Shown: in pieces, positions 1 through 64,000 of the stretch
Numbering within the stretch: position 1 is the first letter of the stretch
Layout: the number at the start of each line of letters is the position of its first letter
Assembly (NCBI GenBank): GCA_016124855.1
Contig: WGMX01000027.1
Location: 62,001 to 126,000 of the forward strand
Length of the DNA stretch: 64,000 nucleotides
Direction: 5' to 3'
From: Anaerolineaceae bacterium
GTDB taxonomy: Bacteria > Chloroflexota > Anaerolineae > Aggregatilineales > Phototrophicaceae
Position numbers and translations under genes: made by a program
The notes under the pieces: model-generated
Databases searched by the model: none
What the model was told of the DNA's origin: nothing
What the model saw: only the letters and a program-made list of their open reading frames with translations

Positions 1-590
1 AACGCGAGAAAGTGTTTTTCTTCCCCGACCAACACCTTGGACGCAACACCGGCAAGGCAATGGGCATTCCGTTGGAGCAAATGGTACTCTGGAATCCCTT
101 CAAGCCTTATGGTGGATTGACCGACGACGAAATTCGCAACGCCAAGATCATTCTGTGGCGTGGTCATTGCAGTGTTCATCAGCAGTTCCGACCGGAACAT
201 GTTGACCTGTGGCGCAAGCATCACCCTGATGTGAATGTCGTTGTCCATCCAGAGTGCATGATGCAGGTCGTCGATAAGGCCGATTTCGTTGGCTCAACCT
301 CCTACATCGTCAAGAAAATTGACCAAGCGCCTGCCGGCAGCAAGTGGGCAGTCGGCACGGAGATGCATCTCGTCAACCGTCTGAAGAACAAGTACACCGA
401 TAAAATGGTGGAATTGCTCTCGCCCTTTTCCTGCTTGTGCAGCACCATGTATCGCATTAGCCCGATTGATCTGGCGAATGTCATGGAAAATTTGGTTGAA
501 GGCCGTGTTATTAACCAGATTACCGTGCCTGAAACCGTCAAACGGAATGCCAAGCTGTCACTTGACCGGATGCTTTCCATACCGAGGTAG
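1..590 (+). CDS. nadA: Quinolinate synthase NadA, C-terminal part (5' end outside window)
   Basis: Quinolinate synthase condenses iminoaspartate with dihydroxyacetone phosphate to make quinolinate in de novo NAD synthesis; it is cytosolic and needs a [4Fe-4S] cluster. The reading frame is open from position 3, and the GTG at 12 is internal, because FFFPDQHLGRNT is a mid-protein NadA motif. The second cluster cysteine lies in WRGHCSVH (codon 168-170) and the third in SPFSCLC (432-440); the first would be upstream of the window. HPEC (codon 255-257) is a further conserved family motif. The frame ends at 590, nine bases before nadB, so the two genes are almost certainly co-transcribed. Identification is secure; only the start is unknown. 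Confidence 0.95.
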   Translation, partial: REKVFFFPDQHLGRNTGKAMGIPLEQMVLWNPFKPYGGLTDDEIRNAKIILWRGHCSVHQQFRPEHVDLWRKHHPDVNVVVHPECMMQVVDKADFVGSTSYIVKKIDQAPAGSKWAVGTEMHLVNRLKNKYTDKMVELLSPFSCLCSTMYRISPIDLANVMENLVEGRVINQITVPETVKRNAKLSLDRMLSIPR

Positions 591-599
591 GCGCTGTAA

Positions 600-2219
600 G
601 TGGATGATATACGAACGAATACCCTGATTATCGGCTGCGGGATTGCGGGTGCGGCAACCGCTTTACGGTTGAGCGATAACCCTAACCATCATGTGACGAT
701 TATCACGCGGGCATCGGACGCGGCGGATACCAATTCCAGTTGGGCGCAGGGCGGCATCGTCACCCGCAGTTTGGATGACTCGCCCGATTTGCTGGTGCAT
801 GACATCCTTGAAGCCGGCGCGGGGTTGAGTTCCCCCAAAGCCGCGCGATTGCTAGCCGAAATCGGGCCGGAGTTGGTGCGCTCGGTGTTGATGGATCGCT
901 GTGGCGTGAAGTTCGACCGTGATGAGCGCGGCGAACTGGTCTACGGTTTGGAAGGCGCACACAGCGTCCGCCGTATTATCCATGTGGGTGATAAAACCGG
1001 CGGCGCGATTGTCAAAGGCATGTTGGATACCATGGCGACCCGTCCTAATGTGACACTTTTAGTCGATCACACAGCCGTTGACCTCATCACCTTCCCCCAT
1101 CACGCGCTTGATCCGGTCGCTGTTTATGACCCCATCACCTGTCAGGGTGCATACGTCCTCAACCGTGAGACTGGCAATATCATCCGCGTATTAGCCGCAC
1201 ATACCGTCCTCGCGACCGGCGGCCTCGGTCAGATTTTCCGTAACACCAGCAATCCAAAAGGTGCGCGTGGTGACGGTCTGGCGATGGCATGGCGAGCCGG
1301 TGCGCGTGTTGTGAATTCGGAGTACATCCAATTTCATCCCACCACTTTGAGCGTGCGCGGCGCACCCAATTTACTGATTAGTGAAGCCGTGCGCGGCGAA
1401 GGTGCGGTGCTGGTCACACCCGACGGTCAGCCATTTATGGAACGTTATGCGCCTGAATGGCGCGACCTTGCGCCCCGTGATGTCGTCGCCCGCGCCATTC
1501 ACATGGAAATGCTCGAACATGGTTATGAGCATGTCTATCTCGATATTGCCAGCAAACGTTCACCCGACTTTATTCGTCACCACTTCCCGCAGATGGTCGA
1601 ATCCTGTGCGGCCTACGGCATTGACGCAACCCACGACCTTATTCCCGTTGTGCCTGCGGCTCATTATTTCTGCGGTGGCGTACTTGTCGATGAATGGGGA
1701 CGCACGTCACTCAGCGATTTATATGCGGTCGGTGAAGTCAGTTGTACCGGACTGCATGGCGCGAATCGTCTCGCCAGTACCAGCTTGCTCGAAGGCTTAG
1801 TCTGGGGAGATCGTGCGGCGGAACACATTGAGCAAAATCCGCGCGAACCGGTTGATACAGCGCGGGTTCCAATGTGGGTTTATCGTGGTGAGAACGAACC
1901 CGATCCCGCCCTCATCGAAGTGGATATGATGACCATCAAAAATGTGATGTGGCATTATGTTGGCTTAATCCGTACTGCTGAGCGTCTCGCCCGCGCCGAG
2001 CGTGAACTGCGTCACCTCTGGCATGAAATCGAAGAATTTTATCGCAGCCAGCGTTTGAATGATGCCTTGATTGGCCTGCGTAATGCCGTGCAGGTCGCCC
2101 GCATCGTGACCTTCTCGGCGCAGCATAACCGCACCAGTCGTGGAACACATTACCGTGCCGATTCGCTTTCTTTGGAAAATCAACCCACTGAAATGTCGCC
2201 CAGTGTCATGGGGCGATAA
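600..2219 (+). CDS. nadB: L-aspartate oxidase NadB
   Basis: This is an FAD-dependent oxidase turning L-aspartate into iminoaspartate, the substrate of NadA encoded just upstream. The 539 residues match the family length. Visible signatures are the N-terminal FAD dinucleotide motif GCGIAGAATA, the substrate-domain HFHP-like QFHPTT, the FAD-contacting TGLHGANRLASTSLLEG, and the C-terminal SRGTHYRAD motif typical of NadB and fumarate reductase flavoproteins. The start is GTG at 600; no in-frame ATG lies nearby, and the FAD motif begins ten residues in, so the start is well placed. It forms a nadA-nadB operon. NadC (quinolinate phosphoribosyltransferase) is not in the window. Confidence 0.95.
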   Translation: MDDIRTNTLIIGCGIAGAATALRLSDNPNHHVTIITRASDAADTNSSWAQGGIVTRSLDDSPDLLVHDILEAGAGLSSPKAARLLAEIGPELVRSVLMDRCGVKFDRDERGELVYGLEGAHSVRRIIHVGDKTGGAIVKGMLDTMATRPNVTLLVDHTAVDLITFPHHALDPVAVYDPITCQGAYVLNRETGNIIRVLAAHTVLATGGLGQIFRNTSNPKGARGDGLAMAWRAGARVVNSEYIQFHPTTLSVRGAPNLLISEAVRGEGAVLVTPDGQPFMERYAPEWRDLAPRDVVARAIHMEMLEHGYEHVYLDIASKRSPDFIRHHFPQMVESCAAYGIDATHDLIPVVPAAHYFCGGVLVDEWGRTSLSDLYAVGEVSCTGLHGANRLASTSLLEGLVWGDRAAEHIEQNPREPVDTARVPMWVYRGENEPDPALIEVDMMTIKNVMWHYVGLIRTAERLARAERELRHLWHEIEEFYRSQRLNDALIGLRNAVQVARIVTFSAQHNRTSRGTHYRADSLSLENQPTEMSPSVMGR

Positions 2220-2299
2220 GAATAGGATTGATTGCAATTGTTTGGGTTAAAAACGGGGCGGCATAATGATGTTTTCCTTTTTAATGCGGAGTACCCAAT

Positions 2300-2326
2300 G
2301 TAGGGGCGGGTCTGTAACCCTCCCGT
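2300..2326. repeat. GTAGGG-type hairpin repeat, degenerate copy
   Basis: GTAGGGGCGGGT and ACCCTCCC flank a short loop after nadB. It resembles the GTAGGG hairpin family seen elsewhere in the window, but the stem is imperfect. Confidence 0.5.
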
Positions 2327-2330
2327 ATTT

Positions 2331-2374
2331 CTCCCTTGCCCTGTTACTACGGGGAAAGGGCTGGGGTTAGGGGT
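2331..2374 (+). repeat. CCCT..TGTTACTACG..AGGG hairpin repeat
   Basis: This copy belongs to a dispersed family with a C-rich arm, the loop TGTTACTACG, a G-rich arm and the tail CTGGGGTTAGGGGT. With the hairpin at 2300-2326 it fills the 238-base gap between nadB and the cysteine desulfurase gene. Confidence 0.7.
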
Positions 2375-2457
2375 CTGATTTCTTTCTCCGCCTTATTTCG
2401 TCAACCATCAATATCACGTCCGGGAATCTTAGCAGATTCTAAAGGAAGAATAAGATT

Positions 2458-3630
2458 ATGACTGAAACTTTTACGTATCTGGATCACAGCGCCACCACCC
2501 CCACCGATCCGCGTGTCGTGGATGCCATGCTTCCCTATTGGACAACCGTATTCGGCAACGCTTCGAGCTTACATGCTGTCGGTAAAGCGGCTAAGAATGC
2601 AATGGCTCAGGCGCGGGAAACGATTGCTGCTGTCCTCAACTGCAATCCCGCCGAGATGATTTTCACCAGCGGCGGAACCGAAAGTGATAATCTGGCACTG
2701 CGGGGTGTGGCTGAGGGAATGCGTGTTCGTGGGCGCGGCAAACATATCATCACCACCGCCGTCGAACATCATGCCGTGATGGATGTCGCCAAAGAACTGA
2801 TTGAAGATGGCTTTGAGGTGACGTTTCTTCCTGTTGATGAATACGGACGTGTCACCGCCCAGCAGGTGGTAGACGTGCTGCGCGATGATACCGTACTCGT
2901 GAGCATCATTTATGCCAACAACGAAGTCGGCACAATCAACCCCATCGCTGAGATCGGCGCGGAACTCAAGAAACGGCGAGTCGCTTTCCATGTCGATGCA
3001 GTCCAGGCACCGGGTTTGCTACCGCTGGATGTCAAAGTGCTCAATGTCGATTTGATGAGTTTATCCGCGCATAAGTTTTATGGACCAAAGGGCATCGGGC
3101 TGCTCTATATCCGCCGCACGATTGCGTTGACTCCACAGTTAATTGGCGGCGGTCAGCAGGCTCATCGGCGCGGTGGCACCGAACCGGTTGCTTTAATCGT
3201 CGGCTTGGCGGAAGCGCTGCGACTAGCCGAAACCGAACGGGAAGAAACCGTCCAACGCTTGATTCCCTTGCGTGATAAGCTCATTCAAGGGCTGATGACA
3301 ACCATTCCCGAAGCCGCGCTGACCGGTCATCCCACCGAACGGCTTGCCGGACATTCCAGCTTTACCATGCAGGGCTTAAATGGTGACTCGCTACTGCTTG
3401 ATCTGAATGAAGTCGGCATCGGTGCGAGTGGTGGCAGCGCCTGTACCACCGGACAGCAAGAACCGAGTCATGTGCTACTGGCGATGGATGTTGACCAAGA
3501 TCGGCTCATGGGGCAAATGCGTTTCGTACTTGGCAAACACAGCACCAGCCACGACATCGATTTGCTGATTTACCATCTCAAAGCGCTGGTGGAGCGTCAT
3601 CGGGCGATGGTTCCCGACATGCGTGTGTAA
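2458..3630 (+). CDS. Cysteine desulfurase (NifS/IscS family)
   Basis: This PLP enzyme removes sulfur from cysteine, forming an enzyme persulfide that feeds Fe-S cluster or thio-cofactor synthesis in the cytosol. The 390 residues begin with the typical YLDHSATTP start. The PLP lysine is K206 in SAHKFYGPKG, and the mobile persulfide cysteine is C329 in GGSACTTG. ATG 2458 is preceded by AAAGGAAG at 2441-2448. Its position behind nadA-nadB is like the nad-linked NifS-type proteins of Firmicutes, so supplying sulfur for the NadA cluster is a reasonable inference; a general IscS role is equally possible. No IscU, IscR or SUF gene is adjacent. A hairpin with a T-run follows at 3648. Confidence 0.93.
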   Translation: MTETFTYLDHSATTPTDPRVVDAMLPYWTTVFGNASSLHAVGKAAKNAMAQARETIAAVLNCNPAEMIFTSGGTESDNLALRGVAEGMRVRGRGKHIITTAVEHHAVMDVAKELIEDGFEVTFLPVDEYGRVTAQQVVDVLRDDTVLVSIIYANNEVGTINPIAEIGAELKKRRVAFHVDAVQAPGLLPLDVKVLNVDLMSLSAHKFYGPKGIGLLYIRRTIALTPQLIGGGQQAHRRGGTEPVALIVGLAEALRLAETEREETVQRLIPLRDKLIQGLMTTIPEAALTGHPTERLAGHSSFTMQGLNGDSLLLDLNEVGIGASGGSACTTGQQEPSHVLLAMDVDQDRLMGQMRFVLGKHSTSHDIDLLIYHLKALVERHRAMVPDMRV

Positions 3631-3647
3631 TATTTTATTTTGGGTCT

Positions 3648-3677
3648 GTAGGGGCACATGGCTGTGTGCCTCTTTTT
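3648..3677 (+). terminator. Hairpin (GTAGGG family) with T-rich tail
   Basis: GTAGG is followed by GGCACA, a loop, TGTGCC and TCTTTTTC just after the cysteine desulfurase stop. The sequence belongs to the GTAGGG hairpin family and is placed to act as an intrinsic terminator between convergent genes. Confidence 0.6.
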
Positions 3678-3685
3678 CAACATCG

Positions 3686-4816
3686 TTAAGACACCACAAA
3701 TCCCTCTGATTTCACCGACCCCTCAAATACCGATTCATCTAACCGTAAACCAAAACCGGCTCTATTCGGGACATGAACTCGACCATCTTGGATGGCATAG
3801 CCACTGCTGTCGAGTCCTACCAGATCAATCTGATCCCATTCCACAAATGTAAACTGCTCAATCGCGCTGGCAAGATGACAGGTCGCATAATTCCCGAAGC
3901 AGCTTCCGTAATTGTGCGGCGCGGATTTTGCACCCCAAGTGTCAAGCTGCTGTCCGGTCTTGATCCAGAAGTCAAACCCTTCATCGCGCAGATCATACTG
4001 CACCACATCAATAACGCCTGCTTGCGTCCAATTCATCAATGTGGGCGAGGCTTGTCCTTCACCATCCGCGATCAGAACGGGTAATTGCTGTTCGTCCAAC
4101 CACTGATGTAACCCTTCATACAGAACGCGGTCTTCGTGGAAAGCCTCTTCCAACCAGTAAATCTCACAATCAGCAGTTTCGGTCAGCACCCACTTCACCA
4201 GATTGACGTTATAACCGTTATTGGCATCAATCATAATCGGTAAACCCGCGCCAACCGCCTCTCGCACCCCGCGAATAATCGCAATATCGCGGAAGGTGCC
4301 TTCGACCAGCGGCATGTGTAACGCTCCGCGTCCGACCTTGATCTTGAATGCCCGATGACCGCGTTCATATCCGGCTTGTGCTTCGCTGACGATGAGTTCG
4401 ACTGCTGCCTTGTCATCTGTCAGATGCAGATCATCAAAGTACAAACTGGTGTCATAACAGGGAACCGTAAATGGCTGGTTGGCATCAATCTGTTTTCCAA
4501 CCAGTTGATACACCGGCTGATTCATCCGCTGACCGAGCGCATCCCACAACGGGAAATTAATGCTCCGCGATCTAGCCGAAACGCCAGTTTCAAGAGATAT
4601 AAGCGAATCAAGAGGTTGTCCGAGCAGCGCGTTAGCCTGTTCTTTCGTTAAGCGGCTGAAACCAAAACCACTCGAACCATCTTCAAAACGCAGCCGCACA
4701 AACGGTTCGCGGATATTGATCCCATGTTCCGGCAGCCGCGCGTTACTGCCAGCCGTGCGTGGACGCTTGCCCGCTAGATAACCTGCTTCAATTGTTGTGA
4801 GTCGTGGATTATGCAT
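3686..4816 (-). CDS. Enolase-superfamily enzyme (mandelate racemase / muconate lactonizing type)
   Basis: Members of this superfamily abstract a proton alpha to a carboxylate using a Mg-bound TIM barrel; the substrate here is unknown. The capping-domain region is N-terminal. The barrel shows the catalytic-lysine motif FKIKVGRG, the metal ligand Asp in MIDANNGYN and the Glu in YWLEEAFHED, then ADGEGQ and a C-terminal region ending near FEGSVKSEG. The frame stays open upstream to 5011, but that part overlaps the kinase gene and lacks family similarity. The Met at 4816 (MHNPRLTTIEAGY) is the best start, giving 376 residues; a Met at 4894 is an alternative. It lies about 100 bases downstream of the kinase gene on the same strand, with a hairpin between them. 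Confidence 0.8.
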   Translation of the reverse strand: MHNPRLTTIEAGYLAGKRPRTAGSNARLPEHGINIREPFVRLRFEDGSSGFGFSRLTKEQANALLGQPLDSLISLETGVSARSRSINFPLWDALGQRMNQPVYQLVGKQIDANQPFTVPCYDTSLYFDDLHLTDDKAAVELIVSEAQAGYERGHRAFKIKVGRGALHMPLVEGTFRDIAIIRGVREAVGAGLPIMIDANNGYNVNLVKWVLTETADCEIYWLEEAFHEDRVLYEGLHQWLDEQQLPVLIADGEGQASPTLMNWTQAGVIDVVQYDLRDEGFDFWIKTGQQLDTWGAKSAPHNYGSCFGNYATCHLASAIEQFTFVEWDQIDLVGLDSSGYAIQDGRVHVPNRAGFGLRLDESVFEGSVKSEGFVVS

Positions 4817-4870
4817 AAGCCTGCTGTCTAGTTTAAGTACAAACGAGAAAGTACTTTGGAATTTTGGTAC

Positions 4871-4892
4871 GGGAGCAAACGCAGGTGCTCCC
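4871..4892 (-). terminator. GGGAGCA/TGCTCCC hairpin after the PAS kinase gene
   Basis: A perfect seven-base-pair stem, GGGAGCA and TGCTCCC, sits 25 bases beyond the kinase stop on its transcript. The same stem with a similar loop recurs at 18861-18882. There is no strong T-run, so termination is only suggested. Confidence 0.45.
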
Positions 4893-4916
4893 ATTCTTCC
4901 CGCCTGCTTAATCATG

Positions 4917-7900
4917 TTACTTTGGAAACCAGATGGTGACGGTCGTGCCTTTCTTAAGTTCACTTTCAATCGCAATCGTACCATCTTGAGCTTCGATAGC
5001 AGCTTTAGCAATAGTTAATCCGATGCCAAGGCCGCTGATTTCACCAATATTGCTGCCCCTGAAGAACGGCTCGAATAAGCGCGCTATCTCTTGTGCGGGA
5101 ATACCAATACCGCTGTCAATCACGCGCATACGGGTGCCTTTTTCGCTATGTACCAAGTCGATGTTGACTTTAGAATAAGGCGGTGAGAAACGTGCCGCAT
5201 TGCGCAGGATGTGCCGGATGGCATTTTTGGTGACGTGTGGATCAAGTGAGTCGATGCTGCTTTCGGGGAGATTAAATATATATTTGTCCGGGAGGTCAAG
5301 CTGTCGTTCCAACTCTGCTGCTACTTCACGGCACAAAGCACTGACATTCGTCGCCTGCCGGTGAACACGATCCGGTGTGAAATTGCCGTTGACAACCAAA
5401 CCAATTTCTTGAAGCATGTCAGTCAGCCGTTGGATTTGACCCTTAATCGTGATTCCTTTGCTGTTTCTTTGCTCAGAATTGAGCCGATCATAATAATAGA
5501 TAAGTGTTTCAGTTGCTGCTTGGATCACGGTTAAGGGCGTGCGAAATTCATGGGCGATTCGTTCCATCATGCGTGTTTTTAAGGCGCTGAGTTCATGCTC
5601 CTTATCCAGCGCTGCTTGCAGTTTTTCTTTTTCAAGGAGCAAGTTTTGCATCCGGTTACGTTCGCTAATATCCCGTGCAATAAAAACGCCACCCATGAAC
5701 TTTGATTGGTCGTCAAAAAAGAGCTTGCCTGCGATATCGGCATCAATATAGTGTCCATCCATATGGCGAAGTCTGCACTCCACATTGAAGTGATAGTTAT
5801 CGACTTCAAACGCGTCTTGGAATGCTTGAACGACGTTCGCCAAATCTTCCGGGTGGACAATGTCCATCGAGGATGTGCCGATCAGAGCTTGCACATTATA
5901 ACCGAGTATAGTGTGGTAAGAAGGACTTACAAATGTTAATAGACCATCGCCACTACTTTGCGAAACCAAATCTTGGATATTGTCTGTGATAATCCGTAAA
6001 CGTTCCTCGTTTTGGCGCAGTGCTTCATACAATCGTCTGCGCTCGCTCATATCCCGGGTAATCAGCACACTGCCGGCGTAATGGGATTGGGCATCAAAGA
6101 GCATAGTGCCTTCTGTTTCGACATAGATATAATGCCCGTCAGCGTGGCGCAAACGGCCTTCGCCTGAAACATGAAGTTCATTGGCGTCCACAGCTGATTG
6201 TCGTGTGGAAATCATCTTGCTCCAATCATCGTGGTGAACAAAATCGAAGGTCAATTTGCCAACTACATCTTGAGGTTCAATACCTAACATGGTTCGCGAT
6301 GAAGGGCTTACAAACACTATTCGACCTTCTGCATCATTTTGCGTCACCAGATCATAGAGATTATCGGTAATATTCCGAAGACGTTCTTCATTTTGGCGCA
6401 GTGCTTCCTCCAAATGCTTAAGTTCGGTAATGTTGGTCATCGTGATAATATGACCGGTGACGTTCCCTAGTTCATCATACATCGGGCGTGAACTGTCAGA
6501 TACCCAGACTACTTTTCCATCGGGGTGCATAAACCGATATTCGATATTATTTACGGGTGAACCATTCTCCAATGAGGTCTGATTGATAGCTTGAATCCGT
6601 TCAAAATCATCAGGATGAATGGTCTTAGAGGCATTACCGGTAAATGCTTCGACCTCTGATATGCCAGATAACGCGCACCATTGGGCGTTAACCCGCATAA
6701 TTGTTCCCTGTTCATCGGTTTCAACAATACCAACCGGCGCAAAATCAATGAGAGTACGCAGGCGCAGTTCACTAATAACCAACGTGTCTTCCAGCATTTT
6801 ATGACTGCTGATGTCTGTCACCGTGCCTAAATAACCCGTAATCACCCCATTTGCGTCAAAAAGTGGTCTGCCATTACCGGATACCCATACGGTTGATTTA
6901 TCCGGACGTTGATAACGAAAGATAGCATTGTCAAAAGGAAGGCTCGTTGCCATCATGTTATCCCATGCACCGGCGGCGATGGATAAATCCTCTGGATAAA
7001 TTGTGTCGTAGTTCTCATCGCTCAGGGCTTGTTCCAAGGTAATGCCGGTCATCTCGCACCATCGGCTGTTACAGAAAACCCGTTTGCCTTGCGCATCAGT
7101 TTGAATAATGCCGACCGGCGCAAGATCAACCAGTGAATGGAATCGGGCTTCACTGGCGCGCAGGGCTGCTTCGGCTCGTTTGGCCTCCGTAATATCGTGG
7201 CTTAAAATCATGCCACCGATGATTTCTTTTTTATCATTCCGCAATGGTGTGACAAAAGATTGGTAAGCAAACTCTTTGGTTACACGTTCAAACGTAAATG
7301 TTTCCCCCTCCAACGCACGCTTATAAACTGGCAGGACAACCTTAAGCGCTTCTTCGCCATACATTTCATGGGGCAGTTTGCCAACTGCATTTTCCCAGAT
7401 AGTTCCAAAGCGTTTAAGATACGGACCTTCTGCAAGGGTAATCCTCAAATCAGCATCGTACATGACGACGCTGGTATTCGGCATATTTTGGGCAAAGAGC
7501 TTATACAGCGCTTCACTTTCTCGCAGTGCTCTTTCGGCCTGTTTGCGGTCTGTAATGTCTTGAACAATCGCATACAGATAATTTTTATGGCCGAATTCAA
7601 GCAGCCCTGAAAAAATCTCAACATCACGGATTTCGCCAGAAGACAAGCGGTGACGTGCTTGAAAAATCGAGCCTTTTTCAACCATAGTTCTCTGCATATT
7701 AGCCAGAAGTTCAGCCTCCGGCACTACAGTAATGTCGGTCACACGCATGGCTGTGAGTTGTTCAGATGTGTAGCCGTAGAAATCGCAGGCAGCCTGATTC
7801 ACTTTAACAATTTGTGTGGTTGAAGCATCGACCACCAATTTGACGGCGTGGTTGCGTTCGAACATCTGCCGGTAAAAACCTTCATGCCACACGATGCCTG

Positions 7901-8015
7901 CGTCAAGAGGGTCGTTCTCATTAGAATTGAGAGATGTGTTGTTTAGGGACACGTTTTTATATTGGTTGTATCGCCGTTTATGAACTCTGAATCGCCGCTT
8001 TTTTGGATCAGACAT
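4917..8015 (-). CDS. Soluble multi-PAS sensor histidine kinase
   Basis: This 1032-residue histidine kinase has no membrane segment or signal peptide, so it should sense a cytosolic cue or a diffusible ligand. It has about six PAS/PAC units, each starting with an ALRESE or ALRQNEERL-like linker (roughly residues 40-160, 165-285, 290-410, 415-530, 540-660 and 665-790). A short coiled coil and a HisKA domain follow, with phospho-acceptor H822 in ERIAHEFRTPLT. The HATPase region shows the N box (NAIRHILRNAARFSPP), DSGIGIP, the F box LFEPFFRG and GLGIGLTIAKA. Units 5 and 6 are close copies. No receiver domain is attached and no response regulator gene is adjacent. AAAGG precedes ATG 8015. The ligand is not predictable. 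Confidence 0.92.
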   Translation of the reverse strand: MSDPKKRRFRVHKRRYNQYKNVSLNNTSLNSNENDPLDAGIVWHEGFYRQMFERNHAVKLVVDASTTQIVKVNQAACDFYGYTSEQLTAMRVTDITVVPEAELLANMQRTMVEKGSIFQARHRLSSGEIRDVEIFSGLLEFGHKNYLYAIVQDITDRKQAERALRESEALYKLFAQNMPNTSVVMYDADLRITLAEGPYLKRFGTIWENAVGKLPHEMYGEEALKVVLPVYKRALEGETFTFERVTKEFAYQSFVTPLRNDKKEIIGGMILSHDITEAKRAEAALRASEARFHSLVDLAPVGIIQTDAQGKRVFCNSRWCEMTGITLEQALSDENYDTIYPEDLSIAAGAWDNMMATSLPFDNAIFRYQRPDKSTVWVSGNGRPLFDANGVITGYLGTVTDISSHKMLEDTLVISELRLRTLIDFAPVGIVETDEQGTIMRVNAQWCALSGISEVEAFTGNASKTIHPDDFERIQAINQTSLENGSPVNNIEYRFMHPDGKVVWVSDSSRPMYDELGNVTGHIITMTNITELKHLEEALRQNEERLRNITDNLYDLVTQNDAEGRIVFVSPSSRTMLGIEPQDVVGKLTFDFVHHDDWSKMISTRQSAVDANELHVSGEGRLRHADGHYIYVETEGTMLFDAQSHYAGSVLITRDMSERRRLYEALRQNEERLRIITDNIQDLVSQSSGDGLLTFVSPSYHTILGYNVQALIGTSSMDIVHPEDLANVVQAFQDAFEVDNYHFNVECRLRHMDGHYIDADIAGKLFFDDQSKFMGGVFIARDISERNRMQNLLLEKEKLQAALDKEHELSALKTRMMERIAHEFRTPLTVIQAATETLIYYYDRLNSEQRNSKGITIKGQIQRLTDMLQEIGLVVNGNFTPDRVHRQATNVSALCREVAAELERQLDLPDKYIFNLPESSIDSLDPHVTKNAIRHILRNAARFSPPYSKVNIDLVHSEKGTRMRVIDSGIGIPAQEIARLFEPFFRGSNIGEISGLGIGLTIAKAAIEAQDGTIAIESELKKGTTVTIWFPK

Positions 8016-8143
8016 ATCCGTGACCTTTAAAACAAATCTGATTTTATTATAAGGCCATTAGTGGGCTTTATGTATAAAATTGTTATAATTAGAGATATAA
8101 GTTGCGAAGATGAAAGATCGGGGCAAATATACAGAGAGTGAGT

Positions 8144-8180
8144 CCGCAAAATTAAAAGAGCGACCTAAAAGGCCGCTCTT
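8144..8180 (-). terminator. Rho-independent terminator of the MFS exporter gene
   Basis: An 11-base-pair stem with one mismatch (AAGAGCGGCCT against AGGTCGCTCTT) lies 16 bases past the exporter stop on the minus strand. It is followed by TTTAATTTTGC on that strand. Confidence 0.8.
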
Positions 8181-8195
8181 GCTAACAAGGAAATT

Positions 8196-9788
8196 TTAGT
8201 CGCCGCTGACAGTCACCGGTTTGCCAACAGCCGCCGGAATGCTGTCCTCTTCCATTCGTTTTGCTACAGTAGGCAGGAAAACCAGCGCGAACAACGCCCC
8301 CGCGAACATCACGATGGCACCGATCATCATGGCATGGGTCATCCCATCTACAAACGCGGTATCCACGGTCTTTAAAATTTGGTCTTTGAAAAGCGCCGCT
8401 CGGGGATCATTGGCGACAAAGTGCGCGGCTTGAATGCTGCTCTTGATGGCTTCCATACCCGCGTCCGGCATCAACGGGATTTGCTGCTTAAGCGTACTTA
8501 CGCCTGATATATATTGGCTGTTAGCAAACGTGCCGAGGATTGCCACACCCAGCGCGCCGCCGAGCTGCCGAGTGGTATCGTTCATGGCTGAACCAATACC
8601 GGCTTTGCTAACTGGAACAGCCGCCATAATCGAATTGGTCGCCGGACTAACCGCCAACCCCATACCGATTGCCAGAATGATTTCACCGATAGCAATGGTA
8701 ATGTAAGGTGTATCCAGACCGAACTCGGTCGCCATAAACAGTAAGCCTGCGCCTGCAACCGCAATCCCCAATGCGACTGTGTATTTGGTTCCGATTCGGC
8801 TCGTGACAATCGCTGAACGTGACGCAACCAGTGCCAGTACCAGCGCCAGCGGCAGCGTGCGAATGCCCGCGTCTAATGTGGAATAACCGAGGATCGTCTG
8901 CAAATATTGGCTGAGGAAGAATACGCCGCCGAATAAGCTGAAGTTCACGAAGGCCAGCGCTACGTTTGCCCCTGTGAACGACATGTTGCGGAAGAAGTGC
9001 ATTGGCAGCATGGCGTCCGGATTACGTGCTTCCCACCAGCCGAATATCCCCAGCAGCACGAAGGCAATTGCAAAGGCGACCAAGACGCTTTGCTCGGTCC
9101 AGCCCTTTTGTCCGGCCTCAATAATGGCGTAGACCAGCGCGAATAATCCGGTAATGGATAAAAGCACGCCCGGAATATCCGCCTTGGGCGCGTGTTCGTC
9201 TTTCGAGTCGGCAATCGTGCGCGCGCCACCAATGAGGGCGATGATGATAATCGGCAAATTGACGAAGAACACCGAGTTCCATTCGAAGTGTTGTAACAGC
9301 GCACCGCCAATCAACGGCCCGACACCGACCCCTAATCCGAACACTGCCGCCCACAATGCGATAGCGCGTGGCCGTTCATTCGCCGGAAAAGTCGCGCTGA
9401 TGATCGAAAGGGTAGCTGGCAAAATAGCCGCGCCAGCGATGCCGAGGAAAGCACGGGTCGCGATCAATGTATTGGTATTGGGTGAAAGTCCCGCCCCCAG
9501 CGAGCCGATTCCGAACAATACCAAACCGATTTGCAGCGATTTCTTGCGTCCGTAACGGTCGCCTAAACCACCGACCGTCAGCAGCAGCGCCGCGAATACC
9601 AGCACATAAGCATCCACAATCCATTGCAATTCGCTGGCCGTTGCGCCCAGTGTCTTGGAAATGGAAGGCAGTGCCACATTCAAAATGGTGTTGTCCAGAC
9701 TCACCACCATCAAGGATATACAGATGAAAAGGAGTGCTCGCCAGCGTGTGGCGTAGCCCGGTAAAGTTTCTGCTTTATCTTGAACCAT
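8196..9788 (-). CDS. MFS drug exporter, DHA2 (EmrB/QacA) family
   Basis: This proton-driven multidrug exporter of the inner membrane is 530 residues long, with the roughly fourteen hydrophobic segments expected of DHA2 proteins. Family signatures include the start of helix 1 (SLMVVSLDNTILNVALPSI), motif A between helices 2 and 3 (GGLGDRYGRKK) and a glycine-rich motif C-like helix 5 (GLGVGVGPLIGGAL). AGGAGGA precedes the ATG at 9788. It lies 112 bases downstream of a TetR gene on the same strand. The gap holds a palindrome resembling one in front of the TetR gene, so drug-inducible control by that TetR is likely. The substrate is unknown. Confidence 0.92.
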   Translation of the reverse strand: MVQDKAETLPGYATRWRALLFICISLMVVSLDNTILNVALPSISKTLGATASELQWIVDAYVLVFAALLLTVGGLGDRYGRKKSLQIGLVLFGIGSLGAGLSPNTNTLIATRAFLGIAGAAILPATLSIISATFPANERPRAIALWAAVFGLGVGVGPLIGGALLQHFEWNSVFFVNLPIIIIALIGGARTIADSKDEHAPKADIPGVLLSITGLFALVYAIIEAGQKGWTEQSVLVAFAIAFVLLGIFGWWEARNPDAMLPMHFFRNMSFTGANVALAFVNFSLFGGVFFLSQYLQTILGYSTLDAGIRTLPLALVLALVASRSAIVTSRIGTKYTVALGIAVAGAGLLFMATEFGLDTPYITIAIGEIILAIGMGLAVSPATNSIMAAVPVSKAGIGSAMNDTTRQLGGALGVAILGTFANSQYISGVSTLKQQIPLMPDAGMEAIKSSIQAAHFVANDPRAALFKDQILKTVDTAFVDGMTHAMMIGAIVMFAGALFALVFLPTVAKRMEEDSIPAAVGKPVTVSGD

Positions 9789-9864
9789 ACTGATGCATTC
9801 CTCCTGCTAATACGTCATGACAAGTTGTGCAGGAACGATTGGACAAGTTCCCACGGCTGCTCAC

Positions 9865-9878
9865 TAAACAAGTGTTAA
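9865..9878. promoter_or_regulatory. Candidate TetR operator upstream of the exporter
   Basis: TAAACAAGTGTTAA matches 11 of 14 positions of the perfect palindrome at 10492-10505. It lies 77-90 bases upstream of the exporter start codon, between the tetR stop and the exporter gene. Confidence 0.5.
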
Positions 9879-9900
9879 GTGTCGCACACAAAAAATATTT

Positions 9901-10476
9901 TTAGCGGGTCGCAGCGGCCAAGCCCTGTGCTAATAATTGGATGATGTTGTCACTTTTTACATCTGAAACGGATTGGAGGTCGAGGCAAAGAAACAGGAAA
10001 CCGTAACCGAACACCATGCAGGTGATCGTCGCCGCCATCGTTTTGGCCGCCGTAGCGTCCCCCAGAAAACGCTCTACAGCAACGGCGATCCGGTTCTGGA
10101 AAGCCAGATGTTTGCGGTGGAACATGGCGCGTTCATCGCCGGTCATGCGCGGGAACTCCATCACCATCCATCGCAGCTTTTCTAACCGATTCGGATTGAG
10201 CGCCACCATACGCTGTCCAAATTGGACAATAAAATCTTGCAGGGTTTCCGCCCCTTCGCATTCTTCAACCACGTGCAGCAAATCAGGAATCTGGCAGCTA
10301 ATGACGGCTTCCAACAACTCACGTTTGCCATCTTTGAAATGATAATAAAGGGCGGCTTCCGTCACGCCAACCACATCGGCGATCTGCCGTACCGAGGTCG
10401 CATCATATCCATTTTGGACGAATAAATGCGCGGCGGCATCGACGATATTATCACGGCGGTTGGTACGTTCAGGCAT
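9901..10476 (-). CDS. TetR/AcrR-family transcriptional repressor
   Basis: This is a 191-residue one-component regulator. The N-terminal helix-turn-helix domain (about residues 8-55) is canonical: DAAAHLFVQNGYDATSVR, then VVGVTEAALYYHFKDGKREL. The C-terminal ligand domain is divergent, as usual for the family, so the inducer cannot be read. It is encoded immediately upstream of, and on the same strand as, the DHA2 exporter gene, the classic arrangement for a repressor of drug efflux. A perfect palindrome TTAACG-AG-CGTTAA lies 16-29 bases before its ATG, and a variant lies before the exporter gene, which supports autoregulation plus control of the exporter. Confidence 0.9.
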   Translation of the reverse strand: MPERTNRRDNIVDAAAHLFVQNGYDATSVRQIADVVGVTEAALYYHFKDGKRELLEAVISCQIPDLLHVVEECEGAETLQDFIVQFGQRMVALNPNRLEKLRWMVMEFPRMTGDERAMFHRKHLAFQNRIAVAVERFLGDATAAKTMAATITCMVFGYGFLFLCLDLQSVSDVKSDNIIQLLAQGLAAATR

Positions 10477-10491
10477 AGTATTTCTGTTCGA

Positions 10492-10505
10492 TTAACGAGC
10501 GTTAA
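10492..10505. promoter_or_regulatory. Candidate TetR operator (perfect palindrome)
   Basis: TTAACGAGCGTTAA is a perfect 14-base palindrome immediately upstream of the tetR start codon. It is the size and position of a TetR-family autoregulatory operator. Confidence 0.6.
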
Positions 10506-10688
10506 GTATCAGAATAGTCCTCAAAAATACTTCTGTCAAGATAGTGCTATACCAAAGGATAGGTACTTTCTAAAATATAGGAGTCAAAGGAATACGCTGT
10601 TCGCCTGTTCTGTGTCGCTATCTGCCATTCATCACCCGAAACCGCAAACAACATGTAACGTTAAGTGCTCTTAAAACCTAATTTTGAC

Positions 10689-10694
10689 TATAAT
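10689..10694 (+). promoter_or_regulatory. Putative -10 element (TATAAT) for the response regulator gene
   Basis: A consensus TATAAT lies 134 bases upstream of ATG 10828. No convincing -35 element is visible, so this is tentative. Confidence 0.4.
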
Positions 10695-10827
10695 AGACGT
10701 GAGTATCATTAAAAAACGAGCAAAACCTCAGCCTTTAGGCGGAGAAACATCTACGACTTTTGCCGGATACATGGAATCTCGCCTCGTGAGATCATATAAG
10801 GATATTATTACGACTAGGGATTTGATT

Positions 10828-11466
10828 ATGACAACACGGCTTCTATTGGTAGATGATCATGCGGTAGTTCGGCAGGGACTTAAAATGTTTCTGAAGGCTG
10901 AGTCAGATTTTGAGGTCGTCGGAGAAGCCGCCAACGGACTGCAAGCCATTGAAATGGTGCGCCAACTCAAACCGGATGTTGTCCTCATGGATTTGCTCAT
11001 GCCGACCATGGGTGGCGTAGAGGCCATCGGCATCATTCGCCGCGAAATGCCGGAAACCGAAGTCATCGCTTTAACCAGCGTTTTGGAAGACTCGTCGGTT
11101 ATCGGGGCGATTAAAGCGGGTGCGATAGGCTATCTCTTGAAAGATACTGACGGGCCGGAACTGCTGCGTGCCATACGTGCTGCCGCCGATGGTCAGGTAC
11201 AGCTTTCGCCCAAAGCCGCTGCCCGTTTGATGCGTGAAGTACGCGCGCCCGAATCCCCTGAAAAATTGACCGAACGTGAAACCGAAGTTTTGCGCCTCAT
11301 CGCGCAGGGCTTAGCCAATAAAGAAATCGCGAATACCCTCAGTATTGGCGAGAAAACCGTCAAAACCCATGTGAGCAATATCTTCAGTAAGTTAGGGGTT
11401 GTCAGCCGAACTCAGGCCGCTTTGTACGCTGCCAATATCGGCTTGGTCACCTTGTCGCACGACTAG
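10828..11466 (+). CDS. NarL/FixJ-family response regulator
   Basis: This is a two-component DNA-binding regulator. The receiver domain occupies residues 1-120, with phosphorylatable D55 in VVLMDLLMP, the acidic pair in LLLVDDH and the conserved Lys in GYLLKD. The C-terminal LuxR-type HTH covers about residues 145-205 (LTERETEVLRLIAQGLANK and EKTVKTHVSNIFSKLGV). The open frame extends back to 10684, but ATG 10828 begins exactly at the receiver fold and has AGGGA seven bases upstream, giving 212 residues. The natural partners of NarL regulators are HisKA_3 kinases. The only one in the window is the nine-GAF kinase gene, convergent and separated by one OsmC-like gene, so they may form a pair. 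Confidence 0.92.
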   Translation: MTTRLLLVDDHAVVRQGLKMFLKAESDFEVVGEAANGLQAIEMVRQLKPDVVLMDLLMPTMGGVEAIGIIRREMPETEVIALTSVLEDSSVIGAIKAGAIGYLLKDTDGPELLRAIRAAADGQVQLSPKAAARLMREVRAPESPEKLTERETEVLRLIAQGLANKEIANTLSIGEKTVKTHVSNIFSKLGVVSRTQAALYAANIGLVTLSHD

Positions 11467-11589
11467 CCTATTCCCACCTTGCACTAAAAAACGATAAGCC
11501 TGCGGAAAGTACCGCCGAAAAACTTCTGTTTTTTGGCTCTATCCTATGCTGTTCCCTCAGCAGGACGTATTGGTTCCCCCTCTGCCAGT

Positions 11590-11716
11590 GCGAAGCCTCC
11601 CGTGGGATGAAATGGCTATCAGCGAATGAGCCTGCGAAGGTAGCTGATGTGGTGCTAGAGTGTGAGGACTTCAAACCTGTGCTGTATTAAACACATGCGA
11701 AGGCAGCTGATGTGGG
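11590..11716. repeat. Short intergenic repeats downstream of the response regulator
   Basis: This stretch holds three repeats. GCGAAGCCTCCCGTGGGA at 11590-11607 recurs exactly in inverted orientation at 41905-41922. GGCTATCAGCG with GAGCCTGCGAA at 11613-11638 recurs at 17991-18016. TGCGAAGGyAGCTGATGTGG occurs twice, at 11633-11652 and 11696-11715. The gap 11467-11750 shows no convincing gene. Confidence 0.6.
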
Positions 11717-11750
11717 TTGAGATTCTGGATAAGCTATTTCCTCAGGCTTT

Positions 11751-12146
11751 TTATGAAACAGCTTCAAAGTGAATGGGCATCACCTGACACAACAGTTTAT
11801 ACATTGACGCTTTCGCCTTAACGCAGTCAATCAACTGGTTAATCTGGCTGGCATTTGGCCCGTTCAACCCTAAACGGATAATAACCTCGCGATGCTCGGC
11901 AATTTTCCAGCGCGTCGTCGTCGTTAGGCTGTTCAGTGGAATATTCAATTCTTCAGCCGCGTCTTGGCAGGCGAACGTACAATCGGTTGCCAGCGTTGCC
12001 AGTAAGAAATCACTCGGTTGACTTAAACCGGTCACCGTATCGGTAATCAAAGGTGAGCCAATCACCATATGCGTATCACCAAAGCTGACAATAGCCTGCC
12101 GGCGTGCACCAAATGGTCGTGCAATCACAGAGGGTATGAGCGACAT
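11751..12146 (-). CDS. OsmC/Ohr-like redox protein
   Basis: OsmC-family proteins reduce organic hydroperoxides with a pair of cysteines. This small protein (131 residues from ATG 12146) shows the family pattern SQPSDFLLATLATDCTFACQ in its central helix, followed by the amphipathic strand IPLNSLTTTTRW, and a second cysteine near the C terminus in YKLLCQVMPI. Two cysteines lie in the central helix (DCTFAC), so which is peroxidatic is unclear. A TTG start at 12167 would add seven residues; the AAAGG between the two candidates favours the ATG. It is encoded between the convergent response regulator and nine-GAF kinase genes, on the kinase strand 112 bases beyond it, so co-transcription with the kinase is possible. 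Confidence 0.75.
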   Translation of the reverse strand: MSLIPSVIARPFGARRQAIVSFGDTHMVIGSPLITDTVTGLSQPSDFLLATLATDCTFACQDAAEELNIPLNSLTTTTRWKIAEHREVIIRLGLNGPNASQINQLIDCVKAKASMYKLLCQVMPIHFEAVS

Positions 12147-12205
12147 ATTAAGGATCGAGCCTTTCAAATAAATCGTGCGACATATTACGAGTATTGCACA
12201 AACCC

Positions 12206-12231
12206 GCCCCTAAAACCTGAGCCATAGGGGC
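12206..12231. repeat. GCCCCTA/TAGGGGC hairpin
   Basis: A seven-base-pair perfect inverted repeat with a 12-base loop lies between the kinase and OsmC-like genes. It may be a terminator or a relic of the GTAGGGG hairpin family. Confidence 0.45.
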
Positions 12232-12258
12232 AAACTGATGTACAACTTTGGATGGAGA

Positions 12259-15200
12259 TTACAGTGGCAGCATCACACTCAGTTGAGTTCCATCCCCCGG
12301 TGCGCTCTTAATGCTGATCTCTCCGCCCATTTGTATCACACGCTCCCGCATCGAATGTAGCCCCAGATGTCCCGGAAAATCCTTTGATGTTTCGAAGCCA
12401 ATGCCGTTGTCAATCACATCTAACCGCAGCGTTCTGTTATCAGACTGCATCCGCAGCATAATGCGCGTGGCGTTAGCATGTTTGACCACATTATGCAGCG
12501 CTTCCCGCGCGACCAGGTACAAACTTTCTTTGGTAGCCAGTACCATTTGTGGCTCGTCACCCAGCTCAATTTGCACTTCGATAGCATGACGCGCTTGGAT
12601 GGATGCGGCTTGTTTCGCCAGTGCGACCGCCAGCCCTTCAGTCTCCAACGACTCCGGTCGTAATTCGAAGATCAACGCCCGCATTTCAGCCAGACCGGCT
12701 TCCGCCAGCGTCAGCACATATTCAACCGACTCGCGCACAATCGTCGGGTTTTTATCCAGCGAACGGTAAGCAGTCTGTGCGCCGAGGCCGATGCCATACA
12801 GCGCCTGTGAAACCGAGTCGTGAAGTTCGCGCGCAAGCCGCGTCCGTTCTTCCAGTGCAGCCAGATCATGCGCCCGTTGACGCGCACGCTCCGTCTCATC
12901 ACGCAGCCGGAAGCGTTCCAGCGCCGCGCCCGTAAGTTCAGTCACGCCCGACATCAAGCGTATCTCGCGGTCTGTAAAATTGCGCTGTGTTTTGCAACCC
13001 ACAGCGAATACACCGACCACACGCTGGTTTTCAACAAGGCTGGTAAAGGCCACCGACATAATGCCGAAACGCCGCGCCGAAGCCGCCGCCGCGTCATCCG
13101 CCCATTCCGGCGCGTTCACATCATGGATAATTTGGACTTTACCCGATACTGTGCTAGACAGATCAAACACGTCACGCGGCAAACGGGTTCCGGCAGGCAA
13201 ACCGGGATCGGTCGAAATCACCGTTTCGGTATAAGTCGCCTTATTCCGGTCGTAGTTTTCCCACATGAAAATCGCTACATATAGCGGATCAGGGAAGGAG
13301 CGGTTAACGGCTTCCATCACCTCGTGGTTGGTCTTGGAGCGGTTGATTTCTTTGCCGACCGTATATAGCAGTTCATTTTCGGCACGTGCCTCTTGCTCTG
13401 CGATATAAACACGGCGTGTCGCGATAACCGCCGGTAGGGTTTGCAGCAGGCGTTCGAGGATAAAACGCTCGTCATCGCTGAACGTGTGCGGCTCTTTCCA
13501 ATTAATGCTAATCAATCCTTGGAACTCACCGGCGTGCATGAAGGGCAGGATGACTGCCGCCCCCATCGTCAAATGGGTTTTCATCCACGCGCGCCGTTCT
13601 GGATCCAAACGGGAATCATTACCGATGTCCGGGCTGTACATGACTTGATCGGGATGAGGCAAAAACAGCGGCCCAAGCAGATAATCTTTGCGGGAAACAT
13701 GGCGTATCTGATGACCGGGCTGCCGGTAATCGGTATATTCGCCGTCCATCCACAAGGCAATGAGGTAGGACGCGAACGGATCAGCCTGTATATAGTCGGC
13801 GTAAGCCATTTCAACCCGGTACGCGCCAATCGACGCAGCAAAGGGCACGAACGCACGCAGCAAATCCAACTCATTGACCGCGCGAGAAAACGACGCATTC
13901 AGGTTTGCCAGCGTTTCAGCGTGTTGTCGGGCGGTAATTGTTTCCTGCTGGAGATAAATACGCTCGACCGCAGCTTTCGCCAGATCACCGATACCTAAAA
14001 TCAAGCGAAGATCACGTTCAGGGAAGTGATATGGCTGGGACTTGTTGAAGAACAACCAACCAAATAAACGCCCTTCGCGATGAAATGTCACGATCACGAC
14101 CGCGCGTGTTCCTGTGACCTTCCAATTCGCCCGTGAAACCTCATCCGCCCGTAAATCGGTATCTGTATCTTCGATCACCAATAACCGTTGATCCCGAAGC
14201 TGTTCTGCCATCGGGAACCGGTCTTTAGGAACTCGCATTCCAACAATATACTGAAGTTCTTCAGGGATATTCGCCGCAACCGGAATTTCAAAATAGTTGG
14301 CGCGGTCAATATCAAAATTCTCGTACAGATTAAGGTAAACACCTTCACAGTCCGGCAGCAGCCGCACCACCGCGTCCAGTATCGCTTGGTAAGAGGTCGC
14401 GGCGTTAATCTGCTCCGCCAGTTGATACAGAAAATGCGACTCTTCCTTAGCGGCAATCGTCTCCTGCTGCAAATGAATCCGCTCGATAGCCGCCTTTGCC
14501 AGATCACCGATACCCATCGCGAGGCGGCGATCATGCTCCACAAACACATGCGGTTCCGACCGCACGAACAACAGCCACCCGAACAGCCGCTCTTCGCGGT
14601 GGAATAAAACGGCCATAAAGGCGCCCGTGCCGATAACTTTCCAGCTTTCGCGTGACACGTCATCAATGCGTGGATCGGTCTGGATATTATCGACCACCAC
14701 CAACCGTTGGTCACGGACATCATTTGCGAAAGGGAAGCTCGCCTTCGGAATACGTGTTCCGATCATCCACTGGTAGCGCTTCGGAACATTTGCACCCACC
14801 GGAACTTCAAAATAACTCGCGTTATCGAAGTCAAAGTTTTCGCATAGATTCAGAAACACACCTTCCGAATCCGGCATCAACCGCACCACCGCGTCCAATA
14901 TCGCTTGGTAACTGGTCGCGGCGTTAATCTGTTCCGCCAGTTGATATAGGAAATCGGCTTCTTCTTTAGCCACTACCGTTTCGCGCTGTAACCGAATCCG
15001 TTCGACCGCCGCGCCCACCAGATCACCAATACCGGTCGCGATCCGCCGTTCCTGCTCGCCGAACACATGCGGTTGTGGATAGTAGAACGTCAGCATTCCC
15101 CAGATGCGTTCGCCTGCACGCAAAGGAATGACGATGCCAGCCCGCACCGGCAAATCACGATAATAATCACGTCCGGCGTCATCAAAACGGGGATCTGCGA

Positions 15201-17799
15201 AGAAATCTTCCGAAACCCAGATGCGGTCATTCTGCAAGTTGTTAAATGTGCCTTTGATGACCGGCGTTTCGGGTTTGATATGCTGCTTTAACTGATCTGA
15301 AACCGCGCTGAAAGCAATCGTTTCGGAGTAACTGGCGAGGTTCATATCCAGATGTTCAAAGAAACTCATGAAGATGCCGCTAGACTCCGCCTGCAAACGC
15401 GCCACAGCATCGACAATCTCTTGATAGGTCAAGGCCGCGTTGATCTCACCCGCGAGTTGGTACAGGAAAGCCGATTCAGCGTGGGCAGCAGCCGTTTCTT
15501 GCTGCGCCTGAATGCGGATAATCGCGCTGGCGACTAGGTCGCTAATCGCCAGTGTCAAACGGCGGTCACGCTCTGAATATTGGCGCGGTGTCGAACTTTC
15601 AAAGCTCAACGTGCCGTACCAGCGTTGATTTTGTACCAGCGCCACCAGCAGCAGCGCCCGTGCGTTGGCCGCCTCCCAACTATCCCGTGTCAATGGATCA
15701 ACTAACGGGTGATTATGAATATCTTCAATCGCGACTTGACGCGCCTTTACAACATGCTGGGCAATCGGGAACTGATCCTCTGTGAAGCGTGTTCCGATGA
15801 CGACCGGCATCTCGCCTTCTTGGTTAATGCCCGCCACCAGATCGAAATGATTGGCCTTGCGGTAATCCAGATGTTGCCACAAAAACAGGTAAACCCGCTC
15901 GATGCCGCGTGCTAACGGCGCAATCGCTTTAATCACCTCGGCAAATGTCGCTGCTGTATTGATCGCTTCTGCTGCCTGATACAGCAAACTCATTTCTTCG
16001 CGGGCGCTTTGCTCGTCCACATAAGCCTGAGCCTGCGCTTCGACCGCCGCTTGCATACTCTGCGCCAGCCGGATACGTTCGACCGCCGCCGTCACCAGAT
16101 CACCAATCGCTAAGGCCAGACGGCGTTTGCGTTCGCTGAATGCACGTGGCTCGGCACTGTGAAAAGCCACGCTGCCGATGCGTTTTTCACCATATACCAG
16201 CCGTACCATCAAGATGGCGCGCGAGTTCATAGCGTCCCAGCTTGCGCGGCTGATGGGATCAACTTCGGGGTCAGAATGTGTGTCCTCGATGAACCAGTAT
16301 CGTTCCGGGAATTTTTTACCGGAGAAGGGGAAATCACGCTTGAGTAAACGGTGTCCCGGTTTAAGCGGACTTTTCCCCTGCATATCATAGATGGCGGTGA
16401 CTTCATAATCCGTAGCGCTCACGAAATCGTAGTTTTCCCACAGGTATAGATAAAGTGTATCCGCCTGTGGTTCGAGAACTGCCACCGCCCGCAGCAGTTC
16501 ATCATAAGTCTTAGCCGAGTTGACCGCTTCCGAGACTTTGTAAAGCGTCGTCGCTTCTTCGCGCGCGCTTTGCTCGTCCACATAAGCCTGAGCCTGTGCT
16601 TCGACCGCCGCTTGCATATTCTGCGCCAGCCGGATACGCTCAACTGCTGCCGTCACCAGATCACCAATCGCTAAGGCCAGACGGCGTTTGCGTTCGCTGA
16701 ATGCGCGTGGCTCTGAACTGTGAAAAGCCACGCTGCCGATGCGCGTCTCGCCATAAATCAAACGCATCATCAGAACCGCACGGGTATTTAAGGCATCCCA
16801 ACTGGCGCGGCTAATCGGGTCGATGGTCGGGTCGGCATGAATATCTTCAACGAACCAGAAGCGGCCTGAGAATGACCGCGTTGAGTAGGGGAATTGGCTC
16901 TTTTGCAGGTGCGTTCCCGGCTTAATTGGACTCTCGCTCTGCATATTGTGGATGGCAGCCACTTCCATATAGGTCGCATTGTTAAAATCGAAATTTTCCC
17001 ATATAAACAAATAGATGTTGTCCGCCTGAGGCTCAAGAACCGCCACCGCCCGCAGCAGTTCATCATATGTCTTGGCCGAGTTGACTGCCTCCGAGACTTT
17101 GTAGAGCGTCGTCGCTTCTTCGCGCGCCTCTTGTTCAGCCAGATAAGCACGGCGAGTGGCTACTACCGCCGATAAATTTTGGACGATTTGTTCATAAACG
17201 TAGCGTTCTTCATCACTGAACACATGCGGTTGGTGCCACATGATAATCAGGCTGCCTTGCCAGCGTCCGCCGCTGTACAAACCCAGCATCGCCTCCGCCC
17301 GCATCGGATACTGCGGCAGGAAATCCGCCCGGCTTTCAGCTTTTATCCGTTCATCCGTCTCGACATTTTCCACATAGAAAATACTGCCCGGCTCTTGTAA
17401 CGCCAGATCACGAATTTCGATGATGACGTCATGAAATTTTTCGCTGCCTTCGTCAATCACACGGTAAGGAAACGGATGTTTAAAAATCCAACGTGCCACC
17501 GGCGTAAAATCAGCACTGCTGATATTCTCGCCCGGAGTAGCATAATTCAGCAGTACGCCCGCCGCACCTTGCGCATCAGCATATTCCGCGACTGCCGCCA
17601 AAATTGAGGCTTCATCCGTCGCCTGTACAAGGGCAGCATTAATCGCCGCCATCGTCTCCGCCCGCTGCTGGGCGCTGCTGATCTGCGGGGTATGAATCAG
17701 TGTTGATTGGGATGGATCAGTCGCTGCGGTTGGCTGGTGTGGCTGTGACGAAGGGTTCGCTTTTGGTTTCGCCTTACGCTTTGTGCCAGATATGTTCAT
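12259..17799 (-). CDS. Nine-GAF soluble histidine kinase (HisKA_3/NarX type)
   Basis: This 1846-residue kinase has no membrane segment. Nine consecutive GAF-like modules of about 175-190 residues start near residues 48, 225, 413, 600, 773, 945, 1118, 1291 and 1471. Most open with an LYQLAEQIN- or LYKVSEAVN-like helix and contain YLFxWENxD-like and xxERIRLxQ linker motifs. The kinase core starts near 1645, with HisKA_3 motif ERTRLARELHDSVSQALYGI (H1660), then the ATPase motifs REALHNVVKHA, DNGIGFE and GHLGLHSMRERV. Modules 2/3 and 6/7 are nearly identical, and DNA at 16001-16160 repeats at 16561-16720 (560-base offset), a sign of recent internal duplication. The ligands are unknown. The likely partner is the NarL-type regulator encoded at 10828-11466. 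Confidence 0.9.
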   Translation of the reverse strand: MNISGTKRKAKPKANPSSQPHQPTAATDPSQSTLIHTPQISSAQQRAETMAAINAALVQATDEASILAAVAEYADAQGAAGVLLNYATPGENISSADFTPVARWIFKHPFPYRVIDEGSEKFHDVIIEIRDLALQEPGSIFYVENVETDERIKAESRADFLPQYPMRAEAMLGLYSGGRWQGSLIIMWHQPHVFSDEERYVYEQIVQNLSAVVATRRAYLAEQEAREEATTLYKVSEAVNSAKTYDELLRAVAVLEPQADNIYLFIWENFDFNNATYMEVAAIHNMQSESPIKPGTHLQKSQFPYSTRSFSGRFWFVEDIHADPTIDPISRASWDALNTRAVLMMRLIYGETRIGSVAFHSSEPRAFSERKRRLALAIGDLVTAAVERIRLAQNMQAAVEAQAQAYVDEQSAREEATTLYKVSEAVNSAKTYDELLRAVAVLEPQADTLYLYLWENYDFVSATDYEVTAIYDMQGKSPLKPGHRLLKRDFPFSGKKFPERYWFIEDTHSDPEVDPISRASWDAMNSRAILMVRLVYGEKRIGSVAFHSAEPRAFSERKRRLALAIGDLVTAAVERIRLAQSMQAAVEAQAQAYVDEQSAREEMSLLYQAAEAINTAATFAEVIKAIAPLARGIERVYLFLWQHLDYRKANHFDLVAGINQEGEMPVVIGTRFTEDQFPIAQHVVKARQVAIEDIHNHPLVDPLTRDSWEAANARALLLVALVQNQRWYGTLSFESSTPRQYSERDRRLTLAISDLVASAIIRIQAQQETAAAHAESAFLYQLAGEINAALTYQEIVDAVARLQAESSGIFMSFFEHLDMNLASYSETIAFSAVSDQLKQHIKPETPVIKGTFNNLQNDRIWVSEDFFADPRFDDAGRDYYRDLPVRAGIVIPLRAGERIWGMLTFYYPQPHVFGEQERRIATGIGDLVGAAVERIRLQRETVVAKEEADFLYQLAEQINAATSYQAILDAVVRLMPDSEGVFLNLCENFDFDNASYFEVPVGANVPKRYQWMIGTRIPKASFPFANDVRDQRLVVVDNIQTDPRIDDVSRESWKVIGTGAFMAVLFHREERLFGWLLFVRSEPHVFVEHDRRLAMGIGDLAKAAIERIHLQQETIAAKEESHFLYQLAEQINAATSYQAILDAVVRLLPDCEGVYLNLYENFDIDRANYFEIPVAANIPEELQYIVGMRVPKDRFPMAEQLRDQRLLVIEDTDTDLRADEVSRANWKVTGTRAVVIVTFHREGRLFGWLFFNKSQPYHFPERDLRLILGIGDLAKAAVERIYLQQETITARQHAETLANLNASFSRAVNELDLLRAFVPFAASIGAYRVEMAYADYIQADPFASYLIALWMDGEYTDYRQPGHQIRHVSRKDYLLGPLFLPHPDQVMYSPDIGNDSRLDPERRAWMKTHLTMGAAVILPFMHAGEFQGLISINWKEPHTFSDDERFILERLLQTLPAVIATRRVYIAEQEARAENELLYTVGKEINRSKTNHEVMEAVNRSFPDPLYVAIFMWENYDRNKATYTETVISTDPGLPAGTRLPRDVFDLSSTVSGKVQIIHDVNAPEWADDAAAASARRFGIMSVAFTSLVENQRVVGVFAVGCKTQRNFTDREIRLMSGVTELTGAALERFRLRDETERARQRAHDLAALEERTRLARELHDSVSQALYGIGLGAQTAYRSLDKNPTIVRESVEYVLTLAEAGLAEMRALIFELRPESLETEGLAVALAKQAASIQARHAIEVQIELGDEPQMVLATKESLYLVAREALHNVVKHANATRIMLRMQSDNRTLRLDVIDNGIGFETSKDFPGHLGLHSMRERVIQMGGEISIKSAPGDGTQLSVMLPL
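16001..16720 (-). repeat. Internal tandem duplication inside the GAF kinase gene
   Basis: The stretch near 16001-16160 is almost identical to 16561-16720, with an offset of 560 bases. It covers the linker between GAF modules and marks duplication of a whole module. Confidence 0.8.
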
Positions 17800-17990
17800 A
17801 ATTTCCCTGACAAAACTTCTACTTGCAGGTGTTCATGCATACTATAACGATTCTAGCCTCGTTGAGTCTATACTATTCGTCCTTTACTAGCATATCGTTT
17901 TATGAACACGCTGTCGTCAGTCTTTTGTAGGATGCTAACACTCCCCGCACGCCTTTCCACCGCCTGATTTTTCCCCTCCGTGATACTTCA

Positions 17991-18016
17991 GGCTATCAGC
18001 GGAGTGAGCCTGCGAA
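17991..18016. repeat. GGCTATCAGCG..GAGCCTGCGAA repeat, second copy
   Basis: It matches 11613-11638 with a one-base length difference and lies at the edge of the DUF5615-like remnant. Confidence 0.6.
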
Positions 18017-18054
18017 CGTTGGCGATGAAGGGCTAGGGTGGCGTCGCCCATCCC

Positions 18055-18271
18055 TCACCTCAACACCGCCACGCTTTGCCATTGACTGTGCAGTTGCACA
18101 AAATCCAAATCATGCGAAACCAGCTTACAGTCCTGTGACGTATTCCAGATGCTCTACATCGTCGGCTTCTCCTAGTTCAATTTCTTCGCAGCGCATGACC
18201 TCAACGCCTTGTGCGAGAACTTGTGTTGCAACAGCCGAAGGCGGTTGCTTACGGATTTGCCGGTCTTTCAG
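18055..18271 (-). pseudogene. Frameshifted remnant of a DUF5615-like (PIN-like) protein
   Basis: On the minus strand one frame encodes LKDRQIRKQPPSAVATQVLA, continuing through GVEVMRCEEIELGEADD and VEHLEYVTGL before a TAA. A second frame, entered one base earlier, continues with DCKLVSHDLDFVQLHSQW and ends at TGA 18055-18057. Joined, they follow the DUF5615 pattern: an Asp-rich 'ADD..HL.YA' helix, then '(V/L)VSHDxDFxxLH', where the SHD Asp is an acidic active-site position in PIN-like folds. The N terminus (usually a short strand with Asp) is missing. No partner antitoxin is evident. It is a decayed gene or carries an assembly error; this was read by eye only. Confidence 0.55.
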
Positions 18272-18384
18272 GTGAGTCCCACTTGGTAGAGGGTTGGGGT
18301 GGGTTATATATGACCTCCACCACTTAGTGTTGTTTTACCGGTCTATTAAATCGACATTAACACAGAACAAATGAACTAATTTTG

Positions 18385-18393
18385 TGCTATAAT
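18385..18393 (+). promoter_or_regulatory. Extended -10 promoter (TGCTATAAT) for the VOC gene
   Basis: A perfect extended -10 element, TGnTATAAT, lies 54 bases before ATG 18447. A good -35 is not needed for this promoter type, and none is evident. Confidence 0.6.
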
Positions 18394-18446
18394 CAAGTGG
18401 TTTGAGAAGTTGCTTCCTAAAATTAAGTGAGCAGAGGAACAAGATT

Positions 18447-18827
18447 ATGGCAAATCAAGCCGCAACATCGACATTGAACTTCAACTCCATCATGATTGGA
18501 ACCAGCCAGCCCAAAGTGCTTGGCGAGTTTTATGAGAAAGTCTTTGGCAGACCCGCCGATATGAGTGAGGATGGTTGGTATATGTGGCAGGCGGGCAGCG
18601 GCGCAATTAGCATTGGTGAACACTCAGAAGTGAAGGGGCAGGCCAAAGAACCCGCACGCATGATATTGAACCTTGAGACAACAGAAGTCAAAGCGGAATT
18701 TGAGCGCCTTAAAAAGCTGAACGTCACCGTTATTAAAGAGCCGTATGAAATGGGGCCGGGTTTGATTGCTACACTAGCCGACCCTGATGGTAACTTCGTT
18801 CAACTCATGACTCCTTGGGAAATGTAA
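18447..18827 (+). CDS. VOC/glyoxalase-fold protein
   Basis: This 126-residue protein has the vicinal-oxygen-chelate fold: two beta-alpha-beta-beta-beta halves with NSIMIGTSQPKVLGEFYEKV at the start and TLADPDGNFVQLM at the end, the usual VOC closing motif. The metal ligands of true glyoxalase I are not clearly all present, so it may be a dioxygenase-like, resistance-type or binding protein. The frame is open from 18402, but ATG 18447 has AGAGG ten bases upstream and an extended -10 promoter in front. A GGGAGCA/TGCTCCC hairpin follows at 18861. It appears to be a single-gene unit. Confidence 0.85.
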   Translation: MANQAATSTLNFNSIMIGTSQPKVLGEFYEKVFGRPADMSEDGWYMWQAGSGAISIGEHSEVKGQAKEPARMILNLETTEVKAEFERLKKLNVTVIKEPYEMGPGLIATLADPDGNFVQLMTPWEM

Positions 18828-18860
18828 TCGTAAACCTTTGACGCAGTAATCGAGCCAAAC

Positions 18861-18882
18861 GGGAGCATGTGCGTGTGCTCCC
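18861..18882 (+). terminator. GGGAGCA/TGCTCCC hairpin after the VOC gene
   Basis: A seven-base-pair perfect stem lies 33 bases after the VOC stop. The same stem occurs at 4871-4892. It is followed by CTTAGAAAC rather than a strong T-run. Confidence 0.5.
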
Positions 18883-18985
18883 TTAGAAACCATCGCTTTT
18901 GTCTGGAATTCCCTTAAATTAATCGGCTATTTGTAGATAATCTTAAACATTGGCAGTTGATGAATGCAGCCTGAGCGAAGCGGTG

Positions 18986-18991
18986 TATAAT
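18986..18991 (+). promoter_or_regulatory. Putative -10 element of the cyclase operon
   Basis: TATAAT lies 40 bases before the first cyclase start codon, preceded by TG directly. No clear -35 was found. Confidence 0.45.
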
Positions 18992-19030
18992 TTACTTTTA
19001 AAATAACTCTACACCGGAGTCGTTGGCGCT

Positions 19031-20776
19031 ATGCCTGAACCCTCTGCTTTACCAGATTTACCCTTAGATGACATCCAACGCTTGCGTTCAATGGTTGGGG
19101 ATGTCAAAACCGCGCTCAAAAATCAAGGCGAACTGCTTCAAATGCGTGGTATGTCGCTGCCTCCCGGCGCGCTGAACAATCTGGATGTCATGGATAACGA
19201 TCTGGGCGGTCTGCAAAAAAATCTCGGCGGCGAGACGACCGAACTGCTGCAACTGCGGACGCTGGCAGCAACCTCGGCGCTCATCAATTCCTCTCGTGAT
19301 TTAGACACCGTGTTTGCCCGCGCCATTGAGGAAGTTATCCGTCTGACCGGTGCGGAGCGTGGCTATATCGTTTTGATTGACCCGCACACGGGTGAACAAA
19401 ATCTGCGGATTGCCCGCGACTTAGACAGCGGAGTCAACGCGACCTTTCAGGGTAGTAAGACCATTCTGAATGAAGTTCTCTCAACCGGCGAACCACTGTT
19501 GGCTGATAACGCTTATAAAGACCCGCGCTTTGCCGACCGTGGGACGGTCGCCCAAATTGCGCTGCGTTCGGTGCTGTGTGTGCCGCTCAAAAACAAAGAC
19601 AAACACGTCGTCGGCGCGGTCTATGTCGATAACCGTCTGCTAGCCGGTGTCTTTGACCAGCGTGTACTCTCGATTCTGGTGGGGTTTGCCAACCAGATGG
19701 CGGTTGCCGTCGAGAATGCGCAGTTGTTCATGCAGGGACAAGAGAACCTTAACAATATCACCGAGCTAAACGAAGTCCGCGAAAATGTGTTTGGCTCTAT
19801 CGAAAGTGGTGTCATCACCACCGACTCAGTCAACGCTATCCGTACCATCAACAGTGCTGCCGCCGCTATTCTTGGCCGGCAGCGTGATGAAGCGCTGGGG
19901 CGTTCTTTGACCGACATGCTGCCGCTGGTCACCAGCAACCACTTGAGCCATGTCTATGAACAGGATGATCGCCAATCGTTCGAAGCGACAATGGAAACGC
20001 CGAATGGGTCTAAAATCGTTACCCTAAAACTCAGCCCGCTTAAGGATGTTGATGGGCAAACTCAAGGTGTTGCCGTTGTTCTGGATGACGTTACCCAACA
20101 GCGCGAACGCGAGACCCAGTTGAGCATTATCCGTCGTTATCTGCCGCCGGCGATGGTCGATAACATTGAGATGCTTTCGGGATTGGCGCTGGGTGGCGAA
20201 CGGCGCGAAATGACCTGTATGTATGTTGAAGTCCGTCCACTGGCAACCTTCCCGCCGGATTTACGCCCGCGTGAAGTCATGGCGCTCTTAAATGAGTATC
20301 ATGATGTGGCTACGGCTTGCATCCACAACAGCAACGGCGTTATTGATAAGTACATGGGCACCGAAATCATGGCGCTCTATAACACGCAGTTTAACCCGAT
20401 GGAAGACCATGCGAATCAGGCCTTAGAAGCGGCCTTGCTGATGCGCGAGGCGTTCATCAGCCTGTACGAGTGGCAGGGGATTAACCCTAATCCGCATTAT
20501 TACCGCATCGGCATTCACAGCGGCGTGGCGACAACCGGTAACGTAGGCAGCGTCAGCCGTCGTGACTTTACCGCGCTCGGTGATACGATCAATCTTGCCC
20601 ATCGCTTGCTCGAAAATGCTAAACCGGGGCAAATTTTGGTGAGCGAAGCCAGCTGCGAATATATCCAACGTGCATTGGGGCAGTTCCCCGATCATGTAGT
20701 CTTTGGCCCACAAGAGCCGATTAAGGCGAAGGGTCGCCAGCAGTTTACGACTGTTTACGAGGTGCTTTCGAAATGA
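19031..20776 (+). CDS. Class III nucleotide cyclase homologue, GAF-PAS-CHD, C2-like subunit
   Basis: This 581-residue cytosolic protein has an N-terminal helical region, a GAF domain (about 70-235), a PAS domain (about 245-355) and a cyclase homology domain (about 375-581). In the cyclase domain the two metal-binding Asp positions are replaced, by E400 in MYVEVRPL and by T444 in DKYMGTEIM. The substrate-binding K440, the adenine-region T514 (FTALGD), the transition-state N521 and R525 (DTINLAHRL) are kept. Alone it should be inactive as a homodimer, but it has exactly the C2-type half-site. Its stop overlaps the start of the next gene by four bases (ATGA, 20773-20776), a sign of coupled translation with the complementary partner. 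Confidence 0.9.
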   Translation: MPEPSALPDLPLDDIQRLRSMVGDVKTALKNQGELLQMRGMSLPPGALNNLDVMDNDLGGLQKNLGGETTELLQLRTLAATSALINSSRDLDTVFARAIEEVIRLTGAERGYIVLIDPHTGEQNLRIARDLDSGVNATFQGSKTILNEVLSTGEPLLADNAYKDPRFADRGTVAQIALRSVLCVPLKNKDKHVVGAVYVDNRLLAGVFDQRVLSILVGFANQMAVAVENAQLFMQGQENLNNITELNEVRENVFGSIESGVITTDSVNAIRTINSAAAAILGRQRDEALGRSLTDMLPLVTSNHLSHVYEQDDRQSFEATMETPNGSKIVTLKLSPLKDVDGQTQGVAVVLDDVTQQRERETQLSIIRRYLPPAMVDNIEMLSGLALGGERREMTCMYVEVRPLATFPPDLRPREVMALLNEYHDVATACIHNSNGVIDKYMGTEIMALYNTQFNPMEDHANQALEAALLMREAFISLYEWQGINPNPHYYRIGIHSGVATTGNVGSVSRRDFTALGDTINLAHRLLENAKPGQILVSEASCEYIQRALGQFPDHVVFGPQEPIKAKGRQQFTTVYEVLSK

Positions 20777-22587
20777 GCCAGTTCCAGACGGAAGAAACCG
20801 CCCGCTTTCAAACCAATCGTAATGCGACGCAAGAGCAAATTCGTAATCTTGCCAAACAGGTCAACGAGACGCTGGAAATGCTGCGGAACCAGCGCGACAT
20901 TCTGCGCCAGCGCGGTATGAGCCTGCCTGCTAACTCGATGGACACGCTCAAGCAGCTTAAAACGGGCGTGGACAAGCTCAACATGAATATCACCAACGTG
21001 CTGACGGAACTCAAACAACTGCGCGAATTGGTGACCACTGCCTCGATTGTCAATTCGTCACTCGATACAGGCGAAGTTCTGAACGAAGTGATGGACACTG
21101 TGGTTCGCATCACCGGTGCGGAACGGGGTTATATCGCGCTCATCAACAATCAGTCGGGAGCGATGGAATATCCGGTGCGGCGCGGTATTGACCGTGAACA
21201 GTTGGAACAGGGCGATCTGGTTGTTAGCAGTTCGATTATCAACGAAGTGCTGGTCACGGGCGAGGGGGTTATCACCGAGAACGCCAGCAAAGATAACCGT
21301 TTTCAAGGGAATCAGAGCGTCATCGGTTTTCAACTCCGCAGTATTCTGGCAGTTCCGTTGAAAGTACAGGATACCGTGATTGGCGTGGTTTACTGCGACA
21401 ACCGCATTGTTGATGGTCTGTTTAAAGCCAGCGACCTCAACTTGATTAAAGCCTTTGCCAGCCAAGCCGCCGTCGCTATTGAAAATGCGCGTTTGTATGA
21501 AGAACTGCAAGCGCAAGTCGCCGAGATGACCGAATCACGCGATTTGTTGACGAGTATCTTTTCCTCCATCGTCAGTGGTGTGATTACGATTAACCGTGAA
21601 GATTTCGTTACCGATTGTAATCCGGCTGCCGAATCGGTCATCGGGCGCACGCGCGATTTCCTGATTGGCTACCATATTGCGGATAACATGCTGGGCGTGG
21701 GGGACGATTTCTATGATGGGTTGGTACGGGTACGTGAACAGGGTACGCCTGAACAAATGGTGGTCGAACCGGTTTTAGACGGCAGCAAGCGTTATTGGAA
21801 TATCACCATGAGTCCGCTGCGAGACAGCGCCGGCGTGAGTCAAGGTGTCGCCATCGTGCTGGATGACCTGACCGAAACCCGCCGCCGTCAGGAGCAGTTG
21901 GGTATCGTCAGCAATTATATGAAGCTCAAACTGGAAAATATTCAGGACGCGGCCAACCTTGATGTGGGCGGGCAAGAGCGCGAAATCAGTATGCTGCACT
22001 CGGATGTGCGCGGCTTTACCACCTTTAGCGAACAGCTTGAACCGGAACGCTTGATGGAAATCATCAATGCGTATATCAGCCTCGCCAGTGATGCCATTAA
22101 CCTCTACGAAGGGGTTGTTGATAAGTACATGGGTGATGCGGTGACCGGTTTGTTCAACACCCCGTTTAATCCGCAAGAAGATCATGCCCTACGCGCCGTT
22201 CGTGCCGCTATGAGCATGAAATATGATCTGCTGGCACTGCATGAAATTCTGCCTGAAGAACAGCGGTTGTTTTATGGCATCGGTGTTCATACTGGTATGG
22301 CGGTTTTGGGCAATATTGGCGGCGCGGAACGTAAAGAGTACGGCGCGTTGGGTGATGCCCCTGATCTTGCCAAGCTGCTGCAAGAAAATGCTGAACGTGG
22401 CGAAGTGCTAATTAGCCAAGCCACTTATGATATTGTCAAAGATAACTACGAGTGCGAACCGCTTGAGCCGCGCAAAACCAAAGGCCACACCGATTTCACG
22501 GTGATGTACCGCGTCCTCAAGCATAAGCGCCGTACGGGTGCCACAGGCATGCTCAGTCAAATTAACCTCGATGAGTTTGGGGTGTAG
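20773..22587 (+). CDS. Class III nucleotide cyclase homologue, GAF-PAS-CHD, C1-like subunit
   Basis: This 604-residue paralogue of the upstream protein has the same order: a helical N terminus sharing RGMSLP with its neighbour, GAF (about 80-245), PAS (about 255-370) and a cyclase domain (about 385-580). Here both metal ligands are present, D411 in HSDVRGFT and D455 in DKYMGDAV, and K451 is kept. The transition-state residues are lost: Asn is replaced by D531, Arg by L535 and the Thr/Asp position by G524 (YGALGDAPDLAKLL). It therefore offers the C1-type half-site only. The ATGA overlap with the upstream gene suggests 1:1 synthesis and a heterodimer with one working catalytic site. The GAF/PAS input ligand is unknown; ATP rather than GTP as substrate is likely but not proven. 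Confidence 0.9.
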   Translation: MSQFQTEETARFQTNRNATQEQIRNLAKQVNETLEMLRNQRDILRQRGMSLPANSMDTLKQLKTGVDKLNMNITNVLTELKQLRELVTTASIVNSSLDTGEVLNEVMDTVVRITGAERGYIALINNQSGAMEYPVRRGIDREQLEQGDLVVSSSIINEVLVTGEGVITENASKDNRFQGNQSVIGFQLRSILAVPLKVQDTVIGVVYCDNRIVDGLFKASDLNLIKAFASQAAVAIENARLYEELQAQVAEMTESRDLLTSIFSSIVSGVITINREDFVTDCNPAAESVIGRTRDFLIGYHIADNMLGVGDDFYDGLVRVREQGTPEQMVVEPVLDGSKRYWNITMSPLRDSAGVSQGVAIVLDDLTETRRRQEQLGIVSNYMKLKLENIQDAANLDVGGQEREISMLHSDVRGFTTFSEQLEPERLMEIINAYISLASDAINLYEGVVDKYMGDAVTGLFNTPFNPQEDHALRAVRAAMSMKYDLLALHEILPEEQRLFYGIGVHTGMAVLGNIGGAERKEYGALGDAPDLAKLLQENAERGEVLISQATYDIVKDNYECEPLEPRKTKGHTDFTVMYRVLKHKRRTGATGMLSQINLDEFGV

Positions 22588-22590
22588 CGA

Positions 22591-22911
22591 TTGAACAGCA
22601 CCAACACATTTAATGAAACGAGGATGTTAAAAAACATCAAATACATTCGGTTCGCGTCGAAGATTGCAAAGATCATTGTCATATATCACATACTAAATAG
22701 TTTATGGGGACTCGCTTTAAATTTAGTCGGTACCCAAATGATCGTGATTGACAACATCACGATAAACAACAAGCCGGGAATATTGACAACCGGCTCTCTT
22801 ATCATTTTTAGCCTCATCACCATTTTCGTCTTCTATACTGCTGCTCGTGGCTTAGAGTTATTCGCGGATGTCGCTGAAAAAATTCTAACCACCACCGAAC
22901 CAAACCCATAA
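22591..22911 (+). CDS. Small membrane protein with two predicted helices
   Basis: This is a 106-residue open frame, four bases after the second cyclase gene, starting with TTG 22591 or more simply ATG 22624. It has two hydrophobic stretches, IAKIIVIYHILNSLWGLAL and LTTGSLIIFSLITIFVFYTA, separated by a polar loop, and an acidic C-terminal tail. I do not recognise the family. Its tight spacing suggests it belongs to the cyclase operon and might be a membrane partner, but base composition is more AT-rich than its neighbours and no ribosome site is strong. Confidence 0.55.
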   Translation: MNSTNTFNETRMLKNIKYIRFASKIAKIIVIYHILNSLWGLALNLVGTQMIVIDNITINNKPGILTTGSLIIFSLITIFVFYTAARGLELFADVAEKILTTTEPNP

Positions 22912-23017
22912 TTGCAGCTTTCCCAATCCAACTAATTCCACTGGATGCTATCCGTCCTAATTTTGGTTACTATTGCCCCAAGAGTAATTCATCTTTCACT
23001 CAAAATAGGACAAAAAC

Positions 23018-24100
23018 ATGCCCCCATTTAATGGACTTGGAATGCACCTCGGTAATTTATCCCGGCTCTCAAATGCCCAAACCCGCTCCATCAGCGCTGA
23101 AAACTTCAAAGGTGAAAAAGGCAAAGGCGGCATGGCGACCGAAGGCACGGGCGCTCGTTCCGCTCGTCATTTGGGACAAGGCTGGAAAGTTTCGCCCAGC
23201 ATCAACATCTCCCCCAAACAAACCGTGACCCTCGCTGAAATCGACGGCCCCGGCGCGATCCAGCAAATTTGGTTAACGGTTCATCCGACCTTTTGGCGCA
23301 GATTGGTCATCCGCTTCTACTGGGATGGTGAAGAATCGCCTTCGGTCGAAGTCCCGTTGGGTGATTTTTTTTGCAACGGTTGGGCGGTGCGCTGCAATGT
23401 TCAATCACTGCCGGTTGCCGTTAATCCGGCTGGCGGCTTCAACTGCTATTGGGAGATGCCCTTCCGCAAAAGCGCCCGCATCACCATCGAGAGCCTGACG
23501 GATGAGGAAGTTTTGGGCTTCTACTATCAAGTCAACTACACCTTGACCGATATTCCCGATGACGCGGCTTACTTTCATGCTCAATGGCGGCGCAGCAATC
23601 CGCTGCCTTACAAAACCGATCACACGCTGGTCGATGGCATCACGGGACAAGGGCAGTATGTCGGTACGTATCTGGCGTGGGGTGTGAACAATAACGGTTG
23701 GTGGGGCGAAGGCGAAATCAAGTTTTTCATGGATGGCGATAAAGACTTCCCGACGATTTGCGGCACAGGCACGGAGGATTACTTCGGCGGCGCGTGGAAC
23801 TTTGAACACCCTGCCGGACAATATGGCGTATTTTCATCACCCTTTTCTGGGATGCCACAGGTCATCAAACCCGATGGTCTGTACCAGAGTCAGCAGCGCT
23901 TCGGTATGTACCGCTGGCACATCATGGATCCCATTCGCTTCCAAGAGAATTTGCGCGTCACCATTCAAGCGCTTGGCTGGCGTAAAGAGGGTTATCTTCC
24001 CCTGAAAGATGACATCGCTTCGACCGTTTTCTGGTATCAAAGCGAACCGCACGCCGCTTTCCCCAAACTGCCAGCGTTCGAATTCCTTGAGGTCATCTAG
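23018..24100 (+). CDS. DUF2961 / glycoside hydrolase family 172 protein
   Basis: This 360-residue protein contains the DUF2961 double jelly-roll signature, now classed as GH172, a family with alpha-D-fructofuranosidase and alpha-D-arabinofuranosidase members. Visible motifs are the N-terminal NLSRLSNAQTRSISAENF, GPGAIQQIWLTV, PLGDFFCNG and CGTGTEDYFGGAW; the Glu in GTEDYF is the catalytic region in characterised members. No signal peptide is visible, so it is probably cytosolic and acts on imported oligosaccharide. ATG 23018 is preceded by an AGGAC-type site. It lies upstream of an aminotransferase gene but with 180 bases and a repeat between, so it is likely a separate unit. Confidence 0.88.
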   Translation: MPPFNGLGMHLGNLSRLSNAQTRSISAENFKGEKGKGGMATEGTGARSARHLGQGWKVSPSINISPKQTVTLAEIDGPGAIQQIWLTVHPTFWRRLVIRFYWDGEESPSVEVPLGDFFCNGWAVRCNVQSLPVAVNPAGGFNCYWEMPFRKSARITIESLTDEEVLGFYYQVNYTLTDIPDDAAYFHAQWRRSNPLPYKTDHTLVDGITGQGQYVGTYLAWGVNNNGWWGEGEIKFFMDGDKDFPTICGTGTEDYFGGAWNFEHPAGQYGVFSSPFSGMPQVIKPDGLYQSQQRFGMYRWHIMDPIRFQENLRVTIQALGWRKEGYLPLKDDIASTVFWYQSEPHAAFPKLPAFEFLEVI

Positions 24101-24133
24101 TCGTTTTATTGATATAACCCATTGGAATAGATT

Positions 24134-24170
24134 CCCTCCCTGTTACTACGGGGAGGGCTAGGGTGGGGTT
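24134..24170 (+). repeat. CCCTCCC-TGTTACTACG-GGGAGGG hairpin repeat
   Basis: A seven-base-pair stem with a ten-base loop is followed by CTAGGGTGGGGTT. An almost identical copy at 41554-41590 carries the loop in the opposite orientation. Confidence 0.85.
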
Positions 24171-24180
24171 CGTATTCCTC

Positions 24181-24207
24181 TCTTTTTCTCCGTGCCTCTG
24201 TGGTTAA
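24181..24207 (-). repeat. ACCACAGAGGCACGGAG-type short repeat
   Basis: The minus strand reads TAACCACAGAGGCACGGAGA, a short repeat motif that recurs, modified, at 41897-41932 (ACCACAG with CACAGACACAGAGG). Confidence 0.5.
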
Positions 24208-24282
24208 ATCCCTCTTGGTTTGATGGTATACTGAGCACAGCATTTGAACCTCATGTAAAAACCGTTCCTTTGGAGCAAAATC

Positions 24283-25626
24283 ATGGTTATGAACACCTCC
24301 ACTCGTCCCGGCTCTCGGTCGCAGGCAGTTATTGCTCGCGACTCGGCCATTATGAGTGGATCCATAAGCAATCGTTACCCCTTTGTTATCGAGCGTGGCG
24401 AAGGCGCGCGCGTCTGGGATGTGGACGGCAACGATTACATTGACTTCGCGGCAGGCATCGCCGTCACCGCTACTGGACATTCGCACCCCAAAGTGGTGGA
24501 AGCCATCACTGAACAGGCTAAAAAATTTATTCATATTGCTGGAACCGATTATTATTATGATGTGCAGGTCAAAGTTGCCGAAAAACTCGCCTCAATCGCC
24601 CCCTTTGATGGCCCTGCCCGCGTCTTTCTGACCAACTCCGGCACGGAAGCGGTCGAAGGAGCGATCAAACTGGCGCGCTGGTATACCGACCGTCAACAAA
24701 TTATTGCTTTTTACGGTGCTTTTCACGGGCGCTCGATGGGATCGCTGTCGCTGACAGCCAGCAAAGTGATTCAGAAAGATGGCTTTTTCCCCTTCGTTCC
24801 CGGTGTGCATCACGTCCCTTATAACAACCCGTATCGCTGTATGCATGGTCGCGAGGAAGCCGCTTGCCAAGCCCACTGCATGTGTGCTGACTTCATCACT
24901 GATGTGCTGTTCAAGCGCACTGTTCCAGCCGAGAGTGTCGCCGCCATTATCCTCGAACCGGTGCAGGGTGAAGGCGGATACGTTGTGCCAGATACCCGTT
25001 TCGTGCAGCAGCTTCGTGACATCTGCGACGAGCACGGCATCTTACTGATTGCCGATGAAGTCCAGAGCGGCATCGGACGCACCGGCAAATGGTGGTCAAT
25101 CGAGCATCACGGCGTGCAGCCCGATATTGTCTGTTCGGCCAAGGGTATTGCCAGCGGAATGCCGCTCGGCGCGGTCATCGCCCGTGAGGAAATTATGAGC
25201 TGGCCTTCGGGCGCACATGGCAGCACCTTCGCCGGCAATCCGGTTTCCTGTGCCGCTGCCCTTGTCACACTGGAACTGGTCGAAAACGGTCTGATGCAGA
25301 ACGCCGCCGAGCAGGGTGAGTTCATTATGGACGCGCTCGAAGAAATGCGAACACATCACCCGACACTCAAATACGCCCGCATCGCAGGTCAGGGTTTGAT
25401 GATCGGCGCGGAACTGGTTCTCGACGAAAAGCATACACCTGCCAAAGCGCTGCGTGACACTGTGGAGGACATCGCCATCGAAAACGGCCTGCTGATCCTC
25501 GGCTGTGGCGAAAGTGGGTTGCGCTTCTCACCTGCCTTGATGATTGACCGCGCCGCTGTGCAAGAAGGTCTGGAACGTTTCGAACGTTCACTCACCCAAG
25601 CCGAACAAGCTGCTGGATTACTATAA
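24283..25626 (+). CDS. Class III aminotransferase (4-aminobutyrate / acetylornithine type)
   Basis: This is a PLP-dependent omega-aminotransferase of 447 residues. Landmarks are GARVWDVDGNDYIDFAAGIA at the start, the PLP phosphate site NSGTEAVEGAIKLAR, FHGRS, the cofactor-binding IADEVQSGIGRTGKW and the Schiff-base lysine in CSAKGIASGMPLGAV; HGSTFAGNP is the conserved 'TFGGNP' loop. A cysteine-rich insert (YRCMHGREEAACQAHCMC) between residues about 183 and 203 recalls GABA aminotransferases that carry a Cys-linked cluster, but that is only a resemblance. TTTGGAG precedes ATG 24283. The substrate could be GABA or a related omega-amino acid. No succinate-semialdehyde dehydrogenase gene is adjacent. 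Confidence 0.88.
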   Translation: MVMNTSTRPGSRSQAVIARDSAIMSGSISNRYPFVIERGEGARVWDVDGNDYIDFAAGIAVTATGHSHPKVVEAITEQAKKFIHIAGTDYYYDVQVKVAEKLASIAPFDGPARVFLTNSGTEAVEGAIKLARWYTDRQQIIAFYGAFHGRSMGSLSLTASKVIQKDGFFPFVPGVHHVPYNNPYRCMHGREEAACQAHCMCADFITDVLFKRTVPAESVAAIILEPVQGEGGYVVPDTRFVQQLRDICDEHGILLIADEVQSGIGRTGKWWSIEHHGVQPDIVCSAKGIASGMPLGAVIAREEIMSWPSGAHGSTFAGNPVSCAAALVTLELVENGLMQNAAEQGEFIMDALEEMRTHHPTLKYARIAGQGLMIGAELVLDEKHTPAKALRDTVEDIAIENGLLILGCGESGLRFSPALMIDRAAVQEGLERFERSLTQAEQAAGLL

Positions 25627-25640
25627 TTTGTATGCTTTTT

Positions 25641-25680
25641 CCCTCCCCTGTTGCTATGGGGGAGGGTTAGGGTGGGGGTT
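25641..25680 (+). repeat. CCCTCCCC-TGTTGCTATG-GGGGAGGG hairpin repeat
   Basis: This member of the same family as 24134-24170 sits between the aminotransferase and monooxygenase genes, with the tail TTAGGGTGGGGGTT. The monooxygenase reading frame runs open through it, which argues for the later start at 25690. Confidence 0.8.
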
Positions 25681-25689
25681 AAAAATTTT

Positions 25690-26796
25690 ATGCCCAACAA
25701 TACCCGTGTCCTCATCGTAGGCGCTGGCCCAGCCGGATTAGCTGTTGCTGCCTGCCTCAAACAAAAGAATATCGACTTTATCATCCTCGAACGCTCGGCT
25801 CAGGTGGGTTCGAGCTGGCGTAACCATTATCACCGCCTGCATCTACATACCGCCAAAGGCTTCTCTGGTCTGCCAGATATGCCCTTTCCAGTGGATTATC
25901 CGCGCTATCCATCGCGCCAGCAGGTGGTTGATTATCTCGACTCGTATGCTAGGCACTTCCACTTAACACCCATCTTCAATCAGACTGTGACCGCTGTCTC
26001 CAGACAAAATGGACGCTGGCAAACCCAAACCAACGATGCCACCTATACCTCTGATTTTGTTGTCATGGCAACCGGACTCAATCAAGTGCCGACCATTCCC
26101 GGCTTTGCGGGACAAGAACAGTTCAAAGGTCAACTTCTGCATAGTTCGCGCTACACCAACGGCGAAGCCTACCGCAATCAGAATGTGCTGATCGTCGGCT
26201 TTGGCAACTCCGGCGCTGAAATTGCCTTGGATGCTTATGAACATGGTGCAAAGGTCGGCCTCTCGGTACGCAGTCCGGTCAATGTCATATTTCAGGAACG
26301 TTTCGGTGTTCCAGTACAACTGTTGACCATCTTGATGAGTCCGCTGCCTGCGCCGATTATAGATCTGCTGACAGCGCCAGCACTCTATCTAACTTTTGGT
26401 AATCTCGCGTCCTATGGCCTTCAAAAACCGCCTTATGGAGCCGCCTACCAAGTCCAGAAGCACTCCAAAATTCCGGTGATTGATCCCGGCATCATCAAGA
26501 AAATCAAATCCCGCGAAATCAAGGTCTATCCCGGCATCGAGCGCTTTACAGAAGATGGAATCGTCTTTACCGATGGCACATCTCACGCCTTTGATGTCGT
26601 CGTTTTAGCAACCGGCTTCCGCACCAACTTGGATTCTCTTTTGCCTGCAAATATCACCTCAACCGCGCCCAAATCTCAGGATGGCCTTTACTTCTGTGGC
26701 TATAACAACAGCATGACTGGCCTCCTGCGCGAGATCAGCATCGAAGCCCGCCAAATCAGCGCCGACATCGCCAGCAAATCCACCAAAACCGCTTAA
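25690..26796 (+). CDS. Flavin-containing monooxygenase (FMO/YUCCA-like)
   Basis: This FAD- and NADPH-dependent oxidoreductase is predicted to oxygenate small molecules. From ATG 25690 it has 368 residues: FAD motif VGAGPAGLAVA, the FMO fingerprint-like FKGQLLHSSRY, the NADPH motif VGFGNSGAEIALD, and the C-terminal ATGFRTN. The open frame reaches back to 25651, but that extra part is repeat sequence and should not be coding. The specificity is unknown; a Baeyer-Villiger or N-oxygenating role is possible. It may be co-transcribed with the aminotransferase gene 63 bases upstream, although a hairpin repeat lies between. A perfect nine-base-pair hairpin follows the stop. Confidence 0.88.
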   Translation: MPNNTRVLIVGAGPAGLAVAACLKQKNIDFIILERSAQVGSSWRNHYHRLHLHTAKGFSGLPDMPFPVDYPRYPSRQQVVDYLDSYARHFHLTPIFNQTVTAVSRQNGRWQTQTNDATYTSDFVVMATGLNQVPTIPGFAGQEQFKGQLLHSSRYTNGEAYRNQNVLIVGFGNSGAEIALDAYEHGAKVGLSVRSPVNVIFQERFGVPVQLLTILMSPLPAPIIDLLTAPALYLTFGNLASYGLQKPPYGAAYQVQKHSKIPVIDPGIIKKIKSREIKVYPGIERFTEDGIVFTDGTSHAFDVVVLATGFRTNLDSLLPANITSTAPKSQDGLYFCGYNNSMTGLLREISIEARQISADIASKSTKTA

Positions 26797-26807
26797 CCAC
26801 ATCACCG

Positions 26808-26836
26808 GTAGGGAATGGTCTCAGACCATTCCTCCC
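26808..26836 (+). repeat. GTAGGG hairpin repeat
   Basis: GTAGG is followed by GGAATGGTC, TCA and GACCATTCC: a perfect nine-base-pair stem with a three-base loop, directly after the monooxygenase stop. Confidence 0.8.
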
Positions 26837-26849
26837 TTCGCATTTGCCT

Positions 26850-26877
26850 CAGTACTCGGCACTCAGAACTCAGTACT
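26850..26877. repeat. CAGTACTCGGCACTCAGAACT-type short repeat
   Basis: A 28-base stretch matches 21 of 28 positions at 48942-48969. Confidence 0.5.
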
Positions 26878-27069
26878 ATTATTTTCTCCGTTTATTTTCG
26901 GTTAACCCGACAAACCTATCTCCAACCATTCACCGACCCGCTTAACACTACCTCTCCCTTAAAACCGTTAGCACCAAACTTGGCAAACAGTTACAAAATG
27001 TTCTTCCAAAATGTAACCCGTTTGCTTGTCATCTGTTGTATTCTGGTCATTGGAGCGTTTGTATTTGCG

Positions 27070-27116
27070 CCCTCTTGCCCTGTTACTATGGGGAAAGAGG
27101 GTTGGGGAGAAAGGGG
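27070..27116 (+). repeat. CCTCTTGCCC-TGTTACTATG-GGGAAAGAGG hairpin repeat
   Basis: This is the same family as 2331-2374, with the loop TGTTACTATG and the tail GTTGGGGAGAAAGGGG. Confidence 0.75.
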
Positions 27117-27360
27117 TATCTTGGCACAAAACCGCTCATTGCCATTGCCGAAATCTATAGTGCCAATTTTGCCTTTAGTCGCTTAAAGCTTGTGGCTTGA
27201 AACTTGTATCTTGTAACTGTTTATTGGCAATCTTGGCATCGGACATTCCAACAACCTTTTGCCGCAGCTTTAGCCGAGTCACCCGCCGAAATCCGCCAAC
27301 TTTGCCATATATCGCCAACGTTTTCGCCATTTGTATTTGTAGCGAACTAAAGACTATCGA

Positions 27361-29001
27361 CTACCCACAGTTGCCAACAAACGCCTTCCAATCGAGGCCG
27401 AGAATCTGGTCAGCCAAACCCAGCCGCAGCACACCGTCGCCGCCCATGCTGCTCCACAAACGGCTGCGCCGGTCGCCGTAAATATGCAGTTGGCTGCACA
27501 TCATGCCGGTAGACGCTTGGAAAGTTATCAGATCGCCGTTCGTCGTTAACAAAATCAAAGCCTTGTCCTGCGTCATAAGCTGCGCCTGACCGCTGACCTC
27601 CGGCAGTGAAACTTGCCACTGCATCCCACCTTGAGTGTCGATTGCCGTCAAAATGGGTGATGCGCCGCCTGCGAGGAAATAACGGCTGCCATCGCCTGTC
27701 ATCAAATATGCACTGCTGGCACTCTCGCCGTTCAGGTTTTCAATGAGTTTCGTCCACGTACCGGAGGCATCAATCTCAGAAAGTGTATTTTGACTGTAGA
27801 CCCACAAATTCCCATCTTGAGCCGCCGTCATAAACGGAACTTCCGGCAGTTGTGTTGTATTGATAATCTGCCCTTGCGCCGACACGCTAATCAGTTGGTT
27901 ATCCTCGGTCAATAAGCCGATCACATTCGGTGAAACGGCTGATTGCACAAAGGAAGGAATATTTTCTAAACGCCACGCTGCTGAATGCCGGTCGGCTGCA
28001 ATCGCCACCAATGCATTATCCGGTGTGTGAAAAACCAGCAAATCACCAACCACCAGCGGAGCGCCTTCTAGTTGAGTATGCGTTAACCAATGCTCACCCA
28101 GCGAGGCATCCATGTTGATAATCTGCACACTGCCATCAGCGTAAATCACAATCGGATACCCTTGATAACCGGTCAGCGCCACCGCAGGCTGGGGCAAGAT
28201 AATCCGCCACAAAACGCGCCCATCCACCGATGAAAAGCGGATGCGGTCGCTGGTCAGAATCAACATGCTGCCGTCATTCAACACCAATGGATGGGCAGTC
28301 GGGCGTTGATCGTTTGGCAGTTGTAGATGCCACTTGTGCGCCGGACTCAGCCACGTTTGCCAGTCCAAAATGAACTTGGTCGGCTGCAAATCACCAATCT
28401 CGGTCGGTGAATCAATCGAATAGCCTGCCCCCGGCGTATCAGGATTATTGCTGCGGATTTCAAGATGCAGGTGGGGTGCAGGCCGAACATCACCGACCGT
28501 TCCCACGACATCACCCGCGCGAACACAGGCAAATCTTTGCGGGAAAGGATGCGCGTCGCTGCTTTCCATATGCCCGTACATGCTGTAGTAAACCGAACCG
28601 TCCGGGAACGTATGCTGGATAATCAACACGCCGCCATCGCGTCCCCAACCTGAAGGTGCTGAATAAGTTACCCGTCCATCCGCAATTGCCGAGACTGGCT
28701 GACCGTAACTTGTGCCGCGTCCACCAAAAAAATCTTCGCCGGTGTGGTAGCGTCCTTGGTAGCGTACACTTGGCGCGCCAAAATCTTGCACGACCTTAAA
28801 TTGATGGCGCGACACCGGAAAATTGATACTGTTCACAATCCCGCAGTCGCCCTGTGCTTCGGCTGGCGTAAACACATATCCCAATATCCCAACCGTCACC
28901 AAAACCACCAAATGGTCTATCCATCTGTAGGGGCGCACGGCTGTGCGTCCTCTCGCTTTTTCCCAAATCCCACGAACAATCGCAAGAAGGTTCATATTCA
29001 C
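27361..29001 (-). CDS. Exported M23 metallopeptidase with C-terminal beta-propeller-like region
   Basis: LytM/M23 enzymes cut peptidoglycan peptides, often glycine-containing bonds, outside the membrane. The 546 residues start with a basic stretch and a hydrophobic signal segment (HLVVLVTVGILGYVF) ending at AEAQ. The M23 domain (about 60-190) has the zinc motifs YHTGEDFF and HLHLEI, so it looks catalytically complete. The rest (about 215-546) is a series of repeats like ALTGYQGYPIVIYADGSV, probably a PQQ-like propeller. A copy of the GTAGGG hairpin repeat (28927-28950) lies within the coding sequence and encodes the basic residues GRTAVRPYRW before the signal helix. The gene stands alone. The start at 29001 is the only Met upstream of the signal helix. 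Confidence 0.82.
   Translation of the reverse strand: MNMNLLAIVRGIWEKARGRTAVRPYRWIDHLVVLVTVGILGYVFTPAEAQGDCGIVNSINFPVSRHQFKVVQDFGAPSVRYQGRYHTGEDFFGGRGTSYGQPVSAIADGRVTYSAPSGWGRDGGVLIIQHTFPDGSVYYSMYGHMESSDAHPFPQRFACVRAGDVVGTVGDVRPAPHLHLEIRSNNPDTPGAGYSIDSPTEIGDLQPTKFILDWQTWLSPAHKWHLQLPNDQRPTAHPLVLNDGSMLILTSDRIRFSSVDGRVLWRIILPQPAVALTGYQGYPIVIYADGSVQIINMDASLGEHWLTHTQLEGAPLVVGDLLVFHTPDNALVAIAADRHSAAWRLENIPSFVQSAVSPNVIGLLTEDNQLISVSAQGQIINTTQLPEVPFMTAAQDGNLWVYSQNTLSEIDASGTWTKLIENLNGESASSAYLMTGDGSRYFLAGGASPILTAIDTQGGMQWQVSLPEVSGQAQLMTQDKALILLTTNGDLITFQASTGMMCSQLHIYGDRRSRLWSSMGGDGVLRLGLADQILGLDWKAFVGNCG
28927..28950 (+). repeat. GTAGGG hairpin repeat inside a coding sequence
   Basis: GTAGG is followed by GGCGCAC, GGCT and GTGCGTCC. 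It lies within the signal region of the M23 peptidase gene, unlike all the other copies, which are intergenic. Confidence 0.75.
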
Positions 29002-29139
29002 CCAAATAAATCTATCCCACTGAAAACTCCTTCAAGATGATAGCACAAATAAAATAGGGTGTGGCCGTGTTACACAACCACACCCCACTTAGGAGGGAGT
29101 TTGCCAGTGCATGAACACCACTGGCAGCGGGGCAAGCAA

Positions 29140-29871
29140 TTAAGCGACGACGCGTACCGGACGAGTATCAGATTGCTGCATCACTTCCGCCCGTTTCTTG
29201 ATCTCACGCATCATCTTGCGTTCCATAACGAAGGCGATTGGCTCGGTCAGAACTCGCCAGATCAACCAGTTTTTCCAACTATTTGGCTCATAATCCAGCC
29301 AACCGCGCACCAGCAGCCGTGTCGAATGCGGCGTAATTTGATGCAGGTAAAATACCCAGTTCGACAGTGTATATTCCTCCGGCAGTGGATTCGGTAGTTG
29401 TTGGTCGTGTGGCTCGGGGATGACATCGGCGGCTGCCAGTACCAGTGCTTCATTTGGATGTACGCCGAGAACCGTAAATGCTGGATAACCCTTCGGCCCT
29501 AAATTGACCTGATCACCAACCTTCGTATTTTGGAACTGCGGTAGGATGCGATCCGTATTATGAATATCGCATCCGGCTAGATTTTCGAGTTGTTCGTAAC
29601 TGTATAAGCCACCTTTACCCTGTCCCATCTGTACCAACCACGGCCAGATGCGGTCGGGTGTCGCTTCGATGGTAATCCCGCGCGTGTATTTGACCCGTGG
29701 ATGGGGAACCAGTTCGTCACCCGGCAGCATCCGTGCTGCTTCCGACTCGGTTGCACCCCAGTGCAAATACCATCCGCGTAACAAGGGTCTAAACACAACG
29801 ATTACCGCAATAGATAAGGCGGCAATAACCGACTCAAGAATGCTCTGCAATCGTATTTTTGGGCTTATCAT
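29140..29871 (-). CDS. SRPBCC-fold membrane-anchored protein
   Basis: This 243-residue protein has one N-terminal membrane helix (SVIAALSIAVIVVFRPLL). A domain from about residue 55 resembles the START/Bet v1 (SRPBCC) fold: an opening strand YTRGITIEATPDRIWPWLVQ, the loop MGQGKGGLYSYEQLENL and a long C-terminal helix (ERKMMREIKKRAEVMQ). Such domains bind hydrophobic ligands; no catalytic residue can be named. Ribosome site AAAAGG precedes ATG 29871. It seems to be a single-gene unit downstream of an unrelated small membrane protein gene. Confidence 0.7.
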   Translation of the reverse strand: MISPKIRLQSILESVIAALSIAVIVVFRPLLRGWYLHWGATESEAARMLPGDELVPHPRVKYTRGITIEATPDRIWPWLVQMGQGKGGLYSYEQLENLAGCDIHNTDRILPQFQNTKVGDQVNLGPKGYPAFTVLGVHPNEALVLAAADVIPEPHDQQLPNPLPEEYTLSNWVFYLHQITPHSTRLLVRGWLDYEPNSWKNWLIWRVLTEPIAFVMERKMMREIKKRAEVMQQSDTRPVRVVA

Positions 29872-30071
29872 TAAAAACCTTTTCTTGCAGCCTTTAACTG
29901 GCAGCGATTAATTAAATATCGTTTTAAATTCATTGTGAGGCCGAAGCCAATCTATGGGGAGTGATCTAGCTCATAAAAAGCACATTATTTTCAGCCAGAA
30001 AAAACGGGCCTATCCATATGTTCAGATAGGCCATTTCTATTTTGATAATTTACCGGAATTTCATTGAACTT

Positions 30072-30482
30072 CTAGGCGACATTTCCCCGGTTAAACAACC
30101 AAACTGCTGCGTTAAACACGACTTTCGTAACGATGATGCCGGTCACGAATAAGAAGGCTGCTCGTTCGCTGGTTATGAGCGGCAGTTGTATGCCGAGTAA
30201 GACCGCGAGAACGATCAATAAGGTCAATACACCGAGGATAGACCCGATGATGGTCACAGGATGCGACCATCCATATTGGCTGATTGACGAGCCTATCCCG
30301 CCCACCGAACACATCGCTATGCCTAGGACTAGTAAGGCGATTAAAGCTGCCCGATCCGTCGAGATGACTGGCATGGTGACGTTGTTTCCAGTCACCACAC
30401 TATAAACCAGCACCACCGCTAAAATACCCAGAATTACTACGACAATATTGTTCCCCAAAGGTTGTGAACTGCTCGTATTCAT
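30072..30482 (-). CDS. Small multi-pass membrane protein of unknown function
   Basis: This 136-residue protein has about four hydrophobic segments: VVVILGILAVVLVYSVV, ALIALLVLGIAMCSVGGIG, IIGSILGVLTLLIVLAVLLG and AAFLFVTGIIVTKVVFNAAV. Polar turns with Thr/Asp-Arg-Ala repeats (STDRAALIAL and TSERAAFLFV) hint at an internal duplication of a two-helix unit. I do not recognise a named family. Isolated gene; codon use resembles its neighbours. Confidence 0.7.
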   Translation of the reverse strand: MNTSSSQPLGNNIVVVILGILAVVLVYSVVTGNNVTMPVISTDRAALIALLVLGIAMCSVGGIGSSISQYGWSHPVTIIGSILGVLTLLIVLAVLLGIQLPLITSERAAFLFVTGIIVTKVVFNAAVWLFNRGNVA

Positions 30483-30635
30483 ATTGAAACACGTTCCCCC
30501 AACACACTTTTCGGCTTATAAATCAGTATTGAACCAATAAGCCTTAAGCTGTTAGTGAGTTAAATCACCCAAAGAGGATTATGGTCGGCTAAAGAAGGAG
30601 AATGTTAGGAGAAGTGCAAGCCATAAGTTTGCTGT

Positions 30636-31280
30636 TTAGACCCGTTCGCGCAGAACGATTTCGCCGTCATCGTCTAGATAATATTCCGGCTCGTAGGTTT
30701 CCACAGTTTCAAGCCGGCTCAAATCGCGTTTGCGTTTTACCGGAGTTCTAGCGGGAAGCAGATAACCGGGGAATTTGTGCATTCCGACAGCCACCGCGTG
30801 CAGCAAGCGGACGGTTGCTAAACGCATATCGATTCCCAGTGGGCCGAGAATCAACATCTCAAAACCTAAAAAGGGTAGGATGAACAGCGCAGCCGTCAAG
30901 GCAGCAATTCCTACCGGAAATTTAAGCGCTAGATAAAAAAGGCTGCGCCAAGTCGTCCAGCTTCCTAAGTACATGCCCATCCGTTCACCGAGGTTCGCGC
31001 CGCGCACATCCACATCGTCCGCGAAATTCGGCACGGGACGGTCTAATATGCCCGCGAACAACTGTTGATCCATCGCCGCGACTGCCCGTGTGGAGGCCAG
31101 CGTGAACAGCAGCAGCGGGATACCGATCAAGATGAACGACAAACCGATGCTCATGGCATAAGCGAAGATGAAGAATGAAATATAGGTCATGCCGAGCGCG
31201 AAGTGCGCAATCAGCGAAAACCAATCCCGAATGATCTGCCCATCGGTCAGCGCGTCGAGCCACGTCCGGTTACTATTCAT
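30636..31280 (-). CDS. Membrane protein with 'putative sensor' (PF13796-like) domain
   Basis: This 214-residue protein carries the multi-helix domain usually found at the N terminus of actinobacterial and chloroflexal histidine kinases. It has long hydrophobic stretches around residues 25-60 (LGMTYISFFIFAYAMSIGLS) and 115-150, flanked by the typical DPxxWRDLxYL-like TTWRSLFYLALKFPVGI. There is no kinase domain; the tail is charged (YLDDDGEIVLRERV). It is on the same strand as the ECF sigma/anti-sigma operon and may be its last member. A GTAGGG hairpin lies immediately upstream. Confidence 0.72.
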   Translation of the reverse strand: MNSNRTWLDALTDGQIIRDWFSLIAHFALGMTYISFFIFAYAMSIGLSFILIGIPLLLFTLASTRAVAAMDQQLFAGILDRPVPNFADDVDVRGANLGERMGMYLGSWTTWRSLFYLALKFPVGIAALTAALFILPFLGFEMLILGPLGIDMRLATVRLLHAVAVGMHKFPGYLLPARTPVKRKRDLSRLETVETYEPEYYLDDDGEIVLRERV

Positions 31281-31299
31281 GCTCCACCTTCCTTTCCTT

Positions 31300-31326
31300 G
31301 TAGGGAAGGCTCTCAGAGCCTTCCGC
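31300..31326 (+). repeat. GTAGGG hairpin repeat
   Basis: GTAGG is followed by GGAAGGCTCT, C and AGAGCCTTCC, then GC: a perfect ten-base-pair stem between the LysM and sensor-domain genes. Confidence 0.8.
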
Positions 31327-31338
31327 TGTCGTCATTAA

Positions 31339-32220
31339 TTATGGCGTTCCCGGCAGAGACGAATCCGTCCAAATCGGACAGCTGCGGTTTATGGTGAGGA
31401 CATCACCCGGCATCAGCAGCGATGAACCTGCAAGCTGCGGGTTGGCTGATTTCAAGCAGGTCAAATCGACATTGAAATCACAGGCGATGAAATCGAGCGA
31501 GTCGCCAGCTTGCACCGTATATTTATCACCCGGTGCGGTACGTCCTGAATTGCGGTCAAACTGGCAGGCCTGCGGATTCGGGATGTTGGTTACGGGCACG
31601 TTACTGGTCAATCCGCCTCCCTGTCCGCTGGAGCAGTTGGGGTTAATGCGTAACTGCTGCCCGACATAAATCAGATCAGGGTTGGAAATGCCGTTGGCGC
31701 TGGCGATGCAAGCCACGGTTAGACCATATTTTTCGGCAATTTTTGCCAGACGATCTCCGTAAACAACGGTATAAATCCCTTCAGGAATCGCGGTCGGCTG
31801 CGGGAATGCCGTCGAGAAAGCTGAAGGTGTCGGCGTATTCGTAGGCTGCTTGGTTGCGCCGGACGCAATCGGCGTAAATGTCGCAGTCGTCAATGATTCA
31901 GCCGACTCTGGCGTGGGTGTACCGACTAACGAATTGCTCATCTGGTCATCAGCACATTTATCGGGAATAAAAATGGTGCTCATGCCGGTTAATGCGGTAT
32001 TGGTCGCAGCCATATTATTGGCTTTCTGCAAACAGGCGACCGATTTGCCAAAACGGGCTGCCAGCGCTGCCAGCGTATCTGTTCTTTGAAGTTGGAGTGT
32101 TTGTCCGGCAGGTTGAGCAGTAGGTGTAGGTGTGGTTTGTGCAAAAACCATTTGCAAGCTGAGCAAGGTAAGGGCAAGCACGACAGCAAGCATGATTTGG
32201 AAAGGCAGCCAGCGGCGCAT
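31339..32220 (-). CDS. Secreted protein with three LysM domains
   Basis: This 293-residue protein has an N-terminal signal peptide (LAVVLALTLLSLQMVFAQ) and three LysM modules separated by Thr/Pro linkers, at about residues 42-92 (degenerate), 147-195 (YTVVYGDRLAKIAEKYGLTV) and 233-282 (YTVQAGDSLDFIACDFNVDL). Each ends with a Cys-containing repeat such as LRINPNC or LTINRSC; cysteine pairs within LysM modules fit an extracytoplasmic location. It should bind peptidoglycan or another GlcNAc polymer. It lies 60 bases downstream of the bactofilin-like gene on the same strand, probably part of the ECF sigma-controlled envelope operon. Confidence 0.88.
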   Translation of the reverse strand: MRRWLPFQIMLAVVLALTLLSLQMVFAQTTPTPTAQPAGQTLQLQRTDTLAALAARFGKSVACLQKANNMAATNTALTGMSTIFIPDKCADDQMSNSLVGTPTPESAESLTTATFTPIASGATKQPTNTPTPSAFSTAFPQPTAIPEGIYTVVYGDRLAKIAEKYGLTVACIASANGISNPDLIYVGQQLRINPNCSSGQGGGLTSNVPVTNIPNPQACQFDRNSGRTAPGDKYTVQAGDSLDFIACDFNVDLTCLKSANPQLAGSSLLMPGDVLTINRSCPIWTDSSLPGTP

Positions 32221-32280
32221 AAAGAACTCCTATTCGTGAATTTTTATATCCATCATGTGCCGAGTGTAGCACACAACGCC

Positions 32281-33417
32281 TTAGCCTTGCACGAAGTAGC
32301 TGCGTGACGGGGAACGTGTTCCCACACGTGTCATAACTGCGGCACCGAGTCCACCTGTGCCGATCAAGGCAGCCCATACCAGACTGAGGATCGGACCATA
32401 GGGCAGCATTCCAACCAGTGTCCACAAGATAAATAAACCCATTGATCCGGCAATTACGGTGAGCATCGGTGGCGTGCTGCGCCCGGCAAACCGCCGCAGC
32501 AGCCAATCACCAGCCAACAAAGCCATTGTCATCCAGCCGATGACAAACAAAATGCCGAGCGGTATAAAGAGCAGCGCCAGAATCGGCAGCAGGATTAATC
32601 CTAGCGGCGGCAAAACGGCGATCAGTATGCCTAGCCCCAACACCAAAGCGACTGCGAAAATTTGCGTCAGGCAGCCAATGCGGGAGGCTCGTCGGGGAAG
32701 TGTGCGAATGGCTTCGGTCATGTGTCCGAAACGCCGTGGGAAAATGGTCACGATCAGACCGGAAAGTGCGGCTAAGCCCATCGCGAAAAGACCGTTGAAA
32801 ATGAAACTTGAAAGTGAAAACTCGCCCCCTGATATGACCTTTGTAGCAAGGCTGCCGTCCCGTAATGACTGCCAACCGGCTAGTTCATCAGCACCACATT
32901 TATGAATGGGTACATCAAGGTTTTGTTCGTTAATAAAATGCGTGGCGCAGATATCGAGCGAACCCTTTAACAGCGCGTCAGGATTAATGGTCAGGGTATC
33001 CGCAATGACATTCAACTCACCGTTGATCTGACCGGATAAAGTGACTTTGTTGCCAATGAGTACAGCATCACCTTTCACCAGCGCTTCTTTACCCAGTTGG
33101 ATGCTGCCGCCCATCACTGTCAAATCGCCATCCACTAAGCCTTCAACCGTTACATTGTTTTTACCAATGAGTGCGGCATCTGCCTGCACGTGGCTGCCGG
33201 GCAGCAGTTGAGCGCTATCCGCGACCACAAACAAATCGTCGGCTTTGATGTTGCTAAGGCTGTAATCGGGGGTAAAAATGGGCGCGTCATTATTCGTAGC
33301 TGCACGATTCAGTACGACACGGCTGGCGGCACTTCCAATGACCAGAACAACTATGATTGCAGCAATAAAAACCAGCAGCTTACGCACATTAAAACCTGAC
33401 TCTACATTCGCTTCCAT
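32281..33417 (-). CDS. Bactofilin-like polymer-forming domain fused to membrane helices
   Basis: This 378-residue protein has an N-terminal helix (VRKLLVFIAAIIVVLVIG). A right-handed beta-helix like that of bactofilins spans about residues 60-155, with repeated hydrophobic/Gly turns (NNVTVEGLVDGDLTVMGGSI and KVTLSGQINGELNVIAD). A C-terminal region of about four helices follows (SFIFNGLFAMGLAALSGLIV onward). The beta-helix would face outside or inside depending on topology and may scaffold the envelope. The start at 33417 overlaps the preceding 54-residue gene by 16 bases. Membership in the sigma/anti-sigma operon is supported by the tight spacing. Function is inferred from fold only. Confidence 0.78.
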   Translation of the reverse strand: MEANVESGFNVRKLLVFIAAIIVVLVIGSAASRVVLNRAATNNDAPIFTPDYSLSNIKADDLFVVADSAQLLPGSHVQADAALIGKNNVTVEGLVDGDLTVMGGSIQLGKEALVKGDAVLIGNKVTLSGQINGELNVIADTLTINPDALLKGSLDICATHFINEQNLDVPIHKCGADELAGWQSLRDGSLATKVISGGEFSLSSFIFNGLFAMGLAALSGLIVTIFPRRFGHMTEAIRTLPRRASRIGCLTQIFAVALVLGLGILIAVLPPLGLILLPILALLFIPLGILFVIGWMTMALLAGDWLLRRFAGRSTPPMLTVIAGSMGLFILWTLVGMLPYGPILSLVWAALIGTGGLGAAVMTRVGTRSPSRSYFVQG

Positions 33418-33566
33418 AGGTACATGGTTGCGACAATACCTAAAACGATGATGACCACGGTCTGCAGCACATTCAATGTATACATCAAACCATTGGGATT
33501 AATGATGAGCAAAATGACAAAAGCCAGCAGTACACCAAGCGCAAGCGTCCGGTTATCCAGTTTCAT
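33402..33566 (-). CDS. 54-residue membrane peptide gene in the ECF sigma operon
   Basis: A short open frame from ATG 33566 to TAG 33402 encodes a peptide with two hydrophobic segments, LALGVLLAFVILLIINPNGL and VLQTVVIIVLGIVATMYLW, then KRM. It starts two bases after the anti-sigma stop region and overlaps the bactofilin-like gene by 16 bases, so translation is probably coupled on both sides. No family is recognised. Its exact fit between two operon genes argues strongly that it is real. Confidence 0.72.
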   Translation of the reverse strand: MKLDNRTLALGVLLAFVILLIINPNGLMYTLNVLQTVVIIVLGIVATMYLWKRM

Positions 33567-33568
33567 CG

Positions 33569-34123
33569 CTAGAGTCCTTTTTCTTCATTGTCCCTGTCGC
33601 CCTCGATAGCCTTGAGCAGCCAGAACAGGATGATGGGCGAAGCGGTCAGAATCAGCAGCGGTGCTTGTGGATAACTCTTGAGTACGGATTGTGCGCCTTC
33701 GACCAGCGCATCCAACATGCCGACCACCAGCGCCAGCAGATTGGCGATTTGCTGGAGAATGGCGTTCAATGCCGATGCGCTTCCCATTGCTGATAAGAAG
33801 AGGCTGATGGCAACGGTTAGCACCGGTAAGGCGACCATCACCACCATCGCTAAACCGAGCGCGACTGCCGCGCTGGATGAGTCGGACACTTGGCGCGGGT
33901 TCATGGTTTGTGCGAGCTTCGCCATAATCCCTAGAGCCAGCCGTGCCGGTGCGCGTTCGTGTGGTGCAGCCCGCAGCATATCATCCACACGCTTGAGACG
34001 GTTGAATTGGCCTCTGCCTTCAGCATCACCATCGAGCTGCTGGCGTAATTTTTCGAGCAGTTCCGGCGGAAGGCTCTGGTCAAGCGCTTCCTGCATCAGT
34101 TGTCTTTGTCGTTCGTCAGCCAT
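33569..34123 (-). CDS. Probable membrane anti-sigma factor
   Basis: This 184-residue protein has a cytosolic helical N-terminal half (QRQLMQEALDQSLPPELLEK, LKRVDDMLRAAPHERAPARL) resembling the sigma-binding part of anti-sigma proteins, but without the zinc-binding HxxxCxxC signature. Two or three membrane helices follow (ALGLAMVVMVALPVLTVAIS, LLALVVGMLDALV, LLILTASPIILFWLLKAI). The start codon lies two bases after the ECF sigma stop, so translational coupling is expected. The assignment rests on position plus topology rather than on a conserved motif. Confidence 0.7.
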   Translation of the reverse strand: MADERQRQLMQEALDQSLPPELLEKLRQQLDGDAEGRGQFNRLKRVDDMLRAAPHERAPARLALGIMAKLAQTMNPRQVSDSSSAAVALGLAMVVMVALPVLTVAISLFLSAMGSASALNAILQQIANLLALVVGMLDALVEGAQSVLKSYPQAPLLILTASPIILFWLLKAIEGDRDNEEKGL

Positions 34124-34125
34124 TT

Positions 34126-34722
34126 TTACAATCCCTCCATCAAGGGATCACCCAGCCGTGCAGCCGAGGAATCAGAACCCAGCTTGTCGGCAAGTGCCTG
34201 CCGGGCGCGGAATAAGCGGCTCTTCACCGCGCTTTCGGTGGTGTCCATAATGTCCGCTATCTCCGCATATGAATAGTCATACCAGTAACGCAGCACGACT
34301 ACCGCCCGATAATCCGGACTCAGTTCGTTCAGCAGCGCTTGGATTGCCACACTCTGTTCTTTATTAAGCGTGGCAGATTCCGGTTCAGGATCATCACTAT
34401 GCAGCGCCAACCGGTCAGCAACGGGTTCGTCATCCAATGACATCCATTGCAGGCGTCGCCGGCGCAAACGGTCAATACAATAATTGGACGCAATACTTAA
34501 TAACCATGTTTTGAATGAACGGGCAGGGTCATAACGGGTGAGATTTAAGTAAGCACGGAGGAATGCCTCCTGCGCGGCATCCTCAGCCTCACCTCTTTCG
34601 CCCAGCATCCTGTAGCACAGGTTATAAACTGAATCTTGAAATGCGGCGACAATATCCGCAAACGCGTCCTGATTGCCCTCAAGGGCTGCGTTAATCCATT
34701 CTAATGTGGTCGGGTCAGACAT
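34126..34722 (-). CDS. ECF-type RNA polymerase sigma factor
   Basis: This sigma-70 family protein of the extracytoplasmic-function group should direct transcription of its envelope operon. Region 2 contains FADIVAAFQDSVYNLCYRML and the AEDAAQEAFLRAYLNL motif; region 4 contains LSPDYRAVVVLRYWYDYSYA with the HTH ESAVKSRLFRARQAL. The frame is open to 34812, but ATG 34722 (MSDPTTLEWINAAL) starts right before region 2 and gives 198 residues. The order is sigma, anti-sigma, 54-residue peptide, bactofilin-like, LysM and sensor-domain protein, all minus strand with short gaps. The region to 35030 upstream (about 300 bases) holds no gene and must contain the promoters of this operon and of the divergent cohesin/dockerin gene. 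Confidence 0.92.
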   Translation of the reverse strand: MSDPTTLEWINAALEGNQDAFADIVAAFQDSVYNLCYRMLGERGEAEDAAQEAFLRAYLNLTRYDPARSFKTWLLSIASNYCIDRLRRRRLQWMSLDDEPVADRLALHSDDPEPESATLNKEQSVAIQALLNELSPDYRAVVVLRYWYDYSYAEIADIMDTTESAVKSRLFRARQALADKLGSDSSAARLGDPLMEGL

Positions 34723-35030
34723 GCTCTCGTCCCAATGATCTACCGCGCTATGTAAACCGCAGAGCGCGGTATCTAACAGAGCTATACGCACAGCGAATGG
34801 CAAAGGTTGCACCTGTCATTTCGAGCGGAGACAACCTATCCACCGTTCTAAAGAAAATGCCGCAGTCCATTCCCATTTGATTGGGATGAAAATTGCAACT
34901 CCTCTAACCATAAACAAACCTTACAGGGAAGATAATACTATATCTTCGACTATATCCCTACGCTAAAGTGTTAACAGAAAATTGCTGCAAGTTATTATTT
35001 TAACCTTTATTCACGCGTTGGGGGCGTGTT

Positions 35031-37034
35031 ATGACATTATCAAAATACAGATTTTTGGGGTTACTTTCATCACTTTTGCTGGTGATGATGGGATTGTCTC
35101 AGTTCGGCGCAGTTGAAGCTAATCCGCGTGTGGTCGAACCCGCCAAAGGTGTGGATATGGCACTCGCTACGGGCACAACCCTTACCGTCGCGGTTAGCCC
35201 GACCAGTGGATTGGTTGGCTCGATGGTCAAGGTTGATCTCAAATTAACAAACGCCAGCAACCTCTACGGTTTGCAAGTCGATTGTACGGTAACTCCTTCT
35301 GTATTAGCGGGACAAACCCGTACCAACGGCACCATCTTTACCTCCAACAACAGCTTTATTTTGGATAGTAATCCACAGTCCAACGGGACATGGTCACTTT
35401 CCGGCAGTTTGTTGAATCCCGCTCCGGCTTTTAGCGGCGCTGCGACTGCTTTCACCTTGAACTATAACGTAATTGGTGCAGGAGACTCTCCTATAAACTG
35501 CGTGACAATGGCAGTGGATGCAGATGGTAATCCGGTGAGTGTCAGTGTGGTCAATGGTAGCTTCAGCGCGACTATTCCGGTAACACCTACAGCCACTCCC
35601 ACAGGAACACCGATTCCACCGACTGCTACACCAACCAACACCCCAGTCCCACCGACAGCGACCTTCACACCAACACCCATCCCACCGACCAACACGCCTG
35701 TGCCGCCCACCCCCGCACCAACCACCGGAACGATTAGCGGCTCGGTCAAATATGAAAAACGCAGCAGTCACGCGGGTATTTCAGTCACTCTATTGACGGG
35801 CGGCGCAACCGGAGTCAGTGCCGGACAAGTGACGACTGGCGCGGACGGTGCATTCCAATTTACCAATGTGACAGCAGGCGCTTATGCAGTGAAGATGACA
35901 GCGGCTGGACACTTAGGTGCTGTGTACACGTTTACACTCGGCGCGGGTGGTATCAGCCTCAATGTGGTAACGTTGCTTGCAGGCGATGCCGATGGCAGCG
36001 GTGTGATTAATCTGGCAGACGCAGGTCTGATCGGCGCGAATTATAAGGGGACGGTTCCACCCGCTCCCGCCAGCGCGGATTTTAATGCCGATGGAGTTAT
36101 CAATCTCGTTGATTTGGTGCTCGTGGGCAAGAACTTTGGTAAAACAACTCAAACCATTAACCAACCGCCTCCAACAGGTGGAAGTGGCCCAACCATTGCC
36201 AATTGTCCGGTATTTCCGGCGGATAACCCTTGGAATCAGGTGGTAACTGGCTTGCCTGTACATCCGAACTCGGCCAATTACATCGCCAGTATCAACTCAA
36301 CCAAGCAGTATCTCCATGCTGATTTCGGATCAGACCCGACTTATGGCATTCCCTATGTGGTGGTGAATGGTTCGCAGGCTAAAGTGCCGATCACCTTTAC
36401 GGATTACGGTGATGAAAGTGATCCCGGCCCGTATCCTATTCCGCCTGATGCACTGGTTGAAGGTGCGGGTGAAGATGGCGACCGGCATGTGATCACGGTC
36501 GATGGCGACAACTGCAAGCTGTATGAACTTTTCTATGCCAACAAGAATAATCAAGGCGGTTGGGATGCTTCATCGGGTGCAGTGTTCAACCTGCTGTCGA
36601 ATGCCCTGCGTCCGGCGGGTTGGACAAGTGCTGATGCCGCAGGCTTGCCGATCTTCCCCGGGTTGGTCCGTTACGACGAAATCCAAGCAGGTATGATTAA
36701 CCATGCGTTGCGCTTTACCGTCCACGATTCGCAGCGGGCTTATATCCTGCCAGCGACTCACTTCGCCTCATCCAGCACCAATGCCAACCTGCCACCAATG
36801 GGACTGCGGGTGCGCCTAAAGGCCAGCTTTGATATTAGCGGCTACACGGGTGCATCAAAGATCATCCTTCAGGCGCTCAAGACCTACGGCATGATCGTCG
36901 CCGATAACGGTTCAAGCTGGTTTATCAGCGGGGCAACCGACAACCGTTGGAATGACGACGACTTGAACCAACTCAAAGGCGTACCGGGCAGCGCCTTTGA
37001 AGCGGTGAATACCGGCAGTCTCGTGACCCAATAA
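35031..37034 (+). CDS. Secreted cohesin-like / dockerin protein with unknown C-terminal domain
   Basis: This 667-residue protein has a signal peptide (FLGLLSSLLLVMMGLSQFGA) and a cohesin-like domain (about 45-185: NLYGLQVDCTV, FTLNYNVIGAG). A Thr/Pro-rich linker (190-238) and a CnaB-like Ig domain (about 240-315, ISGSVKYEKRSSHAG) follow. The dockerin (about 318-380) has two Ca-loop repeats, GDADGSGVINLADAGLIGAN and ADFNADGVINLVDLVLVGKN. The last 280 residues (NCPVFPADNPWNQVV onward) form a separate domain I do not recognise. Carrying a cohesin-like and a dockerin module in one chain would allow self-association or linkage to the next gene product, which carries very similar modules. Likely cell-surface or extracellular. 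A G-rich ribosome site precedes ATG 35031. Confidence 0.82.
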   Translation: MTLSKYRFLGLLSSLLLVMMGLSQFGAVEANPRVVEPAKGVDMALATGTTLTVAVSPTSGLVGSMVKVDLKLTNASNLYGLQVDCTVTPSVLAGQTRTNGTIFTSNNSFILDSNPQSNGTWSLSGSLLNPAPAFSGAATAFTLNYNVIGAGDSPINCVTMAVDADGNPVSVSVVNGSFSATIPVTPTATPTGTPIPPTATPTNTPVPPTATFTPTPIPPTNTPVPPTPAPTTGTISGSVKYEKRSSHAGISVTLLTGGATGVSAGQVTTGADGAFQFTNVTAGAYAVKMTAAGHLGAVYTFTLGAGGISLNVVTLLAGDADGSGVINLADAGLIGANYKGTVPPAPASADFNADGVINLVDLVLVGKNFGKTTQTINQPPPTGGSGPTIANCPVFPADNPWNQVVTGLPVHPNSANYIASINSTKQYLHADFGSDPTYGIPYVVVNGSQAKVPITFTDYGDESDPGPYPIPPDALVEGAGEDGDRHVITVDGDNCKLYELFYANKNNQGGWDASSGAVFNLLSNALRPAGWTSADAAGLPIFPGLVRYDEIQAGMINHALRFTVHDSQRAYILPATHFASSSTNANLPPMGLRVRLKASFDISGYTGASKIILQALKTYGMIVADNGSSWFISGATDNRWNDDDLNQLKGVPGSAFEAVNTGSLVTQ

Positions 37035-37099
37035 ATCTCTAGCTGGTAGGGAAAAGATATTGAAGGTTGACAATTAAATTCGGTATTGAGGGATGGATA

Positions 37100-37166
37100 G
37101 CGGACGGCATGTATGCCGTCCCTACATAAGAATTGTGTTCGTAGGGACGCGATATATCGCGTCCGC
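37100..37166. repeat. Doublet of GTAGGG hairpins in inverted orientation (REPIN-like)
   Basis: GCGGACGGCAT-GT-ATGCCGTCCCTAC (37100-37125) is followed after 15 bases by GTAGGGACGCGATA and TATCGCGTCCGC (37141-37166). Both stems are perfect, the GTAGGG ends face each other, and the pair forms a larger inverted arrangement between two secreted-protein genes. Confidence 0.85.
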
Positions 37167-37267
37167 TGTGGGATGATTACCAGATTATTTCATCAACCGT
37201 CATTACCTTTCCCCACAAACGGCACATCGCAGATAATGGTTTAAGCAACTTGTTCAAGGCTTAATGT

Positions 37268-40200
37268 ATGAATAGAAGACGCATTTCAGGGGCAGTTGCG
37301 GCCTTCGGTTTATTGGTGGCAATGGTCTGGATGCTTGGGGGACAAGCCGCCTACGCAGCCGCGCCATTGACCATTTACGGCGATAATTTGACGAGCGGTT
37401 GGGCCAATTGGTCGTGGAGCACCACGATCAATTTTGCTGCGACCACACCTATTCACGGCGGCAGCAGTTCGCTATCAGCCAAATATGATGCAGCGTGGGC
37501 AGGCGTTTATCTGCGTTCCAATCAAGCGGTTGGCGCGGGTTATGATACGCTGCGCTTCTGGATCAATGGCGGCACTGGCAACCAACTGATTAGCGTATCG
37601 TTCTATGATGCCAACAGTAACGCTGTGCAAGCCAAGAGCATACAGGCTGTAGCCAATACATGGACTCAGGTCGATATTTCGTTAGCGGCCTTTGGGCCAA
37701 GTAGTAATCTATGGGGTGTGGTGTGGCAGGAAAACACGGGTAATGCTCAACCTGTTTTCTATTTGGATGACATTCAACTCCTCACGCAGGGATCAACCCC
37801 GCAGCCACCACAATCAGGCTTAACGCTAAGAGTCGATGCAGCAGCCGGACGACATGCCATTAGCCCTTATATCTATGGAATGAACTTCGCGGATGCAGCA
37901 CTGGCAGCCGATATTAAACTGCCGATCAACCGTTGGGGCGGTAATGGCACAACACGCTATAACTTCAAACTGGATACTAGCAATCACGCTTCCGACTGGT
38001 ATTTCGAGAATATCCCTGATGACAACAGCAATCCCGGCGCGTTGCCCAATGGTTCAGGCGCGGATAATTTTGTGGCAGCCAATAAAGGACGCGGCACAGA
38101 TACCCTGATGACGGTGCCGCTCATCGGTTGGACACCTAAAACGCGGGCTTATGCTTGCGGTTTTAGTGTAGCAAAGTACGGCGCACAACAGTCGGTTGAC
38201 CCCTATCGTCCCGACTGCGGGAATGGTATCAAAACGAATGGTACGAATATCACTGGCAACGATCCGACCGATACCAGCCTCGCGATTACACCCGCTTTCG
38301 TCCAAGAGTGGATGAACCATCTCAAGGGCGTGTTTGGGGTCGCAGGTACAGGCGGTGTGCGCTTCTATAACCTCGACAATGAACCTATGTTGTGGAGCGA
38401 GACTCACCGCGATGTGCATCCCAATCCATTGAGCTATGACGAACTGCGCGACCGTACTTACCAATATGCGGCTGCGATTAAGGCAAATGATCCGGCGGCG
38501 CAAACGCTCGGCCCTGTGGAATGGGGTTGGTCGGGTTATTTCTACTCGATGCTGGATATGTCGGCAGGTGGTTCATGGTGGAACAATCCGCTTGACCGCA
38601 ACGCACACGGCGGCATGGAGCTGACCGCGTGGTATCTCGACCAGATGAAGAAGTACGAGCAGACCAATGGCGTTCGGATTTTGGATTACCTTGACTTGCA
38701 CTATTACCCGCAGTCCAGCGGTGTGTCACTGAGTCCGGCAGGCAGCCAAGCCACTCAAGATTTACGCCTGCGATCTACGCGTTCACTCTGGGATTCAACT
38801 TATGTCGATGAAAGCTGGATCAACGACAAAATCCGTATGATCCCACGGATGCACGATTGGGTGAACACTTATTACCCCGGCACAAAACTCGCCATCACCG
38901 AGTATAACTTCGGCGGGTTGGAACATATCAACGGCGCAATGACTCAGGCCGATGTGTTGGGCATCTTCGGGCGCGAAGGGCTTGATCTGGCGACGATGTG
39001 GGATCCGCCAACCGCAGCCCAACCAGCAGCTTATGCCTTCCGCATGTACCGGAATTATAATGGTCAAGGCGGCATGTTCGGTGAAACGGCTGTACAGGCC
39101 AGCAGCGATGACCAGAGCAAGTTATCGGTTTACGCAGCGCAGCGGGCGGATAATGCACTAACCATCATGGTCATCAATAAGACGACCAGCGCTCAAACCA
39201 GCACGCTTAATTTAGCTAATTTCAACGGTGCAGCAGCACAGGTTTATACGTACAGTCAAGCCAATTTGAGCCAGATTATACGTGGGACGGATGTCGCCAT
39301 TAGTGCGAATAACATCAGTACGACTTATCCAGCGCAGTCGATTACTTTGTTGGTGATTCCGGCGGGTTCAGCCCCTACTGCTACACCAATCACACCGACG
39401 ATTACTCCGACCAAAACACCGACTATCACACCTACCCTAGACCTTACTCCTCACATTTCTAACATGATGCCGACTCTTATGGTACAGCCTGTCCAGCCTA
39501 ATGATGCTCTACTGACAACTCCAACACCTGTTCCAACTAATATGCCGGTTTTAGGGCCGCCCGGAACCGGTTGGACGATGGTTTTCAACGATGAGTTTGA
39601 CGGCGGGGCGCTTGACGCTTCCAAGTGGAATACGTGTTATCAATGGGCGCTGGATTACGGCTTTAACTACTGCCGAGCCGGTAACGATGAGTTGCAGTGG
39701 TATCAACCGGATGATGTATCGGTTCAAAATGGTCAGCTTCATTTGAAGGCCGAGAAGCGCAGCTTCCAGAACGCTAATTACACCTCCGGCATGGTGGACT
39801 CGCACGGCAAATTCAACTTCCTTTATGGTTATGCCGAAGCCCGTTTCCGCGTGCCCAAGGGCAAAGGCTTGTGGCCTGCTTTCTGGATGCTGCCCCAAGA
39901 TAAGTCATGGCCTCCTGAGATCGACATCATGGAAATTTTGGGTGATAAACCGAATCTGGCTTATACGACACTGCATTGGGGACAAGAAAATAACAGCACC
40001 GGTAAAGTGTTTAATGGCCCTGACTTCTCGGCGGATTTCCATACTTTCGCGGTCAACTGGCAGAAAGGACTCATTGTCTGGTACATCGACGGTGTTGAAG
40101 TTTTCCGCACGACTAGCAACACACCCGATAAAGCTATGTACGTCATTCTTAATCTGGCGGTAGGCGGTTCATGGCCCGGTAGTCCAGATGGCAACACGGT

Positions 40201-41386
40201 TTTCCCCGCGAATTTTGATGTGGACTACGTGCGCGTTTGGCAGCAGGGGCAACCCACATCCCCGACCACAACACTGGTTCAACCAACGGCAACGGTTATC
40301 CCGCCGACCTTTACGGTTGTGCCACCCACAGCGACACTTATACCCGCGACCAATACGCTGGTTCCGACTGACACGCTGGCAGCGCCGACTGCAACCTTTA
40401 CACCCGAATTAGCGACCGTGACAGAGATTGCTCCGACACCTGAACCAACCGGCGCAACACTCGCTATTGAGATGAGTTCTCCAAGTGCTCCAAGTGGGTC
40501 AACCGTAAGCGCGACACTCAAGTTGTTCAACATGAACGGCCTTTACGGTATGCAAGTGGAGTGTCAAGTTGATCCAACGATGCTTAGCGGTACAAGCTAC
40601 AAGGATGGTGAAATCTTTACCTCTGCGAACAGCTTCATTGTAGATGCGGGTTATCAGAGTGACGGCAGCTGGTCGGTGGCAAGCAGTTTGCTTAACCCTG
40701 CGCCCGCTTTTAATGGCGATGGAACGGCTTTCAGCTTGAACTTCAAGGTGTTGAAGGCCGGACAGACAAACGTTGCTTGTACGGTGCTGGCGGTTGATGC
40801 AAACGGCAACCAACTGCCTTTGACGGTGGTTAATGGTCACATCATCAGTACCGAAGGGCCGGTACAACCCACCCGTGTTCCACCGATTTTTACAGCTATA
40901 CCTGCTACGGATGTTCCTTTGCCGACGATAACTCCAACCCTTGAACCAACATTGACTCCTATGCCGGGGGCAATTAGCGGCGTGGTCAAGTACGAGAAGC
41001 GGGATAATCAAACGGGTATTGCGGTCACGGTGTTGTTGGTGGGTACACCTTTCCTACAAAGTCAGACGAATGCCGATGGCAGCTTCCGATTTGATAATCT
41101 TCCGGCAGGTCAATACACGGTGCAGTTCAGGGCGGCGGGATACTTGACCAGTACTACGACCGTTGATGTCCATGAAGGGCAGTGCGTGACTGTTCAGGTG
41201 ACGTTGGTGGCCGGTGACATCGACGGAAACGGTATGGTTGACTTGACGGATGCCGGTTTCATCGGCGCAAATTACCGCGTGCAAGTGCCGCCCGCGCCCT
41301 CTGTGGCTGACCTAAACGCTGATGGCGTGATTAATCTGGTGGACTTGGTGCTGGTCGGCAAAAACTTTGGCAAGACCAGCCAGTAA
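37268..41386 (+). CDS. Bifunctional GH44-GH16 glycosidase with cohesin-like and dockerin modules
   Basis: This 1372-residue secreted protein has a signal peptide (about 1-31), a CBM-like domain (33-172) and a GH44 endoglucanase/xyloglucanase-type domain (185-700, NRWGGNGTTRYNF, acid/base E372 in YNLDNEPMLW, nucleophile E545 in ITEYNFGG). A TP linker and a GH16 beta-glucanase domain (768-992) follow, with E884, D886 and E889 in PPEIDIMEIL. After a second linker come a cohesin-like domain (about 1063-1198), a CnaB-like domain (about 1238-1305) and a dockerin (about 1312-1372). The last three modules closely resemble those of the upstream gene product, so a shared surface assembly is likely. Predicted substrates are beta-glucans or xyloglucan, outside the cell. 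A run of intergenic repeats follows the stop. Confidence 0.9.
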   Translation: MNRRRISGAVAAFGLLVAMVWMLGGQAAYAAAPLTIYGDNLTSGWANWSWSTTINFAATTPIHGGSSSLSAKYDAAWAGVYLRSNQAVGAGYDTLRFWINGGTGNQLISVSFYDANSNAVQAKSIQAVANTWTQVDISLAAFGPSSNLWGVVWQENTGNAQPVFYLDDIQLLTQGSTPQPPQSGLTLRVDAAAGRHAISPYIYGMNFADAALAADIKLPINRWGGNGTTRYNFKLDTSNHASDWYFENIPDDNSNPGALPNGSGADNFVAANKGRGTDTLMTVPLIGWTPKTRAYACGFSVAKYGAQQSVDPYRPDCGNGIKTNGTNITGNDPTDTSLAITPAFVQEWMNHLKGVFGVAGTGGVRFYNLDNEPMLWSETHRDVHPNPLSYDELRDRTYQYAAAIKANDPAAQTLGPVEWGWSGYFYSMLDMSAGGSWWNNPLDRNAHGGMELTAWYLDQMKKYEQTNGVRILDYLDLHYYPQSSGVSLSPAGSQATQDLRLRSTRSLWDSTYVDESWINDKIRMIPRMHDWVNTYYPGTKLAITEYNFGGLEHINGAMTQADVLGIFGREGLDLATMWDPPTAAQPAAYAFRMYRNYNGQGGMFGETAVQASSDDQSKLSVYAAQRADNALTIMVINKTTSAQTSTLNLANFNGAAAQVYTYSQANLSQIIRGTDVAISANNISTTYPAQSITLLVIPAGSAPTATPITPTITPTKTPTITPTLDLTPHISNMMPTLMVQPVQPNDALLTTPTPVPTNMPVLGPPGTGWTMVFNDEFDGGALDASKWNTCYQWALDYGFNYCRAGNDELQWYQPDDVSVQNGQLHLKAEKRSFQNANYTSGMVDSHGKFNFLYGYAEARFRVPKGKGLWPAFWMLPQDKSWPPEIDIMEILGDKPNLAYTTLHWGQENNSTGKVFNGPDFSADFHTFAVNWQKGLIVWYIDGVEVFRTTSNTPDKAMYVILNLAVGGSWPGSPDGNTVFPANFDVDYVRVWQQGQPTSPTTTLVQPTATVIPPTFTVVPPTATLIPATNTLVPTDTLAAPTATFTPELATVTEIAPTPEPTGATLAIEMSSPSAPSGSTVSATLKLFNMNGLYGMQVECQVDPTMLSGTSYKDGEIFTSANSFIVDAGYQSDGSWSVASSLLNPAPAFNGDGTAFSLNFKVLKAGQTNVACTVLAVDANGNQLPLTVVNGHIISTEGPVQPTRVPPIFTAIPATDVPLPTITPTLEPTLTPMPGAISGVVKYEKRDNQTGIAVTVLLVGTPFLQSQTNADGSFRFDNLPAGQYTVQFRAAGYLTSTTTVDVHEGQCVTVQVTLVAGDIDGNGMVDLTDAGFIGANYRVQVPPAPSVADLNADGVINLVDLVLVGKNFGKTSQ

Positions 41387-41390
41387 AGAA

Positions 41391-41501
41391 GTAGGTTATC
41401 GAAAGAAACAAGCCAACCCCCACCCTAACCCTCCCCCGCAAGCGATGGAGGGAACTATACCAATACACTTGTTCATAAGCTCACAACTTTCGAAAAACCA
41501 C
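41391..41501 (-). mobile_element. MITE-like element, copy 1 (111 bp)
   Basis: The ends GTAGGTTATCGAAAG and CTTTCGAAAAACCAC form a 15-base terminal inverted repeat (12 of 15 matching) around a CCCTCCC-type hairpin in minus orientation. The copy at 57817-57926 has the same end-to-hairpin order on the other strand. Confidence 0.65.
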
Positions 41502-41505
41502 TGAT

Positions 41506-41614
41506 GTGGTTTCCCAAATATTTCGAGAAAACCTGTAACTAGATATATAGATTCCCTCCCCGTAGTAACAGGGAGGGCTAGGGTGGGGTCGGCTTGAAAC
41601 TTTCGAGACTCTAC
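41506..41614 (+). mobile_element. MITE-like element, degenerate copy 2 (109 bp)
   Basis: GTGGTTT at the left and CTTTCGAGACTCTAC at the right enclose the hairpin CCCTCCC-CGTAGTAACA-GGGAGGG. It lies four bases from copy 1, head to head. The left end is more diverged. Confidence 0.5.
41554..41590 (+). repeat. CCCTCCC-CGTAGTAACA-GGGAGGG hairpin with inverted loop
   Basis: The flanks, including CTAGGGTGGGGT, match 24134-24170, but the ten-base loop is its exact reverse complement. Confidence 0.85.
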
Positions 41615-41647
41615 ATGAGTTACAAGCGGCAAGTTTCAAGGTGCAAG

Positions 41648-41669
41648 AAGAGGCGGGCAACCGCCTCTT
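41648..41669 (+). terminator. Hairpin AAGAGGCGG-GCAA-CCGCCTCTT
   Basis: A perfect nine-base-pair stem with a GNRA-type GCAA loop is followed by GTTAAATTG. It could be a terminator in either direction, since poly-T is weak. Confidence 0.5.
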
Positions 41670-41682
41670 GTTAAATTGTAGT

Positions 41683-41718
41683 AAATGATGCAAATGATTC
41701 GCAATTTTTGCATCATTT
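41683..41718. repeat. Perfect 12-base inverted repeat AAATGATGCAAA / TTTGCATCATTT
   Basis: The arms at 41683-41694 and 41707-41718 are exact, separated by 12 bases that again contain TGAT and GCAA motifs. Confidence 0.7.
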
Positions 41719-41727
41719 GCATATTTC

Positions 41728-41870
41728 CCGCTGAAATGACTGGCGGATGGCTCGGCTGATGCCGCTGAATTGACATTTTGTATCGGCGGGAAGCTCGGTC
41801 AATGCCATTGAAATGACGCAAATGCAGCGGATCGCCCGGCTGATGCCACCGCTGTGCAATTTGGGGTGTG
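41728..41870. repeat. Degenerate tandem repeats of about 34-43 bases
   Basis: Units starting CCGCTGAAATGAC, CCGCTGAATTGAC, CCATTGAAATGAC and CCACCGCTG each end in a (C)GGCTGATG or CGGTCAATG motif. Three and a half units are visible. Confidence 0.55.
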
Positions 41871-41896
41871 CCGCTGCTGTAAATGCAATATAATTT

Positions 41897-41932
41897 TTAC
41901 CACAGTCCCACGGGAGGCTTCGCACAGACACA
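41897..41932 (+). repeat. ACCACAG..CACAGACACAGAGG short repeat with an 18-base insert
   Basis: The insert TCCCACGGGAGGCTTCGC (41905-41922) is the exact reverse complement of 11590-11607, and it splits a motif of the type seen at 24181-24207. Confidence 0.5.
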
Positions 41933-42161
41933 GAGGGTATAGAGATATTCACAGAGTGAGTTCATAGGGCTTCGCATAAGAACTTTGATAGTCGATACAG
42001 AAATTTTGAGAGAAAAACACACTTCATTATAGAACATAAGTTCATTGGTTGTCAACGAGATTCGGTTCGAGTTTACAAACCATTTCTCTGATTGAGAATC
42101 GACTTCTAAGCAACTGGCGCTAAACTATCAAACAAAAAACCATCGACTAAGGATTTTTCTC

Positions 42162-42980
42162 ATGCGCCTTGCTATTCAAGAAGACATGCTCGCCGGAAAT
42201 ACAACACTCGAACGTTTTGAGAATGCCCGTGCATTGGGGCTGGAAGGTGTTGAGGTTTGGGGAAGCGGCTTGACCAGCCGTGTACCTGAATTGATAGAGG
42301 CCGCCCAACAAACCGGCGTGGTTGTTTCCGCCGTTAATCATGGGCAGCAGGGGCGCCTGCTTGATCCTGATCGTGCCGAACGAGAACGAGCGCTGGCAGC
42401 CTTCCGCCAATCGGTTGTGGATGGTGTGGATTTAGGTGCAGTGGGGGTCATTCTCGTGCCGCATTTTGCCGAGCCGACTCTGCCCGATTTGACCCCTTAC
42501 AAATCGGTGGTGCAGTTGGAATACGAAATGCTGCATAACCACCTGCGCACCTTATCGGATTATGTTTATGCGATTGGCATCGACCTTTACATCGAACCCA
42601 TCAACCATTATGAAACGCACTTCCTCAATACCTTGGCGGATGCCATCAAAGTGCGCCGCAAAATTAAAGATCATCCGCATGTCAAGCTGAATGCGGATGT
42701 CTTTCATATGGCGATGGAGGAACAAAACAGCCTGCAAGCGCTGCGGGATTACGCCAATGACATCGGTTACATTCATCTTTCGGATAGCAACCGTCGTTTG
42801 CCCGGTCAAGGCATGATCGATTTTGCTTCAATCGCTGCTGTTCTTAAAGAAACCGGATTTAACGGATGGCTGGCATTAGAATGTGGGCATCCGGGGCAAA
42901 ACGCCGAATACGCCCATCAATTCATGGCAGATTTGCCGGCCTCGCTCGACCATTTGCGTAAAGCGGGTATGATGTCTTAA
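42162..42980 (+). CDS. Sugar phosphate isomerase/epimerase-like TIM barrel
   Basis: This 272-residue cytosolic protein belongs to the xylose-isomerase-like / AP-endonuclease-2 superfamily. Metal-ligand positions fit the fold: Glu in YIEPINHYE, Asp and His in LNADVFHMAME, His/Asp in YIHLSDSNR and Glu in ALECGHPG. The likely chemistry is isomerisation or epimerisation of a keto-sugar or related polyol, substrate unknown. ATG 42162 begins the first barrel strand (MRLAIQEDML), so the start is good. It follows a repeat-filled gap after the glycosidase gene; a link to use of released sugars is possible but not shown. Confidence 0.8.
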   Translation: MRLAIQEDMLAGNTTLERFENARALGLEGVEVWGSGLTSRVPELIEAAQQTGVVVSAVNHGQQGRLLDPDRAERERALAAFRQSVVDGVDLGAVGVILVPHFAEPTLPDLTPYKSVVQLEYEMLHNHLRTLSDYVYAIGIDLYIEPINHYETHFLNTLADAIKVRRKIKDHPHVKLNADVFHMAMEEQNSLQALRDYANDIGYIHLSDSNRRLPGQGMIDFASIAAVLKETGFNGWLALECGHPGQNAEYAHQFMADLPASLDHLRKAGMMS

Positions 42981-43070
42981 CGTTTTCGTTAAATTCTGAG
43001 GAATCACTTACCATATTTTCAGGCACTGCCTATCCCATAGGGCGTATACTCATAATGCTAAGTTGCATAG

Positions 43071-43805
43071 ATGTATTCGTTGAGTGGTGTGCATGTGCTG
43101 TATCAAGTCCTAAGGAAATTACTGACATTGAGCCTCTACGTAGGCATTAGTTTGGGGATAGTCGCCTGTGAAGGAACAGTCGAGCCGACCGAGACTCCTG
43201 CTCCGACACCCACAAGTAGTCCCGCGCCGATTGCCAAAAGGATTAGCGCCAACTTGAGTGGTGTACAAATTAACATGCGTGTTCCGCCGGGTTGGAATGG
43301 ACGCCAGATGGACGATGGCATCTTAATTGCCGAGCGAAAAAGTTCCATTCACAATCCCGGCAAGCTGATGGGGATGCAGGTTTACATTTTCGTTCATGCG
43401 CTTAATGACTTTCCATCGTCGGTCAGTACCGACTCGCATCCGGCGCGCCGCATCCTGCAAAAAATCTTATCCCAACCGGCTTTGGTGGGCGACTCGGCTG
43501 TGACTGATCCGGAGCCATTTACATGGGATGGAAATGACGCGGCTTATTATCTGGTGAACGACACCAATGAAAATGTGTCCTTGATTATGGCGGTTGTGAT
43601 CGCCAACCAATCGCAGTTAGTGGCGATCAACATTAGCTGCCCCTCTGATCGGGCTGAATCAATCCGCGAATCCTTACCCGAATTGTTATCGGATTTATGG
43701 GTGAATAACGCGCTGATGAGCTTTTCAGGGGTCGATGCGCTGCCTGATCCGCTGATTTTTCCGCGTTACAAAGAATCAATGGCAACTCCGACCGCGTCAG
43801 GCTAG
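43071..43805 (+). CDS. Lipoprotein of unknown function
   Basis: This 244-residue predicted lipoprotein has a hydrophobic stretch LTLSLYVGISLGIVAC whose last four residues form a lipobox, with the modified Cys at about 33. A Thr/Pro linker (TETPAPTPTSSPAP) and a globular domain (about 55-225) follow. That domain starts with a strand pair like ISANLSGVQINMRVPPGW and resembles the PsbP/Mog1-type folds of small lipoproteins, but I cannot assign it. The start is uncertain: Met1 at 43071, or a GTG closer to the signal. It converges with a DUF4097-like gene, the two stops sharing bases 43803-43804. Confidence 0.7.
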   Translation: MYSLSGVHVLYQVLRKLLTLSLYVGISLGIVACEGTVEPTETPAPTPTSSPAPIAKRISANLSGVQINMRVPPGWNGRQMDDGILIAERKSSIHNPGKLMGMQVYIFVHALNDFPSSVSTDSHPARRILQKILSQPALVGDSAVTDPEPFTWDGNDAAYYLVNDTNENVSLIMAVVIANQSQLVAINISCPSDRAESIRESLPELLSDLWVNNALMSFSGVDALPDPLIFPRYKESMATPTASG

Positions 43806-44545
43806 GCAGTCATATGTTTAGGCTTGCCAGCGCCGGTCGCGGGCAGTGTATCTAGACCCCCGAAGCCCACCTGCGCGTGAATATGAGTGCTAAAGGGTAC
43901 ATCCACCGTTTTACGCAGGAACAGCCCGCCTTGATCCTCCACGACCGCAACCGCTGGCGGCAAATGCAGATCGATGCTGCCAAAATCACATTTAGCTTCA
44001 ACATTCTCATCACCGTTTAGCTCCGCCCAATCGAGGCTGATGCTGCCCAAATTCATGTTGATTACCGCTTGCCCGCGAATGTTAGAGAGCGTGACATCAC
44101 CTGCCCGCAGCTTGATGGTGATGTTTTGGGCGCTGCTGTAGCCGGAGATTTCCCCAACTGCACCCGAAACGTGAACATCCCCTTCACCACCTGCCAGCAT
44201 CAACACACCTGCGCCAAAATGGACATCCAAACGGGTATGGACTGGAACATGCACCTCGATACGGATTTTCTCGGCTTGCCCCTGCTGTAAAAAGCGCTTG
44301 AAGTTCTTGGCTTCAATCACCAAACGGCTGCCTTGTACTTCCACACGCTCTGGCAGAAGATGTTCTTCGGCAGCGCCTAGCACACGGACCTCATCTTCCG
44401 CGTCGAAATAAACCATCAGGTTGCCCAATGTTTGGGCATCCACAAAAAGTTCGTTGATTTCCTGAGCCGGAAAGCGCTTGTTGAGCTGGAGTTTTTCCAA
44501 CTTGCCGATTGGAAAATCCGATGAGATATAAGATGGCAGGTTCAT
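43802..44545 (-). CDS. DUF4097-like beta-helix protein
   Basis: This 247-residue protein has no signal peptide. Repeating short strands with Gly turns (GEGDVHVSGAVGEISGYSSA, NITIKLRAGDVTLSNI, INMNLGSISLDW) follow the pattern of DUF4097/DUF4098 domains, which form right-handed beta-helices. Other members are of unknown role, often near envelope-stress or anti-sigma genes. Convergent with the lipoprotein gene, the two reading frames end in a shared CTAG. ATG 44545 opens with MNLPSYISSDFPIGKLEKL. No catalytic residue is apparent. Confidence 0.72.
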   Translation of the reverse strand: MNLPSYISSDFPIGKLEKLQLNKRFPAQEINELFVDAQTLGNLMVYFDAEDEVRVLGAAEEHLLPERVEVQGSRLVIEAKNFKRFLQQGQAEKIRIEVHVPVHTRLDVHFGAGVLMLAGGEGDVHVSGAVGEISGYSSAQNITIKLRAGDVTLSNIRGQAVINMNLGSISLDWAELNGDENVEAKCDFGSIDLHLPPAVAVVEDQGGLFLRKTVDVPFSTHIHAQVGFGGLDTLPATGAGKPKHMTA

Positions 44546-44769
44546 AAGATCGGCCTCTCCTCATTTAAACGATGTTATATTCCCGTTTACGGATGAGAAT
44601 GTCGTTTTGTTCGAAAGTTAAAGAACTAAGTGTAGAATCCACTCAGAGCGTGGTGGGATGAACGGCATCTCATTCAATAGTATGTAGACTTATTGTTTGA
44701 GTAAATTATGATCTTCGTCATGTTTTGGGGTTTTGGCTTATGCGATTCGACCTAACCAAAGGAAATAAA

Positions 44770-45702
44770 ATGCCAGTTTTACAAACACTTAAAGGGGAAG
44801 TTCCTACGAATACACTAGGTTTTATGCTGCCGCACGAACATCTATTTGTGGATTTGCGCGGACCCTTCGCCCCCAATTACGGAGAAGCCGAACCACAAGC
44901 GGTTGCGCGGTTGGTCAAACCGTATCTGGATGCGATACAAGCCGCAGGTGTCACCGCTTTTGTGGATTGTGCGCCGGTGGGTGTCGGACGGAACGTCGAG
45001 GCGCTCAAATATGTAGCTGATCTTACAACTATTCACATCGTCATGCCGACCGGTGTTTATAAAGAGGGTTTTATCCCAAGCGAATGGCTGAATCTGAGCG
45101 CCGAAGCCCTCGCTGATCTGTGGATAAGAGATTTGACTGAAGGCATGGACGGCACAGCCATCAAAGCAGGCTTTATCAAAGTCGCTTTAGTCGATAACGG
45201 CCCAACCTCGATTGAAGCCCGTAATCTACGCGCAGCCGCCATTGCCAGCCAAGCCACAGGCGCGGTTATCGGCAGCCATACGATTGGAGGAAGGGCAGCG
45301 CGCGAGGAAATGGATATTCTGGAAGCTGCCGGACAAAACCTGAACCGCTTCATCTGGATACATGCGCACACCGAAGCGGATATGGGTATACACCTTGAGG
45401 CTGCACGTCGCGGCGCATGGGTCGAGTTTGATGCGATTGGAGCAGATCCTTCGCTCGATTCCAAAATGGTGGATTACACCCTGAACTTGATGCAAGCCGG
45501 ATACGGTCAACAGATATTACTGTCCCATGATGCGGGTTGGTACGAGGTGGGTTCACCAAACGGTGTGCCGAAAGGGAATGGTTATCGGGGCTATACCGCG
45601 CTGATGGAAACATTTATCCCTGCGCTGCGGTCACGTGGCGCAACCGATGCCGATATTCACATGCTCACTGTTACCAATCCGGCGCGTGCCTTTGGGATAT
45701 AA
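44770..45702 (+). CDS. Phosphotriesterase-family metal hydrolase
   Basis: This binuclear-metal TIM-barrel hydrolase has the phosphotriesterase/lactonase fold. From ATG 44770 (310 residues; AAAGGAAAT just upstream) the ligands are H22 and H24 (PHEHLF), the carbamylated K137 (FIKVAL), H170 (GSHTIGG), H198 (WIHAHTE) and D254 (LSHDAGW). All are in place, so it should be active. Most such bacterial proteins are lactonases or deacylases, and organophosphate hydrolysis cannot be assumed. The open frame extends upstream to 44725 without family similarity. A hairpin of the GTAGGG family follows the stop and separates it from the convergent DUF4139 gene. Confidence 0.88.
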   Translation: MPVLQTLKGEVPTNTLGFMLPHEHLFVDLRGPFAPNYGEAEPQAVARLVKPYLDAIQAAGVTAFVDCAPVGVGRNVEALKYVADLTTIHIVMPTGVYKEGFIPSEWLNLSAEALADLWIRDLTEGMDGTAIKAGFIKVALVDNGPTSIEARNLRAAAIASQATGAVIGSHTIGGRAAREEMDILEAAGQNLNRFIWIHAHTEADMGIHLEAARRGAWVEFDAIGADPSLDSKMVDYTLNLMQAGYGQQILLSHDAGWYEVGSPNGVPKGNGYRGYTALMETFIPALRSRGATDADIHMLTVTNPARAFGI

Positions 45703-45707
45703 ATTGT

Positions 45708-45735
45708 GCGGGGTTTGCCAGCGGCAAACCCCTAC
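45708..45735 (-). repeat. GTAGGG hairpin repeat
   Basis: GGGGTTTGCC-AGC-GGCAAACCCC-TAC: a perfect ten-base-pair stem with a triloop, between the convergent phosphotriesterase and DUF4139 genes. Confidence 0.85.
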
Positions 45736-45749
45736 AGAAAGAACGGTTT

Positions 45750-47282
45750 CTAGTTAGGCCACATATAACGCACGGTGTAGGTCAGCACTTTTTCTTCACC
45801 GGGTTGGACAATCAGACGGAACTCGATGCTGCTGCTATCCATTTTGGTATATGGGTCGCTGCTGTTGAGGATTTCCCAATTGCTCCAGCGATAAAGGCGT
45901 TCTGGGACACGGATTTCGACGGCCTGATTTTCCTTGCGGTTACGCAGGCGAATCTCGAAGGTTTCCTCAATGACATTTGAGCCGATGTACTTAAAGTCGG
46001 TTTGCTTGCGTCCGCCCACCAGATCAAAGGCGTTGCCGAGGAACAGCTTGATTTGCTCACCTTTAGCCGTGTGGTCGATGCGGTTTTCACCGATCAAGAG
46101 GGCCGAGCCATCGGTATCCTGCTGATAAACCCGTACACGTCCGGCGGGTAACGCTGCATCCAGATTATTCTCTTTGCCGGTCGTGAACTCCAACCAATTT
46201 TGAACATCGGTGATACCACTTTGCCCATAATATTGGTCGGTAATCCAGCCGGAATATCCGTAGAAAGGCATACTGCCGTCATAAACAAAGAAGGTGTGCG
46301 CCGGAATATTCGTGCCGCTGACGAACTCGACCTGCTTGGTTTCGTTATTGCCGACGGTTACGGGGCGATTAATTTCATACAGTTTGTACTCATTGAAATT
46401 ACGCTGCTGCACTTGTTCACGGCGGTTATAATCGGCAAGTGCAGGCGCGGGTGCTGCTTGTGCATAGCCCACTCCATCATCCACCTGAATCCGGTTGACA
46501 TCGCCCGCCACTAACTTGACCTTCGCGTCTTTGTAAGCCGCGCCGCTGCTGTTGGTCAGTGTTACCCAACCGTTGAGATCGAGCGCGTTGTTATCGTTTG
46601 CCAATAAGAAGGTGTAATCGGCTGTCCAGTTGATGCCGCCAGCCAAATAGGTCAGTTCAACCTGTTGACTGCCGCCTTTGCTGTCGAGCATCCAGCGCAG
46701 AGTCGGGCGTGTAATCAAACCTTCAGGCAGCGCGGGGAAACGTAAGTCACGCACGTTGGCTTGGCTGACAACCATCACCTGACCATCGGCTTGCTTCAGG
46801 ATAATTTCGCCGTTGCGCCCGCTCAACAGTTGGCCGCTGAATTTCGTACCATCGTTGGTGACAATCTCGATTTGCTGGTCGAGATAACGCGCTAATAACG
46901 CGCCGCTGCCCACCAGATCAAACACGTAATTTTGTTCCAAAACACTTGTGCCTGCCGGATCAGTCAGCGATTTAAAGCTGACCGAAGTCGAGTCGATACT
47001 CGATGCCACATCGGTAAAGTCCAACATGCCGATGCCTGACTTGAGAGTGAACGTGCGGCGGTCTTGTATCAATGCTGTGCCTTGATTGTAAATCGTCAAG
47101 TTCACGCCGTCGGATTGCGGTGCGGCAGGCGTTGGGGTTTTGGCAACGGTCGGTACGACAACTTGCGTGGTCGCCGTCAACGTCGCATCTTCCGCATTCA
47201 TGACCGATGTCCGCTGACCCACCACACCTAAAGTAATCACCGCTGCTAAGGCCGTCGCTATAAAAATCGGTAGTCTACGCAT
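45750..47282 (-). CDS. Exported DUF4139 protein, paralogue 1
   Basis: This 510-residue protein (from ATG 47282, AAAGG upstream; an in-frame TTG at 47297 would add five residues) has a signal peptide (IFIATALAAVITLGVVGQ) and a DUF4139 beta-rich domain. Landmarks are NLTIYNQGTALIQDRRTF, VSFKSLTDPAGTSVLEQN, SGRNGEIILKQADGQVMVV and a C-terminal Ig-like end (IEFRLIVQPGEEKVLTY). The family is widespread, extracytoplasmic and of unknown role; a related mucoidy-inhibitor protein exists in other bacteria. It is strongly similar along its full length to the neighbouring upstream gene product, except around residues 270-295 and in the signal, so it is a tandem duplicate. Confidence 0.85.
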   Translation of the reverse strand: MRRLPIFIATALAAVITLGVVGQRTSVMNAEDATLTATTQVVVPTVAKTPTPAAPQSDGVNLTIYNQGTALIQDRRTFTLKSGIGMLDFTDVASSIDSTSVSFKSLTDPAGTSVLEQNYVFDLVGSGALLARYLDQQIEIVTNDGTKFSGQLLSGRNGEIILKQADGQVMVVSQANVRDLRFPALPEGLITRPTLRWMLDSKGGSQQVELTYLAGGINWTADYTFLLANDNNALDLNGWVTLTNSSGAAYKDAKVKLVAGDVNRIQVDDGVGYAQAAPAPALADYNRREQVQQRNFNEYKLYEINRPVTVGNNETKQVEFVSGTNIPAHTFFVYDGSMPFYGYSGWITDQYYGQSGITDVQNWLEFTTGKENNLDAALPAGRVRVYQQDTDGSALLIGENRIDHTAKGEQIKLFLGNAFDLVGGRKQTDFKYIGSNVIEETFEIRLRNRKENQAVEIRVPERLYRWSNWEILNSSDPYTKMDSSSIEFRLIVQPGEEKVLTYTVRYMWPN

Positions 47283-47302
47283 TTTTGAACCTTTCAAAAT
47301 AA

Positions 47303-47329
47303 GCTGGGCGCAAAGCCTTGCGCCCCTAC
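47303..47329 (-). repeat. GTAGGG hairpin repeat
   Basis: GGGCGCAA-AGCC-TTGCGCCC-CTAC: a perfect eight-base-pair stem in the 60-base gap between the two DUF4139 genes. Confidence 0.8.
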
Positions 47330-47342
47330 AAGAGAATGACTT

Positions 47343-48836
47343 CTAGAAAGGCCATGTATAGCGCACGGTGTAGGTCAGCACTTTTTCCTCACCGGGTTGG
47401 ACGGTTAAACGGAACTCGATGCTGCTGCTGTTCAACTTGGTAAACGGATCGCTGCTGTTAAGGATTTCCCAATTGCTCCAGCGATAAAGACGTTCCGGCA
47501 CGCGGATTTCAACGGCTTGATTTTCTTTGCGGTTGCGCAGGCGAATCTCGAAGGTTTCTTCAATCACGTTCGAGCTGATGAACTTGAAGTCCGTCTGCTT
47601 GCGTTCGCCCACCAGATCAAAAGCGTTGCCGAGGAATAACCGGATTTGTTCGCCTTTGGGTGTGTGGTCAATGGTGTTTTCGCCAATCAACAAGGCTGAA
47701 CCATCGACATCTTTCTGGTAAACTCGCACCCGACCGGCTGGTAGTGCTGCGTCCAGATTATTGTCTTTGCCGGTTTTGAACTCCAACCAGTTTTGCACAT
47801 CCGTGATGCCCATTTGTCCATAATATTGGTCGGTAATCGGGCTGGAATAACCGTAGAAAGGATAGCTGCCGTCATAGACAAAGAAGGTATGCGCCGGAAT
47901 ATTCGTCCCGTTGACGAACTCCACCTGTTTGGTTTCGTTATCGCCCACTGTCACCGGACGATTAATTTCATAAAGTTTGTATTCGTTAAAGTCGCGCTGC
48001 TGCACTTTTTCAACGGCAGCATCGGTCGCTTCGTTGGCGACCATGCCGGACGCAAACTGCGCTTGTTGATTGGGCAGCCGGTTGACATCACCTGCCACCA
48101 ACTTGACTTTAGCATCCTTGAAGGCCGCGCCGCTGCTGTTGGTCAGCGTTACCCAACCGTTTAAATCAAGAGCCGTGTTGTCATTCGCCAGTAAGAAGGT
48201 GTAATCGGCTGTCCAGTTAATGCCGCCTGTCAGATAAGTCAGTTCAACTTGCTGCGGGCCACCTTTGCTATCCAGCATCCAACGCAAAGTTGGGCGTGTA
48301 ATCAGTCCATCCGGCAGCGCCGGAAAACGCAAGTCACGCACATTACTCTGGCTGACGACTGTCACCTGACCGTCTGCCTGCTTCAGAATAATTTCGCCGT
48401 TGCGCCCGCTCAGGAGTTGACCGCTGAATTTTGTACCGTCGTTGGTGACAATCTCAATTTGCTGGTCAAGATAGCGTTCTAAGAGTGCGCCGCTGCCGAC
48501 CAGATCAAAAACATAATTCTGTTCCAACACGCTCGTGCCTGCCGGGTCAGTCAGCGACTTAAAACTGACCGAAGTCGAGTCGATGCTGGCGGCAACATCG
48601 GTGAAGTCCAGTGTGCTCACACCCGATTTAAGCGTAAAGGTGCGTCGGTCTTGCACCAACGCCGTCCCTTGATTGTAAATTGTCAGGTTGACTCCGTCGG
48701 ACTGCGGCAAGGCAGTTGCCGGTAAAGTCGCGGGTGTCGGGGTTGGAGTCGCATCCTGCGCGCCAGCCACACCCACCACCATTCCTGTGAGCATCAAACC
48801 GGTGACCAAAACACTGATCCACTTGGCTGTTTTCAT
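47343..48836 (-). CDS. Exported DUF4139 protein, paralogue 2
   Basis: This 497-residue protein starts at ATG 48836, chosen because AAAGGGAAA sits six bases before it and MKTAKWISVLVTGLMLTG is a normal signal peptide; the frame is open to 48866. The mature part starts with a short PTPTP stretch and then follows paralogue 1 nearly residue for residue (DRRTFTLKSGVSTLDFTDV, VTNDGTKFSGQLLSGRNGEI, YGQMGITDVQNWLEFKTGK). It should be exported. The two genes lie on one strand, separated by a GTAGGG hairpin, and represent a tandem duplication. The role is unknown. Confidence 0.85.
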   Translation of the reverse strand: MKTAKWISVLVTGLMLTGMVVGVAGAQDATPTPTPATLPATALPQSDGVNLTIYNQGTALVQDRRTFTLKSGVSTLDFTDVAASIDSTSVSFKSLTDPAGTSVLEQNYVFDLVGSGALLERYLDQQIEIVTNDGTKFSGQLLSGRNGEIILKQADGQVTVVSQSNVRDLRFPALPDGLITRPTLRWMLDSKGGPQQVELTYLTGGINWTADYTFLLANDNTALDLNGWVTLTNSSGAAFKDAKVKLVAGDVNRLPNQQAQFASGMVANEATDAAVEKVQQRDFNEYKLYEINRPVTVGDNETKQVEFVNGTNIPAHTFFVYDGSYPFYGYSSPITDQYYGQMGITDVQNWLEFKTGKDNNLDAALPAGRVRVYQKDVDGSALLIGENTIDHTPKGEQIRLFLGNAFDLVGERKQTDFKFISSNVIEETFEIRLRNRKENQAVEIRVPERLYRWSNWEILNSSDPFTKLNSSSIEFRLTVQPGEEKVLTYTVRYTWPF

Positions 48837-48941
48837 GACATTTCCCTTTTGCTCTTTTTGATTCAAACGCGATCATTTCGTACAGGTTCTATTCGTTTGT
48901 TATGTGCTGAATACCGAGATTGATACACTTTATATTTCACC

Positions 48942-48969
48942 CGGTACTCGGAACTCGCTGCTCGGTACT
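48942..48969. repeat. CGGTACTCGGAACTCG-type short repeat
   Basis: It matches 21 of 28 positions of 26850-26877. Confidence 0.5.
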
Positions 48970-48976
48970 AAATCAC

Positions 48977-49447
48977 CTACACTTTTACTTGAACCACTGT
49001 CCCATTCACATCAATCGTGTAATCACCACTTTCAAACGTTCCATCTAGGGTGATGGTGTCGTTGTAAGGGTTCAACTCCATCGTACACATCACGTCCACA
49101 GGCACGACGCGGTAAATCTTGACGGTGACTTGTTTATCGGCGCGTGTTTGCTGTACCTGTACCGGAAACTTGCAACCATCCGGTTGATAACCGCTGACTT
49201 GCAATGTCACGGTAGCGGGTACACTGGCACTGACTGAGGTTTCAATCTTTTCGATGACGGTCAAACTTTGTCTGCCTGCTGTGCCATCAGTCTGTGCCTG
49301 CGCCGTAACCACCACCCCTTCCATCGGAGCCGAAGGCATCACTGCTGGCTCTTGCCGTATCCCTACAAACAATAAAAACCCGATAATTACCGCCACAAGT
49401 ACTGCTGGAAAACAACCAAACATACTGCTGCCGGTTTCTTGTGCCAT
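48977..49447 (-). CDS. Membrane-anchored protein of unknown function
   Basis: This 156-residue protein has one N-terminal membrane helix (FPAVLVAVIIGFLLFVGI), a short linker and a small beta-rich domain with two cysteines (PDGCKFPVQV, VDVMCTMELN) that may pair outside the cell. Six-strand repeats such as YTIDVNGTVVQVKV suggest an Ig- or NEAT-like fold, but no family is recognised. A strong ribosome site, GGAGG, lies eight bases before ATG 49447. It is encoded upstream of the DUF4139 genes on the same strand. Confidence 0.72.
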   Translation of the reverse strand: MAQETGSSMFGCFPAVLVAVIIGFLLFVGIRQEPAVMPSAPMEGVVVTAQAQTDGTAGRQSLTVIEKIETSVSASVPATVTLQVSGYQPDGCKFPVQVQQTRADKQVTVKIYRVVPVDVMCTMELNPYNDTITLDGTFESGDYTIDVNGTVVQVKV

Positions 49448-49899
49448 CTTTTGCCTCCTTGATCTGTTTTCCCTCAGTGTATATGCATAGACGATAGGAC
49501 TGCAAAAAAGGTTCCCGCCGATTCAAAAGTGCCGCTGCATCTTTCTTTTTGTAAATCAAGCCATCTTCATAACCTCACCTCTATTTGTACAAAATGAGCA
49601 GTAGTTGAGCATCGTTTGATCTGTTGAATGGACAGCGCACGGATCAATACTAGGTTTGTAACCGGCAACAAACCCAACAATCATTTTGAATGGAGGCAGT
49701 ATTCGAGTCGATTAAATCGTGACGAATTGAAGTTCGTTACCGCCGGAAAAATCAAGCGAAGTCTGTACCGCGTCTCAGTCTTTGGATGGAGGAAGGACTT
49801 ATCGAATTCTCATATAGTGATTTTGTTCAACGTGTCTGGCGGCCACAACCAGCACCAACTCAATAAAAATGATGTGGCATCTCCTGAGGAGGAGCTTAT
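49448..49899. other. 452-base region upstream of the cupredoxin cluster, no gene seen
   Basis: The promoters of the minus-strand membrane-protein gene and of the cupredoxin cluster should lie here. An open frame at 49628-49903 has no ribosome site, signal or domain and is not annotated. No clear palindromic operator was seen. Confidence 0.5.
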
Positions 49900-50937
49900 A
49901 TGAAGCGAGAAATGCGACAACGGTTAATGAAGTTAGGGACGGTGGCTGTGTTGGGTATCGGCGTGTTTGCTGCCGGATTGCTCAACCGCCCATCACGCAC
50001 GCTTGCTCATGAAGTGGAACACAACACGTACATGGTGCAGGCTGGCGGCTTCGGTGAAGCCAATGTTGAAGTGCTAACCTTCGCGCCGTCACTGGTCAAG
50101 GTGCATCGCGGTGACACGGTGATGTGGCATGTCACCAGCTTACACAATATGCGCTTTGGCGAAGCTGAAGAACAATTTATTATTGTTGAACAAATCGGTG
50201 ACAAGCCCACACCGGTTGCCAACCCCAAGATTTTCTTCCCGACTTTGCAAAGTGGAGCAGCTTATACAGGTGGTGATGCTAACAGCGGTTTGCCATCGGT
50301 TGATGCGATGAAAAGCACCTATTCACTGGTGATGGACGTTGAGCCGGGGTTATATAGCTATCGTTGTGATGTGCATCCCGGTATGGCTGGCATTATCGAA
50401 GTTGTTGCCGACGACGAAGTTATTCCCAGCCCGGTAGAAGTTGCTGCTCAGGCCGACAAAGAGTTGGATGAACAAATCAACCCCGCTATCGGTGCTTTCT
50501 TTGGCGCTGCTGTCACCGCTCCTAAACAAGCTGTTGACGGTGTGTTCACCATCACCGCTGGTACAGGTGGCGCAGGTCGTGCTTCTTCCTTGACCTTCAA
50601 TGCACCATTAGCCATCATCAAAGTTGGCGAGAAGGTGACATGGACCGTTCCTGCCGACAGCCCGACCCCCCATTTCATCAACTCGGCTGACTACGATCCT
50701 GTCGCGGTAGCCGACATTATCCCGCAAGAAAATGCGGGTGGCCCACCCACCTTGTTGGCTGGCCCCGGTTTCTTGGGTACGACACAAGATGGCGCGACCA
50801 TCGCAGCCGGTGAAAGCTTCAACAGCACCATGCTGCCTCCCGGTGGTTCCTTCTCACTGGTTTTCAAGGACGCTGGCGTTTATGCCTACATCTGCCACGT
50901 ACATCCCGGTATGGGCGGCGTAGTCATCGTTCAGTAA
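49900..50937 (+). CDS. Exported double-cupredoxin (plastocyanin-like) protein, copy 1
   Basis: This electron-carrier-type protein of 345 residues has a signal peptide (KLGTVAVLGIGVFAAGLLN) and two type-1 copper domains. Domain 1 (about 38-175) has His in TSLHNM and C, H and M in YRCDVHPGM. Domain 2 (about 205-345) has His in TPHFIN and ICHVHPGM. All four ligands are present in each, so two blue-copper sites are expected. A very strong ribosome site, AGGAGG, precedes ATG 49900. The perfect GGGCGGATA/TATCCGCCC hairpin after the stop may end transcription or protect the message. A close paralogue follows. Confidence 0.9.
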   Translation: MKREMRQRLMKLGTVAVLGIGVFAAGLLNRPSRTLAHEVEHNTYMVQAGGFGEANVEVLTFAPSLVKVHRGDTVMWHVTSLHNMRFGEAEEQFIIVEQIGDKPTPVANPKIFFPTLQSGAAYTGGDANSGLPSVDAMKSTYSLVMDVEPGLYSYRCDVHPGMAGIIEVVADDEVIPSPVEVAAQADKELDEQINPAIGAFFGAAVTAPKQAVDGVFTITAGTGGAGRASSLTFNAPLAIIKVGEKVTWTVPADSPTPHFINSADYDPVAVADIIPQENAGGPPTLLAGPGFLGTTQDGATIAAGESFNSTMLPPGGSFSLVFKDAGVYAYICHVHPGMGGVVIVQ

Positions 50938-50951
50938 CGAACCGGAACTTT

Positions 50952-50972
50952 GGGCGGATAAAATATCCGCCC
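50952..50972 (+). terminator. Hairpin GGGCGGATA-AAA-TATCCGCCC
   Basis: A perfect nine-base-pair stem with a three-base loop sits 15 bases after the first cupredoxin stop. There is no T-run, so read-through to the paralogue is possible. Confidence 0.55.
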
Positions 50973-51173
50973 ACCGAATTGATTTGATCCAAAACCGGTT
51001 GTTTGACTGAAATCGTCAACATCAAAAACCGCAGCATTAGCCTGAATCTGAAATCCGTCTTTAGATGGACGAGTTATTTTTTAAATCAATATATAATAAC
51101 CTTATTCAACTGGCCTAATAACCAGTTAGAAGCTATTAGATATTGATACAGCATTATTTTAGGAGGAATTAAA

Positions 51174-52226
51174 ATGAACCCACAATTAAGACAACGGTTG
51201 ATTAAGTTGGGAACAGTCGCTGCGTTAGGCATCAGCGTGTTCGCAGCCGGATTACTTAATCGTCCGGCGACTGCTTTGGCTCAGGATATGGCGCACAACA
51301 CCTATATGGTCGCAGCCGGTGCATTCAGCAGCGCTAACGCCGAACTTTTAGCGTTTGCGCCCTCATACCTGAAGGTGCATCGCGGTGATACCGTCATGTG
51401 GCACATCAACAGCTTCCATAACGTTCACATTGGCGAAAAGCCAGTTGACTTGGTGACTGTACAAGAAGTTGGCGGAAAACCCACGCCGGTTCTGAATGCC
51501 GCTGTCGGTTTCGGTAACATCAAGACGGGCGAAACCTATACAGGCGGCGATGTCAGCAGCGGACTTCCGCTTGGCCCGGATGCTTCACCCGTTTTCTCGG
51601 TCGTTATCGATATCCCTGTTGGTATCTATAACTATTTCTGCGATGTTCATCCCGGCATGACCGGCATAATCGAAGTGGTAGCGGACGACGAAGCTATTCC
51701 GTCACCTGCCGAAGTAAATGCGTCAGCTCAGGACGAAATTGGTGGTCAATTTATGTCTGCGTCACCGGTTGCTGCGGCAAAAGCCGCCGAAGCAAGCCCT
51801 GTCGCTAAAGATGGTACGTTGACAGTGTCCTTGGGCGTCGGCAATGTCGGACGTGTCTATTACGGTCAGTTCCTGCCTTACTTTGGCACCATCAAAGCCG
51901 GCGAAAGCGTCACATGGGAAAATCCAGCGGATAGCGTTGAAGTTCATTTCGTAAATGCCATACCTTACAGCGACCAGACCTTACCAGACTTTACACCGCT
52001 GCCACCTGCAGGTGAAGGTCAGCCGCCCATTTTGGCTGTTGGCCCGGGCTTCTTGGGAACGACACAAACCGGTGCGACCGTCGCCAATGGCGAGTCCTTC
52101 AACAGTGGTGCGATAAATCCGGGTGATAAGTTCACCTTGACCTTCAATGACCCCGGCGTTTACGCCTATACATGCCACATTCATCCCGGTATGAATGGTG
52201 TCGTCATCGTCGAGCCTGCCAGCTAG
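51174..52226 (+). CDS. Exported double-cupredoxin protein, copy 2
   Basis: This 350-residue paralogue of the preceding protein has the same layout: signal peptide (KLGTVAALGISVFAAGLLN), domain 1 with FHNVHIG and FCDVHPGM, and domain 2 with VEVHFVN and TCHIHPGM. Both copper sites look complete. The domain linker is longer and more Ala/Ser-rich than in copy 1. AGGAGG precedes ATG 51174. The 236-base gap from copy 1 contains AACTGG..CCAGTT dyads and TATAAT-like sequence, so it may have its own promoter. It is probably a soluble or membrane-attached carrier facing outside the membrane. Confidence 0.9.
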   Translation: MNPQLRQRLIKLGTVAALGISVFAAGLLNRPATALAQDMAHNTYMVAAGAFSSANAELLAFAPSYLKVHRGDTVMWHINSFHNVHIGEKPVDLVTVQEVGGKPTPVLNAAVGFGNIKTGETYTGGDVSSGLPLGPDASPVFSVVIDIPVGIYNYFCDVHPGMTGIIEVVADDEAIPSPAEVNASAQDEIGGQFMSASPVAAAKAAEASPVAKDGTLTVSLGVGNVGRVYYGQFLPYFGTIKAGESVTWENPADSVEVHFVNAIPYSDQTLPDFTPLPPAGEGQPPILAVGPGFLGTTQTGATVANGESFNSGAINPGDKFTLTFNDPGVYAYTCHIHPGMNGVVIVEPAS

Positions 52227-52347
52227 TTTTCTCAACATACTTGATGAGGGGTGGGGAAAGCCTGCCCCTTTACTTAATCTAAATTCTTCCATCGGGTAGT
52301 CAACATTTACGATGGCATAGCAGTTCAGCACGAAGGAATCGTGTATC

Positions 52348-52785
52348 ATGTCGGCTTTATCTAAACCCAACAGCCAACCAGTATCATTCCTTATTCCCAG
52401 TATACTGACCGTTAGTCTGCTGACGATACTGCTCGTTTTTATGATTACACAAGTGCGTCCACCGAATTCCAACCATGTGGTTGTTGTCGCGCTTGATCCT
52501 GTCGCCGTTAAAGCTGGGAAAACTACCTTCATGACGGTTTGTGCCGCCTGCCACAGCCCTAAGGCAACCGGCATCAAGGGATTGGGCAAACCGTTGATTG
52601 GCAGTGCCTTCTTTAATGGGCATACCGATGAGGAATTGTTAGCCTTTCTGAAAAAGGGCCGTCCAGTGAATGATCCGTTAAATACAACCGGTGTGACGAT
52701 GCCTGCGCGTGGAGGTCGTCTGTCACTAACGGATACTGATCTTGCTAACGTCATCAGCTATATCCGCAGCCTCAACCAAAAATAA
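52348..52785 (+). CDS. Membrane-anchored monohaem cytochrome c
   Basis: This 145-residue protein has an uncleaved N-terminal helix (LIPSILTVSLLTILLVFMIT) and one c-type haem site CAACH at about residue 68. A later Met in GVTMPARGG is the probable sixth ligand, before the closing helix DTDLANVISYIRSL, typical of class I cytochrome c. The haem domain should face the outside. It lies 121 bases after the second cupredoxin gene in the same direction. Transfer between cytochrome and cupredoxins is a sensible inference; the upstream donor complex is not in the window. Confidence 0.88.
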   Translation: MSALSKPNSQPVSFLIPSILTVSLLTILLVFMITQVRPPNSNHVVVVALDPVAVKAGKTTFMTVCAACHSPKATGIKGLGKPLIGSAFFNGHTDEELLAFLKKGRPVNDPLNTTGVTMPARGGRLSLTDTDLANVISYIRSLNQK

Positions 52786-53067
52786 CACTGCTGATTCTGT
52801 ACCAATTCTCAAACTGTGCAATCTCTGAATCCTGTTCGGCAAATTAGCTAGCAGGATTTTTTATTGCCTGCATGATGGCTAATCCAAATAGGGATAAACC
52901 AATTGGCCTAGGCTGGATGGAGAAGAAATTTCGGGCAGACGTAGGGTGCTAAATCAGCCATTAGTCGGAGGGGCAGACGTTCAATGTCACCTATAGTTAT
53001 AACGATTGATGTGGCTGGTACGGATACCGGCATACAGGTCACTTATAGATATTTCAGGAGAACAACA

Positions 53068-54135
53068 ATGCAGAAACACGCTATATTGAAAATGGGCGCA
53101 GCGACAATCCTCGCGGCCAGTATGTTCGTCGGAATGCCCGCCATCACCCGCACAATGGCGCAGGACGCTACCCAAGAAGCTGCCCCCGAAATGCCGCCGC
53201 TGCCCGGTGAACTGGTCGTTGGTGATTTATATACCCCACGTGGTATCGCTTTCGATGCCAACGGCAACTTGATTGTGGTTGTTGCTGGTAACGGTGGTGA
53301 ATTGAGCGTCACAGGCAAGAGTCCTGAAGGTGAAGCGACCTTCAAAATCGGTATGTCAGGTCAGGTGCTTTCGATTGGCGCAGATGGCAAATCAACTCCC
53401 ATCATTCAAGGTTTTCCGAGCTACGCGACTGAACAAGAAATCACCGGTCTTTACCGCGCTATTCCTCACGGCGACTCGCTGTGGTTGGTCGTGTCTGCCA
53501 GCGGCCCCGGCCAATACTGGGGAGATTCGGTGGTTGAACTGGATGCCGCATCCTACATGGTCAAGCGCGTAATCGCCCTTTATCCCTATGAAGTCGCTAA
53601 CAATCCCGACGGCAACGAAATCGACAGCAATGTGACCGACCTTGCGTGGGGCAAAGATGGCACACTTTATATCACTGATGCAGGCGCAAACACCCTTTGG
53701 AGCTGGACAGAAGAAAAAGGTATAACCGCTGTCACCAGTTGGAAGGAAAATTCAGTTCCGACTTCCGTTGAAGTTGCTGAAAATGGGGATCTGTATGTCG
53801 GCTTTCTCGGTGAAGGGTTGGCTCCCGGCGCAGGCAAAATTGAACATTGGTCAGACGGCAAGCTGGTCGAAACCTTCGCCAATATGACCACGGTCATCGA
53901 TATTTTGCTCGATGGTGACAAATTGTATGCGGTCGAACTGGCTCAAATCACCGAGCAAGGCCCCGGCCCCGGTCGCGTCGTCACTGTCGATGCCAATGGT
54001 GTTACGCCGGTAGCTGAAGGACTCATCACCCCCTTCGGTATTGCTAAAGGCCCGGATGGTGCGCTGTACGTCAGCTACGGCACCTTAGCCTTCACACCCG
54101 GAATGACCGGTGGTGTCGTCAAGCTTAATCAGTAA
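53068..54135 (+). CDS. ScyD/ScyE-family exported beta-propeller protein
   Basis: From ATG 53068 (AGGAG upstream; the frame is open to 52984) this is 355 residues with a signal peptide (ILKMGAATILAASMFVGMPA). A six-bladed NHL-type propeller follows, with blade motifs TPRGIAFDANGNLIVV, VTDLAWGKDGTLYITDAGAN and ITPFGIAKGPDGALYVS. The ScyD/ScyE family is known from cyanobacterial scytonemin clusters but is much wider, so no pigment role is implied. Here it sits among cytochrome and cupredoxin genes, so an oxidoreductase accessory role is plausible. Cofactor ligands are not evident. A GTAGGG hairpin follows the stop. Confidence 0.82.
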   Translation: MQKHAILKMGAATILAASMFVGMPAITRTMAQDATQEAAPEMPPLPGELVVGDLYTPRGIAFDANGNLIVVVAGNGGELSVTGKSPEGEATFKIGMSGQVLSIGADGKSTPIIQGFPSYATEQEITGLYRAIPHGDSLWLVVSASGPGQYWGDSVVELDAASYMVKRVIALYPYEVANNPDGNEIDSNVTDLAWGKDGTLYITDAGANTLWSWTEEKGITAVTSWKENSVPTSVEVAENGDLYVGFLGEGLAPGAGKIEHWSDGKLVETFANMTTVIDILLDGDKLYAVELAQITEQGPGPGRVVTVDANGVTPVAEGLITPFGIAKGPDGALYVSYGTLAFTPGMTGGVVKLNQ

Positions 54136-54153
54136 ATTTACGAAGTAAACGCA

Positions 54154-54179
54154 GTAGGGAGGAGGCACGCCTCCTCCGC
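54154..54179 (+). repeat. GTAGGG hairpin repeat
   Basis: GTAG is followed by GGAGGAGGC, AC and GCCTCCTCC, then GC: a perfect nine-base-pair stem between the propeller and cytochrome genes. Confidence 0.8.
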
Positions 54180-54279
54180 TGCACCCGCAAAACTCGTAAC
54201 AAATGTATTGAAGTAACCTAAAACGAACAGTTCTGAACAAGCGACTATCTACAGTTAGTAACCAGAAGAAACCTGAATC

Positions 54280-54690
54280 ATGCGTCGTATTATCCTTATC
54301 GCTGTAATGATCGTACTCGGTGGCTGCACCATTGATCTCAGCCGCCTGCTGACTGTGAACATGAACACGACATCCATGACGGTTTTACAGGGTGATGCCA
54401 CGCGCGGCGCGGATATTTTCACCCACGGCGTAAACGATGCGCCGCCCTGTATAGGCTGCCATTCCCTCGGGCAAAGCGCATTCAGCCTCGGCCCCAAAAT
54501 GACCGGCATCAGTCAACGGGCAGCGGAGCGCGTACCGGGCATGAACACCGACGCTTATCTACGCCAGAGCATATTAGAACCTTCGGCTTATGTGGTTTCC
54601 GGTTTCCGCGACATCATGTATCCCAACTTCAAAGAAAAACTCACCGAGCAGGACATTGTTGATTTAATCGCCTATCTTGAAACGCTATAA
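54280..54690 (+). CDS. Cytochrome c lipoprotein
   Basis: This is a 136-residue lipoprotein: LIAVMIVLGGC is a good lipobox. The haem-binding motif is CIGCHS, with a probable sixth ligand Met in FRDIMYPNF and the final helix TEQDIVDLIAYLETL. It is a class I cytochrome c anchored by lipid on the outer side of the membrane. It belongs to the run of cupredoxin, cytochrome and propeller genes, all in one direction, and could be the terminal or exit carrier. The gap after the propeller gene (145 bases) carries a hairpin, so its expression may be partly separate. Confidence 0.88.
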   Translation: MRRIILIAVMIVLGGCTIDLSRLLTVNMNTTSMTVLQGDATRGADIFTHGVNDAPPCIGCHSLGQSAFSLGPKMTGISQRAAERVPGMNTDAYLRQSILEPSAYVVSGFRDIMYPNFKEKLTEQDIVDLIAYLETL

Positions 54691-54715
54691 TCATCTTTAC
54701 CGCACCTATTAAGTA

Positions 54716-55393
54716 ATGGTGGTGATGATGCAAGCGCTTCTAAATAGTGAAACTCAAACTTTTGTTGAGGACTTAAAAAAGCGGCCTGATGTGGTTGGGA
54801 TTGTTCTTTTTGGTTCTTGGGCGCGCGGGAATAACCGACCGAACAGTGATGTTGATTTACTGGTTATCCTCGAAGAGGGCTTTAAGCGGGCTGTTGAATA
54901 TCGTGCTGATCAAGCCTTTGAAATCATTTACACCACCGAAAAATCTACGGTAGCATTTTGGGAAAGTAATAAAGATGATTGTGCTGGATTTTGGGAAATT
55001 GCCCAAATCTTGTTTGATAAAGACGGCACTATTCAGCAGTTGCAAACAGAGGCAGCCCGAATACTGAAAGACGGCAAACAACCTCTGGATAGCGACCAAT
55101 TGAGTCATCTTCGCTTCGATGCTGAAGATCAATTGAAATACCTCGAAAATATCCTTGCCAGTGATCCAACGACCGCTAATATGCTGCTGACCAGCAAAGT
55201 GCTTATGCTTACCGGATCATTTTTTGATGTTCGGCAGTTGTGGATTCCTGCGCCCAAACAACGACTCGCTAAAATAAAAGACCTCAACCCTGAGTTCTAT
55301 CGTCTGCTTGAAAAGTTTTATGCCACAGAAACCACCGCCACTGAAAAAATAATCCTTTTTCAACAAATGATCCGCCCTGCATTAACGACTTAA
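54716..55393 (+). CDS. Nucleotidyltransferase-domain protein
   Basis: This 225-residue protein has the nucleotidyltransferase motif GSWARGNNRPNSDVDLLV near residues 33-50 (GS..DxD), placing it in the MNT/pol-beta superfamily. A helical C-terminal region of about 100 residues may substitute for the HEPN partner that usually accompanies minimal nucleotidyltransferases. Kanamycin-type or antitoxin-type members both exist, so the substrate is unknown. Three Met codons cluster at the start (54716, 54725 and 54728). No HEPN gene lies adjacent. It is probably cytosolic and a single-gene unit. Confidence 0.75.
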   Translation: MVVMMQALLNSETQTFVEDLKKRPDVVGIVLFGSWARGNNRPNSDVDLLVILEEGFKRAVEYRADQAFEIIYTTEKSTVAFWESNKDDCAGFWEIAQILFDKDGTIQQLQTEAARILKDGKQPLDSDQLSHLRFDAEDQLKYLENILASDPTTANMLLTSKVLMLTGSFFDVRQLWIPAPKQRLAKIKDLNPEFYRLLEKFYATETTATEKIILFQQMIRPALTT

Positions 55394-55532
55394 ATTCGAA
55401 TAGCTGCTCCACAAGCTGACCCCTAGATCGTTTTTGTCACCCCCCAATAGTTAGGTTGTTTGCCTCCAAATGGTTTACGGTTAGCAATTTTTATTTTAAT
55501 AATATATTTGTCTTAAAAATGATTGGAGGTTT

Positions 55533-57791
55533 ATGATGAATAGTCCTTTTGACGGCAAAATTGGCGCTTGGTTTTGGCAGGCTTCGTCTATCTCCGAAAA
55601 ATCAATTGATAAATTTCTTGACATGTTAGAAGCCAAAACCCCTAATGTGCGGGCCGTATTCGTTAAATCGAATAATGGCAAAGTCTGGCAAGGTCAAAAT
55701 GACACCATCCCTAGCGAAATGAATATCAACGGCCCCGCAGACATCGCACGCTGGGTCGCCAAATGTACACCACGCGGTTTTGATGTTCATTGCTGGTGTG
55801 TAGTGAAGGGCAAGGAAGTTGAAGAAGAAATCGACACCATCACCAGCGCCTGCCTTGTACCGGGTATCCGCTCGATGATTTTTGATCTTGAAGTAGGTGA
55901 TATTTATTTCGTGGGCGGCAGACAGGGCGCGCGGCGCATCGCCTCCGAAGTGCGCCGTCGTGTTGCCGATGATTTTCATATGTCCGTGTGCTTGGATGGA
56001 CGGACGACCCACCCGCGTGATGTCTTTGTTGATGAATGGATTCCCTTTATCAACAGCTTGCAGCCCATGGTCTATTACGACAGTTTCTTCCCCGGAAAAG
56101 ATGACTATGATGATCTAGCGGAAAGTTCGCTGGATGCCATCATGAAGAACTTGGAACGTTTTGACCGCCCAATTTATCCCATCTTTCCGGCACGTCCCGC
56201 CGTAAAAGATACGATGATCGACATCGCCAAAATTGCCATCGACCGTTACAACGTGCGCAGCTATTCCCTGTGGCGCTTAGGCCCTACGCTTTACGGCAAA
56301 GTGCTGGACGAAATCAAAAAGCTGCCCGTTCCAACCGCCAGCACTGTGATTGAAACAGTCTATACCAACCAACAAATTATTGATGCGGTTTCGAAAGCCG
56401 CTGTCTTTGCCCACAGCGATTCACAAGATTGGCTGCTTCGTGCGGACTTGCTGCACCTTATGGACAATCGGGGTGGTACTTATCTGGGTTTGCCGGTGAT
56501 GTCTCTTCCCGGTTTGGCAGACGATCAAAAACAGTTGATTCTGTTAGCGCTGCTCGATAAACCCTTTCCAACGCCGCCTGTGCCTGTGACCGGCGCTGGC
56601 GATGTCTCATCCGACACTGCCGATGTCACCCCACCCGAACAGACAGCGACCAATCAGAAGGTGATTAATGCCTTTGTTTCGGCGGCCAAAGCACTCGGCA
56701 ATGACGATGACGTATGGAAATGGTTTAGCAGCGCCAAACTCAATTCGATCTTAGCCAGAGATGGTCGCAATGATCCATATACCGGCCCTGCCATCCAAGA
56801 CTTGCCTAAACTCACGCCCGAAGTAAAAGCCAAAATCCTATTCTTTCTCAGTTTGGATCAAAACCGTCCGGTTGTCGCTGGAACGGGAACAACCGCAACC
56901 GGTACAGCCTTGCGCGGAGCCAATATTGATTTCGGCAATCCCATCTTTAGCCCGCCAGACCTCAAGCCTTTTACCTGCTGCCGTCTGGTTTATAAGATGT
57001 CGATGGAATCCGGCAACACCGATTTTGACAAGTCAGAACAAGTTTACAACGCCAAAATCAACGGCTACATTGCGGCCAAAGTCACGCCGGTTGTGGTTGT
57101 GAATCACCAATTCTATGGTGAAGGAAAAGGTTTTGACTGGAAGGCAATGCAAGATGACTCGGATATCGGCGTGTTCAATCGCTGGAAAGAACTTACCGCT
57201 CAATTTCAACCGCATTTAAGAAAGCTCGTGCAGACTTATAAAGACCAAATTGTCTATGAGATTTGGAACGAAACCGATAACCACAGCGATGCCTCGGTCT
57301 TTATACCCGAAAAATCCTTTGCCTTTATGCTGGATGAATGCATCGAAACCATTCACTCCGTGAGTCCAAATGCAAAGGTCATCGTCGGCGGGTTGGTATC
57401 GGGACACGCCAGCTATTGGCACAATACTCGCGCACACATGGAACACGAGGACAAACTAGCCGGAATCGGTGTTCATCCTTACGGACGCGAAGATGCGACT
57501 GGCTCATTAAAGGGTTTGCTCGACAGTTATGCCAATGGATCACCCGCCGTATTCTGGATCACCGAATGGGGTGTGTTGGGTGATGCCAGCAAGTCCGAAC
57601 CGCCGCCGTCGAATCCCAAAGATGTTGAAAATTATGCGAAGCGCTTCCTGACTGCCGCACAAAATGACCCGCGTGTAGCCGCCACCATCTGGTACGGTTA
57701 TGCCGATGGTATGCATAATGGCTACGGTCTAGCTAAATCGGACGGTACGCGCAAAGAACCACTTTGGACAGTATTCAACAAAGGACTTTAA
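55533..57791 (+). CDS. Two-domain glycosidase-like protein with a duplicated helical insert
   Basis: This 752-residue protein has no signal peptide. Residues about 1-265 form a TIM-barrel-like domain (IGAWFWQASSISEKS, MIFDLEVGDIYFVGG, MVYYDSFFPG) resembling GH25-like or uncharacterised glycosidase barrels. The middle (about 275-345 and 378-445) holds two copies of a 65-residue helical unit (NQQIIDAVSKAAVFA.. and NQKVINAFVSAAKAL..). The C-terminal barrel (about 460-752) has the clan-A glycosidase signature: acid/base Glu in YEIWNETDNH and nucleophile Glu in FWITEWGVLG. Carbohydrate cleavage is likely for the C-terminal half; the substrate is unknown. A GGAGG ribosome site lies ten bases before ATG 55533. 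It could be exported by a signal-less route or act inside. Confidence 0.72.
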   Translation: MMNSPFDGKIGAWFWQASSISEKSIDKFLDMLEAKTPNVRAVFVKSNNGKVWQGQNDTIPSEMNINGPADIARWVAKCTPRGFDVHCWCVVKGKEVEEEIDTITSACLVPGIRSMIFDLEVGDIYFVGGRQGARRIASEVRRRVADDFHMSVCLDGRTTHPRDVFVDEWIPFINSLQPMVYYDSFFPGKDDYDDLAESSLDAIMKNLERFDRPIYPIFPARPAVKDTMIDIAKIAIDRYNVRSYSLWRLGPTLYGKVLDEIKKLPVPTASTVIETVYTNQQIIDAVSKAAVFAHSDSQDWLLRADLLHLMDNRGGTYLGLPVMSLPGLADDQKQLILLALLDKPFPTPPVPVTGAGDVSSDTADVTPPEQTATNQKVINAFVSAAKALGNDDDVWKWFSSAKLNSILARDGRNDPYTGPAIQDLPKLTPEVKAKILFFLSLDQNRPVVAGTGTTATGTALRGANIDFGNPIFSPPDLKPFTCCRLVYKMSMESGNTDFDKSEQVYNAKINGYIAAKVTPVVVVNHQFYGEGKGFDWKAMQDDSDIGVFNRWKELTAQFQPHLRKLVQTYKDQIVYEIWNETDNHSDASVFIPEKSFAFMLDECIETIHSVSPNAKVIVGGLVSGHASYWHNTRAHMEHEDKLAGIGVHPYGREDATGSLKGLLDSYANGSPAVFWITEWGVLGDASKSEPPPSNPKDVENYAKRFLTAAQNDPRVAATIWYGYADGMHNGYGLAKSDGTRKEPLWTVFNKGL

Positions 57792-57816
57792 CTTGAAACC
57801 TGTCCTTTAGTTAATA

Positions 57817-57926
57817 GTGGTTTATCGAAAATATGAGGAAATCAATCTTCTGCTTTTCTCCCCTCTGCCATGAAATGGAGAGGGGCCGGGGGTGAGGATT
57901 TAATCTCACAACTTTCGATAACCTAC
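57817..57926 (+). mobile_element. MITE-like element, copy 3 (110 bp)
   Basis: Ends GTGGTTTATCGAAAA and CTTTCGATAACCTAC (12 of 15 matching as inverted repeats) enclose a CCCCTCT..AGAGGGG hairpin at 57859-57900. It is the same design as 41391-41501 on the opposite strand. Confidence 0.65.
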
Positions 57927-57954
57927 ATAAACGCTATCCACATGTTTTCACGAG

Positions 57955-57997
57955 AGCGGCCTGCGGGTAATAATCCGTAAGCCGCCCGTTTTTTTCA
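57955..57997 (+). terminator. Rho-independent terminator
   Basis: GCGGCCTGCGG, loop, CCGTAAGCCGC (9 of 11 pairs) is followed by CCGTTTTTTTC. It is well placed to end transcription of the glycosidase-like gene. Confidence 0.8.
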
Positions 57998-58098
57998 AGT
58001 GATGACCACCCACTACACTTAACGTTTCCCTCGACCTATTGACACCTAACCGCGATTCTTGATACCGTGTTACTATGTTTTTAGTGCAGGACAAACTT

Positions 58099-58431
58099 AT
58101 GACTGGCACTCAGTTCGCCACATTGACCCCCAAACGCGATACCGTTCTCTCCACTGATGATGCTCGAACAGTGGCGCGTTTCTTTCAGGCATTAGCTGAT
58201 CCGACGCGTGTTCGCATGTTGACAGCGTTAGCCAATGGCGAATGGTGTGTGAGCGACCTGACATCCGCGCTCGGCATGGATCAACCCGCCGTTTCCCACC
58301 AGCTCAAATACCTGCGTGAAATGGAATTGGTGCGCTGGCAGAAGCACGGGCGACATGTCTATTATACCCTTGGCGACCAACACCTGCGCGACATCCTTAT
58401 CAGCAGCATCGCCCACCTCGAATGTGGTTGA
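58099..58431 (+). CDS. ArsR/SmtB-family metal- or redox-sensing repressor
   Basis: This is a winged-helix one-component regulator (110 residues from ATG 58099, with CAGGAC eight bases upstream; ATG 58075 is an alternative). The wHTH motif is LADPTRVRMLTALANGEWCV and MDQPAVSHQLKYLREMELV. The alpha-3 cysteine box of ArsR is reduced to one Cys (GEWCVSDL). The C-terminal helix has the SmtB-like alpha-5 pattern D-x-H-x10-H (DQHLRDILISSIAH) followed by LEC, so a zinc or similar divalent metal site is possible, with the fourth ligand uncertain (Glu or Cys). The target may be its own promoter; the CadD-type transporter gene is 3.7 kb away and not adjacent. Confidence 0.85.
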   Translation: MTGTQFATLTPKRDTVLSTDDARTVARFFQALADPTRVRMLTALANGEWCVSDLTSALGMDQPAVSHQLKYLREMELVRWQKHGRHVYYTLGDQHLRDILISSIAHLECG

Positions 58432-58502
58432 CGAGTAATCGCCTTTTGTGCTAGGATGCTCGCAATCCATAGCAACACCTGAAGCGTCGGGAACGTGCTC
58501 AT

Positions 58503-58520
58503 TCATCTAGGGATAGATGA
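58503..58520 (+). promoter_or_regulatory. Small hairpin TCATCTA-GGGA-TAGATGA in a leader
   Basis: A perfect seven-base-pair stem with a four-base loop lies 38 bases before a strong terminator. Together they look like part of a structured 5' leader for the metallophosphoesterase operon, or the end of the ArsR transcript. Confidence 0.45.
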
Positions 58521-58541
58521 GCGACCATTTCTGAACCCAAT

Positions 58542-58579
58542 GCGCTCCTTCTATTTTGATGAAGGAGCGCTTTTTATTT
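58542..58579 (+). terminator. Strong Rho-independent terminator (possible attenuator)
   Basis: GCGCTCCTTC and GAAGGAGCGC form a perfect ten-base-pair stem with a nine-base loop, followed by TTTTTATTT. It is only 30 bases upstream of the metallophosphoesterase start, so it either ends the ArsR transcript or regulates the next operon. Confidence 0.85.
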
Positions 58580-58608
58580 ATCTGATATTCTCGTAAAGGG
58601 GCTATCAA

Positions 58609-59355
58609 TTGACAACCATCGCCGTTATCGCCGATATTCATGGCAACCTTTGGGCGCTCGAAGCCGTCTTGGATGACATCAAAAGCCGTGGTATCACCAC
58701 CATCATCAACCTTGGTGATCATGTCTACGGTCCGATTGCGCCTGCCGCCACTATCGAACGGGTTATGTCCACGCCGATGATCAACATCTCCGGCAACGAA
58801 GACCGCTGCTTGTTATTGCCACCCGAACAAGCCGGTGAATTTTCCAGCTATCACCTTACCCGTTCCCAACTTAACCCTGAACAGCTTACATGGTTAGAGT
58901 CACTTCCTAAAACTGCCATCGTCGGAGATATTTTTTGCTGTCATGGCACACCCGACTCAGATAGCACCTATATGCTTGAAACCGTTACCGAGCATGGGGT
59001 CTCTCTTACATCCACCGAACGCATCCGAACTTATCTTAAAGGTATTTCCTATCCGGTCATTCTGTGTGGACATACGCATATTCCGCGAACGGTTTGGCTG
59101 CCGGATGGTCGGTTGGTCATGAATCCCGGCAGTGTAGGTGTTCCGGCTTATGATGACATCACCCCTTATCCGCACATCATGGAGGCGGGCAGCCCACATG
59201 CCCGTTATGCCATCTTGGAAAAGAATGGAACTGATTGGAACGTGGAGCACATCGCTTTGAAATATGATTGGTCGCAAGCCGCAGCCGCTTGCCGCCAAAA
59301 CGGACGCAACGATTGGGCATATTGGGTTGAAACAGGAAGGGCATACGATGACTGA
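58609..59355 (+). CDS. Calcineurin-like metallophosphoesterase (YfcE type)
   Basis: This 248-residue cytosolic enzyme has the binuclear-metal phosphoesterase motifs IADIHGNLWALE, NLGDHVYGP, NISGNEDR, FCCHGTPD and LCGHTHIPR, and MNPGSVGVP. It is a phosphodiesterase acting on small phosphate esters, possibly cyclic nucleotides, but the substrate cannot be read. The start is TTG 58609 (no Met available before the first strand TTIAVIADIHG). Its end overlaps the next gene's start by eight bases (59348-59355), so the two are translated together. Confidence 0.88.
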   Translation: MTTIAVIADIHGNLWALEAVLDDIKSRGITTIINLGDHVYGPIAPAATIERVMSTPMINISGNEDRCLLLPPEQAGEFSSYHLTRSQLNPEQLTWLESLPKTAIVGDIFCCHGTPDSDSTYMLETVTEHGVSLTSTERIRTYLKGISYPVILCGHTHIPRTVWLPDGRLVMNPGSVGVPAYDDITPYPHIMEAGSPHARYAILEKNGTDWNVEHIALKYDWSQAAAACRQNGRNDWAYWVETGRAYDD

Positions 59356-60132
59356 TACACTTTATCCGATACTCGACTTTGACCCGACGCTAGAAGCCAT
59401 TATCGAGCCGCGCAAGGTGATTAAACCAATTGACATCCCCGAACGCTGTGTCTTGTGTTTCTTTCAGGATGTCATCACAAAAGTTTGCCTTGATGGTGGA
59501 CGGCCTGTCATCGTCCAGCTTCGCAGCGAAATGGGACAGAATACCGTTTATGATTTAGAACTCGACGGTGAACATATCGCTGTCGTGCATCCCGGTGTGG
59601 GCGCACCCTTAGCCGCTGGTTTTGTGGAAGAACTGATCGCGCTCGGCTGCCGTAAATTTATTGCCTGTGGTGGCGCGGGTGTCCTCAACAGCGAATTGAC
59701 CGTGGGACATGTGGTTGTCCCCACCAGTGCCATCCGTGATGAAGGTACATCTTACCATTATCTGCCGCCCGAACAGGAAGCCGTACCGGGGGCGGCAGGT
59801 GTCGCAGCCATTAAATCAGTGCTGGATAAGCATGAAGTTCCTTATGTACTGGGCAAAACATGGACGACCGATGGTTTGTATCGCGAAACCCGCTTACACA
59901 AAACTCTTGACAGACCCTGGAAAAGCGCAAAGCGGCGGGCTGCCTCACCGTCGAGATGGAAGCCTCTGCCTTCTTTGCGGTAGCCCAATTCCGTGCTGTG
60001 GAGTTCGCCCAAATCTTGTATGGCGGTGATGATCTGAGCGGCGATTTATGGGATCACCGCGATTGGCTTTCCCAAACCTCTACCCGCGAGAAATTGTTGT
60101 GGTTGTCGGCGGAAGCGGTTCTAAAAATCTGA
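59348..60132 (+). pseudogene. Nucleoside phosphorylase gene with a frameshift
   Basis: ATG 59348 begins a PNP/UDP-family enzyme that would cleave nucleosides with phosphate. Motifs seen are HIAVVHPGVGAPLAAGFVEE, FIACGGAGVLNSELTVGH and TTDGLYRET. The starting frame reads into unrelated residues near 59911 and stops at 59983. The correct continuation is in the +2 frame from about 59911, through QTLEKRKAAGCLTVEMEASA, LYGGDDLSGDLWDHRDWL and LLWLSAEAVLKI, to TGA 60130-60132. VEMEA is the nucleoside-binding motif, so the break would destroy activity. One missing base near 59905-59913 explains it: a true mutation or a sequencing/assembly error. It overlaps the metallophosphoesterase gene. Confidence 0.85.
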
Positions 60133-60209
60133 GCGCGTTTCTATTTTGAGACTACAATACAAGAAGTGACCATTATTAAGCCATATGACAACCCGTAAGG
60201 AAGTTCATC

Positions 60210-61049
60210 ATGCCGATTGCGCCCAATAATCTAAAGTCCGTCAAATTATTCGAGCTTATGGATGACAGTGAGCTTGAAGAGCTTGCTGCTCACATTGACG
60301 AAGCCTCGTTTGCCCCCAGTCAAATTCTGTTCAAAGCGGGTGATAAAGGCGATAGTATGCACATCCTGCTGAGTGGCAAAGTTGAAACCTTTGTCTACGA
60401 CGGTGAAGCCAACCGGATTAAACTCAGCGAAGTGGACGAGGGCGGCATCGTCGGTGAGCTTTCTTTATTGGACAATCAACCCCGTTCGGCCACAGCCATC
60501 GCTGTTGAAGAAACACGGACGTTCATCATTGACCGTGATGATCTCAAGCGCTTGTTTCAAAAGAAACCGGAAGCCGCGCTCGATATTTTGGCTGTGCTTG
60601 GGCATCGCATCCGCGAAACCGATACCCTCCTCATCAGCCGCGCCAGTATGAATGCCAACGAAGAGATCGACGAAAGATTGACTTTCGGACAGCGCATCGC
60701 GGATAAAGTAGCATCTTTCGGCGGTTCGTGGAATTTTATTATCTCGTTTGGTGCCATCCTCTTGATCTGGATCGTTCTCAATACCATGATTCTGTCCAGA
60801 CCGTTTGACGGCCCGCCTTTTATTTTGCTCAACCTCATTCTGTCGATGTTAGCCGCGCTTCAGGCTCCGGTCATTATGATGAGCCAGAACCGGCAGGATG
60901 CCAAAGATCGTATTCGCTCCGAACTGGATTACAAAGTGAACCTCAAATCAGAATTGGAAATCAAACAGCTTCACGAAAAGATTGACAGCTTAGAGTTGGA
61001 TATTAAGCAGCGTTTCAGCCAGATCAACAGCACCAAAAGTGGTACATAA
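60210..61049 (+). CDS. Cyclic-nucleotide-binding domain fused to DUF1003 membrane domain
   Basis: This 279-residue protein has a cNMP-binding domain (about 12-130) with a good phosphate-binding cassette, GGIVGELSLLDNQPRSATAI: the Glu and the RSAT Arg are the residues that hold cAMP or cGMP. A DUF1003 domain follows (about 160-279) with two helices (WNFIISFGAILLIWIVLNTM, FILLNLILSMLAALQAPVIM) and a coiled C-terminal tail. It looks like a membrane protein gated or tuned by a cyclic nucleotide. This is notable given the cyclase pair encoded at 19-22.6 kb. It may be co-transcribed with the four genes downstream (gaps of 5-8 bases). Confidence 0.88.
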   Translation: MPIAPNNLKSVKLFELMDDSELEELAAHIDEASFAPSQILFKAGDKGDSMHILLSGKVETFVYDGEANRIKLSEVDEGGIVGELSLLDNQPRSATAIAVEETRTFIIDRDDLKRLFQKKPEAALDILAVLGHRIRETDTLLISRASMNANEEIDERLTFGQRIADKVASFGGSWNFIISFGAILLIWIVLNTMILSRPFDGPPFILLNLILSMLAALQAPVIMMSQNRQDAKDRIRSELDYKVNLKSELEIKQLHEKIDSLELDIKQRFSQINSTKSGT

Positions 61050-61054
61050 CCCCT

Positions 61055-61648
61055 GTGGATGAACATGATACCTTAGCACGTCTGCGGGCTGCCGCTCTCG
61101 AACGTGATTGGAGCATCCTCCAAGACACATTGGCTGACGCGCTGAGCGAGGTCGAATATTTTGCCGGTCTGGAAATCGGTTTGACGCGTGCCCATGACCA
61201 TCTGCCCGTCTTTGAGCAGCATCACCCTGACGCATCTTGGGCACGTGCTTTGTTAGTCTGGTTGGCTTCCTATGGCGCGCCGCCCGCGGATTTACCGATG
61301 GATGCCGGCTTAGCGCACGATAGTCCCGGTGCGAATAATTTTGTCGCGGCGTTGGTCGAACTCGCCCGCAGCGCTGAGCGCAAAACGCCTTACGAAAACC
61401 GTATCCGCTTTTTAGCCAACGCCATCGGTAATTTGATCGTGGCTGATCTCGCTGCTTATTGGTACGCTGAAAATGCCGACATGTGGGCATTTCAGCAGGA
61501 ACACGGTTCTGAAATTGACGATGAAACTGGCGAACCCATCAGCCAGATTGTCTATGCCTCATTCTGGTTAGATGAGGATGTAGCCGCCCGCGACACTGCC
61601 GCGTGGATCGCTATCGCTGACCAGCTTGAGCGCAAAATGAAGGGATAA
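61055..61648 (+). CDS. Hypothetical helical protein
   Basis: This 197-residue protein starts at GTG 61055, five bases after the cNMP/DUF1003 gene and seven before the next, so it is part of a tight operon. It is almost all helix (DTLARLRAAALERDWSILQD, FVAALVELARSAERKTPYEN) with no membrane segment or known motif. A run DDETGEPISQIVYASFW in the second half may be a loop. I do not recognise it; no catalytic residue is evident. Confidence 0.68.
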   Translation: MDEHDTLARLRAAALERDWSILQDTLADALSEVEYFAGLEIGLTRAHDHLPVFEQHHPDASWARALLVWLASYGAPPADLPMDAGLAHDSPGANNFVAALVELARSAERKTPYENRIRFLANAIGNLIVADLAAYWYAENADMWAFQQEHGSEIDDETGEPISQIVYASFWLDEDVAARDTAAWIAIADQLERKMKG

Positions 61649-61655
61649 TGTTGCT

Positions 61656-62162
61656 ATGACACCATTTGTTATCCTGTTCATCATTGTATTTGCTGTCGGC
61701 TTTCTCATCGCTATGAACTATCTCAGCGCATCAAAGCAGGATCGTATCACACCCATACGTCAAATCGCTGAGATTGATTGGGATGCCATCAATGATGAAA
61801 TTGTCCAAACGGAAATCGCCAGAGGGAACAAAATCGGCGCGATTAAACGCTATCGTGAACTGACCGGTCTTGGACTGAAAGACGCTAAAGATGCCATCGA
61901 CTATGCCATGCTCCATCCCGACGAGCGCGGCGACAAAAAGAAGAAATCTGCCTACGATGCACAGGACGCGGGTATCCGCGATTTGATTCAAGATGGTCGG
62001 CTGGATGAAGCCGTCGAGATTTATCAGAAGTTCGCCGGTGTTGATGCCTATACCGCCCGTGATGCGGTGGATGAGATTGCGCGTGACTTGCACTTGAGCA
62101 CCAGCACCGCTTCACGCACGACTTTCGATTCGTCATCCACCGACAAAACGAACCACAACTAA
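61656..62162 (+). CDS. Membrane protein with L7/L12 C-terminal-like domains
   Basis: This 168-residue protein has one N-terminal helix (FVILFIIVFAVGFLIAMNYL). Two soluble repeats follow that resemble the C-terminal domain of ribosomal L7/L12: NKIGAIKRYRELTGLGLKDA with KDAIDYAM, and LDEAVEIYQKFAGVDAYTAR with DAVDEIA. The first is a close match to the ribosomal 'TGLGLKEAK' motif. Such domains occur outside ribosomes as protein-interaction modules. It lies in the operon between the hypothetical gene and the CadD-type transporter gene (eight-base gap). The function is unknown. Confidence 0.75.
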   Translation: MTPFVILFIIVFAVGFLIAMNYLSASKQDRITPIRQIAEIDWDAINDEIVQTEIARGNKIGAIKRYRELTGLGLKDAKDAIDYAMLHPDERGDKKKKSAYDAQDAGIRDLIQDGRLDEAVEIYQKFAGVDAYTARDAVDEIARDLHLSTSTASRTTFDSSSTDKTNHN

Positions 62163-62170
62163 CCTTTTCG

Positions 62171-62782
62171 ATGCTGTTGACCATTGCCACTGCCGTCGTT
62201 GCTTTCATCGCCACCAACATCGACGACATCCTGTTGTTGATGTTGTTTTTCGCGCAGGTCAACAACAGCTTTCGCAAACGGCATATCATTGTTGGGCATT
62301 ATCTGGGCTTCAGCGCCATTCTTATCGTCAGTCTGTTGGGTTTGGCCGGCGCATTAGTCTTACCGCACAGCCTGATCGGTTTGCTCGGCCTCATTCCGAT
62401 TGCACTTGGGCTGTACCAGCTTGCCCATAAACCTGACGATGATGATGAAACGCTAGATGTTGCGCATATCCAGCCTAAAACCGGTTTTCTGGAAAGTCTT
62501 GTCAGCGCCCATACTCTCAGCGTTGCCGGGGTCAGCCTCGCCAACGGCGCGGATAACATCAGTGTCTACGTGCCGCTCTTTGCCAGTCACACCGTGATGG
62601 ATAGTGTGCTCATCACCATCATCTTTTTGCTCTTGGTCGGCCTCTGGTGTTATCTGGGCTATCGTTTAGTTCGCTTTCCGTCCGTTGCCCGCTTCTTGGA
62701 ACGCAACGGTGAGCGCGTTGTTCCCTACGTATTCATCCTCCTCGGCATCTATATCCTCCTCGACAATACTTTTTTCTCCTGA
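62171..62782 (+). CDS. CadD-type cadmium resistance transporter
   Basis: This 203-residue inner-membrane protein has five to six helices. The family pattern is clear: FIATNIDDILLLMLFFAQ, SVAGVSLANGADNISVYVPL and the closing YVFILLGIYILLDN. CadD proteins export cadmium or related divalent cations; whether this one handles Cd is an inference. It is the last gene of the run from 60210. An intergenic region with two inverted repeats follows, then the radical SAM gene. Confidence 0.85.
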   Translation: MLLTIATAVVAFIATNIDDILLLMLFFAQVNNSFRKRHIIVGHYLGFSAILIVSLLGLAGALVLPHSLIGLLGLIPIALGLYQLAHKPDDDDETLDVAHIQPKTGFLESLVSAHTLSVAGVSLANGADNISVYVPLFASHTVMDSVLITIIFLLLVGLWCYLGYRLVRFPSVARFLERNGERVVPYVFILLGIYILLDNTFFS

Positions 62783-62849
62783 TCTATCTGCCCCAAATTC
62801 CGGTTTGGTATCTGCTTCCAACACTGCATTTGCCCCAGTTTAGGAATTA

Positions 62850-62896
62850 TTTAGCCACGCTAAATAAATAGCGGTAAAATACTTAGCATCGCTAAA
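62850..62896. promoter_or_regulatory. Two TTTAGC-NNN-GCTAAA inverted repeats, candidate operators
   Basis: TTTAGCCACGCTAAA (62850-62864) and CTTAGCATCGCTAAA (62882-62896) are spaced exactly 32 bases centre to centre, about three helical turns, with a TAAAAT -10-like element between them. They lie 46-92 bases before the radical SAM start codon. The regulator is unidentified. Confidence 0.65.
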
Positions 62897-62941
62897 TAAC
62901 TTCTGAGAGGGAAGTTTCTAAATGTAAGGAGAAGTTGAAAA

Positions 62942-64000
62942 ATGGAGCTGTCAAAGCGGGACATGTACCGTTTTCCGTGGTCAGGCAATGACAATCCCAT
63001 CGGCTGGCTGGAAGTCACCGATAAGTGCAACACCTACTGTCGTGGCTGCTACCGCATCAATGGTATGCAGGGTCACAAATCGCTTGAACAAATCAAAGAA
63101 GAAATCGCGCTCCTCAAAAACTGGCGCAATTGTGACAATATTTCTATCGCGGGCGGCGAACCGCTTATTCACCCCAATATCCTCGAAATTGTTTCATACA
63201 TCCGCAGCTTGAATATGAAACCGCTCATCCTGACCAACGGCATCAAAATGGAAAACAACATTGGCCTGATGCGCGAACTCAAACAGGCCGGAGTAGTTGG
63301 TTTTACCTTTCACATCGACAGCGAACAACAGCGCCCGAAATGGAAGGGCAAGTCCGAGATCGAACTGTTCGAGCTGCGTCAGCACTTCGCCGATATGGCC
63401 AAAGAAGTGGGTGGATTATTCGTCAGTTTTGGCATGACCGTTTACCCCGGCAATCTCTATATGGTTCCCGAAATGGTCAAGTGGGCCAATAAAAACATTG
63501 ACCGTGTACACGGCTTGGTCTTTATCGGCTTCCGCAACACCCTCATGGAAGGGGAGTACGACTACTACGCCAACGGCAAGAAGGTTGATCTCAAGACCAG
63601 CTACGCCGCCGACAACAGTGATGAATCCTATCTGACCTCGCGCGATATTTACGCCGAAATCAAAAAGAACTTCCCGCACTACGAAACTTCCGCTTACATG
63701 GGCGGTTCGCAGGTGCACGATAAATTGACGTGGCTTGTGTCGGCTCAACTGGGTGTGAAGGGGCAAATGTACGGTTCAATCGGCAAGAAAGTTATGGAGC
63801 TGTTCCAATCCTTCCACCATCTGCGTTATGGTACATATGTTATTTATTCACCCGGCAACAAGATTCCCAAGATTGCTCTTTTGCTCGGTTTGTTGGATAA
63901 AGGTGTTCGCCAGACCAGCCGGAACTTCTGGAAAGACGTTCTGCGTCATCCGGCGCGCTTATTCCAACCCCTTTACGTGCAAAGCATCGGCATCATTCAA
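62942..64000 (+). CDS. Radical SAM protein, 3' end outside window
   Basis: The frame opens at ATG 62942 (AAGGAG 16 bases upstream) and stays open to the window end (353 codons seen). The [4Fe-4S] SAM-cluster motif is TDKCNTYCRGCYR (Cx3CxxC) and the GGE motif is IAGGEPLIHPN, so the radical SAM core is complete. The later part (GYIRxL-like helices, SPGNKIPKIALLLG) does not identify a named subfamily. There is no C-terminal domain in view. The reaction is unknown; the family includes enzymes that modify peptides, cofactors and lipids. The operator-like repeats upstream suggest regulated expression. Confidence 0.85.
   Translation, partial: MELSKRDMYRFPWSGNDNPIGWLEVTDKCNTYCRGCYRINGMQGHKSLEQIKEEIALLKNWRNCDNISIAGGEPLIHPNILEIVSYIRSLNMKPLILTNGIKMENNIGLMRELKQAGVVGFTFHIDSEQQRPKWKGKSEIELFELRQHFADMAKEVGGLFVSFGMTVYPGNLYMVPEMVKWANKNIDRVHGLVFIGFRNTLMEGEYDYYANGKKVDLKTSYAADNSDESYLTSRDIYAEIKKNFPHYETSAYMGGSQVHDKLTWLVSAQLGVKGQMYGSIGKKVMELFQSFHHLRYGTYVIYSPGNKIPKIALLLGLLDKGVRQTSRNFWKDVLRHPARLFQPLYVQSIGIIQ

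Follow-up and report, generated by a model that had tools for sequence, protein, structure and literature searches.

The locus described in this work lies in a window of 64,000 nucleotides, the whole stretch of DNA that was analysed, and consists of two adjacent genes, A and B, each of which is predicted to encode a protein with a helical N-terminus followed by GAF, PAS and class III cyclase domains. The genes and their domains are as follows:

19031..20776, + strand: gene A, 581 aa, helical N-terminus-GAF-PAS-cyclase; C2-like, without the second metal Asp, with Lys, Thr, Asn and Arg kept
19298..19711, + strand: GAF domain of A, residues 90-227 (Pfam)
19796..20107, + strand: PAS domain of A, residues 256-359 (Pfam)
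20207..20752, + strand: class III cyclase domain PF00211 of A, residues 393-574 (Pfam)
20773..20776, + strand: ATGA overlap (aATGAg), the start of B inside the stop of A
20773..22587, + strand: gene B, 604 aa, helical N-terminus-GAF-PAS-cyclase; C1-like, with both metal Asp kept, without Asn and Arg
21067..21480, + strand: GAF domain of B, residues 99-236 (Pfam)
21559..21885, + strand: PAS domain of B, residues 263-371 (Pfam)
21979..22494, + strand: class III cyclase domain PF00211 of B, residues 403-574 (Pfam)

The ATGA overlap of the two genes, proposed in an earlier note made from the sequence of the window, was borne out as aATGAg at 20773-20776, and the GAF-PAS-cyclase layout that it had read in both proteins was confirmed by Pfam, which reports these three families only, all above its cut-offs. 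For PF00211 (Guanylate_cyc), the scores of 47.9 bits for A and 62.9 bits for B exceed the curated cut-off of 21.9 and place both proteins in class III. An H-NOX domain was not detected by Pfam in A or B, GAF and PAS being the only domains before the cyclase. A glyoxalase-type gene lies upstream of A, after a gap of about 200 bases, and a promoter/terminator scan returned 3 promoters and 4 terminators near the pair, fewer than in shuffled sequence (means of 4.7 and 5.4). The AlphaFold2 models (A, mean pLDDT 79.4 and pTM 0.44; B, mean pLDDT 74.4 and pTM 0.37) are of single chains and carry no information on a dimer; both show the cyclase fold, with Foldseek TM scores by target of 0.73-0.89 against isolated solved cyclase domains among the 50 matches listed for each. 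Besides class III cyclases, the matches of both models include 6FHT, a phytochrome-Cya2 fusion, and chains of soluble guanylyl cyclase (sGC), these last with low whole-chain TM.

The catalytic positions of the two proteins are distributed as follows, with homologue counts taken from the domain set described below:

20228..20230, + strand: A E400, first metal position; Asp there in 49/95 A homologues
20348..20362, + strand: A K440 to T444; base-selecting Lys kept, Thr in place of the second metal Asp
20570..20605, + strand: A T514, N521 and R525; base, ribose and phosphate residues kept
22003..22005, + strand: B D411, first metal Asp, kept; 95/95 B homologues
22123..22137, + strand: B K451 to D455; second metal Asp kept, 95/95 B homologues
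22342..22377, + strand: B G524, D531 and L535; base, ribose and phosphate residues lost

All residues cited by the earlier note were found exactly in the translated window (A E400, K440, T444, T514, N521 and R525; B D411, D455, G524, D531 and L535). Its claim that A has no Asp at the metal sites held as well, since the alignment with CyaC (1WC1) pairs the two metal Asp of that enzyme with E400 and T444; T514, N521 and R525 fall opposite its T, N and R. B aligns with 2W01, 6FHT and 3R5G over the same catalytic motifs as A, and the aligned solved cyclases (CyaC, Cya2 and CyaB) put the cited residues of both proteins in catalytic columns. The base-selecting Lys is present in both (A K440, B K451). 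The set expected of a homodimer, namely both metal Asp, Asn and Arg in each chain, is absent from A and from B, whereas the single-copy relatives read carry it.

The distribution of the pair was studied by searching B in the genome that holds the window and 60 relatives, and then in 154 genomes of the order, with a match threshold of E 1e-60. At least two strong matches were obtained in 130 of the 154 genomes, 15 genomes gave one match and nine gave none; a search for the same gene pair in other Chloroflexota genomes had been proposed by the earlier note. The one-match genomes comprise all nine genomes of family f2 and six others that show pieces: a search with A as the query recovered an A fragment in G009 and G058, G285 has an A-type piece with Asn and Arg at the locus end, the B copy starts at a contig end in G033 and G217, and G231 has a single partial match in which no cyclase domain was seen. 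Residues were read at 46 pair loci and at 80 named loci, two overlapping sets that cover fewer than all 130 genomes. A is upstream of B on the same strand at 46/46 pair loci and at 78/78 two-domain loci among the 80 named ones; two of these 78 (L148 and L189) have a B copy cut before the Arg column, leaving 76 read at Arg, and the remaining two named loci (L140 and L191) show A only, near the end of the available sequence. In one relative (L171), A and B lie in one frame with a stop between them; in an alignment of this frame with the stop read as Gln, all the invariant columns listed fall within B, and the A rows seem to have been placed on that half. No flanking gene family is conserved with the pair, the best one reaching only 18 of the 80 loci.

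Conservation of the half-sites was measured in a domain set of unique sequences, each with 165 or more aligned residues (95 A, 95 B and 30 single-copy), from which shorter sequences and five paralogues encoded in the genome of the window were left out. At the second metal position of the 95 A domains there are 53 Asn, 26 Thr, 13 Ser, 2 Gly, 1 Glu and no Asp, and at the first metal position 49 Asp, 30 Glu, 15 other residues and one gap. All 95 have Lys, Asn and Arg; at the base position 91 carry Thr and 4 carry Ser. The 95 B domains carry both metal Asp without exception and never have Arg at the Arg position, which is occupied by Leu (37), Phe (25), Tyr (15) or others (18); Asn is retained in 13, T or S is found at the base position in 52, and the base-selecting Lys is present in 78 and replaced by Gln in 17. 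In the single-copy domains, both Asp, Lys, Asn and Arg are present in 30/30, with Thr (26) or Ser (4) at the base position. Part of the named A rows was fetched with a pattern demanding a residue other than Asp at the second metal position; in the subset fetched by no A pattern, the second Asp is found in none of 49 A domains, with Asn and Arg in all 49, and the 51 B domains show both Asp in 51 and 51, Arg in 0 and Asn in 6. When 183 columns were ranked by how far they are conserved in A but variable in B, Asn came first and Arg third, and the metal positions were placed near the opposite end (174 and 172). This ranking, like the column figures, is partly circular, since a domain was labelled A, B or single on the strength of these same residues; the A and B labels agree with gene order in every two-domain locus and with the clades of the trees. 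As read from these domains, the fixed signature of the pair is that A has lost the second metal Asp and B the Arg. The residue pattern put forward by the earlier note thus stands for these two losses, and does not extend to E400, G524 and D531, which are not general among the homologues. E400 is a trait of some lineages, since 49/95 A homologues retain Asp at the first metal position. Judged from the genomes compared, the A/B pattern is more than chance decay and extends far beyond the window.

The minimum number of changes on the trees gives a similar division between the copies. The two metal positions changed 17 and 17 times in A and 0 and 0 times in B, and the Lys, Asn and Arg positions changed 0, 0 and 0 times in A and 2, 27 and 18 times in B; for the base position the counts are 4 in A and 20 in B, for the phosphate Lys 5 and 22, and for the median domain column 14 and 11. 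The lost positions therefore changed at least 17 to 27 times in their own copy and not once in the partner, so that the freed positions drift and the matching ones of the partner are frozen. A conserved ligand in the dead site was considered and rejected, because these positions vary to this extent and show no conserved pocket chemistry. It was also considered whether B R520 could act as the phosphate Arg of C1; this equivalence is doubtful, since R520 is fixed in A and B yet underwent at least 4 changes among the intact singles. Both A and B are under purifying selection: over the full length of the window genes against three relatives, dN/dS was 0.077-0.128 for A and 0.035-0.103 for B, values that are rough given a high dS of 1.3-1.9.

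The single-copy relatives provide the background to this division. An f2 protein was searched at E 1e-60 in 150 genomes of the class, of which 41 matched, 34 of them outside the order; the best match was read in 25 of these 34 and was intact in all 25, and eight of the 34 also gave weaker second matches, on other contigs. All nine f2 genomes have an intact single copy (five by alignment, four by motif), and no second match was found in the f2 genomes at E 1e-60. This family is thus without A and its remaining copy is whole, which makes it a natural control. In an origin tree of 30 A, 30 B, 5 f2 and 25 outside-order rows, which has no root of its own, A and B fall together on one side of a branch with support of 100, with 99 for A and 88 for B, and constraint tests rejected both f2 held with B (p 0.0003) and f2 held with A (p 0.00005). 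A second tree was rooted by the distant paralogues from the genome of the window, which are long branches; here the paralogues fall with the f2 singles, and A+B has a support of 96. The trees thus set A and B apart from their intact single-copy relatives, in agreement with the proposal of the earlier note that the pair arose by duplication and then divided the active site. The simplest history compatible with these trees would be an older single gene followed by one duplication inside the order; an older duplication with later loss of A outside the order would be less simple, though the first tree taken alone would accommodate it.

Other class III domains were surveyed as possible partners. 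Five further PF00211 domains are encoded in the genome of the window. Each has the two metal Asp together with Asn and Arg; in one of them the Lys column is occupied by Arg, and in one nothing is aligned to the base column. In genus g17, two matches were obtained in 34/34 genomes, and exactly two PF00211 domains, side by side, were found in 17/17 tested genomes of the 34 in the genus set. As only A and B were found there, these bacteria would have no other class III partner to borrow, barring gaps in incomplete genomes. PF00211 was found in none of the five genomes tested among the nine of the order without the pair. Domains that bind cyclic nucleotides are present with and without a cyclase, including 5/5 tested genomes of the order that have no class III cyclase, and the receptors therefore do not track the pair.

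Taken together, the half-sites found throughout the order, the trees, the purifying selection and the finding of A and B as the sole class III domains in the tested g17 genomes favour an A-B heterodimer. We consider it highly probable, on the strength of these comparisons, that A and B serve as the two subunits of one soluble class III adenylyl cyclase, which arose by duplication of a homodimeric GAF-PAS-cyclase gene whose active site was then divided. According to this proposal, the ancestral gene would have been duplicated and its copies would have split the site, B giving the two metal-binding Asp (the role of C1) and A giving Lys, Thr, Asn and Arg (the role of C2). The A-B dimer would then have one complete site and a mirror site left dead by the Asp missing from A and the Arg missing from B, and A-A or B-B dimers would be without needed residues. 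The GAF and PAS domains of each subunit may in this way bring two sensory inputs to one catalytic site. Lys and Thr at the base positions match CyaC in the alignment, a combination that we take to indicate ATP as the substrate; the Lys at the base-selecting position of 95/95 A domains would likewise favour ATP over GTP. Pairing of A with B is predicted to be obligate and ATP to be the substrate; a physical A-B dimer, inactivity of each protein alone, cAMP as the product and input signals reaching the sensory domains are also expected from this model.

Among the other readings, the one that survives best, and which we regard as improbable, is that one subunit is the enzyme, a B-B homodimer that holds the metals and works weakly, with A as a non-catalytic tuner. 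The two metal Asp are retained in B, and most of its homologues have the Lys as well. Asn/Arg mutants of other cyclases may keep some activity, and cyclases without the canonical Asn and Arg that have residual activity are known, so B-B might be weakly active. Moreover, the interfaces of cyclase domains can be promiscuous, according to the available portion of one study (PMC3591389), and A-A and B-B homodimers may therefore form. However, the Lys, Asn and Arg of A did not change on the tree, a constancy needless in a pure regulator, and the Lys has been lost from 17/95 B domains. It is rather less probable still that both proteins are pseudo-cyclases whose dimer has no catalytic function and acts as a signalling scaffold or a nucleotide sensor. 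Neither chain is complete by itself, and GAF and PAS do give sensory potential, but the residues kept make up one full catalytic set, frozen in 95/95 A and 95/95 B, and g17 retains its two matches in every genome with no other class III domain in those tested. That A and B each pair with another cyclase and not with each other is the most remote of the readings: the further PF00211 domains in the genome of the window do have both metal Asp, Asn and Arg, but the A and B genes overlap in a fixed order, and the tested g17 genomes offer no other class III domain.

If the A-B heterodimer is the active form, all class III cAMP synthesis in g17 would depend on it. Many divergent pairs, and intact single-copy relatives that serve as controls, are at hand, and the pair would allow one to test what is gained by splitting a site, be it two sensory inputs to one site, halves without self-activity, or a free pseudo-site. 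A bacterial class III heterodimer with a split site was not found in the open-access literature searched; the 2004 survey of Actinobacteria (PMC2447327) is indexed with three uses of the word 'heterodimer', none of which falls in its available text. Against that literature, the pair is likely to be the first recognised bacterial obligate heterodimeric class III adenylyl cyclase, one that would have arisen by a duplication in one order, has an animal C1/C2-like split, is fixed in most of the order and is the sole class III cyclase found in one genus.

In the sections available of PMC9552081, bacterial class III cyclases are described as monomers that homodimerise, and fused dimeric species as unknown in bacteria; the mammalian heterodimers and the Rv1625c homodimer are treated in the accessible parts of PMC2576301 and PMC9433096. 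A and B share the PF00211 fold with the bacterial homodimers CyaC, Cya2, CyaB and Rv1625c, among which are their nearest solved structures. Unlike these enzymes, which in the excerpted accounts have two equal sites per homodimer, A and B are each without a needed half. Heterodimeric class III cyclases are chiefly eukaryotic, as far as the text seen of PMC8815786 goes. This same excerpt describes the fungal rhodopsin-guanylyl cyclases (RGC/NeoR) as obligate cyclase heterodimers encoded by separate genes, a likeness to A and B, but RGC1 and RGC2 keep all known cyclisation residues, and their pairing does not come from a split site (PMC8815786). In sGC, alpha has the metal Asp and beta the Arg, so that the key residues are divided between the subunits and a homodimer is unable to assemble the site; alpha-alpha and beta-beta catalytic dimers show no significant activity, which is restored by mixing (available portion of PMC3591389). 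By analogy, B would correspond to alpha and A to beta, both systems being formed by two gene products with sensory domains and a cyclase (also with a coiled coil in sGC, as far as that source extends). Unlike sGC, A and B are bacterial, are without H-NOX by Pfam, and carry at the base-selecting position a Lys that, in our own reading of the motif, points to ATP.

A close parallel is with the mammalian transmembrane adenylyl cyclase (tmAC), where the metal Asp come from C1 and the residues for the substrate and the transition state from C2, the mirror site being a pseudo-site (PMC4174876, in its available part). A and B likewise have complementary half-sites in two homologous domains, with B as the counterpart of C1 and A of C2, and the predicted A-B dimer would have the same split of roles, with one live and one dead site. 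Unlike tmAC, which is one polypeptide with two membrane domains, A and B are separate proteins, encoded by neighbouring genes and carrying GAF and PAS domains, and their duplication falls inside a Chloroflexota clade on the tree. The pair may thus represent a separate, bacterial case of the C1/C2 type of labour division, carried by two genes and unfused.

Within the window, a possible cAMP receptor is encoded in the same stretch as A and B, the two overlapping GAF-PAS-cyclase genes. This 279-aa protein, assigned by domain match, contains the letters GELSLLDNQPRSAT, which we take to resemble an intact nucleotide-binding motif. Other proteins with a cNMP-binding domain occur in loci of relatives, including one in a genome of the genus in which the A-B pair is the only class III cyclase found (17 of 17 tested genomes).

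Window 60210-61049, + strand: cNMP-binding-domain protein, 279 aa
L214:3433-5685, - strand: sulfate permease-type transporter with STAS and one C-terminal cNMP-binding domain, from that genus
L215:2754-4601, + strand: N-terminal cNMP-binding domain plus bacterial PH domain
L217:2385-4220, + strand: N-terminal cNMP-binding domain protein

The L214 transporter may be gated by cAMP, and the window genome also has a protein that, judged by eye, shares the layout of the L215 and L217 proteins.

The gene of a large histidine kinase, classified by domain content, lies beside the cyclase pair; its product has at least five GAF stretches, with HisKA_3/HATPase_c at the kinase end.

Window 12259-17799, - strand: GAF-rich histidine kinase, 1846 aa

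A typical A-B pair of the studied Chloroflexota order is also carried by a record titled Pleurocapsa minor, a cyanobacterium (L181), on a contig equal in length to G031:C5; the record is probably mislabelled or misbinned.

Two peculiarities were observed in B. At one locus, its frame runs without a stop for about 1700 bases back across gene A, perhaps owing to composition.

L045:3081-6512, - strand: B open frame reaching back through A, 1144 aa

In addition, the base-selecting Lys is replaced by Gln in 17 of the 95 unique B cyclase domain sequences (at least 165 aligned residues), in lineages including those of L177, L178, L182, L186 and L187, among others, a substitution that, at the sequence level, is consistent with this Lys being unneeded in B.
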